A stretch of 64,000 bases of DNA, taken from assembly GCF_014931565.1 (NCBI RefSeq), contig NZ_CP063353.1, positions 3,162,001 through 3,226,000 of the forward strand, given 5' to 3'. The notes under the pieces were generated by a model. It saw nothing but the letters and a program-made list of their open reading frames with translations. It was not told where the DNA came from and ran no database searches. Within the stretch, counting starts at the first letter, position 1; each line of letters starts with the position of its first letter. Below, in pieces: positions 1-64,000 of the stretch. This DNA is from Clostridium sp. 'deep sea' (lineage in GTDB: Bacteria; Bacillota; UBA994; PWPR01). Both the position numbers and the translations under genes were made by a program.

Positions 1-16
1 GTAAGGAGACAAAAAC

Positions 17-247
17 ATGAAAATAGAGATTTTAGGTACAGGTTGTACAAAATGTCGCAGGTTATATGAACGTGTACAAAAGGCTGTTACAGAGTTAGGT
101 ATAAATGCCGAGGTTGTGAAGGTTGAAAATATGACTGAAATAATTAACTATGGAGTAATGAAAACACCCGCTTTAGCTGTTAATGGTAAAGTAGAGATTG
201 TTGGCAGAATTCCAAAGCTAGCTGAAATAAAGGCTTTAATTAGCTAG
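17..247 (+). CDS. thioredoxin-fold redox protein (redox-active disulfide type)
   Basis: A 76-aa cytosolic thioredoxin-like protein. The start is short MKIEILGTG followed by a CTKC redox pair (Cys10/Cys13), and the TP motif near residue 50 (Pro51) sits where thioredoxins carry their cis-proline next to the active site. It lacks the length of a classical thioredoxin and matches the small 'redox-active disulfide protein 2' group, often found beside a permease. An AAGGAG ribosome site lies at 3-8. The window begins just upstream, so any operon partner is unseen. Substrate unknown. Confidence 0.85.
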   Translation: MKIEILGTGCTKCRRLYERVQKAVTELGINAEVVKVENMTEIINYGVMKTPALAVNGKVEIVGRIPKLAEIKALIS

Positions 248-263
248 TATAATAATAATAACC

Positions 264-300
264 TAAAAAATAATCGAAAATGTTTTCGATTATTTTTTTA
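264..300 (+). terminator. rho-independent terminator after the thioredoxin-like gene
   Basis: Inverted repeat AATAATCGAAAA / TTTTCGATTATT followed by a run of seven T. Confidence 0.8.
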
Positions 301-379
301 ATTTCCTTATAATAATAAATCTTTTGTAATATGCTATACTATACATAGTAATAAAATGCCGCAGAATTGGGGTGGAGAA

Positions 380-1033
380 TTGATACCTATAAGAGATACT
401 GTTAGGTCTAGAAGAAAGCCTATTATAACAATAATCATAATTGCAATAAATATTGTTGTTTTTTTATATCAAAATTCACTTGGTACAAGAGCTTATCAAA
501 TGTTTGTCGCAAAATATTCAATAATACCAGTGTTAGGATTTTACCAACCTTGGAGATTCATAACCTCTGCGTTTTTACATGGTAGTTGGTTGCATTTAAT
601 AGGTAATATGTTGTATCTATGGATATTTGGTGATAATGTTGAAGATAAAACAGGTCATTTTAAGTTTATTTTATTTTACATATTAGCAGCTGCTATAGCT
701 GGATTCGCCCAAATGTTAACTGATGTAAATAGCCTTGTTCCTGTTATTGGTGCAAGTGGAGCAGTTGCGGGTATTTTAGGTGCTTATTTTATTTGTTGTC
801 CTGGTTCAAGAGTAGTAACTTTAATACCAATCTTTTTCTTTTTTACAACTGTAGAAATACCAGCTTTTGTTTATTTATTAGGCTGGTTTGCACTGCAATT
901 TATCAATGGTGTATCTACAGTTGGTGGGGCTTCATCGGTAGCATGGTGGGCTCATATTGGCGGATTTGTAGCAGGTATGGTGCTTATTAAACTGTTTTAT
1001 AGTAAGCAGAAAAGAAGAGATGATTTTTATTAA
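380..1033 (+). CDS. rhomboid family intramembrane serine protease
   Basis: Integral membrane protease that cleaves single-pass membrane substrates within the bilayer. I place the start at TTG 380 (MIPIRDTVRSRRKP), the usual clostridial rhomboid opening, rather than the in-frame ATG at 356, which has no ribosome site; GGTGGAG lies directly upstream of 380. Six or so hydrophobic segments are visible. The catalytic dyad is seen as Ser in GASGAVAG and His in the AWWAHIGGF segment; the WRFITSAFLHGSWLHLIGN stretch is the typical loop-1/TM2 region. Monocistronic, between two terminators. Confidence 0.92.
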   Translation: MIPIRDTVRSRRKPIITIIIIAINIVVFLYQNSLGTRAYQMFVAKYSIIPVLGFYQPWRFITSAFLHGSWLHLIGNMLYLWIFGDNVEDKTGHFKFILFYILAAAIAGFAQMLTDVNSLVPVIGASGAVAGILGAYFICCPGSRVVTLIPIFFFFTTVEIPAFVYLLGWFALQFINGVSTVGGASSVAWWAHIGGFVAGMVLIKLFYSKQKRRDDFY

Positions 1034-1048
1034 ACTATAGATCTTAGT

Positions 1049-1074
1049 GAGCTCGCTATTATGCGAGCTTTTTA
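1049..1074 (+). terminator. terminator after rhomboid gene
   Basis: AGCTCGC / GCGAGCT hairpin with TTTTT following. Confidence 0.75.
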
Positions 1075-1193
1075 TATAAGAAATTATTGCTAACTAGAAA
1101 ATGTCATAAACAGTATATTGACATTTATTATGGTTAGAGCTTTAATAGTAAGAGAAATGTGGGTTATTATCAAAATATATTAAGGGGATAACA

Positions 1194-2288
1194 ATGAAGA
1201 TAACAGGAGTATCTATTGGTGGATTTAAAAACATAGAAACAGTAACACTAAATTTCAGTAATAAAATTACTGCCCTAATTGGGTTTAATAACTATGGTAA
1301 ATCAAATGTTCTTGATGCAATTAACTTTGGTCTACAGTTCATTAAAGCAAACATGAGCAATAGAAAAAAAATGATGTCTAACTCTCAAGTACAGCCACTT
1401 ATAATAGATTTAAAAGGTAAGCCTTTCAAATTTTCTATCCAGTTTAAAGACAACAAACATTGTTATTCGTATTCGTATAGTTGGTATTGGAATACAGATG
1501 AGGTTTACAACGAAGAACTTATTAGAGATAATTTAGTAATACACTACCGAAACACAAACACTCAGGTAGTACCTAATTTAGGTTTATTAATAGATAAAAA
1601 GGATAGTAACTTACAAGAGTTGTATAAGTGGATTAAAACAATTTCTGCTTATGGAGCTGATTTAGTTACAGACATAAAATCAAATACAGTAGTACATAAA
1701 GAGCACCACTCTACACTTGCCAAAGCACTTTATGATTTGCAGAATAATTTTAGCAATGAGTACCAACTATTAATGGAAGCTTATACATCATTAATGCCCA
1801 GCATTAAATACTTAAAACCACAAATCCAAAATAATGAGTATAGAATACTTGTAAAAGAAGATAATGTAAAAACAGAAACCCTATTTGAGCAATTATCTAT
1901 GGGTTCACGTAGACTTTTAGCACTATTATACATGGCTATAAAAGCAAAAGAACTTAATATTCAAGTCCTGTTTTTTGAAGAAATAGAGGCATGTTTACAC
2001 CCCAGACTAATACCTTTACTCTTAATGTCTTTAAGTAAACTAGCAATAGAGAGTAATATAGTGTTAACCAGTCATTCACCTTATTTAATACAACATCTTC
2101 CAATCAATAGTATTTATTTATCTTTACCATTAAAAAATGGTTTAGCAAGTTTTAAAACCATAAACACCGATTTACAAGCAAAATTACTAAGGCAAGCTGA
2201 AGAACTTGAAATATCTTTAGGTGTTTATCTTTTTGATTTATTAATAGAGTCCTTTTATGATCCCCAAGTATTAATGGAGTGGCTATAA
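1194..2288 (+). CDS. OLD/RecF-like AAA ATPase, probable partner of the TOPRIM protein
   Basis: A 364-aa ABC-type ATPase of the AAA_15/AAA_21 (OLD-like) group. Visible motifs: N-terminal FKNIETVTLNF, Walker A GFNNYGKS (residues 30-37), signature-like LSMGSRRLLAL (about 234-244), Walker B VLFFEEIEACLHP (about 258-270) and the switch His in TSHSPYL (His294). OLD-family proteins normally carry a C-terminal TOPRIM nuclease; here the protein ends after the ATPase and a TOPRIM protein is the very next gene. Such split pairs occur in anti-phage systems such as PARIS (AriA/AriB). Role inferred, not proven. A GGGGA ribosome site precedes ATG 1194. Confidence 0.8.
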   Translation: MKITGVSIGGFKNIETVTLNFSNKITALIGFNNYGKSNVLDAINFGLQFIKANMSNRKKMMSNSQVQPLIIDLKGKPFKFSIQFKDNKHCYSYSYSWYWNTDEVYNEELIRDNLVIHYRNTNTQVVPNLGLLIDKKDSNLQELYKWIKTISAYGADLVTDIKSNTVVHKEHHSTLAKALYDLQNNFSNEYQLLMEAYTSLMPSIKYLKPQIQNNEYRILVKEDNVKTETLFEQLSMGSRRLLALLYMAIKAKELNIQVLFFEEIEACLHPRLIPLLLMSLSKLAIESNIVLTSHSPYLIQHLPINSIYLSLPLKNGLASFKTINTDLQAKLLRQAEELEISLGVYLFDLLIESFYDPQVLMEWL

Positions 2289-2290
2289 AC

Positions 2291-2896
2291 ATGGTTAAAC
2301 AGAACTATGGAGTAATCATATTTGTTGAGGGAGACACCGAAGTAGAGTTTTATAAATTTTTAATAGAGTGGTTAAAAAGACATGGTTATAAATCAAAAAC
2401 AAAGGGTCCCGTTATTATTAAAAATCTACACGGAATTGGTGGGTTTAAAAGGATTGCCTTACGTTATTACTTAAATAAAATACTTCCTAAACAAGTAAAT
2501 ACTAAATTTTATGTTGTATTAGCTTATGATACTGATGTATTTGAGTATAGTAACCAACCACCAGTTAATTGGAAAAAGGTTGACAAAGCTTTTAGAGCTT
2601 ATGGAGCCTTAGATGTAATTCACGTAGAACAACAATATATGATAGAAGATTGGTTTTTACTAGACTCAAAGGGTTTATGTAAACACTTAGGCTTACCCTT
2701 AAATACAGTTGTACCAGCTGGCAAAGATGCAAATGAGCGTATGCAAAGGCTTTTTTATAAAGCCAATAAGCTATATTATAAAGGGCATTACACAAAACGC
2801 TTTTTAGACGAATTAGACATAGGTTTAATATATAACAAATTAAAACCAGAATTAAAACCATTTGTAGAAATTCTTTTTAATAAAAAGGTGAACTAA
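2291..2896 (+). CDS. TOPRIM-domain protein, probable nuclease partner of the OLD-like ATPase
   Basis: About 201 aa. The fold is suggested by FVEGDTEVEFY (Glu13) near the N-terminus and DTD (Asp80/Asp82) in FYVVLAYDTDVF, the acidic residues that bind metal in TOPRIM enzymes. I start at ATG 2291; an in-frame GTG at 2279 lies inside the end of the ATPase gene and its ribosome site would have no spacing. The gap to the ATPase stop is two bases, so the two are translationally coupled. The stop codon abuts the ATG of the response regulator with no base between. It resembles the AriB/DUF4435 or OLD TOPRIM half; the family cannot be fixed by eye. Confidence 0.7.
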   Translation: MVKQNYGVIIFVEGDTEVEFYKFLIEWLKRHGYKSKTKGPVIIKNLHGIGGFKRIALRYYLNKILPKQVNTKFYVVLAYDTDVFEYSNQPPVNWKKVDKAFRAYGALDVIHVEQQYMIEDWFLLDSKGLCKHLGLPLNTVVPAGKDANERMQRLFYKANKLYYKGHYTKRFLDELDIGLIYNKLKPELKPFVEILFNKKVN

Positions 2897-3583
2897 ATGT
2901 TAGCTAATATTTTAGTTGTAGAAGATGATGAAGCTATTCGTTGTATTGTCAAAAAATACTTACAGGTAAATGGATTTAAGGTGCTTGAAGCTAGTGATGG
3001 TTTGCAAGCTATGGTTATCATAAAGACTCAAAATATAGACCTAGTAATTTTAGATATTTTAATTCCTCATTTAGATGGTTTTACAGTATGTAAATACATT
3101 AGAGAATCAAATACAGTGCCAATTATAATGGTAACAGCAAAAAGCACTGACCATGATAAACTAAAAGGTTATGATTTGGGAGCAGATGATTATGTAGTAA
3201 AACCATTTAATCCCCAGGTATTAGTTGCAAAAGTAAAAGCCATGATAACTAGGGCTAACAGGGGTAGTAATATTGATTTTATTAACTTAGGTGGGGTATG
3301 TTTAAATAGCTCAGCTCAAACGGTAATAGCAGATAATCAAGAAATAACTTTAACCTATAAAGAATATCAGTTATTAAAAATTCTAATGAAAAATGCTGGC
3401 AGGGTCTTTACAAGAGAACAACTATTAAATAAAGTTTGGGGATATGATTATCAAGGCAGTTTAAGAACAGTAGATACCCATATTAAAAGACTGCGTAACA
3501 AGTTAGGTACTCAGTCTAAACATATTGTAACTCTTATAAAATCAGGATATAAATTTGAGGCTAAAGATGATAAATTTAAATAA
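2897..3583 (+). CDS. OmpR-family response regulator
   Basis: A 228-aa two-component regulator. Receiver domain residues 1-120: acidic pair Asp10/Asp11, phospho-acceptor Asp53 (DLVILDIL), and the conserved Lys in DDYVVKPF. Winged-helix DNA-binding domain from about 130 (LTYKEYQLLKILMKNAGRVF, then RTVDTHIKRLRNKLG). It begins on the base after the TOPRIM stop and runs into the histidine kinase gene. Likely controls the downstream ABC exporter genes. Confidence 0.95.
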   Translation: MLANILVVEDDEAIRCIVKKYLQVNGFKVLEASDGLQAMVIIKTQNIDLVILDILIPHLDGFTVCKYIRESNTVPIIMVTAKSTDHDKLKGYDLGADDYVVKPFNPQVLVAKVKAMITRANRGSNIDFINLGGVCLNSSAQTVIADNQEITLTYKEYQLLKILMKNAGRVFTREQLLNKVWGYDYQGSLRTVDTHIKRLRNKLGTQSKHIVTLIKSGYKFEAKDDKFK

Positions 3584-4628
3584 AGTAAAACAGAAATATT
3601 TTCATGGAATTTCTCTAAAATTATTTTTAATAGCTAAAATCTTTATCTGTATTTTGCTTCTTTTAAGCTTTACCCCTAATATTATAGTTTTTAGTTTTGC
3701 TACTATTGAAATCAACCTAATCTCAATAATAAGTATTTGTTTTATACTCATACTATTTTACACTTATAATAAAATGTTAGCCCAACCTTTAATTAAAATA
3801 AATGAGGCTGTAGCGAAAATAACTGATTTGCAATTTCAAACTAACATAAGTATTCATCATAAAGATGAACTTGGAGAACTGGGTCATAATCTTAATTTAT
3901 TGTCTAAAAAATTAAAAATTACTATTAATCAGCTTGAAAATGAGTTAAATAAAAACACAAATTTATTGAAACAACAACAAGAATTAATAGACGATTTATC
4001 TCATGAAATAAAAACTCCGCTAAGTATAATTACTGCCTATACTCAGGCAATAAAAGATAATATCAATCCTCAATTAAATAATGCTTACTTGTGTACAATA
4101 CTCTCAGAAGTAACAAAAATAAATAGCCTGTTGGTTAAGCTGTTAAATATATCTGCATATGAGTCTGGTGTATTAAACATAAATGCCCAATCTTTTGATT
4201 TAGTAGAATTAGTAGAGGAAATAGCGGGTAGAATTTTAATAGATCAGTCTTTAAAGGAATTAAATATAATATGTAATTTACCACAGAGTATTTTTATTAA
4301 GGCAGATAAAGACTTGCTAGCAAAAGCTCTTACAAATTTAGTATTGAATGCTTATCTTTATGTAGATGAAAATAACACAATAAAAATTACCATAAAAAAT
4401 GAAAATAATACAGTACTGTTTGAGCTGTATAACTCATGTGAGTTTATTAGCAATGAGCAGTTAAAAAATATATGGAAAAGGTTTTATCGAATAGATAAAT
4501 CACGCAGTAAAAATACTGGTGGAAGTGGCTTAGGATTGTCAACTGTTTATCATATATTAAAACTTCATAATTACCAATTTACTGCTAAATATAAAAATAA
4601 TGGCTTTCATTTTTCATTAATAATATAA
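3567..4628 (+). CDS. sensor histidine kinase
   Basis: A 353-aa membrane kinase paired with the preceding regulator. Two membrane segments in the first 70 residues enclose a very short external loop, as in intramembrane-sensing kinases; then a HAMP-like linker, a coiled coil, the H-box DDLSHEIKTPLS (His146), the N-box LVLNAY and the G-box NTGGSGLGLS. ATG 3567 is preferred over the in-frame TTG 3555 because GAGG sits six bases before it. It overlaps the regulator gene by 17 bp, so the two are co-translated. Confidence 0.93.
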   Translation: MINLNKVKQKYFHGISLKLFLIAKIFICILLLLSFTPNIIVFSFATIEINLISIISICFILILFYTYNKMLAQPLIKINEAVAKITDLQFQTNISIHHKDELGELGHNLNLLSKKLKITINQLENELNKNTNLLKQQQELIDDLSHEIKTPLSIITAYTQAIKDNINPQLNNAYLCTILSEVTKINSLLVKLLNISAYESGVLNINAQSFDLVELVEEIAGRILIDQSLKELNIICNLPQSIFIKADKDLLAKALTNLVLNAYLYVDENNTIKITIKNENNTVLFELYNSCEFISNEQLKNIWKRFYRIDKSRSKNTGGSGLGLSTVYHILKLHNYQFTAKYKNNGFHFSLII

Positions 4629-4715
4629 AAGTTCACATGTAGGACACATGCTCGAAAACTCCGGAACAAATTTATTTGTTATAGTGCAAATAAATAAAGT
4701 GAAGGAGTTGTTTTT

Positions 4716-4850
4716 ATGTTTTTAGGATTACAATGGTATTGGTGGCTGGTTTTGATAGTGCTTTTTGTAGGTGCATTGCCTTTAAAGATTAAGCTAACCA
4801 AGAGACTATTAAATAAATCAACTAAAGAAAGTAAACATAAAGATGATTAA
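4716..4850 (+). CDS. small single-pass membrane protein ahead of the ABC exporter
   Basis: A 44-aa ORF with a very good AAGGAG site at 4702-4707. It reads MFLGLQWYWW, then one hydrophobic helix, then a basic, hydrophilic tail. Its last eight bases overlap the start of the ATPase gene, which has no clear ribosome site of its own; coupled translation is likely. It may be a small subunit or regulator of the exporter; function unknown. Confidence 0.6.
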   Translation: MFLGLQWYWWLVLIVLFVGALPLKIKLTKRLLNKSTKESKHKDD

Positions 4851-5691
4851 AGTTAGTAATCTCCAATTTGCCTACAATAGCAATAATATAGTTTTACACG
4901 ACCTTAAGTTTAGTGTTAAAAAAGGTGAAATATTTGGTTTTTTAGGACCTAATGGATCAGGAAAGTCAACTACTCAAAAAATTTTAATGGGAATATTACC
5001 AAATTATTTTGGAAACGTAAAAGTAAATAATACAGATCTAAAGAAAATAAATAAACATTATTATGAAGACATAGGGGTTCTGTTTGAAATGCCGTATCTC
5101 TATAATACACTAAGTGCAGTAGATAACCTAAAATACTTTGCTAGTTTTTATAGTCAAAAAACTAGAGATATAGTTCAATTATTACGATTAGTAGGTCTAA
5201 AGTCTGAGTACTTTCACAAACAGGTAAAGCATTATTCAAAAGGCATGAAACAACGTACAAGTATAGCGAGGTGTTTAGTTAATAACCCCAAAATATTATT
5301 TTTAGATGAACCTGTTAGTGGTTTAGACCCTAGTGGAGCTGTATTAATAAAAAACATAATAAGAGCTGAAAAAGAGAAAGGAACAACTATATTTTTAACA
5401 ACACACAATATGTTTGTGGCAGAGCAGCTCTGTGATAGAGTTGCATTTATAGTTGACGGTGAAATAAAGGCTTTAAATTCTCCCCAAAAATTAAAACAAG
5501 ATTATGCAGCTAATACTCTAGAAATTAAATATTTAAGAGAAGGGATAGAAGAAGTTCAGGTTATATCCATTGAAGAGTTTAAAAGAGGCATAGCAGCTAG
5601 CTTCGATAATATTGTAAGTATTAATTCTAAACAAGATAATCTGGAAGATGTTTTTATAAAACTAACTGGCAAGAGGTTACACAATGGTTAA
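4843..5691 (+). CDS. ABC transporter ATP-binding protein
   Basis: A 282-aa ATPase of the drug/peptide export type. Walker A GPNGSGKST (35-43), a signature variant YSKGMKQR (about 135; LSGGQ is degenerate), Walker B ILFLDEP and a switch His in LTTHNM. It overlaps the first permease gene by eight bases. Together with the two permeases and the upstream two-component system this resembles peptide-antibiotic resistance or immunity exporters (inference). Confidence 0.93.
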   Translation: MIKVSNLQFAYNSNNIVLHDLKFSVKKGEIFGFLGPNGSGKSTTQKILMGILPNYFGNVKVNNTDLKKINKHYYEDIGVLFEMPYLYNTLSAVDNLKYFASFYSQKTRDIVQLLRLVGLKSEYFHKQVKHYSKGMKQRTSIARCLVNNPKILFLDEPVSGLDPSGAVLIKNIIRAEKEKGTTIFLTTHNMFVAEQLCDRVAFIVDGEIKALNSPQKLKQDYAANTLEIKYLREGIEEVQVISIEEFKRGIAASFDNIVSINSKQDNLEDVFIKLTGKRLHNG

Positions 5692-6679
5692 ACAATTTAT
5701 AGCCATTCTTAAAAACGATTTTAAATGTGTAATAAAGAGCAATCAGTATCTTATATTAATATGTTCATTACTAGTTTACACCCTGTATATTAACTGTATC
5801 TATATTAATAATAATGTTAATCCATATCCCATAATAATTTTGGATTCCTACAAATCCAGTTTAATTAGTGATACACATGTAAGCTATGTTGATAATGAAC
5901 AACAGCTATATCAAGAATTACAAAATAATAAGGAAGCTATAGCAGTTAAAACAGCTAATAAAAAATCAGAAATCGTAATAATTGATTCTGGTAGTGAAAA
6001 AATTAACAACCTAAAAAAGCTATATGTAACAAGTAAGCTTAAAAGTACAAACATTAAAGCAGATTTTGAGGTGCTTGGTACAATTAGTTTTAAACAACAT
6101 AAGAGAATAGAAATGACTAGTGTAGTGATTTTTTTCGAGATTACAGCCATTAGCTTTTTAACCATTGCTGCATTATTTTTTAAAGAAAAAGAGCAGGGTA
6201 TCTTAAAAATAAGTTCTATTATGCCAATTAAAAAACACTACCTTATTTTATCAAAAATTATAGTTTTTCTGTTACTAGATATTTGTTTTGTTGTGATATT
6301 GTGTTTACTAAACATAGGTTATAGCTATTTTATGACTGTGTTAATAAATGTGCTAATTCAAGTGTTATTGTTATCACCAATAATGGTTATGTTAGGATTT
6401 ATTTTTTCATTATTGTATAGAAACTTTAAACAATTTATATTTGCCTATACTGGTATAATTATTTTGTTTACTTCACCTGTTTTTTTATTTGTTAACACCC
6501 CTTTTAAGTGGTCTGCCATAGAGTATTTTCCTACCTACTATTTATATACAAACTTACATAAAGCGCTTTATAACAAGCTAAACATGTCTCTAGTAAGCTA
6601 CCTAGTTTATATCTTAGTGTTGATACTCTTATTTATAATTAATACTAGGTTAATAAGAAATGAAATGAAAAGGAGCTGA
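5684..6679 (+). CDS. ABC-2 type transporter permease
   Basis: A 331-aa membrane protein: one N-terminal helix, an external domain of about 120 residues, then five or so helices in the C-terminal half, the ABC-2 layout. KEKEQGILKISSIMP is the conserved cytosolic segment after the second helix. It overlaps the ATPase gene and is followed four bases later by a second permease. Confidence 0.85.
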   Translation: MVKQFIAILKNDFKCVIKSNQYLILICSLLVYTLYINCIYINNNVNPYPIIILDSYKSSLISDTHVSYVDNEQQLYQELQNNKEAIAVKTANKKSEIVIIDSGSEKINNLKKLYVTSKLKSTNIKADFEVLGTISFKQHKRIEMTSVVIFFEITAISFLTIAALFFKEKEQGILKISSIMPIKKHYLILSKIIVFLLLDICFVVILCLLNIGYSYFMTVLINVLIQVLLLSPIMVMLGFIFSLLYRNFKQFIFAYTGIIILFTSPVFLFVNTPFKWSAIEYFPTYYLYTNLHKALYNKLNMSLVSYLVYILVLILLFIINTRLIRNEMKRS

Positions 6680-6683
6680 TAAA

Positions 6684-7682
6684 ATGTTTACTATGATAAA
6701 ACTACAACTAAAAAATATGTTTAGAGATAAAATTATTATTATTTCAGTTTGTTTGCCTTTAGTACTGGCTATTATAATAAAATTTTATACTCCAGAAAGC
6801 TTACTTGTTGATCCTAAAATAGCCATTTTAGAGAATAATTTAAGTAACGTAATGGTTAAAAAATTAAGAAACTATGCTGATGTTGAATTGTTTAAGAGTG
6901 TAAACGAATTAGAGAATAAAGTAAAAGTAACTAGTGATGAAACCATTGGCATTATATATGATGAAAAAACAAATATATATAGTTACATTTTGCAAGGAAA
7001 CGAAACAAACCGTACCAAAGAAATAGCAAGTTCATTAGTTGCCTTTAATGCCAATGGCTACAGCACTATAGGTAATATTAAAATCTTAAAGTGTTCTTCA
7101 GAAGGACTCAATAGCAAAGATTTAATTTCTGCTATTGTCATTTTAATTGCTTTTTATATGGGAAGTACATTTGTTACATTTACTATAGTAAGTGAAAAAG
7201 AGCAGGGATTAAATCAGGTATTTAAAATATCACCAATTTCAAAATCTAAATTTGCTTTAATAAAAATTATTTTAGGATTTTCTCTTACATGTATAGTTAG
7301 TTTTATAGTAGCTCTATTCTTAGTAGACACTAGTAACATATCATTATTATTTTTATTTATTACAGTTTCATCACTCAGTACTGTTAGCTTAGGATTATTT
7401 ATAGGGTCTTTATCTAAAGATTTAATTACAGCAATCGTTAACACAAAAGTTGTGTTATTAGCATTTATTTTTTTACCATTTATTGCTATTATAATGCCAG
7501 ATAACCTACAAAAAGTAAAAATATTATTTAATATTTTGCCTAGTTATCCAATCTTTAAGGGTTTGCTAAGTTTTAATAATATAACAACAACTAGTATCTT
7601 AACTTGTATAGCTACAATAGCAATTCACATAATTATTTCATACTATCTCTACACAAAAAAGCTATATAATAAATACTATTAG
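6684..7682 (+). CDS. ABC-2 type transporter permease
   Basis: A 332-aa paralogue of the preceding permease with the same layout: N-terminal helix, external domain, the segment SEKEQGLNQVFKISP, and a cluster of C-terminal helices. An AAGGAG site lies upstream. Last gene of the 1194-7682 run; probably forms a heterodimeric channel with the preceding permease. Confidence 0.85.
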   Translation: MFTMIKLQLKNMFRDKIIIISVCLPLVLAIIIKFYTPESLLVDPKIAILENNLSNVMVKKLRNYADVELFKSVNELENKVKVTSDETIGIIYDEKTNIYSYILQGNETNRTKEIASSLVAFNANGYSTIGNIKILKCSSEGLNSKDLISAIVILIAFYMGSTFVTFTIVSEKEQGLNQVFKISPISKSKFALIKIILGFSLTCIVSFIVALFLVDTSNISLLFLFITVSSLSTVSLGLFIGSLSKDLITAIVNTKVVLLAFIFLPFIAIIMPDNLQKVKILFNILPSYPIFKGLLSFNNITTTSILTCIATIAIHIIISYYLYTKKLYNKYY

Positions 7683-7690
7683 CTTATTTG

Positions 7691-7719
7691 TTGACATTAA
7701 TATTAAGCTAAACTATACT
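7691..7719 (+). promoter_or_regulatory. near-consensus sigma-A promoter
   Basis: TTGACA at 7691-7696, 17-bp spacer, TATACT at 7714-7719. It begins nine bases after the permease stop and drives the leader region ahead of rsgA. Confidence 0.85.
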
Positions 7720-7750
7720 AAAAGTAATAACATGAAAGAGGGTGTTCACA

Positions 7751-7816
7751 ATGAAAAAACTACAAAATAATATTTTAGCTAGTAAACTGAATGCCTTGCA
7801 TATTAGGATAAAGTAA
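7751..7816 (+). CDS. putative 21-aa leader peptide
   Basis: A short ORF (MKKLQNNILASKLNALHIRIK) with a GAGGG ribosome site about ten bases upstream, placed between a strong promoter and two alternative hairpins. Its position suggests a translated attenuator leader; no known leader family recognised. Confidence 0.4.
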   Translation: MKKLQNNILASKLNALHIRIK

Positions 7817-7822
7817 ACTTAT

Positions 7823-7921
7823 ATCCCTATAGCAGGCCTATGCTGGCTTTAGGGATTTTAAATAGGTAGCTATTTATAGCTTAATAATAAAGTGAGTCCC
7901 TATGACATAGGGACTTTTTTA
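7823..7921 (+). promoter_or_regulatory. attenuator-like paired hairpins ending in a terminator
   Basis: Hairpin 1 uses ATCCCTA (7823-7829) and TAGGGAT (7850-7856). Hairpin 2 is AGTCCCTAT / ATAGGGACT (7895-7903 / 7907-7915) followed by TTTTTT, an intrinsic terminator. The TAGGGA arm of hairpin 1 is also complementary to the TCCCTA arm of the terminator, so the two structures are mutually exclusive. Next gene is rsgA. Could instead be a small RNA of about 195 nt. Confidence 0.55.
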
Positions 7922-7972
7922 TATTTTATTAATAATCCATAAAGTTGGCAACAAAATTATGGAGGTATTTTA

Positions 7973-9019
7973 TTGAACAACACAATAACATTAGTTGATT
8001 TAGGTTTTAATGAATCACTTAAATTAGCACTTTTAAACTACAATAAACAACATCAAACTAACTACAAAGCTGGCAGAGTAGCTGTTGTGCAAAGAGACTT
8101 ATTTACAGTATATTGTGAACATGGTTTGATACCAGCAACAATTACTGGCAAATATTTGTTTGTAAATGGCTTTGATTGTCAGCCAGCCGTTGGTGACTGG
8201 GTAGTTTATAAAAAAAGTCAATGCAGCAATAGTAACGCAATTATCTACGATATATTACCACGTTTTAGTAAATTCTCTCGCAAAGTGGCAGGAGATAAAC
8301 TAAACGAGCAAATCATTGCCTCAAATATTAATTACTTATTTATTTGTATTTCTCTTAATAATGACTTTAACCTTAGCAGGTTAGAGCGTTATTTAACAAT
8401 GGTTTTTAATAGTGGTGTTATACCTGTTATCATTCTTACTAAATGCGATTTAATTACAGACAAAGATAGTAAAATAAATGAAGTAAAAAACATAGCAGTA
8501 GCAGTGAATGTACATGCAATTAGTTCTGTTACAGGAGAAGGCATTTGTGAACTTAACAAATATTGCAAGCAGGGTAACACAATAGCCCTTGTTGGTTCAT
8601 CTGGAGTAGGTAAATCTACCTTAATTAATCATTTAGCGGGAGAAGAGCTTCTTAAAACCAATACGGTAAGAGAAAAAGACGATAGAGGAAAACATACTAC
8701 AACACACAGACAATTAATTGTGTTAAAAAATAAAGCAATAGTAATAGATACTCCAGGTATGCGTGAGTTTCATCTATTAGCAGTATCTAATGCTGTAAGT
8801 AATACCTTTAAGGATATAGAAGATTTAGCAAAACACTGTAAATTTAAGAATTGTCAGCATAAAACAGAGCCGTGCTGTGCTGTTAAACAGGCAATAGAAT
8901 ATGGAGAGCTCACCCAAACAAGGTTAAATAATTATTTTAAACTGCAAAAAGAGGCAGCCTATATGGCAAAAAAAGAAAAAAGAAAATTAGCGAGAAATAA
9001 TAGAATTAATAATTATTAA
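7973..9019 (+). CDS. rsgA: ribosome small subunit-dependent GTPase RsgA
   Basis: A 348-aa circularly permuted GTPase acting in 30S subunit maturation. N-terminal OB-fold, then the motif order G4 TKCD, G1 GSSGVGKST, G3 DTPGM typical of the family, and a C-terminal zinc site CKFKNCQHKTEPCC. TTG start at 7973 with GGAGG seven bases upstream. Longer than the common Bacillus form, mostly through its N-terminal part and basic tail. Preceded by the leader described above. Confidence 0.95.
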   Translation: MNNTITLVDLGFNESLKLALLNYNKQHQTNYKAGRVAVVQRDLFTVYCEHGLIPATITGKYLFVNGFDCQPAVGDWVVYKKSQCSNSNAIIYDILPRFSKFSRKVAGDKLNEQIIASNINYLFICISLNNDFNLSRLERYLTMVFNSGVIPVIILTKCDLITDKDSKINEVKNIAVAVNVHAISSVTGEGICELNKYCKQGNTIALVGSSGVGKSTLINHLAGEELLKTNTVREKDDRGKHTTTHRQLIVLKNKAIVIDTPGMREFHLLAVSNAVSNTFKDIEDLAKHCKFKNCQHKTEPCCAVKQAIEYGELTQTRLNNYFKLQKEAAYMAKKEKRKLARNNRINNY

Positions 9020-9067
9020 TAATGAACAATTGTGGATTTAGTGTAAGTACAATGTGCCAAAAGCACC

Positions 9068-9112
9068 CAAAACAAAAGGCATTGGAAAGTTACTTCCCAA
9101 TGCCCTGTTTTA
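9068..9112. terminator. bidirectional terminator between convergent genes
   Basis: GGCATTGG / CCAATGCC hairpin with A-rich left and T-rich right flanks; serves rsgA on plus and the lipoprotein gene on minus. Confidence 0.75.
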
Positions 9113-9790
9113 TTACTCAAATATAACTTTATTTTCAATTTTACTTTCTGTCATTAAAGTAGTTGTAATTGTTGTTATAAGTTTACTCATTTTAGCATTT
9201 TTTATTTGACTTGAAATATAATCCTTTACATCTTCAAGCTTTAACTCTTTATTGCCAGACTGCATTACTATACGTAAAAACTCATCTTCAACTTCTTTGT
9301 CAGTTACAACCACTTGACTATATAGATTATTTTCTTTAACATAGTCATTTAAATATTTATCTGTATTTAATTTCTTTTTAAGAATTTCTTTTTGCTCTTC
9401 TTCAGTTGTTTTTGCTTCTTTAAGAGCTTCATTAAATTTCTCTACTGATTCATAATTGTCGATTATAGCTTGGTATGCTTTGTCAATGTCTTCTTGAGTT
9501 GGTTCATACTCATCTTTAGCTGCATACTGTTCAATCAGCATTTCTCTAATCATTGAGTCTAAAATATTGTTTTTAAGTTGAGTGTCCTGTTCTTTAGTTA
9601 AGGTTGTACCATTAGTTTGTAAGTACTCAATATTTTTAGTATATTCAATATCAAATTCGGATTGAATAATATTTTCATCATTCACAACTACTAATACTTT
9701 ATTGGGGTCTGGGGCAACTTCTTTTTTGCAAGCAGCCATTGTAAAAACTAAAGATACTGCTAAAATTATTAGCATAAATTTTTTTCGCAT
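9113..9790 (-). CDS. SurA/PrsA-type N-terminal domain lipoprotein
   Basis: A lipoprotein of about 225 aa with lipobox TMAAC near residue 20. The mature part opens with the SurA_N/PrsA pattern (VLVVVNDENIIQSEFDIEY) and is helix-rich and highly charged. No parvulin (PpiC) catalytic domain is present, so it is probably a chaperone rather than an isomerase. Start taken at 9790, four bases after GGAGAGGT; an upstream in-frame ATG at 9814 would add eight residues before the signal peptide and is less likely. Confidence 0.8.
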   Translation of the reverse strand: MRKKFMLIILAVSLVFTMAACKKEVAPDPNKVLVVVNDENIIQSEFDIEYTKNIEYLQTNGTTLTKEQDTQLKNNILDSMIREMLIEQYAAKDEYEPTQEDIDKAYQAIIDNYESVEKFNEALKEAKTTEEEQKEILKKKLNTDKYLNDYVKENNLYSQVVVTDKEVEDEFLRIVMQSGNKELKLEDVKDYISSQIKNAKMSKLITTITTTLMTESKIENKVIFE

Positions 9791-9821
9791 ATTTACCTCT
9801 CCATTCAATTGCAATGTGGTT

Positions 9822-9851
9822 ATAATACCATATTGTTGCTAAAAGTGCCAA
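9822..9851 (-). promoter_or_regulatory. probable promoter of the lipoprotein gene
   Basis: On the minus strand: TTGGCA, 18-bp spacer, TATTAT, about 30 bases before the start codon. Confidence 0.5.
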
Positions 9852-9865
9852 TTCAAAAGTGAAAA

Positions 9866-10552
9866 TTAGCAACGTATTTTAACACTGTTAAAATACGGAC
9901 GTAATTTCTCCTGTAAATGTTCCAAGTAACTTAGTTCACAGTTTTTTGTTGAGCACAGCTGTGGATTTAAAACATTCTCATTATACTTATAACCCTGCAA
10001 AACATATTTTTGGGCACCCCTTAACCACTCTCCAATAATCTGTGCATCTGCGTCTGTATACAGGCTTTCCATTATAGTGGTTCTAAACTCATATTTAATG
10101 TTACTAGCTTTTAATAAGTTAACGCTACTAGTGATTTTTACTTTATCACTCTCACTAGCTCCAAACTCATTATATTTAGCTAGAGTAGTTTTTATATCCA
10201 TTGCTACGTAATCTAAGAGGTTTTGTTGCAATAATGTCTCCAAAACTTTTGGATTTGTACCATTGGTATCTAATTTTACTAAAAAATTATTTGATTTTAA
10301 CAACATGATAAAGTTTATTAAGTTGGGCCATAGAGTAGGTTCTCCACCAGTAATGCAAACACCTTTAATAAGGTGTTTGCGATTTAATAAATAGTTTAAA
10401 AACTCTTCTTCTGTTTTATTGGCCTCTTTAGCAGTTAATAATGTGGAATTATGGCAGTAACAACAGTTAAGATTACATCCACCTATAAAGACAGTTGTCG
10501 CTATATTTCCTGGGAAATCGACAAATGATACTGGCATAAAATCAATAATCAT
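9866..10552 (-). CDS. nrdG: anaerobic ribonucleoside-triphosphate reductase activating protein
   Basis: A 228-aa radical SAM enzyme that puts the glycyl radical on NrdD. The CxxxCxxC cluster motif is Cys26/Cys30/Cys33 in GGCNLNCCYCHN, and the SAM-binding GGEPTL motif follows. It lies eight bases downstream of nrdD in the same operon. Slightly longer than the minimal enterobacterial NrdG, as usual for clostridial forms. Confidence 0.95.
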   Translation of the reverse strand: MIIDFMPVSFVDFPGNIATTVFIGGCNLNCCYCHNSTLLTAKEANKTEEEFLNYLLNRKHLIKGVCITGGEPTLWPNLINFIMLLKSNNFLVKLDTNGTNPKVLETLLQQNLLDYVAMDIKTTLAKYNEFGASESDKVKITSSVNLLKASNIKYEFRTTIMESLYTDADAQIIGEWLRGAQKYVLQGYKYNENVLNPQLCSTKNCELSYLEHLQEKLRPYFNSVKIRC

Positions 10553-10560
10553 AATACTAC

Positions 10561-12651
10561 CTACTGAGCAACTACAAACTCTACTCGGTCTTTAAACTCT
10601 TCACGTTTACCATTGTTCCAACATTGAACTGGTCTATAATAGCCTACAACTCTGCTCCAAACCTCACAAGTTAAACCACAGTGAGGACACTCAAAATGTT
10701 CACCCTTTAAATGACCATGCTCAGGACAAATAGAGAAAGTTGGAGATAAAGTGAAATACGGAGTTCTAAAATTAGTTGCCAATGATTTAATTAGTTCCTT
10801 AGTAACAGCTATATCGCTCATAGCTTCGCCCAAAAATCCGTGCAGAACAGTTCCTCCCGTATAACGAGATTGTAATTCCTCTTGCATTTCAAAAGCAGTG
10901 AAAATATCTTCGGTATAGTCCACTGGCAGCTGGGTTGAATTAGTATAGTAAGGTTCATCATTACCAGATGTTATAATGCTAGGATATCTCTTTTTATCTA
11001 GCTTAGCTAATCTATAGGTTGTACCTTCTCCAGGAGTCGCCTCAAGATTATACATCATGCCAGATTGTTCTTGCATATCTTGAAGTTTATTACGCATAAA
11101 GTCTAGTACTTCAATGGCAAAGTCTTTTCCCTCAGTGGTATCAATACCTTTGCCCATAAAGTTAAGTAGTGCCTCGTGCATTCCTATTAAACCAATGGTA
11201 TTAAAGTGATTAGACCAATACTCGTTGTTCTGTTCTTTTATATTTCTTAAATAAAACTTAGCATAAGGATATAAACCATTATTGGTCATATTCTCTAATA
11301 TTTTTCGTTTAATTTCTAAACTAGTACACGCTATATTCATTAACTCATTTATTCTGTTTAAAAACTCACTTTTTGTAGTTGCCATATATCCTATGCGAGG
11401 CATGTTAATTGTAACAACACCAATAGAACCAGTTAATGGAGCAGCTCCAAATAAACCACCACCACGTCTTCTTAGTTCTCTATTGTCTAGTCTTAAGCGA
11501 CAACACATGCTTCTAACATCATCAGGATCAAGGTCACTATTAATAAAGTTAGAGAAGTAAGGTAATCCGTATTTCATAGTCATTTCCATAACTCTATTTA
11601 TCATAGGGTTTTCCCAATTTAAATCACTCGTAATATTATATGTAGGAATAGGGAAGGTAAAAATTCTTCCACTGGCATCTCCTTCAGTCATAATCTCACA
11701 AAATGCTTTATTAATTAAGTCAATCTCATCTTGAAACTCACCCAGCTTTTTATCTTGTTCAGTTCCCCCAACAATAGCAGGTAGTGAAGCTAAAGATTTA
11801 GGGCACTGCAAATCCATAGTAATGTTTACAAAGGGAGTTTGAAAACCAACTCGTGTTGGTACGTTTAAATTAAAAATAAACTCCTGCATAGCTTGTTTTA
11901 CTTCTTTATAACTTAATTTATCATAAAAAACATAAGGGGCTAAATAGGTATCAAAATTACTTAACGCTTGGGCTCCAGCAGCTTCTCCTTGTAGGGTATA
12001 AAAGAAGTTAACAATTTGTCCTAAAGCAGTTCTAAAATGGCGTGGTGGTTTGCTTTGAATTTTTCCTTCTACTCCTGTAAAACCATTTTTAAGTAAGTCA
12101 CCTATATCCCAACCACAACAATAAACAGATAATAAACCGAGGTCATGAATATGAATATCTCCTTCTAAATGAGCTCGACTAACCTCATTAGGATATACCT
12201 TTTCAAGCCAATAACGTTTAGTAATTGTAGTGGCTATATGATTATTTAAACCCTGCAAAGAGTATCCCATATTTGAGTTTTCTCTTACATGCCAATCATT
12301 GTCTTGAATGTAGTCATCTATTAAACTTCCAATACTTAAGATTGATTCTTTTAAATTCCTAATCTCTTTACGTTGCTTTCTGTAGAGAATAAATGCCTTA
12401 GCAGTACGAGCATGTCCTAATTCTATTAAAGTTTTTTCAACAATGTCTTGAATTTCTTCAACAGTTGGAATATCATTAAATTGGTTAGACCTTTCGTACG
12501 TGTCTACAACCTGGCGAGCAAGCCTTATTGAAAGCTCTCGGTTATGACCTCCCACAGCCCTTGCGGCTTTAAAAATTGCTTCTGCAATTTTATTAATATT
12601 AAAGTCTACTTCTCTTCCATCTCTTTTAATAATTTTTGTTATCATCGGCAT
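10561..12651 (-). CDS. nrdD: anaerobic (class III) ribonucleoside-triphosphate reductase
   Basis: A 696-aa glycyl radical enzyme that makes dNTPs without oxygen. N-terminal ATP-cone (KRDGREVDFNINKIAEAI), then the ten-stranded barrel with the active-site stretch SVYCCGWDIGDLLKNGF, a C-terminal zinc site with two CxxC-like pairs (CPEHGH..., CPHCG) and the radical glycine in RVVGYYR (about Gly670). AGGGAG lies close upstream; the second Met (12645) is an equally spaced alternative start. Expression is probably controlled by NrdR through the upstream boxes. Confidence 0.96.
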   Translation of the reverse strand: MPMITKIIKRDGREVDFNINKIAEAIFKAARAVGGHNRELSIRLARQVVDTYERSNQFNDIPTVEEIQDIVEKTLIELGHARTAKAFILYRKQRKEIRNLKESILSIGSLIDDYIQDNDWHVRENSNMGYSLQGLNNHIATTITKRYWLEKVYPNEVSRAHLEGDIHIHDLGLLSVYCCGWDIGDLLKNGFTGVEGKIQSKPPRHFRTALGQIVNFFYTLQGEAAGAQALSNFDTYLAPYVFYDKLSYKEVKQAMQEFIFNLNVPTRVGFQTPFVNITMDLQCPKSLASLPAIVGGTEQDKKLGEFQDEIDLINKAFCEIMTEGDASGRIFTFPIPTYNITSDLNWENPMINRVMEMTMKYGLPYFSNFINSDLDPDDVRSMCCRLRLDNRELRRRGGGLFGAAPLTGSIGVVTINMPRIGYMATTKSEFLNRINELMNIACTSLEIKRKILENMTNNGLYPYAKFYLRNIKEQNNEYWSNHFNTIGLIGMHEALLNFMGKGIDTTEGKDFAIEVLDFMRNKLQDMQEQSGMMYNLEATPGEGTTYRLAKLDKKRYPSIITSGNDEPYYTNSTQLPVDYTEDIFTAFEMQEELQSRYTGGTVLHGFLGEAMSDIAVTKELIKSLATNFRTPYFTLSPTFSICPEHGHLKGEHFECPHCGLTCEVWSRVVGYYRPVQCWNNGKREEFKDRVEFVVAQ

Positions 12652-12677
12652 CGTCTCCCTAAATAATTGATTAGTGT

Positions 12678-12721
12678 ACTATATATTGTACCTTATATGA
12701 TGCTAAGCCACAATATATAGT
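12678..12721 (-). promoter_or_regulatory. pair of NrdR boxes upstream of nrdDG
   Basis: ACTATATATTGT (12678-12689) and ACAATATATAGT (12710-12721) both match the NrdR consensus ACAxTATATxGT. Their centres are 32 bp apart, three helical turns, which is the usual spacing for cooperative NrdR binding. Confidence 0.85.
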
Positions 12722-12797
12722 ATTAAATATATTTTTTGAAATTGTATTTTAATGTTATAATATGTTGTAAGAACGCTTAACTTCAGAGGGATAAAAA

Positions 12798-13964
12798 ATG
12801 AAAAAATATTATTTAGATAACGCTTCAACCACTAAAACTAAGCCCGAAACTGTTTATGATGCAATAAATAATACATTAAGAAACATTGGCTGCAGTCCAA
12901 GCCGGGGTAGCTATTATTGCTCACTACAGGCTGGTCGTTTAGTGTTTAAAACAAGAAATAAGTTAGCAAAACTTTTTAATGTAGAAGATAGTCGATATAT
13001 AGTATTTACACCTGGTATAACTTACTCTATAAATACTGCCTTAAGGGGTTTACTTAATGAAGGTGACCATGTTATAACAACCTGTATGGAGCATAATGCT
13101 GTAAGCAGACCATTAAGAACCCTAAAACAGCAAAAAAACATAGATATAACATGGATCCCTGCGGACACTAATGGCCATATAAATATAAGTGATGTAGAAA
13201 AAGCAATATTGCCAAATACTAAGCTTATGGTTGTTAACCATGCTTCTAATATAATTGGCACAATCTTGCCTCTGGCAGAAATAACAGCTATTGCAAAAAA
13301 ACATAATATATACACTATTGCTGATTGTGCTCAAACTGCAGGTTACTGTGACATAAACTTTACGCAGTTAGGTTTAGATGTATTAGCTTTTACAGGACAT
13401 AAAGCTTTATATGGACCACCAGGAACAGGTGGTATGGTATTGAGTAAAAGAGCAGCAAAAGAAATGAGACCACTAATAGTAGGTGGTACAGGAAGTAGTT
13501 CAACAAAACAATTCCAACCAGATCATATGCCTGAAAAATTTGAGAGTGGTACCCAAAATACTGCTGGAATAGCTGGTTTAGGCGCTGGTGTACAATTTAT
13601 CCTAGATACTAAAACAGAGATCATTAGAAAACATGAGCAACAGCTTTTACAGCAGCTTTTAACGGGTTTAAAGCAAATAGATAATATTAAAATATACTAT
13701 TCTGGGGATGTGAAACAGCAAGTTCCTACAATATCCATAACTATAAATAATCTAGAGATGGGCGAGATGAGCATTGTTTTAGACGAAAAGTATGGCATAA
13801 TGACTCGCTCAGGGGTACATTGTTCTCCTTTATCTCATAACTCAGTAGGAACCTTAAAGACAGGTACTATCCGTTTAAGTATAGGCTACTTTAATACAGC
13901 CGAAGAAATAACATATGTAATAAAATCTCTTAAGGATTTAGCCCAAGGAGCACCAAGTGAATAA
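12798..13964 (+). CDS. cysteine desulfurase family protein (class V aminotransferase)
   Basis: A 388-aa PLP enzyme that releases sulfur (or selenium) from cysteine (or selenocysteine). The PLP lysine is Lys202 in TGHKALYGPPG; the persulfide cysteine is Cys342 in SGVHCSPLSH. The sequence looks like the EF2568-type NifS-like group rather than IscS. Ribosome site AGAGGG. It overlaps the alkyltransferase gene by eight bases. NifS-like enzymes can supply selenium, so the pairing with a probable selenoprotein gene is suggestive but unproven. Confidence 0.88.
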   Translation: MKKYYLDNASTTKTKPETVYDAINNTLRNIGCSPSRGSYYCSLQAGRLVFKTRNKLAKLFNVEDSRYIVFTPGITYSINTALRGLLNEGDHVITTCMEHNAVSRPLRTLKQQKNIDITWIPADTNGHINISDVEKAILPNTKLMVVNHASNIIGTILPLAEITAIAKKHNIYTIADCAQTAGYCDINFTQLGLDVLAFTGHKALYGPPGTGGMVLSKRAAKEMRPLIVGGTGSSSTKQFQPDHMPEKFESGTQNTAGIAGLGAGVQFILDTKTEIIRKHEQQLLQQLLTGLKQIDNIKIYYSGDVKQQVPTISITINNLEMGEMSIVLDEKYGIMTRSGVHCSPLSHNSVGTLKTGTIRLSIGYFNTAEEITYVIKSLKDLAQGAPSE

Positions 13965-14433
13965 GTATTACCTCAAGCAGCAAATGCCTTGGGGAGAGAT
14001 AGCTATAGTTTTTAATGATACTAAACAAATTGAATACGTTTCACTTTGTGGAGATTTGCCCCAGAATGTAATTAAAGCAACTTGGTTAGAGTTATCAATA
14101 AAGCTACAGAAATATGCAAATGGAGAACCAGTTGAGTTTTTAGAGCGTTTAAAAATAAATCACTTACCTAATTTTACTCGCAATGTTTTACTATGGTTGC
14201 AGCAAAACTGTAGATATGGTGAAACAGTTACCTATGGAGACATTGCTAAAGCTTTAGGTAAACCAAAATCAGCAAGAGCTGTAGGTCAAGTGATGGCCAG
14301 AAATCAACTACCACTATTTGTACCCTGACATCGGGTATTGGCTAGCACGGGTGCTGGGGGATTTTCAGCTAAAGGTGGCTTAACATTAAAACAGCAAATG
14401 CTTAAATTAGAGGGTTATAGTTTGCATTTATAA
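13957..14433 (+). CDS. ogt: probable selenocysteine-containing O6-alkylguanine-DNA alkyltransferase
   Basis: A 158-aa reading frame interrupted only by TGA at 14326-14328 (codon 124). Before it: the DNA-binding helix with ARAVGQVM and the segment RNQLPLFVP. After it, in the same frame: HRVLASTGAGGFSAKGG and LKQQMLKLEG, ending at TAA 14431. In the family these flank the catalytic Cys of the P-C-H-R-V motif, so the TGA stands exactly where the alkyl-accepting Cys belongs. A hairpin 13 bases downstream fits a bacterial SECIS. I therefore read TGA as selenocysteine. The alternative is a nonsense mutation at just this codon. AAGGAG ribosome site; coupled to the desulfurase gene. Confidence 0.85.
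14326..14357 (+). promoter_or_regulatory. bacterial SECIS-like element after the in-frame TGA
   Basis: TGA, then 13 bases, then stem CTAGCA / TGCTGG (14342-14347 / 14352-14357, one G-T pair) with apical loop CGGG. Distance from TGA to loop (about 20 nt) and a G in the first two loop positions match the bacterial SECIS pattern. Confidence 0.65.
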
Positions 14434-14703
14434 TCCCAATTAAAACTAACATAATACTAAAATAAGATATAGATTATCATGTAATTGGCATGAAATTGAA
14501 AACAATATTTTAAAATCATTTAAAAACCATTAAAATAAAGCAAAAAAATAGTTTTATAATTTAGATTTAGCCATATAATATATAGTGTGGTCAAAATTTC
14601 GAAACTAAAAAAAACTTAAAATAAAAAGAGGAATTTTGAGATAACTTGTTTAATATACCAATAAGAAAATAATATATAATATTGTAAAATTAAGCATATT
14701 TGT

Positions 14704-14737
14704 AAAAAAGGGTTACTATGCTGTAACATAGTAACCC
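14704..14737 (-). terminator. terminator of the toxin transcript
   Basis: Perfect 11-bp stem GGGTTACTATG / CATAGTAACCC with a six-base loop; TTTTTT follows on the minus strand. Confidence 0.8.
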
Positions 14738-14785
14738 ATACCGAGGGTTAATCCCTACGCACCAGTTAGACTTTACAAATGCAAA

Positions 14786-14821
14786 AGACCGTCCTGTTGC
14801 AGTCAGGGCGGTCTCTTTTTA
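14786..14821 (+). terminator. plus-strand terminator facing the toxin gene
   Basis: AGACCG and CCTG pair with CAGG and CGGTCT (one bulge each side), followed by CTTTTT. It lies 15 bases from the toxin stop codon. Confidence 0.7.
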
Positions 14822-14835
14822 TGTAAAAAGTAATA

Positions 14836-14907
14836 TTATCTCTTACGAGCTGCAATTACCAAGCCAATGATACCAATGACCAGCATCAAAATTTGATAAT
14901 CTGTCAT
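14836..14907 (-). CDS. type I toxin-like small membrane peptide (holin-like)
   Basis: A 23-aa peptide, MTDYQILMLVIGIIGLVIA followed by basic ARKR. This is the form of the TxpA/BsrG-type 'putative holin-like toxin' family: acidic short N-terminus, one membrane helix, basic tail. The ribosome site GGGAGGTGATT is almost perfect, and the upstream CTCCT in the 5' leader can pair with it (loop TATTTTATA), hiding it until RNA processing. Own promoter and terminator, with an opposing plus-strand terminator just beyond the stop. Expression is normally silenced by an antisense RNA; see the candidate above. Confidence 0.65.
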   Translation of the reverse strand: MTDYQILMLVIGIIGLVIAARKR

Positions 14908-14961
14908 TAGAATCACCTCCCTATAAAATAAGGAGCGCTAGACCAACCCTGCGGTACTTTA

Positions 14962-14990
14962 ATAGTAGCATATTAATAATTTCTATACAA
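14962..14990 (-). promoter_or_regulatory. promoter of the toxin-like gene
   Basis: Minus strand: TTGTAT, 17-bp spacer, TACTAT with an extended TGC just before it. Start of transcription near 14955 gives a 5' leader of about 48 nt. Confidence 0.6.
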
Positions 14991-15256
14991 TGCTTAATTT
15001 GCCAAATATAAACATATGGTTTTTATTGCCAATTTTTCTGTGAATAATGTCAAATAATGACATCTAAAATACTGTATTAAAAATAAATAAAACATTTATT
15101 ATCTAAATGGTTCATTAAAAAAGGCGAAAATATTTTCGCCTTTTTTATGCAATTTAGGTCAATATTCTGGTAAAATATAATCATAGTAAAGGGGGCACAT
15201 AAATGTGAACCCTGTTTGCAACTGTATCAAAAAATCGTTAACACTGGAGCGATAAC
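14991..15256. other. intergenic, terminator and dinG leader
   Basis: AT-rich. It holds the bidirectional terminator at 15117-15147 and the region ahead of the helicase gene with a TATAAT near 15176 and a GGAG ribosome site. No ORF seen. Confidence 0.5.
15117..15147. terminator. bidirectional terminator
   Basis: Perfect palindrome GGCGAAAATATTTTCGCC (15123-15140) with six A on the left and six T on the right. Confidence 0.75.
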
Positions 15257-17260
15257 ATGCATGTTAAGGCTGTAAAACAAAAACTAGAAAGTTACTTAAA
15301 TCAAATAAAATCTTTTTTTCCAAACTATGAGGATCGCCCTCAACAGTACGAAATGATAAGGGCAATATTAAATGGAATATATAAAAAAAAGCATATATTA
15401 ATTGAAGCAGGAACAGGAACAGGCAAATCCTTAGCATATATTCTGGCTTTATTATCTATCATTAAAGCTAATGAATTAAAAGAAAAAGCGATTATATCTA
15501 CTTATACTATTAACCTTCAACAACAGCTTATAGAAAAAGATATACCTTTACTGCAAAAAATACTAGATGAAGATTTTAAAGTAGCTATAGCTAAAGGTAG
15601 AAGTAATTATTTGTGTCAAAATAGAGTGATGAATGTACTAAATAGTATAGCAGGATTATTTAGTACCGCTGAGGAAGCCCTAAACTATCGGGAGTTATTA
15701 GATGAAGTATATGATGGCTCTGGACTTAGGGTTGGGGATCGTGCAGATTTAACTACCTCAGTAATGCCTAGTGTTTGGAATGAAGTATGCTCTAGTAGAG
15801 AAACCTGTTTAGAAGATAGCTGTCCTTATGAGTTTAAATGTCAGTTTAAAAAAGCACGTAAAGAGCTTCATAAAGCAGATATAGTAATTGCTAATCACGC
15901 CTTGTTTTTTGTAGATTTAATGTTAAGAGGAGATACAACTCAAGAAGAAGGCGGAATACTACCTACCTACGACTACGTAGTGTTTGATGAGGCTCACCAT
16001 GTAGAAGATGCAGCAACAAGTGCCTTTTCTATAACGGTAGACTCAAAAAGCGTTAATCAGCCAGCAGCATGGCTACAAAACATGTTAAAGCGTGAAGTTG
16101 TACGCACAGCCTTAACTGAATGTGGCTATACCTTAAATCATGCCGCACAGTTAAATCAGCAGTATTTTGCCAAATCAAATGAGCTGATGCAGAATATAGA
16201 GAAATTAAATGGTAGCTCAATGAGTAAAAGAGTGTCACCATTACAAATTAAAGAGGTTGAAAATAGTTTAAATGATACGCTAACAGAGCTTATAGAAATT
16301 ACAGATAAAATGAGTAATAACATGGCAATAGATGAAACTACTGCAGCAGAAATAGAAAGGTTGCGCCTTAATTTTCAGGGCATAGCTGATAATATTGATT
16401 TTGTATTAAATGCCAAAGGTAGTGACTATGTATATTGGGTTGAATCACGCAATTATCCAGCGGCCTTTGCTGCTCCCTTAAATATTGCTGAAATGATGAA
16501 TGAAAGAATATTCACCCATGAAACCCCAATTGTATGTACTTCAGCTACCCTAGCTGTGCCAGATATGAACTACTTTGCTTACCGAATGGGTGTCGAAAAC
16601 TATAACTCCAATATAATATATTCACCATTTAATTATGAAAAACAAGCAAAACTAATAGTACCCAATGATGCTTTGGAACCAGACTTTAATAATATAAATA
16701 AGTATGAAAACTATATAGCTAACACTGTGTTAGAGGCACGCAACAAAATTAAAGGTGGAATTTTCGTATTATTTACATCTTATAAAATGTTAGATAGTGT
16801 TCATAATTTAGTTGCAAGCAAACTTTTAGTAGACAATAAAACTATTTTAAAGCAGGGTGAAACATCACGAAGCGAGCTAATAAGAAAATTTAAAAGTGAT
16901 GGTGACGCCATTTTGTTTGGTACTTCATCTTTTTGGGAGGGTGTAGATGTAGCTGGTGATAGCTTAAGGTGCGTTATTATCACTAAATTACCATTTCCAG
17001 TTCCAGATGATCCTTTGGCTGAAGCCCGAATGGATAAAATAAAAGCAACTGGCGGCAATCCCTTTGGCAAATATATGTTACCTCAAGCAGTACTACATTT
17101 TAAACAAGGTTTTGGCAGACTGATAAGAAGCAAAAGTGATAGCGGCCTAGTTATTGTTACTGATAAACGACTTGTTTCAAAACGTTATGGCAGTAATTTT
17201 ATAAAAGCATTACCTCAAATATCACTAGATAATGAAATTAAAGATATTAAGCCCCTGTAG
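15257..17260 (+). CDS. DinG/XPD-family ATP-dependent DNA helicase
   Basis: A 667-aa superfamily 2 helicase. Walker A EAGTGTGKS (50-58), DEAH box 244-247, and four cysteines between them (Cys120, Cys184, Cys189, Cys195) that fit the 4Fe-4S cluster of the DinG/XPD group. C-terminal motifs include GTSSFWEGVDVAG and QGFGRLIRS. No exonuclease domain, unlike Bacillus DinG; it is closer to the E. coli DinG/YoaA form. Unwinds 5' overhang substrates such as R-loops or repair intermediates. Confidence 0.92.
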   Translation: MHVKAVKQKLESYLNQIKSFFPNYEDRPQQYEMIRAILNGIYKKKHILIEAGTGTGKSLAYILALLSIIKANELKEKAIISTYTINLQQQLIEKDIPLLQKILDEDFKVAIAKGRSNYLCQNRVMNVLNSIAGLFSTAEEALNYRELLDEVYDGSGLRVGDRADLTTSVMPSVWNEVCSSRETCLEDSCPYEFKCQFKKARKELHKADIVIANHALFFVDLMLRGDTTQEEGGILPTYDYVVFDEAHHVEDAATSAFSITVDSKSVNQPAAWLQNMLKREVVRTALTECGYTLNHAAQLNQQYFAKSNELMQNIEKLNGSSMSKRVSPLQIKEVENSLNDTLTELIEITDKMSNNMAIDETTAAEIERLRLNFQGIADNIDFVLNAKGSDYVYWVESRNYPAAFAAPLNIAEMMNERIFTHETPIVCTSATLAVPDMNYFAYRMGVENYNSNIIYSPFNYEKQAKLIVPNDALEPDFNNINKYENYIANTVLEARNKIKGGIFVLFTSYKMLDSVHNLVASKLLVDNKTILKQGETSRSELIRKFKSDGDAILFGTSSFWEGVDVAGDSLRCVIITKLPFPVPDDPLAEARMDKIKATGGNPFGKYMLPQAVLHFKQGFGRLIRSKSDSGLVIVTDKRLVSKRYGSNFIKALPQISLDNEIKDIKPL

Positions 17261-17295
17261 GGGTAAACATGCAAAACGTTACAAATAATTGTACC

Positions 17296-17820
17296 TATGT
17301 AGGGTAAGAATTGCATGCGTACCGCCGTAGGTTAATGAGTAATATTACCATAATAATATCTATAATAATACCTAAACCCATTACAAAAACAGCAACTATT
17401 TTCATGAAAATTGTACCCATGTAGGGTACGCATTGCATGCGTACCGCTGTAGGTTGATGAGTAATATTACCATAATAATATCTATAATAATACCTAAACC
17501 CATTACAAAAACAGCAACTATTTTCATGAAAATTGTACCCATGTAGGGTACGCATTGCATGCGTACCGCCGTAGGTTAATGAGTAAAACCCATAATAATA
17601 CCTAAACCCATTACAAAAACAGCAACTATTTTCATGAAAATTGTACCCATGTAGGGTACGCATTGCATGCGTATCGCCGTAGGTTAATGAGTAATATTAC
17701 CATAATAATATCTATAATAGTACCTAAACCCATTACAAAAATAGCAATTATTTTTATGAAAATTGTACCCATGTAGGGTACGCATTGCATGCGTACCGCT
17801 GTAGGTTAATGAGTAAAACC
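17296..17820. repeat. tandem array of a palindromic REP-like repeat (period 122 bp)
   Basis: Five cores of GGTACGCA-TTGCA-TGCGTACC at 17303, 17425, 17547, 17655 and 17777 (each 21 bp; first and fourth slightly diverged). Spacings are 122, 122, 108 and 122 bp; the short unit has lost bases between cores. The sequence between the cores is nearly identical from unit to unit. Two more single copies lie at 45581 and 46431. The array fills the gap between the helicase and nucleotidyltransferase genes. Confidence 0.9.
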
Positions 17821-17844
17821 CATAATAATTACCAAGGAGAAAAA

Positions 17845-18408
17845 ATGAAATACAAACAAGACTTAATCAAAATACTAAACTCAAACCCTAAATTTATGAT
17901 GTACCTTGAAACTGCTCACAGGTTAGGTTTAAAAAACTATTGTGTAGGAGCGGGGTCTATAAGAGATACTGTCTGGTCTTATTTACATAATATTAATACA
18001 GTTAAATACAAGGATATAGATCTAGCTTACTTCAATAAACAAGAAGATAGAATTAAAGAAGAAGAGTATGAACAACAACTAAATAAATTAGGTTTAAATG
18101 TAGAATGGGATGTTAAAAACCAAGCTTTAGTACATGAATGGTATGAGCAGAAATTTGGCATAAAGGTTAAACCCTATACTAGTATAGAAGATGCCATTTC
18201 AACATGGCCCGAGCCCGCAACTAGCGTGGCAGTTTATTTAAACCCAAATAATCAAATGCAGGTAATAGCACCTTTAGGATTAGACGATTTGTTTAATATT
18301 ACTTTACGCAGAAATAAAAAAAGAATAAGTCAAAAAATCTTTGAAGAGCGTTTAAAAAGCAAAGATATGGTGAAAAAATGGCCGAACCTTACAGTAATAA
18401 GAAGCTAA
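17845..18408 (+). CDS. nucleotidyltransferase family protein (NTP_transf_6-like)
   Basis: A 187-aa protein. Motifs typical of this group: GAGSIRDTVWS, KYKDIDLAYFN (the DxD metal pair), TSIEDAISTWPEPATSVAVYL and the C-terminal AP-x-GLDDLFN. Start at ATG 17845 with AAGGAG eight bases upstream; an in-frame upstream start at 17785 lies inside the repeat array and is rejected. Substrate unknown. Confidence 0.85.
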   Translation: MKYKQDLIKILNSNPKFMMYLETAHRLGLKNYCVGAGSIRDTVWSYLHNINTVKYKDIDLAYFNKQEDRIKEEEYEQQLNKLGLNVEWDVKNQALVHEWYEQKFGIKVKPYTSIEDAISTWPEPATSVAVYLNPNNQMQVIAPLGLDDLFNITLRRNKKRISQKIFEERLKSKDMVKKWPNLTVIRS

Positions 18409-18497
18409 CGTTTAAGTGATTAAATGAAAAGTCTTTAGCATAAAAAATCAATATAGGCTAATCATAATTACAGAAGTTAAACTAAGGAGAGTAATTT

Positions 18498-18818
18498 ATG
18501 ATTATTTATAATAAGCTTATAAGAGATAAAATACCCCAAATAATAAAACAACAAGGTAAAAAATGCAATACCAAAGAGTTAAATGATACCGAATATCTAC
18601 GCTATTTAAACCTAAAACTCAACGAAGAGATTAATGAATATTATGAAAGCCAAAATCCAGATGAACTAGCCGATGTGGTTGAGGTAATCTATGCTTTATT
18701 AAAGTATCAAGGCATAAGTATAGAAGAGTTTGAAACTATTAGAAAAACAAAGCTAAAAACTAATGGTGGTTTTAATAAACGACTTTTACTGCTAGAAGTT
18801 TCCTCGAAAAAAGGTTGA
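18498..18818 (+). CDS. MazG-like nucleotide pyrophosphohydrolase
   Basis: A 106-aa all-helical protein opening with YNKLIRDKIPQII, then an ExxE (LNEEINEY) and the DELADVVEVIYAL metal-binding segment, the features of the MazG-like/PRA-PH superfamily. Probably hydrolyses a nucleoside triphosphate or related phosphate to the monophosphate. AAGGAG upstream. Monocistronic. Confidence 0.8.
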   Translation: MIIYNKLIRDKIPQIIKQQGKKCNTKELNDTEYLRYLNLKLNEEINEYYESQNPDELADVVEVIYALLKYQGISIEEFETIRKTKLKTNGGFNKRLLLLEVSSKKG

Positions 18819-18830
18819 TTAAATAGGGTA

Positions 18831-18891
18831 TGGATAATTATTGTATAATATTGATTTTTCTATTTACATAGTGCTATACAATAATTATCCA
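18831..18891. repeat. perfect 17-bp inverted repeat between convergent genes
   Basis: TGGATAATTATTGTATA at 18831-18847 and its exact complement at 18875-18891, separated by 27 bp. May act as a long-stem terminator for either gene, though no T-run adjoins it. Confidence 0.7.
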
Positions 18892-18924
18892 TCTAAGCTT
18901 CTTTTTGTGAAAATCTTAAAAATA

Positions 18925-20207
18925 CTAAGAGGATACACTCTCAAACTGAGTTTGCTGCAGTATATTGTTTTGATTAATCATTTTTTTAAATAAAAGTCGA
19001 GATATCAGGCTGGCCATCAGCACTAAGACTGAAAAAATTAATATACAAAAATAAGCTGGTATTTTATCTAACATTCTACCCATAATTGCTTGACCTAGTG
19101 GAATAGATGATAATATAAAAGTACTCATAACCGCAGATATTCTACCCATCATATGTCCTGGAATAATTTTTTGACGAGCAGTAATAGATATTACTGATGC
19201 CATTGTAATTAGAGCCCCTAGTATAAAAGAAGAAATAATAACTCCTATATAAGCTACCCAAAAGCCAAATGGAAACATATTTGGAATTACAGTAATGCCA
19301 GCAAAAATAAATGAAATTCCACATATGCAATAGAGCGCAGGAATCGACTTTTTAAAGTCATATTTTTTCATGAATTTACTAACCAGTAAAGATCCTATAA
19401 TTGGTCCAGTCATCATTAGAGAGCGAGCTATACCATATAAATTATCTCCTACTTGTAAATTTTGTCGTAGTACATAAGGAAAAGCTATCATTGATACTGG
19501 AGCTATAGTAAAGTTTATTATAACTGATCCCATTGTTAGGATTTGTAATACTGGTTTTTGTCTTAAAAAACTAATGCCCTCAGCAAAAGATTTAAAAAAT
19601 GATTCTTTTTAGCTTTGTGAACACTCTCTTTGTGAACACTTATAAACATTTCAGAGATTGATGAAAGAAAAAAACTAATCCCATTCAATACCATTACAAT
19701 TAAAAGACCTAGTTGTGAGTACAGAATTCCACCTAACAATGGTGCTAAAATGGTTGTAAAAGACAGTATTAAACGTCTCACAGAGTTTATAGTAGCAAGC
19801 TGTTCTTTTTCAACAATATCTGGAATAATGGCAGCTGTAGCCGGCTCAAATAAAACAGTAATCATGCCTAACAGTAAAGTGAAAATATATATTTGAGTAA
19901 GGCTCAAGCCGTTATTACAATACAGGAGAGCTACAAACAAAAAAGTAAGAAATCCTGCTATAGCATCGAGTATTACAATTAACTTTTTTCTACTTACTCT
20001 GTCTGCTAGCACCCCTGCAAACGGTCCCAAAACAATGCGTGGAATCATACTAAGCAGTATTACATTAGAAAACATAGTAGCAGACTGAGTTGTATCAAGC
20101 ACATAAAGAGATAAAGCAAATAACTGCATGCTGCTTCCTAAGGTAGATACTAGTTGACCTAAAAGCAGAAGTATAGGGTTTTTACCTTTAATATCTTTAA
20201 GATTCAT
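18925..20207 (-). pseudogene. MFS exporter split by a one-base frameshift
   Basis: Two reading frames make one 12-helix major facilitator. The N-terminal part (20207-19563) has LADRVSRKKLIVILDA after the second helix; the C-terminal part (to 18925) continues at 19610 in another frame as ESFFKSFAEGISFLRQKPVL. One T added to the six-T run (plus strand A-run 19594-19599) restores a single frame of about 427 aa. Either a true inactivation or an error in a homopolymer. It sits 25 bases downstream of the ArsR-type regulator, likely its own regulator. Confidence 0.85.
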
Positions 20208-20232
20208 TCTTTTAGCCTTTCTATCATGTTCA

Positions 20233-21258
20233 TTAATTTATAATTATCTTAACTGCTTCATAAAGCTTTGATTCTAATGCTTTTTTATTTAGAGAATAAT
20301 GCACCTTATTATCATGATGCCATTCTATTTTTACTAATCCAACTTCCACTAATTTTTTCATATGATAGCTGGTGGTTGCTGCAGTTAACTCACATTTTTC
20401 GGCTAGCTCTTTGCTATAGCGAGTTGCTTTAGCTAAGAGTTTAAGAACTTGTAATCTTTTTGGGTCTGCTAGAGTTTTAAAAAGCCTTGCAACGTGTTTT
20501 TCATTTGCTTGAACGTTTAGCCTCTCAATTAGCGTAAAGCCGTAATGATGGTAATAAGCATCTTCAAAATTCCATAACGCCTGACCAGCATAAGAAAAAT
20601 ACATTGTATATAGGTATATAGGTTTATCAGTTTTATACTCATTCTCAGATTTATACCAAATTATCTCGTTAAAAAAACGATCTTGATCTATATCATAAAT
20701 TTCTTGATGTTTCTTAACAGTTTTATTTAAATACTCCTTAACATGAGGAACAAACTCTTTAAAGTATTTATGGTAATAATTTTTAAAAATAGAACAGTAC
20801 CTTCTTTTAATTTCCACTGGATTATGTTTGTATAAAAGAAAGCTTTCAGCATCAGTAGATTTTATATCTGTAATAGGGTTTTTATCAATTGCTAATTTTA
20901 GGACATTGTCATTGTCTAAAACAGTTAGGTCAACATGTATTCTACGTAAATACCTGTTAAGCAAGTCATGTGTAGATATATTCTCTAATTCTAGCAAACA
21001 ATCTTCAATGCTTTTAAACTCATTGGCAATCTCATAAAGCGCAATAAATATTCCTGAAAAGTTTAAAAACACTAAGTCAAAATCTTGTTTCATTATTAAG
21101 TCCATGTTTGTCTCTAAATTATGGTAGAAATTATTTATTACTTTAACTTCAGCATAATTGCTTTTTGTAGGAGTAATACCTTGTTTAGTTTTAACTAGGC
21201 TTAAAATAGAGCTAAAAAATTCATAGTTAAGGTTATACATTATAATATTATTAGACAT
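20233..21258 (-). CDS. ArsR-type transcriptional regulator with long N-terminal domain
   Basis: A 341-aa protein. Residues from about 255 form an ArsR winged helix: ARLFKTLADPKRLQVLKLL, then the recognition helix ELTAATTSYHMKKLVEVGLV. The N-terminal 250 residues are of unknown type, rich in aromatic residues and without a visible metal-binding Cys cluster. Good AAGGAG site. It heads the operon with the MFS gene and probably represses it; an inverted repeat and a Fur-like box lie upstream. Confidence 0.85.
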   Translation of the reverse strand: MSNNIIMYNLNYEFFSSILSLVKTKQGITPTKSNYAEVKVINNFYHNLETNMDLIMKQDFDLVFLNFSGIFIALYEIANEFKSIEDCLLELENISTHDLLNRYLRRIHVDLTVLDNDNVLKLAIDKNPITDIKSTDAESFLLYKHNPVEIKRRYCSIFKNYYHKYFKEFVPHVKEYLNKTVKKHQEIYDIDQDRFFNEIIWYKSENEYKTDKPIYLYTMYFSYAGQALWNFEDAYYHHYGFTLIERLNVQANEKHVARLFKTLADPKRLQVLKLLAKATRYSKELAEKCELTAATTSYHMKKLVEVGLVKIEWHHDNKVHYSLNKKALESKLYEAVKIIIN

Positions 21259-21276
21259 TAATTAAACTCCTTTGTG

Positions 21277-21292
21277 TTAGATGAATATCTAA
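21277..21292 (-). promoter_or_regulatory. possible operator of the ArsR-type regulator
   Basis: Inverted repeat TTAGAT-GAAT-ATCTAA, 19 bases before the start codon of the regulator gene. Confidence 0.4.
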
Positions 21293-21328
21293 TGTAATTA
21301 TAAAATAGCTCTAGTTATATGTCAATAA

Positions 21329-21343
21329 TGATAATCAATATCA
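21329..21343 (-). promoter_or_regulatory. Fur-like box
   Basis: TGATAATCAATATCA matches the 7-1-7 Fur-family consensus TGATAATnATTATCA at all but one position. It lies upstream of the regulator-MFS operon. Confidence 0.45.
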
Positions 21344-21367
21344 CTAAATCGATTATTGCTTTAAAAT

Positions 21368-21405
21368 AAAAAAACAAGGCTAAAACCTTGCTGGCCTTGT
21401 TTTTA
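21368..21405 (-). terminator. terminator after the Cys-rich peptide genes
   Basis: AAAACAAGGC / GCCTTGTTTT hairpin, T-rich on both sides. Confidence 0.75.
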
Positions 21406-21423
21406 ATAAAATAGAGTAATTAT

Positions 21424-21546
21424 TTATAGATAAGAGATACAGGTAAAGTCAACACATCCCCACACATTTGAGCAATGAAAATACTTACTACATGGATAAA
21501 CTGGCTCTTCAACTTGAAGCTTACATGGATTAACTAAAAAAATCAT
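21424..21546 (-). CDS. 40-aa Cys-rich peptide, FLVNP type (copy B)
   Basis: Begins MIFLVNPCKLQVEEPVYPC and carries six Cys in all, with the C-terminal half rich in aromatic residues. Ribosome site GTGAGG lies nine bases upstream. It shares the FLVNP opening with copy A and lies 55 bases downstream of it in the same direction, before a terminator. Looks like a precursor of a modified or secreted peptide with a conserved leader; no modifying enzyme lies next to it. Confidence 0.5.
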   Translation of the reverse strand: MIFLVNPCKLQVEEPVYPCSKYFHCSNVWGCVDFTCISYL

Positions 21547-21601
21547 CTTAAAACCTCACTTTTAGAATATAAATTATTAAAATTATTTAAGTAGCAAATT
21601 G

Positions 21602-21718
21602 TTAATAACTAAAATTATAACAGTGGTAACTTCTACAGCCACCATAGGATGTGCAGTTTAAATAATTTCTACAACCTAAAGCTAAGATAGAGTCTTTTGG
21701 ATTAACTAAAAATTTCAT
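21602..21718 (-). CDS. 38-aa Cys-rich peptide, FLVNP type (copy A)
   Basis: Begins MKFLVNPKDSILALGC and has four Cys spaced among Asn, Ser, Tyr and Gly. Ribosome site GGGAGG is strong; a TATAAT-like box lies about 40 bases upstream. Paralogue of copy B: the first six residues are shared except residue 2. The layout (tandem tiny Cys-rich ORFs in Clostridia) recalls Clo7bot-type families, which I cannot verify by eye. Confidence 0.55.
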   Translation of the reverse strand: MKFLVNPKDSILALGCRNYLNCTSYGGCRSYHCYNFSY

Positions 21719-21849
21719 TACTGAAACCTCCCTCATTATCATATATACATTATAACATGTAAAATATTAGTAATTAAAGCATAATATAAAATAAAAAGAG
21801 AATTAATGGTTTATTAATAAGTTTAATAATGCTATATTAAGTTTAAAAT

Positions 21850-21876
21850 AACAGAGTCGCCCTAAGGCGACTCTCA
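21850..21876 (-). terminator. terminator of the cyclophilin gene
   Basis: GAGTCGCC / GGCGACTC hairpin; the T-run on the minus strand is short. Confidence 0.6.
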
Positions 21877-21881
21877 AATAA

Positions 21882-22421
21882 TTATCTCATGTTATTTGTT
21901 TCTGGTTCTGGGTACTCTACTGCAAAAGTATCCACAGTCATTTCCTTAATGATTGGTGCCTCTACAGGGTTTCCCATACGTGGGTTAATTAATGGGCTAT
22001 CAACAATAGCTTTAACGGCATCCATTCCCTCAATAACCTTACCAAATCCTGCATAGTTATTATCTAAATGTGGAGCAGGTTTATCCATAATAAAAAACTG
22101 TGATCCTGCAGAGTCTGGATGCTGAGCTCTAGCCATAGATAAAACGCCCTCAACATGTTTTAAATCATTTTTTACACCGTTATTATTAAACTCACCTTTA
22201 ATTCCATAACCTGGTCCACCAGTACCGTTACCTGTTGGGCAACCACCTTGAATTACAAAACCAGGAATAATTCTATGAAATGTTAAACCATTATAAAAAC
22301 CTTTGTTTATTAAGCTTATAAAATTGTTAACTGTGTTTGGGGCAACTTCTGGATATAATTCTGCTTTAATTACAGAATCATCTTGCATTGTTATAGTAAC
22401 AATAGGGTTTTGATTACTCAT
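21882..22421 (-). CDS. cyclophilin-type peptidyl-prolyl isomerase
   Basis: A 179-aa cytosolic cyclophilin with no signal peptide. Catalytic Arg in FHRIIPGFVIQGG, the GSQFFI motif and HLDNNYAGFGKVIEGM are all present. Closely related to the two domains of the lipoprotein at 24290-25477, so the three arose by duplication. AGGAG ribosome site. Confidence 0.93.
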   Translation of the reverse strand: MSNQNPIVTITMQDDSVIKAELYPEVAPNTVNNFISLINKGFYNGLTFHRIIPGFVIQGGCPTGNGTGGPGYGIKGEFNNNGVKNDLKHVEGVLSMARAQHPDSAGSQFFIMDKPAPHLDNNYAGFGKVIEGMDAVKAIVDSPLINPRMGNPVEAPIIKEMTVDTFAVEYPEPETNNMR

Positions 22422-22527
22422 AATATAAATCTCCTAAATGTAGTTTTGTCATAGATATAGTAACATTAAATGCTAATATTTTAAAATTAGTTTGCAAAAT
22501 ATGTTAATTATATATATATTTATTAAT

Positions 22528-23081
22528 AACCGCAAAGTTCGCTAAGATATAAGAAGGGCTTATTATTAATTAGTGTGAACGTGTAAATGTTCTAAGTAGT
22601 TTCACGTAAAGGTTGCTTAAGGAGAATGAAATTTTGGAAGAACACTTTAAAACTGTTTTAGATTGTGCTTTTGAAATACACTTGGCCCTGGATTGTTAGA
22701 AAATACATATAAGCAATGTTTAGCACATGAAATATCATTAAGAGGTCTAAAGGTAGAGGTTGAAATGGAAATACCAGTAATATACAAGAACATAAAATTG
22801 AAATGTGGATATAGGATAGATATCTTGGCAGAAGACTGTATTATAGTTGAAATAAAATCTACTAAGCAAATTAATGATGTGCATTTAGCTCAAATTATGA
22901 CGTATTTAAAATTATCCAACAAAATGCTGGGATTATTGGCTAATTTTAATGTAAAATATTTAAAGAATGGCATTAAAAGAGTTGTGAATAGATACAAAAT
23001 ATAATATCTATAGGTTTTGGTAAATAAGCTTCCATTTCAATAAGCTGTATCTCTTCATTATCTTTGCGCTCTTTGCGGTTT
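22528..23081. mobile_element. cassette flanked by inverted repeats around a GxxExxY gene
   Basis: AACCGCAAAG-TTCGCTAAGAT at 22528-22548 is matched in inverse by ATCTTTGCGC-TCTTTGCGGTTT at 23060-23081 (about 18 of 21 positions). The two enclose only the broken GxxExxY gene. Such CCGCAAAG-type repeats often flank this family. Confidence 0.5.
22634..23004 (+). pseudogene. GxxExxY (PDDEXK_3) protein gene, frameshifted
   Basis: The reading frame from TTG 22634 (AAGGAG upstream) gives the family's opening VLDCAFEIHLAL and then stops. The rest is in the next frame: GPGLLENTYKQCLAHE..., CGYRIDILAEDCIIVEIKS (catalytic D and ExK), LKNGIKRVVN. At the junction an intact gene would read two copies of TTGGCCC in a row; only one remains, so loss of one 7-bp repeat explains the frameshift. 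Confidence 0.8.
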
Positions 23082-23134
23082 AATTTTGCTATACTGATAA
23101 GTAAGGTAATATTTAAAGATACGGAGGAATAAAA

Positions 23135-24193
23135 ATGAATCAAGAATCAAAACAATTTTTGCAAGATTTAATAACTACCCCCTCACCATCTGGTGCAGAA
23201 TATGCCATACAACAAAAGTGGATAAACTACACAAAACAATTTGCCCACAAAATACAAACCGATGCAGTTGGCAATGTTATTGCTTGTTTAAACCCTAATA
23301 ATGAGTTTAAGGTAATGTTGGCAGGACACTGTGATGAAATAGCTTTTGTAGTAAGTTACATAGATGACAATGGATTTTTATCCGTCATAAAAGCTGGAGG
23401 CATAAGCCATAAAATAGCTTTAGGCATGAGAGTTAAAGTACTAGGTAAAAATGGACCAATTTATGGTGTTGTTGGGGTGCCAGCAGAACACCACGGTGGG
23501 GTAGGTGACAACCTAAAACTTGAAGATATTTATATTGATTGTGGTGCTATAGATAAAGAGGATATGTTGAAGCATGTTAACATAGGTGACTATGTTATAT
23601 ACGACACCAATTATAGCTATATGTTAAATGACAATATTGTGGGTAGAGGTTTAGATAATAAAACAGGTGCTTTTATAGTGGCAGAGGTATTAAAAAGAGT
23701 AGCGAAAGCTGAGCCTAAAGTAGGAGTTTATGCTGTAAGCACAGTTAATGAAGAAACCAATATGGGTGGTGCTTACTTTGCTAGTAGTTCCATAAATCCA
23801 ACCCTAGGAATAGCCTGTGACGTAACCTTTGCTACCGATTACCCTAATGTCAATAATAAAAAACATGGAACTGTTAAAATAGCAGGTGGTCCAGTATTAG
23901 CCAAAGGTGCCCCCATAAACCCAGTAGCCAATAGCTTGTTAGCAGAAGTAGCAAGCAAAAATAATATACCAGTACAATACGAATTAACCCCACGAAGCAC
24001 AGGAACAGATGCCGATAAAATAAGAGTGAGCTGTAAAGGGGTACCTGTTGCTTTAGTATCATTACCAATAAGATACATGCATTCACCCGTAGAGCTTGCC
24101 AATACAAACGATATAGAACAAGAAATAGAGATATTAACCCAGTTTATTTTAAGTTTAACAGGTGAAGAGGATTTTAGATTATTAAAAGCATAG
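23135..24193 (+). CDS. M42 family metallopeptidase
   Basis: A 352-aa cytosolic di-zinc aminopeptidase (glutamyl aminopeptidase/deblocking type). Metal and catalytic residues are visible in AGHCDEIAF (His), GRGLDNKTGA (Asp), NEETNMGG (Glu pair), CDVTFATDYPN (Asp) and YMHSPVE (His). ACGGAGG ribosome site. Monocistronic with a strong terminator. Confidence 0.93.
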   Translation: MNQESKQFLQDLITTPSPSGAEYAIQQKWINYTKQFAHKIQTDAVGNVIACLNPNNEFKVMLAGHCDEIAFVVSYIDDNGFLSVIKAGGISHKIALGMRVKVLGKNGPIYGVVGVPAEHHGGVGDNLKLEDIYIDCGAIDKEDMLKHVNIGDYVIYDTNYSYMLNDNIVGRGLDNKTGAFIVAEVLKRVAKAEPKVGVYAVSTVNEETNMGGAYFASSSINPTLGIACDVTFATDYPNVNNKKHGTVKIAGGPVLAKGAPINPVANSLLAEVASKNNIPVQYELTPRSTGTDADKIRVSCKGVPVALVSLPIRYMHSPVELANTNDIEQEIEILTQFILSLTGEEDFRLLKA

Positions 24194-24221
24194 AAGTAAA
24201 GACAATTTTATACTCATAATA

Positions 24222-24264
24222 AAAGCACGATATTCTAACTATTACGTTTAGAATATCGTGCTTT
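24222..24264. terminator. bidirectional terminator
   Basis: Perfect 17-bp stem AAAGCACGATATTCTAA with its complement, nine-base loop, between convergent genes. Confidence 0.8.
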
Positions 24265-24289
24265 ATATAAAATCTAATTAAATAATAAG

Positions 24290-25477
24290 TTATTCTTTTG
24301 TTATCTTTTCAGGCTCAGGATACTCTACACCTTTAGTATCAACTGTAACTTTTTTCATTTTAGGTGGATTTTCAGGAGCACCGTATTGCTCATTAACTAT
24401 TTTAGTTTTAGATAATGCTCTTACGTTTTCTGCACCGTTTATTACCTTGCCAAATGCTGTGAATAAAAAGTCATTTAAATAATTAGTATTAGTTTCACTT
24501 ATGTCCATATCAGCTATTAAAAATTGAGAACCAGCTGATTCTGTGTAACTAGATCTTGCCATAGATAAAACACCCGCAGTTTGTGAAAGATTATTAAATT
24601 CTGATTTTATACTATAACCAGGGTCTCCAGCACCACCGACTTCAGGAGCTCCACCGGCAATGAGTAATTCAGAGTAAATTTGATGGAAGCTTAAACCATC
24701 ATAAAAGCCTTCATTAATTAAACTAATAAAGTTATTAACAGTATTAGGTGCAAGCTGTGGATAAAGCTCTATTTCAATTTTTTTACCATCTTCCATTTCA
24801 ATTGTTACAACAGGTAGCTCTTTATCATAAGAGGGAACCTCGGTGGTAAAAATAAGCTTTTCGGGCTCAGAGTATTCCTTACCTTTAGTATCCACAGTTA
24901 TAGACTCTATAACAGGTGGCTCAACAGGTGTTTCATTATTTGATTTGAGCTCAACCTTCATAATATTTTTAAACTTCTCTAATCCCTCAATAACCTTACC
25001 AAAGGCAGCATACTGACCATCTAAATGAGCTGCAGTTTTATCTATAATAAAAAACTGAGTGCCAGCCGAATTTGGTAGTTTGCTACGAGCCATTGAGAAA
25101 ACACCCTCTTCATGTTTAAGGGTGTTTTCAAAGCCATTACCACTAAATTCACCTCTTATACTATAACCATTATCACCAGTTCCGTTTCCATTAGGGCAAC
25201 CACCTTGAGCCATAAAGCCTGGCATAATGCGGTGAAAAGTTAAACCATCATAAAACTTTTCCTTAACTAAATAAATGAAATTATTTACAGTATTGGGGGC
25301 AATTTCAGGATAAAGCTCAACCTTAAACACATCTCCACTTTTCATGGTAAAAGTAACTACAGGATTGTTAGAAGTATCAGTTGGCGGTTGGCTATTGTTA
25401 TCCTGTGGCTGACATGCAGTTAAAAACAGCGAAAAGACTAAAATAGTAGCTAAAACTACTAGCATTTTATTTTTCAT
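24290..25477 (-). CDS. lipoprotein with two cyclophilin domains
   Basis: A 395-aa surface lipoprotein: lipobox LFLTAC near residue 22, a short PT-rich spacer, then two cyclophilin domains (about 40-200 and 220-385). The first keeps FHRIMPGFMAQGG and GTQFFI; the second has FHQIYSELLIAGG in place of FHR, so it has lost the catalytic Arg and is probably inactive or a binding domain. Extracellular folding role inferred. Confidence 0.9.
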   Translation of the reverse strand: MKNKMLVVLATILVFSLFLTACQPQDNNSQPPTDTSNNPVVTFTMKSGDVFKVELYPEIAPNTVNNFIYLVKEKFYDGLTFHRIMPGFMAQGGCPNGNGTGDNGYSIRGEFSGNGFENTLKHEEGVFSMARSKLPNSAGTQFFIIDKTAAHLDGQYAAFGKVIEGLEKFKNIMKVELKSNNETPVEPPVIESITVDTKGKEYSEPEKLIFTTEVPSYDKELPVVTIEMEDGKKIEIELYPQLAPNTVNNFISLINEGFYDGLSFHQIYSELLIAGGAPEVGGAGDPGYSIKSEFNNLSQTAGVLSMARSSYTESAGSQFLIADMDISETNTNYLNDFLFTAFGKVINGAENVRALSKTKIVNEQYGAPENPPKMKKVTVDTKGVEYPEPEKITKE

Positions 25478-25826
25478 ATTTATCTCCTAATATATTGTTA
25501 TTTAATAATTGAGTTAAATTGTAAAAAGCAACACCACCTTATTATCTTAAAACTACCTTATATTATTATTGTAAGCACAAGGCTTTAATTAAAGACTGTA
25601 GCATTAGTATAATTGTTTCACTAATAACTATAAAAATAATATCATACTTTAATCATTACGTAACAAGTAATTTAGATTTAATCAATAAATAAATTTGCCT
25701 TATTATTACTAAAAACTAAGATTATCACCAAAATTGTAATGAAAATATTTCAACCCTTTAAGTAGTTGCCAAATAATAAGAAAGGCTGACACAAGGCCAG
25801 CCACTTTGGTCTATTATTAGGCTTAG
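25478..25826. other. intergenic stretch
   Basis: AT-rich. Holds the leader of the lipoprotein gene and a weak minus-strand terminator for the aldo/keto reductase at 25784-25802 (GGCTG / CAGCC stem). Otherwise I see nothing. Confidence 0.5.
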
Positions 25827-26975
25827 CTACTTTGCTTTAGTTAAATAACTATGGGCCTCTTTTAGTACAGTAGGAATTTTTATGTTTTGGGGACAGGCAC
25901 TAAGGCATTTATTACACTCTACACACTTACTAGCATCAATCTCTTTTTCAATCATAAAGGCTTTATAAGAACGAGAGGCACCCTCTAAATCGTTATAAAT
26001 ATTAGCGTTATTGTACAAAGTAAATACCTTTGGAATAGCAACCCCTGCAGGACATGGCAAACAATACTCACAAGCTGTACAGTTAACTTTTGTTCTCTCA
26101 ATATAAATATTGCGTACCTGTGTTATAAGCTCTAATTCAAAATCAGTTAAGGAGTTAGCTAAAAAGTCATCTGCTTTAGTAACATTTTCTTCAACCTGTT
26201 CTATTGTACTCATACCGCTTAATATGGTAACAACACTAGGGTGGTTGGCAACCCATTTAAAGCACCATTCAGCAGGTGTTCTTTTGGTTTCGGCCTTCTC
26301 CCAAATATCTTTAATATCATTAGGAACACTGCGAGTTAAACTACCACCACGTAGTGGCTCCATTACAATAACTCCAATGCCTCTATCAGCTGCGTAGTTT
26401 AGACCCTCTAAGCCAGCCTGATACTCGGTATCCATAAAGTTTAACTGAATTTGGGCAAAATCCCAAGGGTAAGAATTAATAATCTCTTTAAATACAGCAA
26501 GCTCGTCATGAAATGAAAACCCAAAGTGGTTAATTTTGCCTTTGGCACGAGCCTCTTCTAAAAATTTAATAACCCCTAAATCTCTAATTTTTTGCCAACG
26601 CTCAGCACTTAAAGCGTGTAACATGTAAAAGTCTATATAATCAGTCTCAAGATTAGCAAGCTGTTCATTTAAATACTTTTCAAAATCAGCATATTCTTCT
26701 ACTAACCACACAGGGTGTTTTGTTGCCAAATAAACCTTTTCCCTGTAACCATTCTTTAGGGCTCTAGCAACAAACTTTTCACTAGTTCCTTTGTGGTAAG
26801 GGTAAGCTGTGTCAATATAATTAACTCCATTATCTATAGCATAGCGAACCATTTTTAGAGCTTCTTCATCGTTAATTTGACCACTGTCGTTATTTAGGTG
26901 AGGCAAACGCATACAACCAAAACCTAAAACTGAAATCTTTTTATCTGGTGCACATGGAAAACTTCTATAATGCAT
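25827..26975 (-). CDS. aldo/keto reductase with C-terminal 4Fe-4S domain
   Basis: A 382-aa oxidoreductase. AKR barrel in the first 285 residues with catalytic Asp/Tyr in NYIDTAYPYHKG, Lys in ATKHPVW, His in DFYMLHAL. The C-terminal 90 residues hold a four-Cys cluster CTACEYCLPCPAG and a ferredoxin-type CVECNKCLSACPQN. This fused form is common in clostridia. Substrate unknown. Confidence 0.92.
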   Translation of the reverse strand: MHYRSFPCAPDKKISVLGFGCMRLPHLNNDSGQINDEEALKMVRYAIDNGVNYIDTAYPYHKGTSEKFVARALKNGYREKVYLATKHPVWLVEEYADFEKYLNEQLANLETDYIDFYMLHALSAERWQKIRDLGVIKFLEEARAKGKINHFGFSFHDELAVFKEIINSYPWDFAQIQLNFMDTEYQAGLEGLNYAADRGIGVIVMEPLRGGSLTRSVPNDIKDIWEKAETKRTPAEWCFKWVANHPSVVTILSGMSTIEQVEENVTKADDFLANSLTDFELELITQVRNIYIERTKVNCTACEYCLPCPAGVAIPKVFTLYNNANIYNDLEGASRSYKAFMIEKEIDASKCVECNKCLSACPQNIKIPTVLKEAHSYLTKAK

Positions 26976-27121
26976 AATCCAACCTCCTAAATACCATAAA
27001 TTAATTTAGAGTACCTAAACAATTATATCATTATCCAATTATTTCTGACAAGTAATACAACTGTACAAACTTATGTGGTAAATTAATATATAACATTATA
27101 ATAATTAAATGAGGAAAAATA

Positions 27122-28012
27122 ATGGTTAAAAATAGATTTTTAATAGGACATTATGGAAAATATGACTTAAGTAAACAAGATAGAGATTTTAGAGAGTATT
27201 TTTTTGGTGTTGAGATATGCTCAATAAGTGATAGTAACGATATAGCTGAGTTAATGAAAGAAGCTAAAAAGAATAATTTTAGTTATGGTGTTCATATGCC
27301 AATGAGAGCAGGGCAGTGGAAGCTAAGAGATGCCCAGTTTTTATCCAAAAACAAAAACTGTCAGAAGGAGTCTTATAATTATTTAGAGAGAGAAATAGAG
27401 TATATTTCACAGTATAAACCTAACTATATATTAATACATTTTCCAAAACCCATGCTCCTAGATGAAAGAGTAGACTGGAGTAGCTGGAGATTTGCAGATA
27501 CCAGTGAGTTTTATAACGAAACAGACTATCCGTATGAAATGTTTATGCAAAAAAGTGAGGAGTTTTTTATTTGGCTTACAAAGCAAGCAAAAGCGTATGG
27601 TTTTACTCCTGTTTTAGAGTTCGACTTAGTAAATAAGTATATCTATGATAACAAAAAATTTTATGAGCTAATTACCAGTTATCCATTAATTAAAATCTGT
27701 TTAGATATCCCAAGGCTTCATTTACAAACACAGCTAGATAAATACTTTAAGGTAGATAGCTTTATTAATCAGTACGCAAAACATACCTATTTAGTTCATT
27801 TATCTAATCTTAGCATTGAAAAAGGACTAAACCACTATCCAGCCTTACCTAGCCTAAGCCCAAAAGAGGGTTGGGCGGATGTTGAGACCTATTTAAATAA
27901 AATAAAAGAACACAATAATAGCTTTAAGCTTTTATACGAGCACTGGTCAAATGCAGTTAATGCCAAACAACTACAAGAATGTTACGACTGGATAGAGGGT
28001 ATTTTAAGCTAG
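27122..28012 (+). CDS. TIM-barrel sugar isomerase/endonuclease-IV-like protein
   Basis: A 296-aa protein with the pattern of the xylose isomerase-like TIM-barrel superfamily: GVHMPMRAG, YILIHFPKP, TPVLEFDLV (Glu), IKICLDIPRLH (Asp/His), YLVHLSNL and a final KLLYEHWS (Glu). These would be the metal ligands. Substrate not recognisable. Confidence 0.7.
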   Translation: MVKNRFLIGHYGKYDLSKQDRDFREYFFGVEICSISDSNDIAELMKEAKKNNFSYGVHMPMRAGQWKLRDAQFLSKNKNCQKESYNYLEREIEYISQYKPNYILIHFPKPMLLDERVDWSSWRFADTSEFYNETDYPYEMFMQKSEEFFIWLTKQAKAYGFTPVLEFDLVNKYIYDNKKFYELITSYPLIKICLDIPRLHLQTQLDKYFKVDSFINQYAKHTYLVHLSNLSIEKGLNHYPALPSLSPKEGWADVETYLNKIKEHNNSFKLLYEHWSNAVNAKQLQECYDWIEGILS

Positions 28013-28259
28013 AACATGTGTTACTAATACAATTAAATTACTTATCATTATAAAATAAATTATCATTAATACAACATGGAATGACTCCAGATTATAGTGC
28101 TGAGGCGTAAGAACTTTTATTAAGCAATAACATCTTCATTTTCCTTTGTGTTCTTGTATAATAAAAGAGTGGTTAAATGTAATGTAGGATTTTTAAACCT
28201 TCTATTAAATAAAACCAGCGTAGCGAATTATTATTAATAATTTAGCGAGAGGTAATAAC

Positions 28260-28871
28260 ATGAACATAAACCAATATATTAATAGCTTGCATGGAAAAAG
28301 CCCCAGTGTTTTAGCTGAGATAGAGCAAAATAATGTAACAGGCAAGATAATTTACCCAACTTTAGGAGCAGAAGCAGGTAGATTTTTATACTGCTATATC
28401 TTAGCCCATAAACCAAAACAAATTTTAGAGTTAGGTACAGGCTGTGGTTATGCCACAATCTATATGGCCTTAGCAGCTAAAACATATGGTGGTAAAATAA
28501 TCTCTATTGAAAATAATTCAAACGTACTGGCTGTTGCTAAAAAAAATGTTAGTAAAGCAAAATGTGAAGATAACGTTACTTTATGTTTAGCTAATGCAGA
28601 GCAATATGTGCAAACGTGTGAACTAAAATTCGATTTAATACTTCAAGATACCTATCCACAGCTGTATAGCAAGATGCTTAGTAACTGTATTAATATTTTA
28701 AACAAAGGCAAAGCCTTAATAACCCATGATGCTTTAGTAGAAATACTAAATGCTCCACCACAATTAGCTAATGATATGAGTGAGTTTAATACCTTATTAA
28801 CTAAACAACAAAACTTAAGCTCAGCCTTATTGCCTATGAATGATGGGTTATGGTTATCTATAAAAAAATAA
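28260..28871 (+). CDS. class I SAM-dependent O-methyltransferase-like protein
   Basis: A 203-aa protein. SAM-binding motif I is ILELGTGCGYATIYMA, followed by the acidic IISIENN, and FDLILQDTYPQLY as motif IV. The closest layout is the catechol O-methyltransferase/TrmR-like group of Firmicutes. Target unknown. GCGAGAGG ribosome site. Confidence 0.83.
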   Translation: MNINQYINSLHGKSPSVLAEIEQNNVTGKIIYPTLGAEAGRFLYCYILAHKPKQILELGTGCGYATIYMALAAKTYGGKIISIENNSNVLAVAKKNVSKAKCEDNVTLCLANAEQYVQTCELKFDLILQDTYPQLYSKMLSNCINILNKGKALITHDALVEILNAPPQLANDMSEFNTLLTKQQNLSSALLPMNDGLWLSIKK

Positions 28872-28908
28872 GCCTTGAATTTTTTATAAACTAAGCTATA
28901 ATTAGTGG

Positions 28909-29070
28909 TGAAAATTGAATATTAGCATGTTTAGGTGCCTTAGTATTTTAAGGAGAATAGGGAATCAGGTGCAAAACCTGAGCGGACCCGCCACTGTAAG
29001 CAGCATAAGCTGTAAGTCAGGAGACCTGCCTATCCATAGTTGCTAGTTACCTTCGGGGAATGAGGTGATG
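28909..29070 (+). promoter_or_regulatory. cobalamin riboswitch
   Basis: Conserved parts in order: TTTAGGTGCC near 28930, GGGAATCAGGTG, the core GCCACTGTA (28990-28998) and the B12 box AGTCAGGAGACCTGCC (29015-29030). It precedes the corrinoid operon and would turn it off when B12 is abundant. Confidence 0.93.
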
Positions 29071-29095
29071 CATTGATAAAGTATGTATTTTATTT

Positions 29096-29120
29096 CCTCT
29101 GATAATTCAGGGGTTTTTTT
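29096..29120 (+). terminator. riboswitch-controlled terminator
   Basis: CCTCTGA-TAAT-TCAGGGG hairpin followed by seven T, between the riboswitch and cblT. Confidence 0.8.
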
Positions 29121-29149
29121 GTGTTTGAATTAGGAGAGGAGATAAAGAA

Positions 29150-29629
29150 ATGAAAACAAAGAGATTAGTAAGAATGGCACTGTTAATTGCTATGTCTTAT
29201 ATCGGGGCGTATATCAAACCCTTTTCTGGACTAGTTGCTACTGCAGCTTTTGACTCAATGCCTGGATTTTTTGCTGCTGCCTGGATTTCACCCCTTGATG
29301 GCTGTATTGTGGGTGCAATAGGACATCTATTTACGGCAATGTTACAAGGCTTTTATTTAACTATACCAGTTCACTTAGTGTTAGCTGTTGAAATGGGTTT
29401 AATATGTTATGTGTTTGGGTTTATTTGGAGAAAATCTAAAATTGCAGCTATTATTCTTGCTTCTTTACTAAATGGCGTAGCCTCGCCTTTAAGCTTGGTA
29501 GTTTTTCCCCATTTAAGCCTTAAAGTATTGTGGGCTATGGTTCCTGTATTAGTATTTGCATCAGTGGCAAATATAGTGGCTGCAGCTGGTTTAACCCTAG
29601 CAATGCCTAAAAAAATAAAGAAGATATAA
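29150..29629 (+). CDS. cblT: alpha-ribazole ECF transporter S component
   Basis: A 159-aa membrane protein with five to six helices, of the ECF S-component kind. First gene after the B12 riboswitch and directly followed by a cblS-like gene, the cblTS pairing known from Geobacillus and Listeria. It would import alpha-ribazole, the base-plus-ribose part of the B12 lower ligand. AGGAGAGGAG ribosome site. Confidence 0.8.
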   Translation: MKTKRLVRMALLIAMSYIGAYIKPFSGLVATAAFDSMPGFFAAAWISPLDGCIVGAIGHLFTAMLQGFYLTIPVHLVLAVEMGLICYVFGFIWRKSKIAAIILASLLNGVASPLSLVVFPHLSLKVLWAMVPVLVFASVANIVAAAGLTLAMPKKIKKI

Positions 29630-29631
29630 CT

Positions 29632-30375
29632 GTGAAGTATCGAGACGCATTAGTTACAGAATCAAGTAGTAAAACTTTAATAATAACTGCCGATAATAGT
29701 GTATCTATTGGTAACAAAGAACATGACTATATTAAAGTTGACCCCAAATTAGTGGGTGCCTTAACAGCTAGAGTTGCTTTACTAGAGGCGGTATGTTTAA
29801 ATGCTCAGCCAATAGCTGTATCCTGTACTTTATCTTTTCCTTTTGATAGTGCAGATGCGCAAAATATAATGACTGGTATTAAGAGCGAAATGTTAAACTA
29901 TAGCTTAACAGAACAACAGCTTACAGGAAGCTGTGAAAGCAATTTTCCTGCAACTGTAACAGCAATTGGTATCACTGTAATTAGCGAGCTGTTAAATGAA
30001 CCCTTAATAAATAAAACAAAGTTAAATGACAAGATTTTTGTAATAGGAAAACCCTTAGTAGGTCCAGAGGTAGTACAGCATAAAAGCCTCTTACCTACTG
30101 TAAACACCATAAAGAAATTACAAAGTTTAAAAAATATCCATGAAATTATTCCTTGTGGCTCCGGAGGAGTTAACTCTGAGTTAAAACAGGCTACACTTAA
30201 TAATGACTGCCATATTGAGTTAGTAAATACCGAACTAGACTTAAACAAATCAGCTGGTCCAGCAACGTGTTTAATTGTAGTTGGAGATATTGAATTACAA
30301 CATCTTCAATCAGCAATAAATAATAAAATAACCTTAATCGGTTATGTAAGGAGTAAAAATGAAAAAGAATATTAG
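29632..30375 (+). CDS. cblS: alpha-ribazole kinase
   Basis: A 247-aa protein related to AIR synthase/ThiL-like kinases (DNSVSIGNKEHDYIKVDP opening, GSGGVNSEL). In the B12-salvage setting such proteins phosphorylate alpha-ribazole to alpha-ribazole phosphate, the substrate of CobS. GTG start two bases after the cblT stop, so translation is coupled. Assignment rests on context as much as sequence. Confidence 0.75.
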   Translation: MKYRDALVTESSSKTLIITADNSVSIGNKEHDYIKVDPKLVGALTARVALLEAVCLNAQPIAVSCTLSFPFDSADAQNIMTGIKSEMLNYSLTEQQLTGSCESNFPATVTAIGITVISELLNEPLINKTKLNDKIFVIGKPLVGPEVVQHKSLLPTVNTIKKLQSLKNIHEIIPCGSGGVNSELKQATLNNDCHIELVNTELDLNKSAGPATCLIVVGDIELQHLQSAINNKITLIGYVRSKNEKEY

Positions 30376-31261
30376 AGTATTACTAATACTTATGCTTAGC
30401 ATAGCTTTATTAGCTGCATGTAATACAAATAAAGCAAGAGCAAACGACCTAAAAATAACTGATCAAATGAATCGAGAAATAACTATTAAAGGTGAGGTAA
30501 CTAAAATTGTTTCATTAGCACCTAGTGCTACCGAAATGCTCTTTGCCTTAGGATTAGGAGAAAGAGTTGTAGGTGTAACAGATTCTTGTAACTATCCTGA
30601 AGAATCCCAGAGCATAGAAAAAGTTGGTGGCTTTAAAGGCCCTAATCTTGAAAAAATAGTTGCAGCAGAGCCAAACGTAGTATTCTCTTCAACAGTCTCT
30701 CAAGAAACAGTAGAGGCTTTAGACCAAGCTGGTATACCAGTAGTTGTCTTAAATCCTCAAAATATTGAGAGCATTTATCAAGCAATAGAGTTAATGGGTA
30801 AAGTATGTAATAGTGCCGAAAACGCAGATCAATTAGTAAATGATATAACTGCTCGCGTAAATGCTGTAAAAGAAAAAGTGGCCAATATTAAAGACGAAGA
30901 TAAAAAATTAGTTTATTACGAAGTATGGCATGAGCCACCAATGACCGTTGGTCCAAATACCTTCTTACACGAAGTTATTGTGGCTGCTGGTGGTAAAAAC
31001 CTAGCAGAAGATTCTAAAACAGATTGGCCCAGTTTAAGTACTGAGCAAATAGTTGAAAGAAACCCAGATATAATTTTATTAGGACATGGTGGACAAAAAG
31101 CCGAAGAAACAGAATTACGAACTGGCTTTAAAGACATAAAAGCAGTGCAAAACAAAAAAGTAAAGGCTGTAGATGTAGATGTATTTAGCAGACCAGGGCC
31201 AAGAATTACGGAGGCTATCGAATTTTTAGCTGAATACATGTATCCAGAACTATTTAAATAG
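30359..31261 (+). CDS. btuF: cobalamin/corrinoid ABC transporter substrate-binding lipoprotein
   Basis: A 300-aa lipoprotein: lipobox LLAAC (Cys21) and a TroA/FecB-like fold (IVSLAPSATEMLFALGLGERVVGVT). Operon position after the riboswitch gives corrinoid specificity. It overlaps cblS by 17 bases and is followed by the permease gene. Confidence 0.88.
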   Translation: MKKNIRVLLILMLSIALLAACNTNKARANDLKITDQMNREITIKGEVTKIVSLAPSATEMLFALGLGERVVGVTDSCNYPEESQSIEKVGGFKGPNLEKIVAAEPNVVFSSTVSQETVEALDQAGIPVVVLNPQNIESIYQAIELMGKVCNSAENADQLVNDITARVNAVKEKVANIKDEDKKLVYYEVWHEPPMTVGPNTFLHEVIVAAGGKNLAEDSKTDWPSLSTEQIVERNPDIILLGHGGQKAEETELRTGFKDIKAVQNKKVKAVDVDVFSRPGPRITEAIEFLAEYMYPELFK

Positions 31262-31277
31262 AACATGAGGTGAAATT

Positions 31278-32300
31278 ATGCGAACTGCTAAGAATTTAAT
31301 GCTAACACTTATAATAACAGCAGTTTGCATAGTTCTTGCTTTGCACATTGGTTCTGTAAAGGTAAGTGTGCAAGACATATTTAAAGCAATATTTTTAGGT
31401 GGTGAGGGTTTGCCTTCATCCACTATAACTATTGTGCTTAAGTTAAGGCTACCTCGAATAATATTAGCATTTTTAGTAGGGGGCTGTTTATCAATGGCTG
31501 GCTGTGTATTGCAGGCCATTTTACGTAACCCCTTAGCTGATCCCTACATAATTGGCGCCTCATCGGGGGCTTCAGTAGGAGCAGGCTTTTCAATTATACT
31601 ATTATCAGAGCTAAATATTGGATTTAATAATCTTTTTGGTTTAGGATTAACGCCAATATTCGCTTTTATTGGTGCAATACTTACGGTTTTATTGGTGTAT
31701 CGTGTTTCTAAGGTAGGCAATACAGTTCCTATTGTTACCTTACTATTAGCAGGCATTGCCACAAGTACAATACTTAGTGCCGTAATGTCTTTAATGTTAT
31801 ATTTTAGTGATGATATAGTACAACCGCTAGTTTACTGGTTAATGGGCAGTTTTAATGCCCGTACTTGGATTCATGTTATAACAATACTGCCTTATCCTAT
31901 AATCGGGTTTTTAATTATCTATAAAAAGGCAGTTATCTTAGATATTTTTACAATGGGTGAAAGCAAAGCCAAACAGCTTGGTGTTAATGTAGAAAAAGAA
32001 AAAAAACTACTATTAATAGTATCAGCATTCTTAACAGCCGCTGCCGTATCTTTGTGTGGAGTTATTGGCTTTGTAGGTCTATTAATACCCCATATTATCA
32101 GGCTAATTCACGGTCCAAACAACAAACAACTAGTCTGGAGATCGTTTATTTGGGGTGGAAACTTTTTAATAATTGCCGATACCATAGCCAGAACAATACT
32201 TAGCCCTACAGAGTTACCAGTGGGTATAATAACCTCATTATGTGGGGGTCCGTTTTTTATTTATCTATTAAAAAAACAACAGGGTAAGTACTGGCAATAA
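31278..32300 (+). CDS. btuC: FecCD-type corrinoid ABC transporter permease
   Basis: A 340-aa membrane protein of about ten helices; LRLPRIILAFLVGGCLSMAG, NPLADPYIIGASSGAS and GFVGLLIPHIIRL are hallmarks of the FecCD family. The ATPase gene (btuD) that usually follows is absent; cobU starts 12 bases later. Confidence 0.92.
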   Translation: MRTAKNLMLTLIITAVCIVLALHIGSVKVSVQDIFKAIFLGGEGLPSSTITIVLKLRLPRIILAFLVGGCLSMAGCVLQAILRNPLADPYIIGASSGASVGAGFSIILLSELNIGFNNLFGLGLTPIFAFIGAILTVLLVYRVSKVGNTVPIVTLLLAGIATSTILSAVMSLMLYFSDDIVQPLVYWLMGSFNARTWIHVITILPYPIIGFLIIYKKAVILDIFTMGESKAKQLGVNVEKEKKLLLIVSAFLTAAAVSLCGVIGFVGLLIPHIIRLIHGPNNKQLVWRSFIWGGNFLIIADTIARTILSPTELPVGIITSLCGGPFFIYLLKKQQGKYWQ

Positions 32301-32311
32301 AGGAGAGCAAC

Positions 32312-32881
32312 ATGGCAAATATAATATATGTTACAGGGGGAGCCCGTAGTGGAAAATCCTCTTTTGCTGAAGAACAAGCCAAAAAACATAATAGCGTTTT
32401 ATATATAGCTACAGCTGCCTGTTTAGATGAAGAAATGCAGTACAGAATTTTAAGGCATCAACAGCAAAGGCCAAAAACGTGGCACACAATTGAAGAACAA
32501 CTAAAACCTTATACTTATATTAATGCCTGTGTTCAAGAAGAAGCAATTTTACTCGACTGTTTATCGGTATGGGTCTCTAACTTAATGCTTCAGTACTGGA
32601 ATGATGACGAGTCAGGCTTTACCTGTGCTAAAAATGACTTAATAGATTTAGTTCTAGTAGAAATAGAACAGCTTGTATTGGCCGCCCAAAAATACAATAA
32701 AACGCTAATCATTGTATCTAATGAGGTTGGTAGTGGCATAGTACCAATGTCTACATTGGCAAGATATTATCGTGATTGTTTAGGTTTGTGCAACCAAAAA
32801 ATAGCAAAGGTTGCCAATAAGGTATATTGGTGTGTAAGTGGCATACCAACACTTATTAAGGGAGAGAAAAATGAAAAATAA
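32312..32881 (+). CDS. cobU: adenosylcobinamide kinase / adenosylcobinamide-phosphate guanylyltransferase
   Basis: A 189-aa bifunctional enzyme. P-loop GGARSGKSSF near the N-terminus, guanylylated His in RHQQQRP, and LLDCLSVWVSNL. Phosphorylates cobinamide and adds GMP, the activated form used by CobS. AGGAG ribosome site; overlaps cobQ by 11 bases. Confidence 0.95.
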   Translation: MANIIYVTGGARSGKSSFAEEQAKKHNSVLYIATAACLDEEMQYRILRHQQQRPKTWHTIEEQLKPYTYINACVQEEAILLDCLSVWVSNLMLQYWNDDESGFTCAKNDLIDLVLVEIEQLVLAAQKYNKTLIIVSNEVGSGIVPMSTLARYYRDCLGLCNQKIAKVANKVYWCVSGIPTLIKGEKNEK

Positions 32882-34397
32882 AGCACTTATGATATTAGGC
32901 ACAGCTTCTGATGTAGGTAAAAGCATACTTTGCACAGGGCTGTGTCGTGTGTTTAAACAAGATGGATATAAAGTTAGTCCATTTAAAAGTCAAAACATGG
33001 CACTCAACTCATATATAACAAATAATGGTAAAGAGATAGGTCGTAGCCAAGGCATTCAAGCCGAAGCAGCAGGGGTGGAGGCCAATGAGTACATGAATCC
33101 CATTTTGCTCAAACCCTCAGGCGAAATGAATTCGCAAGTTGTTTTGCTTGGTAAACCCCTTAGTAATATGAGCGCTAGAGAATATAGAGCACAGTTTTTA
33201 ACAAATGCTCGTGAAATTGTGCAAATAGCTATTAACCATAATAAACAAAATAATGACATAATGGTGATGGAAGGTGCAGGCTCACCCGTAGAAATAAACC
33301 TCAAAGATAAAGATATCGTTAACATGAAAGCCGCCGAAATGGCAGATGCCCCCGTAATACTAGTCTCAGATATAGATAGAGGTGGAGTATTTGCTTCTAT
33401 TGTGGGTACGTTAACGCTCTTAAATGAAGAAGAGAGAGCGAGAGTAAAAGGATTAGTTATAAACAAGTTTAGGGGAGATGTAAGTTTACTTAAACCAGGC
33501 CTAGATTGGATTGAGCAGTATACCCAAAAACCAGTTTTAGGTGTTATACCATACGTAAGAGATTTAGATATTGATGCCGAAGACTCTGTAGTGCTTGATT
33601 CTACCAAACATGGCTATGGTGAGTATGCCTCAGTGCAAATTGCCGTTATGCATTTGCCTTTAATAAGCAACTTTACAGATATAGATTCACTAAAAAAAGA
33701 GCCCGATTGCAATGTTTACTTTGTATCTAATTTGGGTCAATTTGGTTCTCCCGATATAGTAGTAATACCGGGTAGTAAAAATACATTAGCAGATATGAAT
33801 TTTTTAAATAAAACGGGTTTAGCCCAACGCATTAAAGCCTTTGCAAACAGCGGCGGCACAGTAATTGGTATCTGTGGTGGTTATCAAATGCTTGGTGAAA
33901 AAATAATAGATTCAAAGGCTATTGAATCAGCTTTAAACCAAGTTAATGGAATTGGGCTTTTAGCTGTTACAACTATTTTTGAACAGCATAAAGTAACAAC
34001 TCGTACCAAAGCGGTATTACCTGCTAATACGCTACCTTATATAAAGCAAGATATTACTATAGATGGATATGAAATTCATATGGGTAAAAGCAATTTATTG
34101 AAAAATGACTGTTTGCTATTGGTAACAGAAAGAGCAGGTCAAAAAGTTCAAGATACTGATGGTGCAATTTCTAACGATGGCAAGATATTTGGCACCTATT
34201 TTCATGGTATTTTTGATAATGGCTTATTAAGAAGAAGCCTAATTAATAATATAAGAAAAAACAAAGGTTTAGCTGAGCTAACTGAACCTATTTATGACCA
34301 TATTGAGGCACGTGAAAAGGCTTTTAACAGATTAGCAGAGCATTTTAGAAGCCATTTAAATATGGAGAAAATCTATGAAATCTTGGATCTACAGTAG
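32871..34397 (+). CDS. cobQ: cobyric acid synthase
   Basis: A 508-aa glutamine-dependent amidase that converts adenosylcobyrinic diamide to cobyric acid. N-terminal ATPase-like domain (MILGTASDVGKS), C-terminal class I glutaminase-like domain with the nucleophile Cys in VIGICGGYQML and His in YFHGIFDN. ATG 32871 has GGAGAG upstream; a longer in-frame start at 32838 is rejected for lack of a site. Confidence 0.95.
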   Translation: MKNKALMILGTASDVGKSILCTGLCRVFKQDGYKVSPFKSQNMALNSYITNNGKEIGRSQGIQAEAAGVEANEYMNPILLKPSGEMNSQVVLLGKPLSNMSAREYRAQFLTNAREIVQIAINHNKQNNDIMVMEGAGSPVEINLKDKDIVNMKAAEMADAPVILVSDIDRGGVFASIVGTLTLLNEEERARVKGLVINKFRGDVSLLKPGLDWIEQYTQKPVLGVIPYVRDLDIDAEDSVVLDSTKHGYGEYASVQIAVMHLPLISNFTDIDSLKKEPDCNVYFVSNLGQFGSPDIVVIPGSKNTLADMNFLNKTGLAQRIKAFANSGGTVIGICGGYQMLGEKIIDSKAIESALNQVNGIGLLAVTTIFEQHKVTTRTKAVLPANTLPYIKQDITIDGYEIHMGKSNLLKNDCLLLVTERAGQKVQDTDGAISNDGKIFGTYFHGIFDNGLLRRSLINNIRKNKGLAELTEPIYDHIEAREKAFNRLAEHFRSHLNMEKIYEILDLQ

Positions 34398-35331
34398 TAT
34401 AGAGCTGCAACTGGTTTTTGCTATTATCATAGATTTAATAATTGGTGATCCTCCAAAGATGCCTCATTTAGTAATTTATTATGGTAATTTTTTAAAGGTG
34501 CTCGAGAAAAAACTTAATAAAAATAATTATAAAATAATTAAGGGTGCCTTAGCAGTAAGTGTCTTTATTTTACTTGTTTATATATTTAACTACCTGCTAA
34601 CTATATTTAAAGGCTATTTACCTATAACCATAACCGTTATTAGTATTTGGTTAATGGCATCTTGTTTAGCTATTAAGAGCTTAGCTGACCACGCTTTTGC
34701 AGTATTTAAAGAATTAAATAACAATAACATTAAACAGGCAAGACTATATACATCTTATATAGTAGGTAGAGATACTCAAAACCTTAATGAAGCTGAGCTA
34801 ACAAGGGCAGTAGTTGAAACAGTGGCAGAAAACACTGTAGATGGAGTAACAGCACCCCTATTTTATTTGCTGTGTTTTGGTTTACCTGGAGGTTTAATCT
34901 ATAAAGCCATCAATACCCTTGACTCAATGTGGGGGCATAAAAACGACCGATTTATTAAATTTGGCAAAGTTGCTGCCAGATTAGATGACATAGCAAACTT
35001 TATACCTGCTCGTTTAACAGCGATATTAATTGTGGTTGTCAGCTTTATATTACCCAGTTATAGTGGTAAACAGTCACTTAAAATAGTCTTAAGAGATAGA
35101 TATAAACACCCAAGTCCTAATAGCGGTTTATCCGAATCTGCTTTTGCAGGATCTTTAAAAATTCAGCTAGGTGGCACTAACTATTATCAAGGATTAGTAT
35201 CACACAGAGGAAAAATGGGAGATAAACTACAGCCTCTAACTAAACAACATTTAAAAATGTCGATAAACCTAATGAAAATAACAAGCCTATTATTTGCAGT
35301 ACTAGGTTTAATAATAAGGGTGGTACTATAG
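34375..35331 (+). CDS. cbiB: adenosylcobinamide-phosphate synthase
   Basis: A 318-aa membrane enzyme that joins aminopropanol phosphate to cobyric acid. Family motifs: IIDLIIGDPPKMPHLV, TVAENTVDGVTAPLFY and HPSPNSGLSESAFAG. Overlaps cobQ by 23 bases and cobS by one base (TAGTG). Confidence 0.95.
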   Translation: MKSWIYSSIELQLVFAIIIDLIIGDPPKMPHLVIYYGNFLKVLEKKLNKNNYKIIKGALAVSVFILLVYIFNYLLTIFKGYLPITITVISIWLMASCLAIKSLADHAFAVFKELNNNNIKQARLYTSYIVGRDTQNLNEAELTRAVVETVAENTVDGVTAPLFYLLCFGLPGGLIYKAINTLDSMWGHKNDRFIKFGKVAARLDDIANFIPARLTAILIVVVSFILPSYSGKQSLKIVLRDRYKHPSPNSGLSESAFAGSLKIQLGGTNYYQGLVSHRGKMGDKLQPLTKQHLKMSINLMKITSLLFAVLGLIIRVVL

Positions 35332-36065
35332 TGAAACCTTTAAATTTAGCATTTCAATTTTTAACTAAATTATCTTTTATTAAAAACTATCCGCAGGTAA
35401 GTGATAAAGACCTAGCGAATAGCATAATTTTTTATCCTGTGGTGGGGGCTTTTTATGGTGCTGTATTGTATTTCATTGCCTTTTTACTACCTAGCAAGTT
35501 ACCTCTAATAACCATAGGTATACTATTAGTAGTATGCGAATTCTTATTATCTGGTGGTTTGCACTATGATGGTTTAAGTGATTTAGCCGATGGTTGGTTT
35601 TCTGGAAGAGAGGTAACAAGACAGCTTGAGATAATGAGAGATAGTAGGTCAGGAGTAATGGGTATAACAGCTTTAATACTGAATTTATTACTTAAAACCT
35701 CTCTATTAATTGTTATCAAGAACAATTTGTTAGCCATGCTGTGTTATGGCTTTATAGGAAAACTAATTTTAGTAATTACTATTGTACTATTTCCTTATGC
35801 CCGAAAAAAAGGCACTGGGGCTTTGTTTAAAGCTGCATCTTACAAACACCTTTTGCTATGTTTACTTTATTTGCCGTTAATTATTTACATTATATATAGT
35901 GCAAAACTAATGTTAATTTATGCAATTATTATAGCTATAACCTTAACCCTTTTTATTGCATATTTAATAAATAAACGTTATAAAGGTTTAACTGGTGATT
36001 GTTATGGAGCTTTGCATGAGATTTCACAAATATTATATCTAATTTGTATAGGAGCGTTAATTTAA
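35331..36065 (+). CDS. cobS: adenosylcobinamide-GDP ribazoletransferase (cobalamin synthase)
   Basis: A 244-aa membrane enzyme that attaches alpha-ribazole phosphate to cobinamide-GDP. LLSGGLHYDGLSDLADGWFS is the conserved acidic motif; MRDSRSGVMG follows. GTG start. Its stop overlaps the next start (TAATG). Confidence 0.94.
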   Translation: MKPLNLAFQFLTKLSFIKNYPQVSDKDLANSIIFYPVVGAFYGAVLYFIAFLLPSKLPLITIGILLVVCEFLLSGGLHYDGLSDLADGWFSGREVTRQLEIMRDSRSGVMGITALILNLLLKTSLLIVIKNNLLAMLCYGFIGKLILVITIVLFPYARKKGTGALFKAASYKHLLLCLLYLPLIIYIIYSAKLMLIYAIIIAITLTLFIAYLINKRYKGLTGDCYGALHEISQILYLICIGALI

Positions 36066-37159
36066 TGAATAAATACGAACATGGAGGAAATATTTGGGTA
36101 AAAAATAACCCTCAAGAATGGTTAGATTTTAGTGCAAATATTAACCCTTATGGGCCTCCCCAAGTAATAAAACAAATAATTCAAAATAAAATAAATCAAA
36201 TAAACGCTTATCCAGAGCCTTTGGCTAGGTTAGCTAGAGTAGAGCTTGCTCGTTATTTAAACGTAGATTTTAATGAGGTATTACTTACTAGCGGTGGAAT
36301 AAGTGCTATGGAGTTGGTAATAAGAACTATTAAACCTCAACATAGCTTAATAATTCAGCCTGGCTTTGTAGAATATGAAAGACTAAGCAGTATTTATAGC
36401 ACAAGTTTTGAAAATATTGTGGCCTTTACAGAAAAAGGCTACAGCGTAAATATAGCTAATATAGAGAATAAACTAAAAAAAGCAGATTTATTATTTTTAT
36501 GTCATCCCTCAAATCCAGTTGGATTAACGCTTAATGAAAACACTTTACAACAGCTATTTACCCTATGTGAGCAAAATAACGTGACCCTAGTTTTAGATGA
36601 AGCTTTTATTCATTACTGTATCGAAAAAACAAAAGTAAGCCAAATTAATAGCTTTAATAATTTAATAATAGTGGGTTCATTAACTAAAATATATTCTATA
36701 CCTGGCATTAGGGCAGGATATATAGTTGCAAATAAACACATACTTAAAAGAATAGAGCAACAGTACTTACCCTGGAGTGTCAATATCTTTGCTCAAGAGA
36801 TAGTAAAGGCTCTAAACTTACCCCAAATAAAACAGTTTGAGCAAATTTCTGTTAAGAAAAATGCAAAAGCAAAGGCTTTAATGGTAAAAGAGCTTACTAA
36901 GTTAGGATTTAAGGTATACAACTCCTTAACAAACTATTTATTATTGCAAACTACACAACTAGGCTTAACAAGTAGCCAAATTAATCACGGATTAATAAAC
37001 TATAAAGTAATGGTTAGAGATTGCTCTAACTTTGTAGGACTAAATAATAACTATATCAGGGTAGCTGTTAAAAAAATTGAGCAAAACAATTACCTAATTA
37101 ATAGTCTAAAAGAGGTTATAAAATGTGGTACCTATTTCGACACCCCCAAACAATCTTAA
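36065..37159 (+). CDS. cobD: threonine-phosphate decarboxylase
   Basis: A 364-aa PLP enzyme of the histidinol-phosphate aminotransferase type that makes aminopropanol phosphate for CbiB. EHGGNIW opening, FSANINPYGPP, and the PLP lysine in GSLTKIYSIPGIRAGY. ATG 36065 chosen (AGGAG upstream); the longer in-frame start lies inside cobS. Confidence 0.92.
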   Translation: MNKYEHGGNIWVKNNPQEWLDFSANINPYGPPQVIKQIIQNKINQINAYPEPLARLARVELARYLNVDFNEVLLTSGGISAMELVIRTIKPQHSLIIQPGFVEYERLSSIYSTSFENIVAFTEKGYSVNIANIENKLKKADLLFLCHPSNPVGLTLNENTLQQLFTLCEQNNVTLVLDEAFIHYCIEKTKVSQINSFNNLIIVGSLTKIYSIPGIRAGYIVANKHILKRIEQQYLPWSVNIFAQEIVKALNLPQIKQFEQISVKKNAKAKALMVKELTKLGFKVYNSLTNYLLLQTTQLGLTSSQINHGLINYKVMVRDCSNFVGLNNNYIRVAVKKIEQNNYLINSLKEVIKCGTYFDTPKQS

Positions 37160-37680
37160 ACGAACAACAAAAATATCATGGTTGGAGTTATGCCCCCTAT
37201 AGTCATTTAGGCGAAAAACAACTTAAAAATATGGTTGAGTTTAGCAAACAGTTACCAGTAAACCAAATTCTATGTTCAGACTTACCCAGATGCCAAGAGG
37301 CTGCTGAGCAAATAGCATTAGTGAAAAAGCTTCAACCTGTATCAACTAAGTTATTAAGAGAACTTAATTTTGGTGAATGGCATGGTTATAGCTATAATGA
37401 ACTAACAAAAAAATACCCTAATATAATGAAAAAATGGGTTGACGACCCTTGGACTAATGCTCCGTTAAATGGAGAAACCCTAACTGAACTAAAAAATAGA
37501 TGTACAGAGCTTTATAAAAAATACAAAGAAACAAATCTGTTAATAGTTAGTCATGGTGGGGTAATAGCTTTATTTCAACAGCTAATAAATAATAAACCTT
37601 ATTGGAAGTTATTACCTAAAAATAATCAATGCATTACAATAGACTGGTTAACTAAACAAATAGAGAGTATAGATATTTAA
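37123..37680 (+). CDS. cobC: alpha-ribazole phosphatase (histidine phosphatase family)
   Basis: A 185-aa phosphoglycerate-mutase-like phosphatase. The phospho-His is in YLFRHPQT (the usual RHGxT reads RHPQT), Arg in CSDLPRC, and the second His in VSHGGVIA. Removes the phosphate at the end of loop assembly. Overlaps cobD by 37 bases; last gene of the operon. Confidence 0.88.
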   Translation: MWYLFRHPQTILNEQQKYHGWSYAPYSHLGEKQLKNMVEFSKQLPVNQILCSDLPRCQEAAEQIALVKKLQPVSTKLLRELNFGEWHGYSYNELTKKYPNIMKKWVDDPWTNAPLNGETLTELKNRCTELYKKYKETNLLIVSHGGVIALFQQLINNKPYWKLLPKNNQCITIDWLTKQIESIDI

Positions 37681-37702
37681 GAAGTTTAATACCCATATAT
37701 AC

Positions 37703-37731
37703 AAAAAGATCGCCAAAAGCGATCTTTTATG
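37703..37731 (+). terminator. terminator of the cobalamin operon
   Basis: AAAAGATCGC / GCGATCTTTT hairpin, T-run following. Confidence 0.8.
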
Positions 37732-37740
37732 TAATATTTA

Positions 37741-37944
37741 CTAATCAACAGTTTTTCTTCTGTCTCTGTCTCTAAACAGAAAAGTAATACTCCACAGTCC
37801 AGCTAATCCAACTAATGCGTAGACTATTCTACTAAAGGTTGTCATTTGACCAAATAATGTTGCAACAAGGTCAAAGTCCAACAAACCAATTAAGCCCCAA
37901 TTTATAGCTCCGACAATTACGAGTACTAATGCTACGATATTCAT
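37741..37944 (-). CDS. DUF378 small membrane protein
   Basis: A 67-aa two-helix membrane protein with the DUF378 pattern VGAINWGLIGLLDFDLV and a basic C-terminal tail (RDRDRRK). Function unknown. GGAGATGA ribosome site. Confidence 0.85.
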   Translation of the reverse strand: MNIVALVLVIVGAINWGLIGLLDFDLVATLFGQMTTFSRIVYALVGLAGLWSITFLFRDRDRRKTVD

Positions 37945-38008
37945 ATTGTCATCTCCTTTTCCAGATTAACTTTATTTTTTGTTAAACAAAGAAAAGATAT
38001 ACACTGGC

Positions 38009-38515
38009 TTAGCCTTTTAGCTTATTTTTCCATTCTTCTTTAGAATAAATATCCTTAATTGCCTTAACTCGGTCTATTGCCATGATGCCATTAAGATGGT
38101 CAATTTCATGCTGTAATAATTCACTCATAGCTCCACTGTATTGCTTTATAATTAAACGACCAGTTTTATCATAGAATTTCACTTTTATACTTTCACTTCT
38201 TTCAATATATACCATAATTTCAGGCATACTAAAACAATCATCAAACATATAAAAGCTATTTTTGCTATACTCAATAATCTCTGGGTTTATAAAGTACTGA
38301 GGTGTATCAGTATTAATACATATAATTTTTTTAAGAACATTAATTTGAGGAGCTGCAATTCCTCGACCAAAGCCATTATTTTTTTTAAAATTAATTAAGG
38401 TATCGTTTAAATCAATTAATAACTGCTCATTTGCATTATTTAACGGAAAATCAACTATCTTACATTTTTTTCTTAAAATATTATTTCCTAAAAGCGCTAA
38501 GCTTTTAATTGCCAT
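38009..38515 (-). CDS. peptide deformylase-like protein
   Basis: A 168-aa protein. Motif I GRGIAAPQ and motif III LQHEIDHLNG are intact; motif II, normally EGCLS, reads DDCFS but keeps the metal-binding Cys. Metal ligands Cys, His, His and catalytic Glu are therefore all present. It may remove N-formyl groups from nascent proteins, or be a paralogue with a changed role given the altered motif II. Confidence 0.82.
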   Translation of the reverse strand: MAIKSLALLGNNILRKKCKIVDFPLNNANEQLLIDLNDTLINFKKNNGFGRGIAAPQINVLKKIICINTDTPQYFINPEIIEYSKNSFYMFDDCFSMPEIMVYIERSESIKVKFYDKTGRLIIKQYSGAMSELLQHEIDHLNGIMAIDRVKAIKDIYSKEEWKNKLKG

Positions 38516-38637
38516 AACATCACCCCTTAAGAAACTTTTATATACATAACTATACTTTAAGATAAATTATGATATACTACAAGGGTCTTTTAGGAGATGC
38601 ATAGCTAAAAAAACTAAAAACGGTGAGGGAGTTAACA

Positions 38638-39339
38638 ATGCCTAAAAAAATAATAGGAATAGTAGGCGGAATGGGACCAGAAGCAACTGCTGATTTGTTT
38701 TTAAAAATAATAAAAGCTACACCAGCAAAAAAAGATCAAGACCATATTAGAGTATTTATTGATAACAATACAAATATTCCGGATAGAACAAAAGCCATTT
38801 TAGGTGAAGGGGATAGCCCTTTAACCGCAATGAAGGATACTGTATGCAAACTTAAACAAGCAGGAGCAGAAATACTGGTAATGCCTTGTAATACAGCTCA
38901 CTACTTTTACAACGATATAGCTACAGATAAAGAGTTAACATTTCTTCATATGATGAAAGAAACCTCAAGCTACATTAAAGAACAGTATCCCCAGGCTAAA
39001 AAAATAGGTATTTTAGCAACAAGTGGTACAATACAATCTCAAATGTATCATAAAGCACTCAAAGCTAATGATTTAATACCTTTAGAGCCAAGTGAAAAAG
39101 ATCAAACTAAAGTAATGGATGCTATTTATGCCTCATGGGGTATTAAAGCAGGTAATTATACAAAATCAAAACAATACCTAATAGAGGTAGCTCAGCAATT
39201 AATAGAACAGGGTGCTCAAGCTTTAATATTAGGTTGCACAGAGATTCCATTAGTAATTAAAGAAGATGATTTAGAATTGCCCATTGTAGATGCAACCCAG
39301 GTGTTAGCAGAGGCTGCAGTTAAAGCTGCATTTAGCTAA
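38638..39339 (+). CDS. aspartate/glutamate racemase family protein
   Basis: A 233-aa cofactor-independent racemase. The two catalytic cysteines are in MPCNTAHY and LGCTEIPLV; GGMGPEATADLF opens the protein. Probably makes D-aspartate. ATG 38638 with GAGGGAG upstream is preferred over the in-frame start at 38623. Confidence 0.9.
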   Translation: MPKKIIGIVGGMGPEATADLFLKIIKATPAKKDQDHIRVFIDNNTNIPDRTKAILGEGDSPLTAMKDTVCKLKQAGAEILVMPCNTAHYFYNDIATDKELTFLHMMKETSSYIKEQYPQAKKIGILATSGTIQSQMYHKALKANDLIPLEPSEKDQTKVMDAIYASWGIKAGNYTKSKQYLIEVAQQLIEQGAQALILGCTEIPLVIKEDDLELPIVDATQVLAEAAVKAAFS

Positions 39340-39521
39340 ACTCAAATTTGTAGACTTTAATTTCTTTAATGTATACATTATATAGCTAATAAATATTGGA
39401 TATTGACTTATAGAGTAGGTATTTGGTTAGAGAGAAAATGGTACAACTTATATTACGTACTATTAAGAAGATAAGATAATACACTAAATAGAGTTTTAAC
39501 AAGGCAATTACTGTGTATAAT

Positions 39522-39559
39522 AAAAGAGATGAGTTTATTTACAAACTCATCTCTTTTTT
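39522..39559. terminator. bidirectional terminator
   Basis: AAAGAGATGAGTTT and its complement with a six-base loop; TTTTTT on the plus side. Serves the small membrane protein gene on minus. Confidence 0.75.
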
Positions 39560-39570
39560 GCGGGAGGATA

Positions 39571-39759
39571 CTAATTTCGCTTGGTATCTAGTAAACCCAA
39601 AGCAATGTGAGCTAATCCAAAACCAAGTATGCCAGCACCAAAGGAGTATTTTTTTACACCAGTTAAAACAGCGCCAACACCAGCTACAGCAGCACCAATG
39701 CCTGCTACAACTAAACCAGTATGATCTTTTACAACAGAAGAGTCAATTTTCATCTTCAT
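39571..39759 (-). CDS. small glycine-rich membrane protein
   Basis: A 62-aa protein, MKMKIDSSVV followed by two hydrophobic stretches very rich in Gly and Ala. Ribosome site GGAGGTGAT is strong and fixes the start at 39759. No family recognised. Confidence 0.6.
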   Translation of the reverse strand: MKMKIDSSVVKDHTGLVVAGIGAAVAGVGAVLTGVKKYSFGAGILGFGLAHIALGLLDTKRN

Positions 39760-39843
39760 AGTTATCACCTCCATCACTTAGTATGTTATAAAAGGAAAAA
39801 AGCTATGAGTGAAAAATAATTTTAAAAAAAGATAAAAAAAGTG

Positions 39844-39872
39844 TTGACTCTATAAAAACCACGTGCTATTAT
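39844..39872 (+). promoter_or_regulatory. rRNA operon promoter
   Basis: TTGACT, 17-bp spacer, TATTAT, about 105 bases before the 16S gene. Confidence 0.75.
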
Positions 39873-39977
39873 ATACAGGCGCTAGAGAACACGGCGCAAA
39901 ACAAGAGAGAACATTGAGAATTAAATAGTAGTAGAATAGGGCTCTTAAAAAAGTAACAAAGTCAGTAACGTTAAAAA

Positions 39978-41505
<1,528 letters not shown>

Positions 41506-41562
41506 AGACTAAGAAAACTATTCTACACTATTTAATTCTGAGGGTTTTCCTCAATATAATGG

Positions 41563-41639
<77 letters not shown>

Positions 41640-41657
41640 TTAACAACAAAATAACGT

Positions 41658-41733
41658 GGGGGTGTAGCTCAGTTGGGAGAGCGCCTGCCTTGCAAGCAGG
41701 AGGTCAACGGTTCGATTCCGTTCATCTCCACCA
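41658..41733 (+). tRNA. tRNA-Ala (TGC)
   Basis: 76 nt with encoded CCA; anticodon loop CTTGCAA, acceptor GGGGGTG / CATCTCC with two G-T pairs. In the 16S-23S spacer. Confidence 0.97.
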
Positions 41734-41761
41734 CTACAGAACATTGAAAACTGCATAGAGA

Positions 41762-44687
<2,926 letters not shown>

Positions 44688-44741
44688 AAATTTCTATGTA
44701 GTTTTGAATGCTCTGTTGATAAACAGAGTATGAATAAAGTT

Positions 44742-44857
44742 TATGGCGGCGATGGCAAAGGGGTCACACCTGTTCCCTTACCGAACACAGAAGTTAAGCC
44801 CTTTAGCGCCGATGGTACTTGGCTGGTGACGGCCTGGGAGAGTAGGACGCTGCCATA
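44742..44857 (+). rRNA. rrf: 5S ribosomal RNA
   Basis: ATGGCGGCGATGGC at one end and GCTGCCAT at the other pair; core CCGAACACAGAAGTTAAGCC. Confidence 0.96.
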
Positions 44858-44901
44858 TTAAATTTTTGCAAGCTTAGGCTTGTAAAACGCACACAATGCG
44901 T

Positions 44902-44976
44902 TCCACAGTGGCTCAATGGTAGAGCATCCGGCTGTTAACCGGAGGGTTGTAGGTTCGAGTCCTACCTGTGGAGCCA
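44902..44976 (+). tRNA. tRNA-Asn (GTT)
   Basis: 75 nt with encoded CCA; anticodon loop CTGTTAA, acceptor TCCACAG / CTGTGGA. Last gene of the rRNA operon. Confidence 0.97.
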
Positions 44977-45291
44977 TTTTTATTTTTAAAGGTTTTTTCC
45001 ACGGACGCTTCGAAAATTAAATTGATATCTTCGTTGTACGAAAATATCTGCTACAAAGGCATACTAATGTATTACCTTTTCCACAGATTTTTTTATGTAT
45101 AACGAAGAGAGGAAGAAATTGTGGAATCCACAGCGGAGGGTTGTAGGTTTGAGTACTTTACCTGTGGAGCCATTTTATTTTTAAAGGTTTTTTCCACGGA
45201 CGCTTCGAAAATTAAATTTATATCTGCGTTGTACGAACATATCTGCTACAAAAGCATACTAATGTATTACTTTTTCCACAGATTTTTCTAC
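44939..45291. repeat. partial tandem duplication of the tRNA-Asn end and its flank
   Basis: About 158 bp (44939-45096), from the anticodon-stem 3' side of tRNA-Asn through its downstream flank, is repeated at 45133-45291 with scattered changes. The second copy is preceded by TCCACAG, the tRNA 5' arm. Confidence 0.85.
45127..45175 (+). pseudogene. tRNA-Asn remnant lacking D-arm and anticodon
   Basis: TCCACAG is joined directly to CGGAGGGTTGTAGG; the T-arm (with a small insertion) and GTGGAGCCA follow. It cannot fold as a tRNA. Confidence 0.75.
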
Positions 45292-45537
45292 GTCTTAATC
45301 TAAATTCAATTTTCAAAGCATAGATTTTTGAGGAGCAAAATATCTTACCTATAGAAATAAAACAACAATATTACGGCATAATGATACTGTGAGCCTTTTA
45401 TAATTTTAGCGGAAGGTTAACAATACTATAATGATACTGTGAATTTTTTATATTTTTTAACCAAGGGTAATAGTACTTTTAAATTATAATATATGGATTT
45501 CAGAATTATTTCCTGTCAAGGCACAAGAAAAAATTAG
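45292..45537. other. intergenic stretch
   Basis: AT-rich; contains a short direct repeat (ATAATGATACTGTGA at about 45379 and 45430). No gene seen. Confidence 0.4.
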
Positions 45538-45577
45538 GCTAGCGCAATACATGAGTATGCGTTAGCTTAATTTTTTT
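45538..45577 (+). terminator. terminator-like hairpin
   Basis: GCTAGCGCA / TGCGTTAGC stem (one G-T pair) followed by TTAATTTTTTT. A REP-like copy begins just after it. Confidence 0.6.
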
Positions 45578-45612
45578 GTAGGTACGCATTGCATGCGTAC
45601 CGCTGTTAGGAA
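45577..45612. repeat. single copy of the REP-like palindrome
   Basis: Core GGTACGCATTGCATGCGTACC at 45581-45601, followed by GCTGTTAGG; same core as the 17.3-17.8 kb array. Confidence 0.85.
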
Positions 45613-45773
45613 TTACAAAAAATTACCATAAATAAAAACCTCTGCTGAGTAATATCTACTTTTACTCTCCCCAAGTATATAAGAGGAGGCAATTGTTCAA
45701 ATCATAGAATGTGATCATAGATAATATACTAATTCAAGTAATAAAATTAATAAAAATACACAATAACTAAAAT

Positions 45774-45803
45774 ATGTTATAATATAACATAAGGTGTTTG
45801 GAT
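45774..45803 (+). promoter_or_regulatory. palindromic upstream region of secreted protein 1
   Basis: ATGTTATAATATAACAT is a 17-bp palindrome containing a TATAAT; it is followed by ATAAGGTGTTTGGAT, whose inverse copy lies after the gene. Identical palindrome before secreted protein 2. Confidence 0.5.
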
Positions 45804-45828
45804 AAAAAGTAAAAAGGAATGTAATAAA

Positions 45829-46356
45829 TTGAAAAGTAAAAGGATATATTGTTTTTTATTAGCTTTTATTATGATTTGTTCGTTAGGTGTTAATGAAGTA
45901 GCATTAGCAATGCCTCCCATAGAAAAACCATATGAAGTAGCAACAGTTGAGAGTAATGTATATACAGGCAACACACGTCAAGTAAGTCTAGGGGTATTAC
46001 ATGATTGGCAACAGTTTCCTGATGGTGGAGCCTTTAATGTCAGCAACTCAAAGTCTAAAGGTATTACAATTACCAAAACTGCTTCAGCAAATTTTTTTGG
46101 TATTATTAGTGCATCATTTGGAGTATCAAGATCTTGGTCTATGTCTAATACCGTTGGAGTAACTAAAAATGTTACACCGACTCCATGGGCACGTTTAGTA
46201 GCAATATCTCACGAGAAAGAGTACTTAATAACTATAAGACACGAACTACGTATAAATTCCGAAAATATAATTGAAACATGGTATTCAGATCACTATGTAT
46301 GGAAACCAACTGTAATAGATAATTTTGTAGAATATAGTACTACCGGACCATATTAA
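45829..46356 (+). CDS. secreted protein of unknown function, copy 1
   Basis: A 175-aa protein with a clear signal peptide (KSKR, hydrophobic core, cleavage after VALA near residue 27). The mature 148 residues are Ser/Thr/Val-rich and look like beta structure; landmarks WQQFPDGG, VSNSKSKGI, PTPWARLVAISHE, and the C-terminus VEYSTTGPY. TTG start with AAGGAA upstream. Paralogous to the protein at 46699. No domain recognised; a secreted effector or bacteriocin is possible but unproven. Confidence 0.75.
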   Translation: MKSKRIYCFLLAFIMICSLGVNEVALAMPPIEKPYEVATVESNVYTGNTRQVSLGVLHDWQQFPDGGAFNVSNSKSKGITITKTASANFFGIISASFGVSRSWSMSNTVGVTKNVTPTPWARLVAISHEKEYLITIRHELRINSENIIETWYSDHYVWKPTVIDNFVEYSTTGPY

Positions 46357-46425
46357 AGTAATAACAATCCAAATACCTTATTTTTAATGTTATATTTTTA
46401 CTATTACCGTGCATTTCAGAACTGT

Positions 46426-46462
46426 TGTAGGGTACGCATTGCATGCGTACCGCTGTTAGGCA
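46426..46462. repeat. single copy of the REP-like palindrome
   Basis: Core at 46431-46451, identical to the 45581 copy. Confidence 0.85.
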
Positions 46463-46643
46463 TTACGTAAAACTACGACACTTCAGAATTAATTTTTGTT
46501 GTGGCGTTGTGAAAAAAACTAAAACACAATTCTTATTATATATAACGAAGAAGTGTAAGCATTATGGAAATCATAGTACTTGTTTATACTTTTTTATTAA
46601 ATTAAATAATATTTTTAAACATAAATACATAAATAGCTATAAT

Positions 46644-46673
46644 ATGTTATAATATAACATAAGGTATTTGGAT
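46644..46673 (+). promoter_or_regulatory. palindromic upstream region of secreted protein 2
   Basis: Same 17-bp palindrome as before copy 1, followed by ATAAGGTATTTGGAT, the exact inverse of 47240-47254. Confidence 0.5.
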
Positions 46674-46698
46674 AAAAAGTATAAGGGAATGTAATAAA

Positions 46699-47229
46699 TT
46701 GAAAAGTAAAAGGATATATTGTTTTCTATTAGCTTTTATTATGATTTGCTCGTTAGGATTTACTAATAAAGTAGCATTAGCACAGGAGCAAATACATGAC
46801 CCATATGAAGTAACAACGGTTGAGAGTAAAGAATATACAGGGGATACACGAGAAGTAAACTTAGGGGTCTTACATAATTGGCAGCAGTTTCCTGATGGGG
46901 GATCTTTTTATGTAAGCAACTCCAAGTCTAAAGGTATTTCAATTACAAAAACTGCAACAGCAAGTTTTCTCGGCATTATAAAGTTATCATTTGGAGTGAC
47001 AACATCTTATCAATGGACTAATGAAGTTGGGGTAACTAAATATGTTAACCCAACACCGTGGGCACGTTTAGTAGCGATATCTCATGAGAGTAAATACTTA
47101 ATTAAAATACGACATGATATTCATATCAATTCTAATACTATAATTGAATCATGGTATTCATATCACTATATATGGAAACCAGAAACAATAGATAATTTTG
47201 TAGAGTATAGTACTACCGGACCATATTAG
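46699..47229 (+). CDS. secreted protein of unknown function, copy 2
   Basis: A 176-aa paralogue of copy 1. Signal peptide and the last 40 residues are the most alike; the middle (TSYQWTNEVGVTKYVNP) differs most. TTG start and leader are duplicated as well, so the whole transcription unit was copied. Divergence across the protein suggests both copies have been kept for some time. Confidence 0.75.
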   Translation: MKSKRIYCFLLAFIMICSLGFTNKVALAQEQIHDPYEVTTVESKEYTGDTREVNLGVLHNWQQFPDGGSFYVSNSKSKGISITKTATASFLGIIKLSFGVTTSYQWTNEVGVTKYVNPTPWARLVAISHESKYLIKIRHDIHINSNTIIESWYSYHYIWKPETIDNFVEYSTTGPY

Positions 47230-47304
47230 AGTAATAACAATCCAAATACCTTATTTTTAATGTTCCTCATAAACTATTTAGTTTTAATCATAAACTTAAC
47301 TATC

Positions 47305-47336
47305 AAAAACCCTAGATAATATTTCTAGGGTTTTTA
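47305..47336 (+). terminator. terminator after secreted protein 2
   Basis: AAAAACCCTAGA / TCTAGGGTTTTT hairpin. Confidence 0.75.
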
Positions 47337-47431
47337 TTTACTATGTTTTATTAGTATGTAGGAAAAAACTCATGAAAAGAAATTAATAATACAATTATAC
47401 TGTACAGTTACTTTTAATAGTAATTATTTAC

Positions 47432-47593
47432 CTAAATAAAATAACTTAAGATGACTGCAAGTACTATTCCCCATAGTATACTTGCAGTTATAACATCGTT
47501 ACTTACATCTTCATTTTTCTTTATTTTAACTGCAATATTAAATGTACAATAACATGTAAAACCAAATAAAACACCAATCGCAATAGCAGTCAT
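47432..47593 (-). CDS. small two-helix membrane protein
   Basis: A 53-aa ORF: a hydrophobic helix (MTAIAIGVLFGF), a charged KIKKNED loop and a second helix ending in LSYFI. AGGGTG ribosome site eight bases upstream. No family recognised. Confidence 0.45.
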   Translation of the reverse strand: MTAIAIGVLFGFTCYCTFNIAVKIKKNEDVSNDVITASILWGIVLAVILSYFI

Positions 47594-47735
47594 AAATTAC
47601 ACCCTATCTCTATAATAATAATACAATAATAGCATAATATAACTTATGTCGATAGTACTATTAATACTAAAAAATTAACGCTTGCTTTTTTCTTAAATAT
47701 CAGTATAATAGAATGAGTCTAAATAAGTTAATTTT

Positions 47736-47849
47736 ATGGTGGCGATGGCAGAGGGGATACACCTGTACCCTTACCGAACACAGAAGTTAAGCCCTTTAGC
47801 GCCGATGGTACTTGGCTGGTGACGGCCTGGGAGAGTAGGACGCTGCCAT
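47736..47849 (+). rRNA. orphan 5S ribosomal RNA
   Basis: Nearly identical to the 5S at 44742, with changes only in the first 30 bases. No 16S or 23S adjoins it; its own terminator follows. Confidence 0.93.
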
Positions 47850-47865
47850 ATTAATTTTATAAAAG

Positions 47866-47908
47866 AAAAATCTCAAAGCATATCTTAATGTGTTTTGAGA
47901 TTTTTTTA
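47866..47908 (+). terminator. terminator of orphan 5S
   Basis: AAATCTCAAA / TTTTGAGATTT hairpin and TTTTTTT. Confidence 0.8.
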
Positions 47909-48068
47909 ATTATATTGTAATTTTCAAAGTTATTATATCATTGACTTATATTTTTAGCCTAAATACACTTAATTTTAACATTATCTCAGTTCTTTATTAT
48001 AATAGACTAATAATCAAGTTTTAAGTGATATAATTATAGATATTCATAATAAAATATGGAGATATCAT

Positions 48069-48932
48069 ATGACTAAAGCCACAGTATTTAATATTCAACG
48101 TTATTCACTTAATGATGGTCCTGGTATAAGAACTACGGTTTTCTTTAAAGGATGTCCACTGCAATGTTGGTGGTGCCATAACCCCGAGAGTCAATCCTAT
48201 AAAATAAATTTAATTAAATATCCTCATAAATGCATCCAGTGTAATCGTTGTATTACAATTTGTGAGTATCCTAATGATTGTCATTTTTGTGGAGCCTGTG
48301 CTAAAATCTGTCCTACTGAGGCTTTGCAAATGGTAGGCAAAGAAATGACTGTACAGTACCTGTATGAGGAAATAATTAAGGATCGACTATTTTATGAAGA
48401 ATCAGGTGGGGGAGTTACCTTTTCGGGAGGAGAGCCGTTATCTCAGCATGAGTTTTTAATAAACATACTAAAGTTATGTAAACATAATGAAATACATACA
48501 GCAGTTGATACATCGGGTTATTGTGATACGAATATAATTAAAGAAGTTGCTAATTATACAGATTTATGGCTTTATGATATTAAACATTTAAACGAAGATA
48601 AACACAAACACTTAACAGGTGTTTCAAATAAAATAATCCTAAATAATCTAAAGACATTAGTATCTTTAGGAAGCAGTATAAAGGTTAGGGTGCCAATTAT
48701 TCCAACCTATAATGATCAGTTAGAAAATATAAAAGCTCTTGGTAGCTATCTAGCTACTATAGGACTTTTTAATGTTAATATTTTGCCATATCATACATTA
48801 GCTGAGGATAAACACTCACGTTTTTCTATGCAGTATAAGCTCAAACACCTTAATGAACCCAGCGAAGAATATATGAAATCTATCAAAAACACTTTAGAGA
48901 GTTATGGTCTTAATGTAATAATAGGAGGTTAA
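48069..48932 (+). CDS. glycyl radical enzyme activating protein
   Basis: A 287-aa radical SAM activase. SAM-cluster CxxxCxxC is Cys29/33/36 in KGCPLQCWWCHNPES; an inserted pair of ferredoxin-type clusters follows (CIQCNRCITICE, CHFCGACAKICP), and GGGVTFSGGEPL binds SAM. It lies three bases before the glycyl radical enzyme gene, its evident substrate. ATATGGAG ribosome site. Confidence 0.94.
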   Translation: MTKATVFNIQRYSLNDGPGIRTTVFFKGCPLQCWWCHNPESQSYKINLIKYPHKCIQCNRCITICEYPNDCHFCGACAKICPTEALQMVGKEMTVQYLYEEIIKDRLFYEESGGGVTFSGGEPLSQHEFLINILKLCKHNEIHTAVDTSGYCDTNIIKEVANYTDLWLYDIKHLNEDKHKHLTGVSNKIILNNLKTLVSLGSSIKVRVPIIPTYNDQLENIKALGSYLATIGLFNVNILPYHTLAEDKHSRFSMQYKLKHLNEPSEEYMKSIKNTLESYGLNVIIGG

Positions 48933-48935
48933 AGA

Positions 48936-51296
48936 ATGAATGACAGAGTAAAAAAATTACGCCAGCAAAGTTACAATGCTAAGCCAACAATATGTGCTGA
49001 AAGAGCAGCCTTAATGACTGATTTTTATGTTAAGAATGATGGGAAATATCCAATTCCTGTGATGAGAGCAATGGCCTATTACTACTTATGTGATAATAAA
49101 ACAATTTATATAGGTGAAGATGAACTCATTGTAGGGGAGCGGGGTTCATCCCCTAAAGCAGTATCAACTTACCCAGAGCTTACTTGCCACAGTATAGAAG
49201 ACCTAAAAATACTAAATAATAGAGATAAAACACCTTATATTGTTACTAACAAAGTTATAAAAATATATAAAGATAAAGTTATTCCTTATTGGCGAGGCAG
49301 ATCTATGCGCGATAAACTTTTTGTAGATTTATCACAAAGCTGGCAAGACTGTTATGCTGCAGGTATGTTTACAGAGTTTATGGAGCAACGTGCCCCTGGT
49401 CATACGGCTATGGATGGTAAGATTTATAACAAAGGGCTAATAGATTTTAAAAAAGACATCAAACAATCAATAGCAAATTTAGATTTTTACGATGATCCCC
49501 AAGCAACTAAAAAGTTGCATCAATTAAAGGCTATGCATATCTCTTGTGATGCTACAATTAGGTTTGCTCAGCGTCATGCAGAGCTTGCTAAAAGAATGGC
49601 TGAAAATGAAGAGAATGAAGAGCGCAAACAAGAGCTATTAAGAATAGCTGAGGTTTGCAGCCATGTACCAGCAAATGCCCCACGTAATCTTTGGGAGGCG
49701 TTACAAATGTACTGGTTTATTCATTTGGGCTGTATTACAGAGCTTAACGGTTGGGATGCCTTTAGTCCTGGTCATTTAGATCAGCATCTTTATCCATTTT
49801 ATAACAATGAATTACAAGCTAATAGCCTAACTCGTGATCAGGCTAAAGAGTTAATAGAGTGCTTTTTTATTAAATTTAATAACCATCCAGCACCTCCTAA
49901 AGTAGGAGTAACAGCTCAAGAAAGTGGCACTTATAATGACTTCACTAATATTAATATTGGCGGTATTAATAAAGATGGAAGAGATGGAGTTAATGAAGTA
50001 TCATTTTTACTGTTAGAGGTTATAGAGGATATTCACTTACTACAGCCTGGCACCAATATACAAGTAAGTAGGCATAATAGTGACTTTTTTATAAAAGCGG
50101 CCTGTCGAGTTATACGTAATGGTTATGGATATCCATCAGTATTTAATGCCGATACTGTTGTTGAAGAAATGGTTAGAATGGGTAAATCTATTGAAGATGC
50201 CCGTACAGGTGGAGTGAGTGGCTGCGTTGAAACAGGTTGTTTTGGAAAAGAGGCCTATGTACTAACGGGTTATTTAAATATACCTAAGGTGTTAGAACTA
50301 ACTTTAAACAATGGTTATGACCCCCAATCAAAAAAACAACTAGGAATTAAAACTGGAGAATTAAGTAGCTTTAAAAGCTATGCTGAGTTTTTCGAGGCAT
50401 TTAAAAAACAATTACATCATATAGTTGAAATAAAAGTTCGTGGAAATCAGTATATTGAGCAAATGTTTGCTACTCTTTATCCTGCTACTTTTATGTCTGT
50501 AATTATGGATGACTGTATAAAAAAAGGAAAAGACTACAATGATGGTGGTCCAAGATACAATACAACCTTTATTCAAGGTGTGGGCATTGGTTCAATTACC
50601 GATAGTTTATCTGCCATTAAGACTCATGTCTTTGATAACAAAACTATTGATTTACCCAAGCTAACAGCTTTATTACACAACAACTTTGCAAACAATGAGC
50701 CAATAAGGCAAATGCTCTTAAATCGAACCCCTAAATATGGTAACGACAACGCATATGCCGATGATATAATGAGAGATGTTTTTGAGGCTTTTTATCAAGA
50801 GGTTGAGGGTAGGTTAAACACTAAAGGTGGAGAGTACCATATAGACATGTTGCCAACAACTTGTCATATATATTTTGGTTCAGTAATAGGTGCCTTGCCA
50901 GATGGTAGATTAGCCGGGAAACCACTGTCTGAAGGTATTTCACCAGTACAAGGAGCAGATAGAAATGGACCAACAGCTGTGATAAAATCTGCAGGAAAAA
51001 TGGATCATGTACGAACTGGTGGAACCTTGCTAAATATGAGCCTTATGCCAGCTATCGTTAAAGATGAAGAGGGCATTAATAAACTAACAAAGCTAATACG
51101 TTCGTATTTTAGAATGGGTGCTCATCATATTCAATTTAATGTTGTTGACAAAGAAATACTCATCGAAGCTCAAAAACACCCTGAGCAATACAGAGATTTA
51201 CTAGTTAGGGTAGCAGGTTATAGCGATTATTTTGTAGATTTAGGAACAGATTTGCAGAATGAAATAATAACAAGAACTTCTATTAATCATATATAG
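48936..51296 (+). CDS. hypD: glycyl radical enzyme, probable trans-4-hydroxy-L-proline dehydratase
   Basis: A 786-aa glycyl radical enzyme. Active-site Cys430 and Glu432 are in GCVETGCFGKEAYVLTGY; the radical Gly761 is in RVAGYSDYF. From memory of the Clostridioides HypD sequence, substrate-site residues His160, Asp278, Phe340, Cys434, Glu436 and Thr645 fall here at 156, 274, 336, 430, 432 and 641, a constant offset of four. That supports dehydration of trans-4-hydroxyproline to pyrroline-5-carboxylate. The usual proC neighbour is absent. A closely related dehydratase or lyase cannot be excluded. Confidence 0.78.
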   Translation: MNDRVKKLRQQSYNAKPTICAERAALMTDFYVKNDGKYPIPVMRAMAYYYLCDNKTIYIGEDELIVGERGSSPKAVSTYPELTCHSIEDLKILNNRDKTPYIVTNKVIKIYKDKVIPYWRGRSMRDKLFVDLSQSWQDCYAAGMFTEFMEQRAPGHTAMDGKIYNKGLIDFKKDIKQSIANLDFYDDPQATKKLHQLKAMHISCDATIRFAQRHAELAKRMAENEENEERKQELLRIAEVCSHVPANAPRNLWEALQMYWFIHLGCITELNGWDAFSPGHLDQHLYPFYNNELQANSLTRDQAKELIECFFIKFNNHPAPPKVGVTAQESGTYNDFTNINIGGINKDGRDGVNEVSFLLLEVIEDIHLLQPGTNIQVSRHNSDFFIKAACRVIRNGYGYPSVFNADTVVEEMVRMGKSIEDARTGGVSGCVETGCFGKEAYVLTGYLNIPKVLELTLNNGYDPQSKKQLGIKTGELSSFKSYAEFFEAFKKQLHHIVEIKVRGNQYIEQMFATLYPATFMSVIMDDCIKKGKDYNDGGPRYNTTFIQGVGIGSITDSLSAIKTHVFDNKTIDLPKLTALLHNNFANNEPIRQMLLNRTPKYGNDNAYADDIMRDVFEAFYQEVEGRLNTKGGEYHIDMLPTTCHIYFGSVIGALPDGRLAGKPLSEGISPVQGADRNGPTAVIKSAGKMDHVRTGGTLLNMSLMPAIVKDEEGINKLTKLIRSYFRMGAHHIQFNVVDKEILIEAQKHPEQYRDLLVRVAGYSDYFVDLGTDLQNEIITRTSINHI

Positions 51297-51304
51297 ATAT
51301 ACCT

Positions 51305-51339
51305 AAAAAGCACACAGAAAAATCTGAGTGCTTTTTTTA
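51305..51339 (+). terminator. terminator after the glycyl radical enzyme
   Basis: AAAAGCAC-CAGA / TCTG-GTGCTTTTTTT hairpin. Confidence 0.75.
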
Positions 51340-51618
51340 ATGAATAAAAAAATATAAAAGAAAATATTTATATTATAGAAATAATTAACTGCTATGCATA
51401 GCCCTTAAAATAAATAAGCAAAACAAAGAATAGCTTATAATAATAAACATTTTAGATAATTATATTGTACAGACTTAATTCGACATAAATTATATCATAT
51501 ATAATCTATTCTTATAATAGTGAACATTGTCCATCTTCAACCAATTAACTAGTTATAATGACCAATTATTAAATAATTTACACAAAATTAAATATGTGTG
51601 TTAGTATAAACTTAATAT
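51340..51618. other. intergenic stretch
   Basis: Very AT-rich, no ORF, riboswitch or repeat seen. Confidence 0.4.
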
Positions 51619-51775
51619 CAGACGGAAAAGTAAAACTACTTTAATTGAGCTAAATTTTAATTAGCTGTATTGCCACTATTATTAAAGTAGTAAAGGTAAA
51701 TTTACATTTATTGTAAAAAGATTTCTTGTTGATCTAGCTCCTACAAGAAATCATTTATCTTACCTTTTCCGTCTG
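51619..51775. repeat. 157-bp element with terminal inverted repeats and internal stems
   Basis: Ends CAGACGGAAAAG (51619-51630) and CTTTTCCGTCTG (51764-51775) are exact complements. Inside: ACTACTTTAAT / ATTAAAGTAGT (51635-51645 / 51681-51691) and GATTTCTTGT / ACAAGAAATC (51720-51729 / 51743-51752). Fits either a MITE or a structured RNA. The guaA promoter lies outside it, downstream. Confidence 0.7.
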
Positions 51776-51829
51776 TATTGTATTATATACGAATAATAAA
51801 TTATATATATTAAATATTGTTCGATTTTA

Positions 51830-51857
51830 TTGACTTTTTTTTCTCTTCTGATATAAT
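51830..51857 (+). promoter_or_regulatory. guaA promoter
   Basis: TTGACT, 16-bp spacer, TATAAT, about 30 bases before the start codon; leaves no room for a riboswitch. Confidence 0.75.
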
Positions 51858-51887
51858 TACGGCAATGTTGACATAGGGGTGAATAAA

Positions 51888-53420
51888 ATGAGTGCAGAAC
51901 TAGTATTAATATATGATTTTGGCGGACAAACAGCAAAGTTAATTGCCCGTAGAGTGAGAGAGCAACACGTTTATTGTGAAATAGTTCCTTACTTTATTAC
52001 CTTAAATGAAATTAAAGCAAAAAACCCTAAAGCAATCATATTCTCAGGTGGTCCAAACAGCATTTATGCTGAGAGTGCTCCAAGAATTGATATGGCTGTA
52101 TTTGAATTAGGAATACCTGTATTAGGTATTTGTTATGGTATGCAGTTAATGACTCATGAGTTTGGCGGAGAGGTAGCTCGCTCAAGTAAAAGAGAGTATG
52201 GTATGGCTGCCTTACAAATAGATAAAAAAGACGTATTATTCGAAGATATTAATAATGGCAATATGTCATGGATGAGTCATGGTGATAGCATTAAAAAATT
52301 GGGTAATGGTTTTGAATGTATTGCACATACAGGTAATACCCCATTTGCAGTTATGAAACATCTAAATAAACCTTTTTATGGAGTGCAATTTCATCCCGAG
52401 GTACAGCATACTGAGCAAGGTAGTCAGTTTATAGCTAACTTTTTATTTAATGTAGCTAACCTAAAAGGTGATTGGCGAATGGATAGCTTTATTGACACTC
52501 AAGTGCAAAAAATAAGAGAAAAAGTTGGCGACAAAAAGGTTGTGTGTGCTTTAAGTGGTGGAGTTGATTCTTCTGTTGCTGCTGTATTAGTGCATAAAGC
52601 CATTGGTAATCAATTAACATGTGTTTTTGTTAATCACGGTTTACTAAGAAAAAATGAAGCAGAGCAGGTCATTGATACCTTCGATAAAAATTTAGGTTTA
52701 AAACTTGTATATGCCAATGAAGTAGATAGATTTTTAAACAAGCTTGCAGGAGTAATAGATCCCGAGCGCAAACGTAAAATTATTGGTGAAGAGTTTATAA
52801 GAGTATTCGAAGATGAATCTAAAAAGCTAGGTGAAATAGACTTTTTAGTTCAGGGTACCATATATCCAGATGTAATAGAAAGTGGTACAGCAACAGCTGC
52901 TAAAATTAAATCTCATCATAATGTAGGTGGATTACCAGAAGACCTCCAGTTTGATTTAATAGAACCACTTCGGGAGCTGTTTAAAGACGAAGTTCGTGAG
53001 GTAGGAAGAGAACTAGGTATACCAGAGGCAATAGTTGGTAGACAACCCTTCCCCGGACCAGGCCTAGCTATAAGAATAATGGGTGACATAACCAAAGAAA
53101 AAATAACAGTACTCCAAAATGCTGATGCCATCTTTAGAGAAGTTATTAGAGAAGAAGGCCTTTATGATGAAATATGGCAAGCTTTTGCCGTATTACCAGG
53201 TGTAAGAACAGTAGGGGTAATGGGTGATGAACGAACCTATGCTCACCTTGTAGCATTAAGAGCCGTAGCCTCAACAGATGCCATGACAGCCGACTGGGCC
53301 AGAATCCCCTACGATGTATTAGCAAAAATCTCAAGCAGAATAGTAAATGAAGTAGAGGGTGTTAATCGGGTTTGTTATGATATAACCAGTAAGCCACCTG
53401 CCACAATAGAATGGGAGTAA
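51888..53420 (+). CDS. guaA: GMP synthase (glutamine-hydrolysing)
   Basis: A 510-aa two-domain enzyme turning XMP into GMP. Class I glutaminase with Cys in GICYGMQLM and His/Glu in [10 protein letters not shown]-loop SGGVDSS in the synthetase domain; C-terminal dimerisation part ends in [12 protein letters not shown] 51888 with AGGGGTG upstream; an in-frame GTG at 51879 overlaps that site and is rejected. Confidence 0.97.
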
Positions 53421-53568
53421 TGCTTCCAAAAATGAACGCTCTCGGCGTTACCATAAAAACTACTGACTTCAGCATACTACTCGTATAGCTTCAGCCATTA
53501 GTTTTCATGGTGCCTTGACAGCGAACATTTTTGAAACCATTACCCTAAGTAGAGCAAAAGTAGAAATA
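53418..53568. repeat. imperfect palindromic element downstream of guaA
   Basis: TAATGCTTCCAAAAATG at the left mirrors CATTTTTGAAACCATTA at the right, and GGC..CCATAAAAACTA mirrors TAGTTTTCATGGTGCC, around the centre CATACTACTCGTATAG. Right-end fragments recur near 53756 (CTTGACAGCAGACATTTTTG) and 57935. MITE-like. Confidence 0.55.
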
Positions 53569-54026
53569 AAAGATAATTGAGTCCTCAAATTCAATTGATA
53601 AAATATATACAAAAAAAGTTGAGCTAAAATTAGCTCAACTTTTTTATCATAATAAAAAGATTTCAGAATCAAATCCACGACAATTATTCATTATTAATTG
53701 TTAATTCTTAATTAGACCTGTTCATTATTAATTCTTAATTGGAGCAAAGCGACCAGCCTTGACAGCAGACATTTTTGAAATTCTTAACATGATGTTAGTG
53801 ACAAGGAATAACATAAATACTCAATAACCTGAGGATACACTTAAGATATTCATGCTAGAAACTTTATAAAATCTTACTTACTAGATAACGCTGGTGTGTT
53901 TTAACAATAAAATTATATGCTTAATACAAAGTAAAAACAATATGAAATATTGTAAAATAATAACATATGAAATATAATTAAAATAACTTAATTGTTTGAG
54001 ATATTCCATTATAGGGAGAAAATAAT
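53569..54026. other. intergenic stretch between guaA and hamA
   Basis: Holds the terminator below, a fragment of the palindromic element near 53756 and the short repeat TTCATTATTAATT.TTAATT (53688 and 53721). No ORF. Confidence 0.5.
53611..53646. terminator. terminator downstream of guaA
   Basis: AAAAGTTGAGCTAA / TTAGCTCAACTTTTTT, symmetrical A and T runs. Confidence 0.8.
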
Positions 54027-54932
54027 ATGAAACTTAGCATAGGGGATAAAGATTTTTTAGATTCTTTTGTTCACTTGTGGGAAAAAGATGTTGATGAGTA
54101 TAAGTCTAGTAAGTTAAACTTGTTTATGCTAAACATAAATGCAAATAGCTTCGACTACCCAACCCTTATTGAGAATCTACGAGATCCATTAGTAAATTAT
54201 TCGGTTTCCAGAAAAACTAGAGAATTGTATAATGAAAAACCTGCAAAATTGGTTCATATAGCTCAGGAGAAATTCAAAAATTATATTAATAATAATGGTG
54301 AGTTGGGTGAATTGCTTTTATATTGCTTCTTAGAGACACATCTTGATGCACCAAAAATCTTATCAAAATTAGAATTAAAAACATCAACAGAAATGTATGT
54401 TCATGGTGCAGATGGAATTCATATGTACAAAGTTGATGATAATAATTATCAGCTTATCTTTGGTGAATCTAAAACTGTTAATAATTTAAGAGATTCGCTT
54501 TATCAAGCATTTAAATCTATAAAAGAGTTTAAGGATGAAAGTAGCAAAGGAGGTAAATCAAAAAGTGGTATAAGCTATGAGAAAACATTGCTCAACTCAA
54601 ACATTGATAGGGAAACTTTCACAGAAGAAGAAAGAGATTTACTGAGAAAAATTATCTATCCTAGTAAGACAAGGCATTTTGATGTTGATGATGCTTTCGG
54701 TATTTTTATTGGATATGAAATAGAGATAACTAATGAGGATAGGAAATTATCAAATAAAGATTTTCGTGAAAAGATCAAGAATATAATAGATAAAGATGTT
54801 TCAGATCGAATTAAATACATTAATGACAAAATCGCAGAGCATGATTTATATGGTCATAGTTTTTATTTTTATGTTTTACCTTTCACGGATTTAGATACAA
54901 GTAGAAAAAAGATACTAGAGGAGATTACATAA
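54027..54932 (+). CDS. hamA: Hachiman anti-phage protein HamA (DUF1837 nuclease)
   Basis: A 301-aa DUF1837-type protein. The PD-(D/E)xK-like active site is visible: GELGELLLYCFLETHL (Glu92/Glu95), Asp129 in HGADGIHM, and Glu147/Lys149 in LIFGESK. In Hachiman, HamA is the DNase effector held in check by HamB. The stop codon abuts the hamB ATG. AGGGAG ribosome site. AT content and lack of neighbouring housekeeping genes fit an acquired island. Confidence 0.85.
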   Translation: MKLSIGDKDFLDSFVHLWEKDVDEYKSSKLNLFMLNINANSFDYPTLIENLRDPLVNYSVSRKTRELYNEKPAKLVHIAQEKFKNYINNNGELGELLLYCFLETHLDAPKILSKLELKTSTEMYVHGADGIHMYKVDDNNYQLIFGESKTVNNLRDSLYQAFKSIKEFKDESSKGGKSKSGISYEKTLLNSNIDRETFTEEERDLLRKIIYPSKTRHFDVDDAFGIFIGYEIEITNEDRKLSNKDFREKIKNIIDKDVSDRIKYINDKIAEHDLYGHSFYFYVLPFTDLDTSRKKILEEIT

Positions 54933-57497
54933 ATGGGGATATTAAAAGACTTCTCCAAAGAGGTTAATAAAGATGAGTATTTTATAGAACTGTATAGAAA
55001 AATGGAGATTATTAATTTTAGTAATTTTTTTGGTTTGAATTTAGATGTTAGATATGATGAAAAAGAGTATTTTGACTTATTAAGATATTCAGAAATTTTG
55101 TCATTTTCTGATGAGCCAGAAGATAGAAATAAATCCTACAAAATTTTATCGTTACTTTATAGTTCTTATTTAAATGATCAATATTATATTAGTTATGCAA
55201 ATGAGATTCTTGTCAGGTTAGGAAATTTTCCTGCCCTTGATTTAGTTACAAAAGGTAGGAAAAATATACAAACTAGCAATGAGATTGAAATGGAGAAAAT
55301 TATAAAGAAGACATTTCAAAAGGATCCATATAGTATAAATGTTTTTACGGATCCACAATACAATATATATGAGTCACTAAAGAAGAATAATCACTTTAGT
55401 TTTTCCGGACCAACTTCTCTTGGAAAATCATTCATTATGGAGTCATTTATAAAATATTTGATTTATGAACATGGATTTAGAGAAAATATTGCTATTCTTG
55501 TTCCTACCCGTGCATTAATAAATCAAGTTTCGAGTAAAATGAAACAGGAATTAGAGATACTCGAAGCACAAAATAAGGCTAAAATTAAGTATAAAGTATT
55601 ATCTCATCCAGTGATACCTAAATTGTTAGATAACACCAATAATAGATATTTGTTTGTATTCACACCAGAAAGGTTGATTTCATATCTTTCGAACTCAGAT
55701 AATCCCAAAATTGACTATATGTTTATAGATGAAGCACATAAAGTTGTTGCAATAAATGATTCAAGAGGCCCTCTATTCTATCATGCAATTTTACAAGCTG
55801 AGAGGAAAAGTGTAAAACTTTTTTTCTCTTCTCCAAATGTGCCAAATGTTGATGTGTTTTTGTCATTGTTTGAGAAGAGTACTGAAGAGGCTACTCAAGT
55901 GAATGAATCTCCTGTATCACAGAATCGTTACTTTTTAGATTTAATTAATAATGAGATTACTATGTTTTCTGAATTTGGAAACGATTTGAAAATGGACATT
56001 GTTGATGAGACAAATAGTTTCAATAGTTGGTTGTATAAATTGAGTAGCGACAGCAAGAGTATTGTATATTGCAATTCAACGAAAGATACTATACGATATG
56101 CTTCTGAGTTTTCAAGAGATTTACCTATTAAAAATCATAGCCAAATTAATGAGTTAATTAATCTAGTCAAAGTACATGTTCATAAGGATTATTACTTGAT
56201 AGATTGTCTTAAAAAAGGTGTGGCATACCATTTTGGTCGACTGCCTCAGAGAATTAGAGAAAAAATAGAAGTCTTGTTCAAAAATAAAGTAATTGACTTT
56301 ATTTTTTGCACATCAACACTCCTTGAAGGGGTAAACTTACCTGCGAAAAATATTTTTATTTTAAGTAATTATCTGGGTCTGTCTAAATTTAAGGATATAG
56401 ATTTTTGGAATTTAGCTGGAAGAGCAGGTCGCTTAACAAAAGAGTTATCAGGAAATATTATTTGCACAAAAGTAACAACTAAGCAAAGTAATTGGGGAAA
56501 TATTGAAGGTGACCTTGATATAGTAAGGAACAAAACGATTGAACCAATCAAGCCTTTAGTAATTAAAGGTCAAAAGAATTTCTATAAAAATGTTGGGAAT
56601 GCACTGAAAGGAATGAAATTTACAAAAAAAAAACCTACAGCTAATGAGGTTGAAATATGGAATCATTATGCCAATATTGCGTTTATTCATGAGCTAAATG
56701 ATGAACCATCTGTGTTAAAAACTAATTTTGTTAGTAAAGTTTCTGATGGTAAGAAAGTGTTAAGTACCCTTAGAAAAAATAATCAAGTGCCTACAAGAGT
56801 ACTTTCTACATCATCTATGATTAAAGCCAAATACCAAAATTATATTTATAATGGAGACAAAACTATTTTTCACAAGTTACCAGAAGAGATTACATATGAA
56901 GCATGTCTAAACATACTTAATAATTTTTATGATATTTATAATTGGAGTATAGAAGAATCTAAAGGAAGATCACCACTTGTTAAAAAACGTACTAGGCTTA
57001 AATACTACGCAAGATTGATGAAGGATTGGATGAATTCTACCCCATTAAGTTTAATGATAACTAATGTGATAGATTATTATAAAGACGTAGGGGAGTTTTA
57101 TGATCAACCGGATAAACTTAAATTTACAGGTAAAGAAAAGAACATTATAAACATGATTATCAATGAATTAATGCGTGATATTGAAACTAATCTTAGGTTT
57201 AAAATAAAGAATTACTTCTCTAATTATCATCTGTTGCTTAGAGAAAAATATGGCGAAAATGATGCTGGAGCTAATTGGGGAGACTTTCTTGAATATGGAA
57301 CTTCAAATAGAAGAATTATCGAACTTCAGAATATTGGGTTGCCACGATATTTAGCAACATCTATCCTTGAAGAATATAATAATTACATCGAATTTATTGA
57401 TGATGAATTAACATATTTCGACATAGAGGGAATTATTAATTTAATGGAAGAAAATGATCCTCAATTAATAGAGTTAAAAACGATTTTTAGATTATAG
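54933..57497 (+). CDS. hamB: Hachiman anti-phage helicase HamB
   Basis: An 854-aa superfamily 2 (Ski2-like) helicase. Walker A GPTSLGKS (159-166), DEAH 266-269, LLEGVNLPAKNIFI as motif V and NLAGRAGRL as motif VI. Partner of hamA, which starts the two-gene operon without intergenic gap. HamB senses damaged or phage DNA and releases HamA (family knowledge). Confidence 0.87.
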   Translation: MGILKDFSKEVNKDEYFIELYRKMEIINFSNFFGLNLDVRYDEKEYFDLLRYSEILSFSDEPEDRNKSYKILSLLYSSYLNDQYYISYANEILVRLGNFPALDLVTKGRKNIQTSNEIEMEKIIKKTFQKDPYSINVFTDPQYNIYESLKKNNHFSFSGPTSLGKSFIMESFIKYLIYEHGFRENIAILVPTRALINQVSSKMKQELEILEAQNKAKIKYKVLSHPVIPKLLDNTNNRYLFVFTPERLISYLSNSDNPKIDYMFIDEAHKVVAINDSRGPLFYHAILQAERKSVKLFFSSPNVPNVDVFLSLFEKSTEEATQVNESPVSQNRYFLDLINNEITMFSEFGNDLKMDIVDETNSFNSWLYKLSSDSKSIVYCNSTKDTIRYASEFSRDLPIKNHSQINELINLVKVHVHKDYYLIDCLKKGVAYHFGRLPQRIREKIEVLFKNKVIDFIFCTSTLLEGVNLPAKNIFILSNYLGLSKFKDIDFWNLAGRAGRLTKELSGNIICTKVTTKQSNWGNIEGDLDIVRNKTIEPIKPLVIKGQKNFYKNVGNALKGMKFTKKKPTANEVEIWNHYANIAFIHELNDEPSVLKTNFVSKVSDGKKVLSTLRKNNQVPTRVLSTSSMIKAKYQNYIYNGDKTIFHKLPEEITYEACLNILNNFYDIYNWSIEESKGRSPLVKKRTRLKYYARLMKDWMNSTPLSLMITNVIDYYKDVGEFYDQPDKLKFTGKEKNIINMIINELMRDIETNLRFKIKNYFSNYHLLLREKYGENDAGANWGDFLEYGTSNRRIIELQNIGLPRYLATSILEEYNNYIEFIDDELTYFDIEGIINLMEENDPQLIELKTIFRL

Positions 57498-58236
57498 TAG
57501 TAGATAAGAGATAGTGACTTTTGAGATTATAGTAATTGGGTATTAAAATGATAATTATTGTATATTATTTTGAGAACTGACTAGATAGAATGATATTGTA
57601 ATATAGAGTAATTATATATACTATATATAGCATAATTTACTTATAATACTTCACATATACAAAGTAGTAACGAAATTTTGCTACTATCCTGATATTAAAA
57701 ATTCGTCAAACTTAGAATTACACAAACATTTCTGAGACCATTACTGGTTAATAGATTATTAAAATATTGCCAATTTTTCTTGGTTAAAATAAATACAAGA
57801 AAACTTGAGTTAAGTTTTAACTAAGGTTTTTACATTTTATAAAATGAAATAAATAGTAAATAGATATAAGTGTAGTAGTATACTATTGTAGTATTGTACT
57901 ACGTGTACATCTCAGATTATAAAAAAGCTAGTGCTTGATAGAGAACATTTTTATGAATCTATGGGGTTAGTATATGATTTAAATACTGTTTTTAATCCAT
58001 ATAGGATAAAATATATACAGTAAAACCAAGTTTCTTGCTCAGTTTTAATTATTATTAAAAATAAGCTAAAGACCAAACCTATATTAGATTAGAGTAAGTA
58101 AAGGAGTATTATGTTTGTTAACGACAAATATTAATATTAAACCAATTTTGAAAATATTATAAAGGACATTTAATAGATGTAATAGAATTTAACAAAATTA
58201 TAATAAATTATTTTTTTAGTTACTAAGGAGTATAAA
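57498..58236. other. long AT-rich gap in the defence island
   Basis: No ORF with a ribosome site. Contains a fragment of the palindromic element (CTTGATAGAGAACATTTTT near 57938) and the local palindrome GTAGTAGTATACTATTGTAGTA. Possibly scar of lost genes. Confidence 0.5.
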
Positions 58237-60054
58237 ATGAATAAATATGAGACAACAGTTTTTAAGTTTAGTAAGTTAAAAAGTAAAGTAAGTCTGCCAA
58301 AATACCAAAGAAGTTATGTATGGCAAGAGTCTAAAAAATTGAAACTGATAAATACAATCAAAAGAGGATTACCAGTGGGAACGGTGTTGCTGTCCAAGAG
58401 AGATGGAGAATATTTAATTGTAGATGGTTTACAAAGAATAGCCACATTTAAGGATTTTGAAAAAGATCCATATAAATACCTAGAAGAAACCGAAATATCC
58501 GATGATGATGTTGTTAATGTACTCACATCTTCTGATGTATCTGAAGAATTGTATAATAATTACTCACCTAAAAGTAAAAAAGCAATAAGAAACACTACTA
58601 AAGAGTTGATAATAGAAGGGATTAAGAAGAATTCCGAGCTTGAAACTTATAAAAAAGCAAATATAATAACTAATAATTTAATAAATAAAACTAGTATTTT
58701 ATGCCGGGACTCAGAGAAAAAAATACATGAGAAAATATACGAGTTACTTGATAAGGTAAATAATATTTTTACAATTGATAACTATGAAATTCCAGCAATC
58801 ATATTTACTGGGAGTGATAAAGAACTTGTTGATGTATTTAAATTACTTAACTCTACAGGAACATCATTATCAAAATATGATGTATTCTCTGCAAGCTGGA
58901 ATGATGTGATATTAAGGAATGTTGATGATGATGTTTTAGATGCGGTTTTGTCTAAGTATGAAACTTCAATGAGTAAATCAGGAATTGAAATACATAATTT
59001 TTCATCAGTAGAGTTTAAGGAAAATAAAGAGATAACTTTATTTGAGTATGCATATTCCATTGGAAAACTGATAGGTGAAAAAACTAAAAGAATATTTAAA
59101 TCTAAAAGCGATGATTTAGTAGATTCCTTAGGGTTTTCTCTGCTTGCTGGAGTATATAATGTTTCTAATAAGGAAATGGTTAAGTTGCCAGACGCTATGC
59201 AGAGTGGCAACTTCGATTTTAATCAATTAAAGGATTCCTTAGTTAAGTCAGCAAAAAAGATTGAAGAGATACTTATTCAATATATTTCAATGTATAAGAA
59301 GAATTATGCTTGTCATTCTGAATTGCAATTAGCGTCATACATAATTACGTATCATAGGTTACAGTATAAGATAACAAATACTGGTGTAAAAAGGGTTAAG
59401 AGTAATAATGATAAAATAAAGAAGTTTACTAAGTATTTACCTAATCATTATGTGTATGATATTTATAGAAAAGCATGGAGTGGATCAGGAGATACTAAAC
59501 TGGATGATTTAGTAATAGATGATAGTGAACAAGTATATAATACAAGTATTAATAGTTCAAGATATTTGTATGCTATTGATAAGAGTGAGTTTAAGAATGT
59601 TATATCGAGTTGGATAAATGAGCAAAATTCTAAAGATACGACAAGTATATCGAAGGAAGTGAAGTTATTCCACAATTGTATATTTAAAGATAGGGATGTA
59701 AGGTACAATAATTCAGGGAAAGATTTTGAACATATAATTCCTAAAAAAAGGTTCGAAGAACTTAAGAACAAGAGAAATATAAAGATTCCAATATCATCAC
59801 CTTGTAATATAACTATTATCCCTGAGTATGATAATAGGATGAAGAAAGATAAGACTTACTATGAGTATGAGGAAGTGCACAATGGAGTATTAAAGAGATA
59901 TAGTATTGAAGAGTTGGATAAATATAATTATCCTAGAAGAAATAAGTTGGAGTTTATTCACAATAAGAAATTAAATGCAAAAGATTACGAAAAATTTATT
60001 AATTTAAGAAAGTATAAGATACTTGATGACTTTATGAAGGCGTTTTATAAATAG
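58237..60054 (+). CDS. GmrSD-like DUF262/HNH protein
   Basis: A 605-aa protein. The N-terminal DUF262 domain has PKYQRSYVW (21-29) and VDGLQRIATF (the usual DGQQR reads DGLQR, 63-67). The C-terminal DUF1524-type HNH nuclease has DFEHIIPKKRF (His499) and CNITIIPEYDNRMKK. This is the GmrSD type IV restriction arrangement, which cuts modified DNA using NTP. AAGGAG ribosome site; follows Hachiman. Confidence 0.82.
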   Translation: MNKYETTVFKFSKLKSKVSLPKYQRSYVWQESKKLKLINTIKRGLPVGTVLLSKRDGEYLIVDGLQRIATFKDFEKDPYKYLEETEISDDDVVNVLTSSDVSEELYNNYSPKSKKAIRNTTKELIIEGIKKNSELETYKKANIITNNLINKTSILCRDSEKKIHEKIYELLDKVNNIFTIDNYEIPAIIFTGSDKELVDVFKLLNSTGTSLSKYDVFSASWNDVILRNVDDDVLDAVLSKYETSMSKSGIEIHNFSSVEFKENKEITLFEYAYSIGKLIGEKTKRIFKSKSDDLVDSLGFSLLAGVYNVSNKEMVKLPDAMQSGNFDFNQLKDSLVKSAKKIEEILIQYISMYKKNYACHSELQLASYIITYHRLQYKITNTGVKRVKSNNDKIKKFTKYLPNHYVYDIYRKAWSGSGDTKLDDLVIDDSEQVYNTSINSSRYLYAIDKSEFKNVISSWINEQNSKDTTSISKEVKLFHNCIFKDRDVRYNNSGKDFEHIIPKKRFEELKNKRNIKIPISSPCNITIIPEYDNRMKKDKTYYEYEEVHNGVLKRYSIEELDKYNYPRRNKLEFIHNKKLNAKDYEKFINLRKYKILDDFMKAFYK

Positions 60055-60366
60055 TCGATTCTTTTTTTTGTTTTAATTGAGTACTTACAATAATGTTCCT
60101 TTTAATATGATTAATCATTGGGAGTGGAGAATATATAAAACTAATAAAAATGAAAATTAAGAATTTTAAGGCATTTAAGAGTTATCAAGTTACATTTAAA
60201 GATATGAAAATTCTTATCGAATTACATACTATAAAAAGGAAGATCTTCTAAAAAAATTCTCATAGCTTTGCAGACAAGCTCAGTGAAGTTTAATACTAAG
60301 TGTTTTCTGCAGAGCATCCCAATCTATTGCATTACACACAACTAGTTAGATAAGGGAGATTAGAAT
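60055..60366. other. gap holding an ATPase stump
   Basis: Contains the AAA remnant below and the leader of the interrupted ORF with AAGGGAG at 60352-60358. Nothing else seen. Confidence 0.5.
60150..60251 (+). pseudogene. N-terminal stump of an AAA/OLD-like ATPase gene
   Basis: MKIKNFKAFKSYQVTFKDMK followed by ILI is the standard opening of RecF/OLD-type ATPases just before Walker A. The frame then turns into unrelated sequence and stops after 33 codons. The rest of the gene has been deleted. Confidence 0.6.
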
Positions 60367-61455
60367 ATGAGAAAATTTCAGTATGGTTTTTTTGATTGTA
60401 TTGATTATAGTAAAGAATTAAAAATTGACCCCAGAGTTGTTATGAATCAGCAGGGGGTTGATGAGATTATTAATCAGGTATTAGAGGGTGCGGATAGTAA
60501 GGATATAAAGAATCAAGAGTTATTGGATCAGTTACTTGCTGTTGATGCTTTAATACTAAAAGATAAACTACAAATAGCATTTCCGCTATTTTTAGTTGAT
60601 GATTTTGAAAAGATTCAGCTTGCACTTAAACCTACAATTGCAAAAATTATTAGTATTATTGAAAATCATAAAGAGAGTATTTACCAAGGTCTTAGGCATT
60701 TGGATTCACGATTTTCACCACAGCATCATGCCTACTTTACAATATGTGCAGGTTTATGAGATGGTAAGATTTTTGATGAGTTTGAAAAAGAAAAGATAGT
60801 TACTACATCTAAAATACATAATAATGGTCTTGATTATTTAATTATTGGTAATGAAGATCACCCTAAAATAACAGAGGAAAGTGTCAACTTACTTTGCTCT
60901 TGGAACCGTTGTGGCCACTTTGTTTCTTTTGGCAGTGGTGCAGGAACTCGTTTAGATGTTTATCGGGCTCGGCAAAGAATGGTTGCTGGAAATATTCCAC
61001 CTCAATTTGCAAACATTCAGGCAATATGCCAAGAAGCACATTGGCAGCCTCGTACTTTGGCAGATCATCTTAATGAAGCAATTGAGAGAATGCGTAAAGG
61101 GTTAGCAATTAATCCCCATGCAGAGCAGTTGTTAGAGATTTTTAATTATGTTAAAGATTCACAGATTATTGTTCCTGTTTATGATAATATTCATAAAACA
61201 ATTGCTTCAATCTCTAAACCTTTTCTGGGTAAAATTGTTACAACCTATGGGGATTTTGTACAAAATATGAATCAAAATTTAAGTGATACACAATTAGTGA
61301 ATTTTTCATGTACACGAGAGGATATTGCCAATGAAGTTTGGCATTTAGTCTTTGGTGAAGTTAACGAGCAATTAGTTAAACGAGCTATTGTGAAAGAACC
61401 TATGTTTTATGAAGGGCAAGGTCGCTATTTAAAATGTTTAGAGTTTAATCATTAA
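60367..61455 (+). pseudogene. unknown protein gene with one in-frame TGA
   Basis: One frame of 363 codons broken only by TGA at 60757-60759. The first part ends AYFTICAGL; the second resumes DGKIFDEFEKEK and continues through SFGSGAGTRLDVYRARQRM to the TAA at 61453. TGG (Trp) to TGA is the simplest change. No Cys-replacing motif and no GC-rich hairpin follow, so I do not read it as Sec. AAGGGAG ribosome site. Family not recognised. Confidence 0.65.
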
Positions 61456-61954
61456 TGGTTTATAATCTCCAATTTAAAAGGCTCTATAATAAATAGTGTG
61501 GGTGAAAAGCATCCATACTATTTTTTATTTAAAATTAAGAAGACATAACCTCAGAACTGAGTTATGAACTCAAGTACTGTTATCACTGTGGAATAAATTA
61601 TGGAAAAGAAATAATAAAACATGGATATAAATCTACAAAAATAAAACTATTAAAAACAGCTCTGGTTAAATACATATCTGGTATTAGATAAACAAGATAT
61701 TTATGTAAACACTGTGATAGAACCTTTAAACTTTAATCTTTTTTAGCTTATCTAGCTTCTGCTATAAATCTATGTACAAAGACAATAACTCCTTAATTAT
61801 GGATAAGCTAAAAAATTGTATAATAAAATCAGTTTTTTATATCTATCATATTGACCTAGTACTTTGGTTTTTAAAAAAGTTTTTATAACTTAAGGATTTC
61901 TTAATAATTATAATGTTATTGTATTAACATTAAATGATTCTAGGAGGTGAATGT
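61456..61954. other. gap holding a transposase stump and permease leader
   Basis: AT-rich. The ISL3-like stump is at 61539-61736; the permease ribosome site is at 61942-61950. Otherwise I see nothing. Confidence 0.5.
61539..61736 (+). pseudogene. ISL3-family transposase N-terminal remnant
   Basis: One frame reads SYELKYCYHCGINYGKE, then HGYKSTKIKLL, a stop at 61687, then RYLCKHCDRTFKL. Paired CxxC zinc motifs around a HGYK segment are the N-terminal zinc finger of ISL3 transposases. No start codon, no catalytic domain. Confidence 0.55.
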
Positions 61955-64000
61955 ATGATACTTAAAATACTCAATAAGGATTTTTTAAATAACAAAGTTA
62001 TAACTGTAGCTATTTTTATTTTTATTATGTTATCTGCTATTCTTATATCTTGTGGAACTAGCATGTTTATAGATTTAAATAATTCCCTTGATTATTTCAT
62101 GGGAAAGGCTGATGCTCCACATTTTTCTCAGTATCATTCAGGTATAATCGACCAAGAAGCTATTGATCGTTGGAGTAAAGCTAATCCTATGGTTAAGGTA
62201 TATCAAACTAGTGAAATGATTAATATCGAAGGAAAAAAAATCTTTTTTAATCAAGTAGAGTATTCTCAGGATAATTCAGTTATGGATAATGCTTTTGTAA
62301 CTCAAAATGAACACTTCGATTTTTTATTAGATTTAGATAATAAGATGGTAACTGTTAATAATGGTGAAATTGCAGTACCAATATTTTATATGCAAAGATA
62401 TGATTTAGAAATAGGAGATACTCTTTATATAAAGGATAAAAATACAGAAATAACATTTACTATAACTGATTTTGTTAGGGATGTACAAATGAATCCCTCA
62501 ATTCTCAGTTCTAAGAGGTTTGTTATTAGTGAATCAGATTTTCAAACCCTTAAAAAAGCATTTGGTGAAATAGAATATATTATTAGCTTCAAGATAAATG
62601 ACTTAACTAAGATATCCAAATTTGCAAATCATTATGGTTCATCAAATCTTCCTCAAAAAGGACCTGCTGTTGATTATCAGTTAATAAAAATTGCAAACAG
62701 TATAACAGATGGTCTAGTAGCTGCAGTAATAATTTTGATATCTTTATTGCTAAATATTATTGCCCTCTTATGTTTAAGATTTACAATTCTATCTACAATA
62801 GAAGAAGATTATCGTGAAATTGGTGTTATGAAAGCCATCGGAATACGACCCTACGATATAAAGAGAATTTACATAGCAAAGTATTTCATTATTTCATTTA
62901 GTGCATCTATAGTAGGCTTTATTATATCGATACTTCTTAATAAGCATTTTTCTAAAAATATAATGTTATATATAGGAACTGCACCTAAGTCTTTGTTTAA
63001 GATAATTTTACCATTATTAGCTACCTTTATTATTTTTACTATGGTAATAATTATTTGTATTATTATCCTTAGACGCTTTGATAAAATATCAGCTATTGAT
63101 GCCATTAGAATAGGTAGTACAGGAGAGACCTATAGAAGTAAAAAAGGATTATCACTATATAGGTATTCGTTTGTTAATGCTAATATATTTTTAGGATTAA
63201 GGGATGTTATTCAACGATTTAAATTATATATGCTATTATTTTTTGTTTTTATTGTATGTACATCTGTTATTATTGTACCTTTAAATTTTATTAACACGAT
63301 TCAGTCTCCTGATATTGTTAAATATATGGGATTAGGAAAATGTGATATGTTAATTTTTCTACGTCAATCTGATAATACAATTGAGACATATAATGAAATG
63401 ATTGATTATATTAAGAATGACCCAGAGGTTATGAATTTTGCACCATTTATAACCTGTAAATATAAGGTATTAAATAAGGATAGTTATGAAGAGAGCTTAA
63501 CTGTTGAAACGGGAGACTTTTCAGTATTCCCAATAGAATATACTCATGGATTAGCACCTAAGCTAGATAACGAAATTGCTCTTTCACATTTAAGTGCAAA
63601 AGAGTTGAAAAAAGGATTAGGAGATGAAATTCAATTAATGGTTAATGGTAGCTATAAAACCATGATTGTTAGTGGCATATATCAAGACATAACCAATGGT
63701 GGCAAAACAGCAAAGGCCAGTATTACTCCAAATCACAATAAGGCAGTATGGTATATTATAAACATTGAGTTCGACGGAGATATCATTGAAAAGATTAATG
63801 AATATAAAGAACTTTTTCCTGAAGCAAAGATTAATGACGTAATGAGTTATTTACAACAGACCTTTGGTAATACGATTGACCAACTCAAATTAGTAACCGT
63901 ATTAGCTATTGTGTTAGCAATTCTTGTTTCAATATTAATCACTTCACTATTTTTAAAAATGCTTATTGCCAAGGACTCAGCTCAAATAGCTATTATGAGG
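61955..64000 (+). CDS. FtsX-type ABC transporter permease (partial at window end)
   Basis: Open for 682 codons to the last base. One helix near residues 12-32, a large external domain, three helices (about 245-390) with the FtsX segment EEDYREIGVMKAIGIRPYDI, a further helix near 430, a second external domain, and a helix where the window ends. Start ATG 61955 is seven bases after GGAGG; ATG 61951 is too close. Double-FtsX permeases serve MacB-like or antimicrobial-peptide ABC systems. Its ATPase is not in the window. Confidence 0.85.
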   Translation, partial: MILKILNKDFLNNKVITVAIFIFIMLSAILISCGTSMFIDLNNSLDYFMGKADAPHFSQYHSGIIDQEAIDRWSKANPMVKVYQTSEMINIEGKKIFFNQVEYSQDNSVMDNAFVTQNEHFDFLLDLDNKMVTVNNGEIAVPIFYMQRYDLEIGDTLYIKDKNTEITFTITDFVRDVQMNPSILSSKRFVISESDFQTLKKAFGEIEYIISFKINDLTKISKFANHYGSSNLPQKGPAVDYQLIKIANSITDGLVAAVIILISLLLNIIALLCLRFTILSTIEEDYREIGVMKAIGIRPYDIKRIYIAKYFIISFSASIVGFIISILLNKHFSKNIMLYIGTAPKSLFKIILPLLATFIIFTMVIIICIIILRRFDKISAIDAIRIGSTGETYRSKKGLSLYRYSFVNANIFLGLRDVIQRFKLYMLLFFVFIVCTSVIIVPLNFINTIQSPDIVKYMGLGKCDMLIFLRQSDNTIETYNEMIDYIKNDPEVMNFAPFITCKYKVLNKDSYEESLTVETGDFSVFPIEYTHGLAPKLDNEIALSHLSAKELKKGLGDEIQLMVNGSYKTMIVSGIYQDITNGGKTAKASITPNHNKAVWYIINIEFDGDIIEKINEYKELFPEAKINDVMSYLQQTFGNTIDQLKLVTVLAIVLAILVSILITSLFLKMLIAKDSAQIAIMR

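Follow-up and report, generated by a model that had tools for sequence, protein, structure and literature searches.

A 'methylated-DNA-protein-cysteine methyltransferase' is listed as a predicted, unverified selenoprotein with one representative in two reviews of 2022 and 2026 (PMC9312934, PMC13188914), in line with the sequence-only reading, which had it that selenocysteine (Sec) forms of this alkyltransferase family are rare and predicted in surveys. The representative is given as ABB14497.1 (PF01035), and the prediction is credited to Zhang & Gladyshev 2007. The experimentally verified selenoproteins of the 2026 review include no natural Sec alkyltransferase. Further Sec forms of the same family have been predicted in algae (the MDP selenoprotein) and once in GOS (PMC7539508, PMC2398784). 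The human enzyme, AGT, has been engineered: in an E. coli ada ogt mutant, its Sec145 form confers protection against MNNG and its Ser145 form does not, and Sec makes Asn137 dispensable (PMC4150793).

In the window (the whole stretch of 64,000 nucleotides analysed here), an ogt gene is interrupted by a TGA at its catalytic codon. The product of this gene is, in our view, very probably a true selenoprotein: an O6-alkylguanine-DNA alkyltransferase (Ogt) with a one-use Sec124 acceptor. The locus is composed as follows:

12798-13964, + strand: cysteine desulfurase family protein (TIGR01977), a PLP enzyme of 388 aa, overlapping ogt by 8 nt
13945-13950, + strand: Shine-Dalgarno-like AAGGAG, read directly, its last base six bases 5' of the ogt GTG
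13957-14433, + strand: predicted Sec-type ogt, O6-alkylguanine-DNA alkyltransferase, 158 aa, Sec at residue 124
14326-14328, + strand: in-frame TGA at the catalytic alkyl-acceptor codon, predicted to be read as Sec from the alignment and from nine genomes
14342-14347 paired with 14352-14357, + strand: stem of a bSECIS-like hairpin, loop CGGG at 14348-14351, supported by comparison and covariation

The ogt gene is a single frame running from the GTG at 13957 to the TAA at 14431-14433, with one TGA inside. When read through, it scores 89.7 bits on PF01035 (cut-off 27) and 83 bits on TIGR00589 (cut-off 46.4), which confirms the sequence-only reading that the Ogt/MGMT frame is intact on both sides of the TGA. 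That reading also had the TGA replace the Cys of the P-C-H-R-V active site, and this column is indeed Cys in every Cys-type homologue of a 26-sequence alignment; the window protein has VP-U-HRV, the PCHR[VI] motif being otherwise kept. Asn116, His125, Arg126, Glu152, Tyr93, and Arg107 are invariant across the aligned sequences and, from the motifs, we take them to be human Asn137, His146, Arg147, Glu172, Tyr114, and Arg128. The AlphaFold model reaches a mean pLDDT of 92, its lowest-confidence part being the hairpin-coded residues 131-140 (mean pLDDT 64), and the top Foldseek matches are solved archaeal O6-methylguanine methyltransferases (MGMT), with TM values of 0.85-0.89.

The published rules for a bSECIS ask for a stem of 4-16 bp, a loop of 3-9 nt with G in the first two loop positions, a distance of 16-37 nt from the UGA, and an MFE <= -7.5 (PMC13188914). 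The window hairpin (CTAGCA/TGCTGG, 6 bp), whose 5' arm lies 13 nt and whose loop lies 19 nt downstream of the TGA, agrees with every listed rule, marginally so for the folding energy (-7.7 kcal/mol for 14326-14371, against the limit of -7.5). By itself, it is non-significant, as 6 bp are reached in 6% of synonymous recodings and the folding z-score is -1.2; on these grounds, it was rejected as sole proof of a SECIS. The earlier claim that a stem-loop 13 nt downstream fits a bSECIS thus stands as far as the rules go and is strengthened by covarying relatives, but not by the single hairpin.

The weight of this hairpin comes from a comparison of nine sequences. All nine Sec-type ogt genes have an uninterrupted stem of 5-7 bp, with a GGN or CGGG loop starting 18-19 nt after the UGA. 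A GG-loop hairpin at 18-19 nt occurs in 0 of 26 Cys-type controls; under the same rules, only five of these 26 reach 5 bp (Fisher p = 3e-5, a value that ignores relatedness), and their loops or distances differ. Since MAFFT misaligned the two hairpins with 4-nt loops, these were left out and covariation was scored on the other seven, which have 3-nt loops. Standard pairs fill 91.8% of the pair cells in these seven, versus 81.1% in shuffles, with compensatory exchanges of the G-C/C-G and G-C/U-A types. For three of the five measures, none of 500 shuffles matched the observed pairing, and most of the covariation signal is lost when the hairpin partners are shifted against each other. A free minimum-energy SECIS search, with its larger overlapping folds, did not cleanly split Sec from Cys sequences, whereas the fixed geometry did.

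The host genome (G000; one contig of 3.83 Mb) is equipped for Sec decoding. It encodes tRNA-Sec (75.9 bits, cut-off 47), SelB (391 bits) with SelA adjoining (613 bits), and SelD (387 bits), and the search for selA, selB, selC, and selD suggested by the sequence-only reading therefore found them all. Three more genes of this genome are relevant here:

L036 10058-11095, + strand: SelD, itself of the Sec type, with an in-frame TGA in the GGUxxK motif (GGUSSK)
L086 5925-6984 (G000:C1:2500000-2519999), + strand: selenoprotein-like frame with an ST-U-GTC motif (UxxC), the TGA being followed by GTCTRC, with 88 more codons
L012 1318-2418, + strand: second Ogt, of the Cys type, fused to a 3-methyladenine glycosylase/EndoIII-like domain

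Judging by its motif, the L086 frame is presumably GrdB-like (glycine/sarcosine reductase subunit B). Because of the Cys-type Ogt at L012, which adjoins an Ada/AlkA-like gene, the Sec-Ogt is not the host's sole alkyltransferase. The presence of tRNA-Sec was rejected as a discriminator of Sec-Ogt, since Cys-type genomes carry it too: it was found in all 26 genomes tested, namely the nine with Sec-Ogt and 17 chosen mainly as Cys-type controls.

Ogt is present in 354 of 398 genomes of the phylum (profile search), and the pattern V/I-P-TGA-H-R-V/I is matched in seven of 299, each time in an Ogt. Among the matches listed for the 398 genomes, nine Ogts have an internal stop, always a single TGA at the catalytic codon. 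Six of the nine Sec-Ogt genomes show no second Ogt match at E <= 1e-20. Four changes involving Sec-Ogt are needed on a 36-sequence tree, and a single Sec clade is disfavoured by the AU test (p = 0.035, a result weakened by long branches); several gains, transfers, or losses of Sec in Ogt are likely from these sequences. Ogt relatives are also present in 338 plasmid records. Sec-Ogt in viruses was rejected, as six pattern matches in IMG/VR were due to chance and were not Ogt.

The desulfurase upstream of ogt scores 458.8 bits on TIGR01977 (cut-off 377) and, by its sequence, is related to the selenocysteine lyase SclA, although it remains below the SclA cut-off (NF040779, 415.8 vs 525 bits). It is 65% identical to its counterpart in G001, a genome of the same genus, and shares an operon with ogt in both. 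The sequence-only reading saw a translationally coupled NifS-like enzyme that could supply selenium; the 8-nt overlap is real and fits such coupling, whereas selenium supply by this protein, which scores below the SclA cut-off, stays a mere proposal. A sulfur-amino-acid PLP enzyme lies directly upstream or close by at six of the nine Sec-ogt loci, and belongs to one of three unrelated types, depending on the lineage: TIGR01977 desulfurase (G000, G001), CysK (G061, G099), or methionine gamma-lyase (G006, G007). These enzymes are found at:

L041, L042, L037, L043, window 12798-13964, and L010 1965-3128: PLP enzymes beside Sec-ogt

Homologues of these three types were found within ~1.5 kb of none of 23 Cys-ogt loci, in a comparison drawn after the pairing had been noticed and covering few lineages. 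In G037, a gene for a Tag-like 3-methyladenine glycosylase lies downstream of Sec-ogt, which fits a DNA repair role for Sec-Ogt. That the PLP neighbour supplies selenium, or recovers it from spent Sec-Ogt, is a guess. A selenium-conserving repair module, in which the adjoining PLP enzyme would feed selenium or recover it from the spent Se-alkyl-Sec, and in which the pairing with Sec would have arisen more than once, seems rather unlikely to us.

Other elements were observed in the window. A 26-aa hydrophobic ORF (MILMTDYQILMLVIGIIGLVIAARKR; 14836-14916, minus strand) lies opposite strong terminator hairpins, with terminators near it at 14786-14814 (+) and 14710-14737 (-); it resembles a small type I toxin or a holin-like peptide, and an antisense RNA may accompany it. 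The segment 17287-17829, which follows a DinG-like helicase gene, is an array of 4.5 tandem copies of a ~122-bp unit that are 90% alike; on its minus strand, the frame of a small hydrophobic peptide recurs. A second 5S rRNA (47735-47851) is located ~3 kb past the complete rRNA operon (39981-44858), with no adjoining 16S or 23S in the Rfam matches.

The TGA could be a nonsense mutation in a decayed gene, or a misread TGC or TGT, and the second, Cys-type Ogt of the same genome could make such a loss tolerable. Nevertheless, the same TGA is present in the independently assembled G001 (MAG JANQLZ010000067.1), where the frame, the hairpin, and the two overlapping genes are also kept, and in seven further genomes; the prospects that the sequence-only reading had held against itself, a base misread at 14326 and relatives with a decayed downstream frame, thus did not materialise. 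While the window and G001 Ogt proteins are 64% identical overall, the 33 codons 3' of the TGA show 85% protein identity (pN 0.16 vs pS 0.83), which indicates strong purifying selection on a downstream frame with saturated synonymous sites. Because these codons are conserved despite such saturation, decay and base-calling error are for practical purposes excluded. The sole internal stop of the Sec-ogt frames is the catalytic codon. A pseudogene or a sequencing error was, therefore, rejected, with a negligible probability left to it. It is just as improbable that a general code change or a suppressor tRNA makes UGA stand for Cys, Trp, or some other amino acid instead of Sec. Such a reading could draw on the few TGA terminators of the window (one in ~40 frames), but this low count is local: TGA ends 24 of 270 long frames over 428 kb of the host genome, and a general reassignment was rejected on this basis. 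Since 23 of these 24 frames have short tails (the exception is the GrdB-like frame), TGA is an ordinary stop elsewhere in this genome. The host prfB also retains its usual UGA-dependent frameshift, and full Sec machinery accompanies other classical Sec genes. An in-frame TAG within prfB, seen in several genomes, was an artefact of reading upstream of the normal UGA frameshift site.

A different possibility is that Sec is real, but that the protein mainly serves as a sensor, or accepts groups from some other electrophile, and that its operon partner links it to selenium/sulfur metabolism. In favour of this role, one can cite the desulfurase/Sec-lyase-like gene that overlaps ogt in two species and the 6/9 versus 0/23 distribution of PLP enzymes. 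We nonetheless regard it as very unlikely: the protein retains every family residue involved in catalysis or DNA contact, the fold is that of a standard MGMT, six genomes have no other Ogt, and in one genome the neighbouring gene encodes a repair glycosylase.

For the preferred reading, a Sec-dependent DNA alkyltransferase, the frame, conserved active site, hairpin, and Sec machinery seen in the sequence suggest the following course. SelA and SelD would make Sec-tRNA-Sec, which SelB, bound to the hairpin at 14342-14357, would deliver to the ribosome at UGA 14326; insertion of Sec would then yield the full 158-aa protein. The helix-turn-helix half of Ogt would enter the DNA minor groove, and the alkylated guanine would flip into the Ogt pocket, where the alkyl carbon on O6 would be attacked by the selenolate; guanine would be restored, and the protein would be left dead with an Se-alkyl-Sec. 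We infer this action because the six invariant residues named above are kept, and from the experiments with human AGT. What the cell probably gains is a selenol that would already be ionised at cell pH, so that nucleophile activation would not be limiting. As a counterpoint, Asn116 is invariant in the natural Sec-Ogts, and no relaxation of the active site is seen among the 26 sequences.

To our knowledge, almost every selenoprotein described so far is a redox catalyst whose selenium is used again; one Sec spent per repaired base is an odd use of so costly a residue. With the natural set of Sec and Cys homologues gathered here, one can test why a suicide enzyme should use Sec, and Sec-Ogts, as relatives of SNAP-tag proteins, offer scaffolds that carry Sec naturally. 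The window Sec-Ogt is a divergent case of an already predicted kind, and the comparative evidence behind it is far stronger than one sequence could offer. What is new is the existence of several Sec-Ogt lineages, together with their PLP-enzyme neighbours.

From its gene order, G061 is probably Carboxydothermus hydrogenoformans, the source of ABB14497.1. Like the window Ogt, this predicted bacterial Sec methyltransferase belongs to PF01035 and has its TGA at the same catalytic codon. The two proteins, however, are only ~40% identical and fall into separate tree groups; the upstream partner is a desulfurase in the window and cysK in G061, and the window Ogt has one residue more in the hairpin-coded loop. 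Where the reviews give one representative, without a Sec motif, P-U-H-R-V is found here in nine sequences. The Sec forms of algae (eukaryotic MDP) and of the GOS marine metagenome, compared by description, belong to the same family and differ in origin. The Cys-type Ogt/MGMT proteins of the phylum share the fold and the active-site residues, except for the acceptor (Cys instead of Sec), but lack both the GG-loop hairpin at 18-19 nt and, in the examined flanks, the sulfur-amino-acid PLP neighbour. Engineered Sec-human AGT, finally, carries Sec at the equivalent catalytic position and repairs DNA in E. coli (PMC4150793). It was obtained by UAG suppression without a SECIS and can dispense with Asn137, whereas the natural Sec-Ogts have a bSECIS-like hairpin and keep the equivalent Asn invariant.
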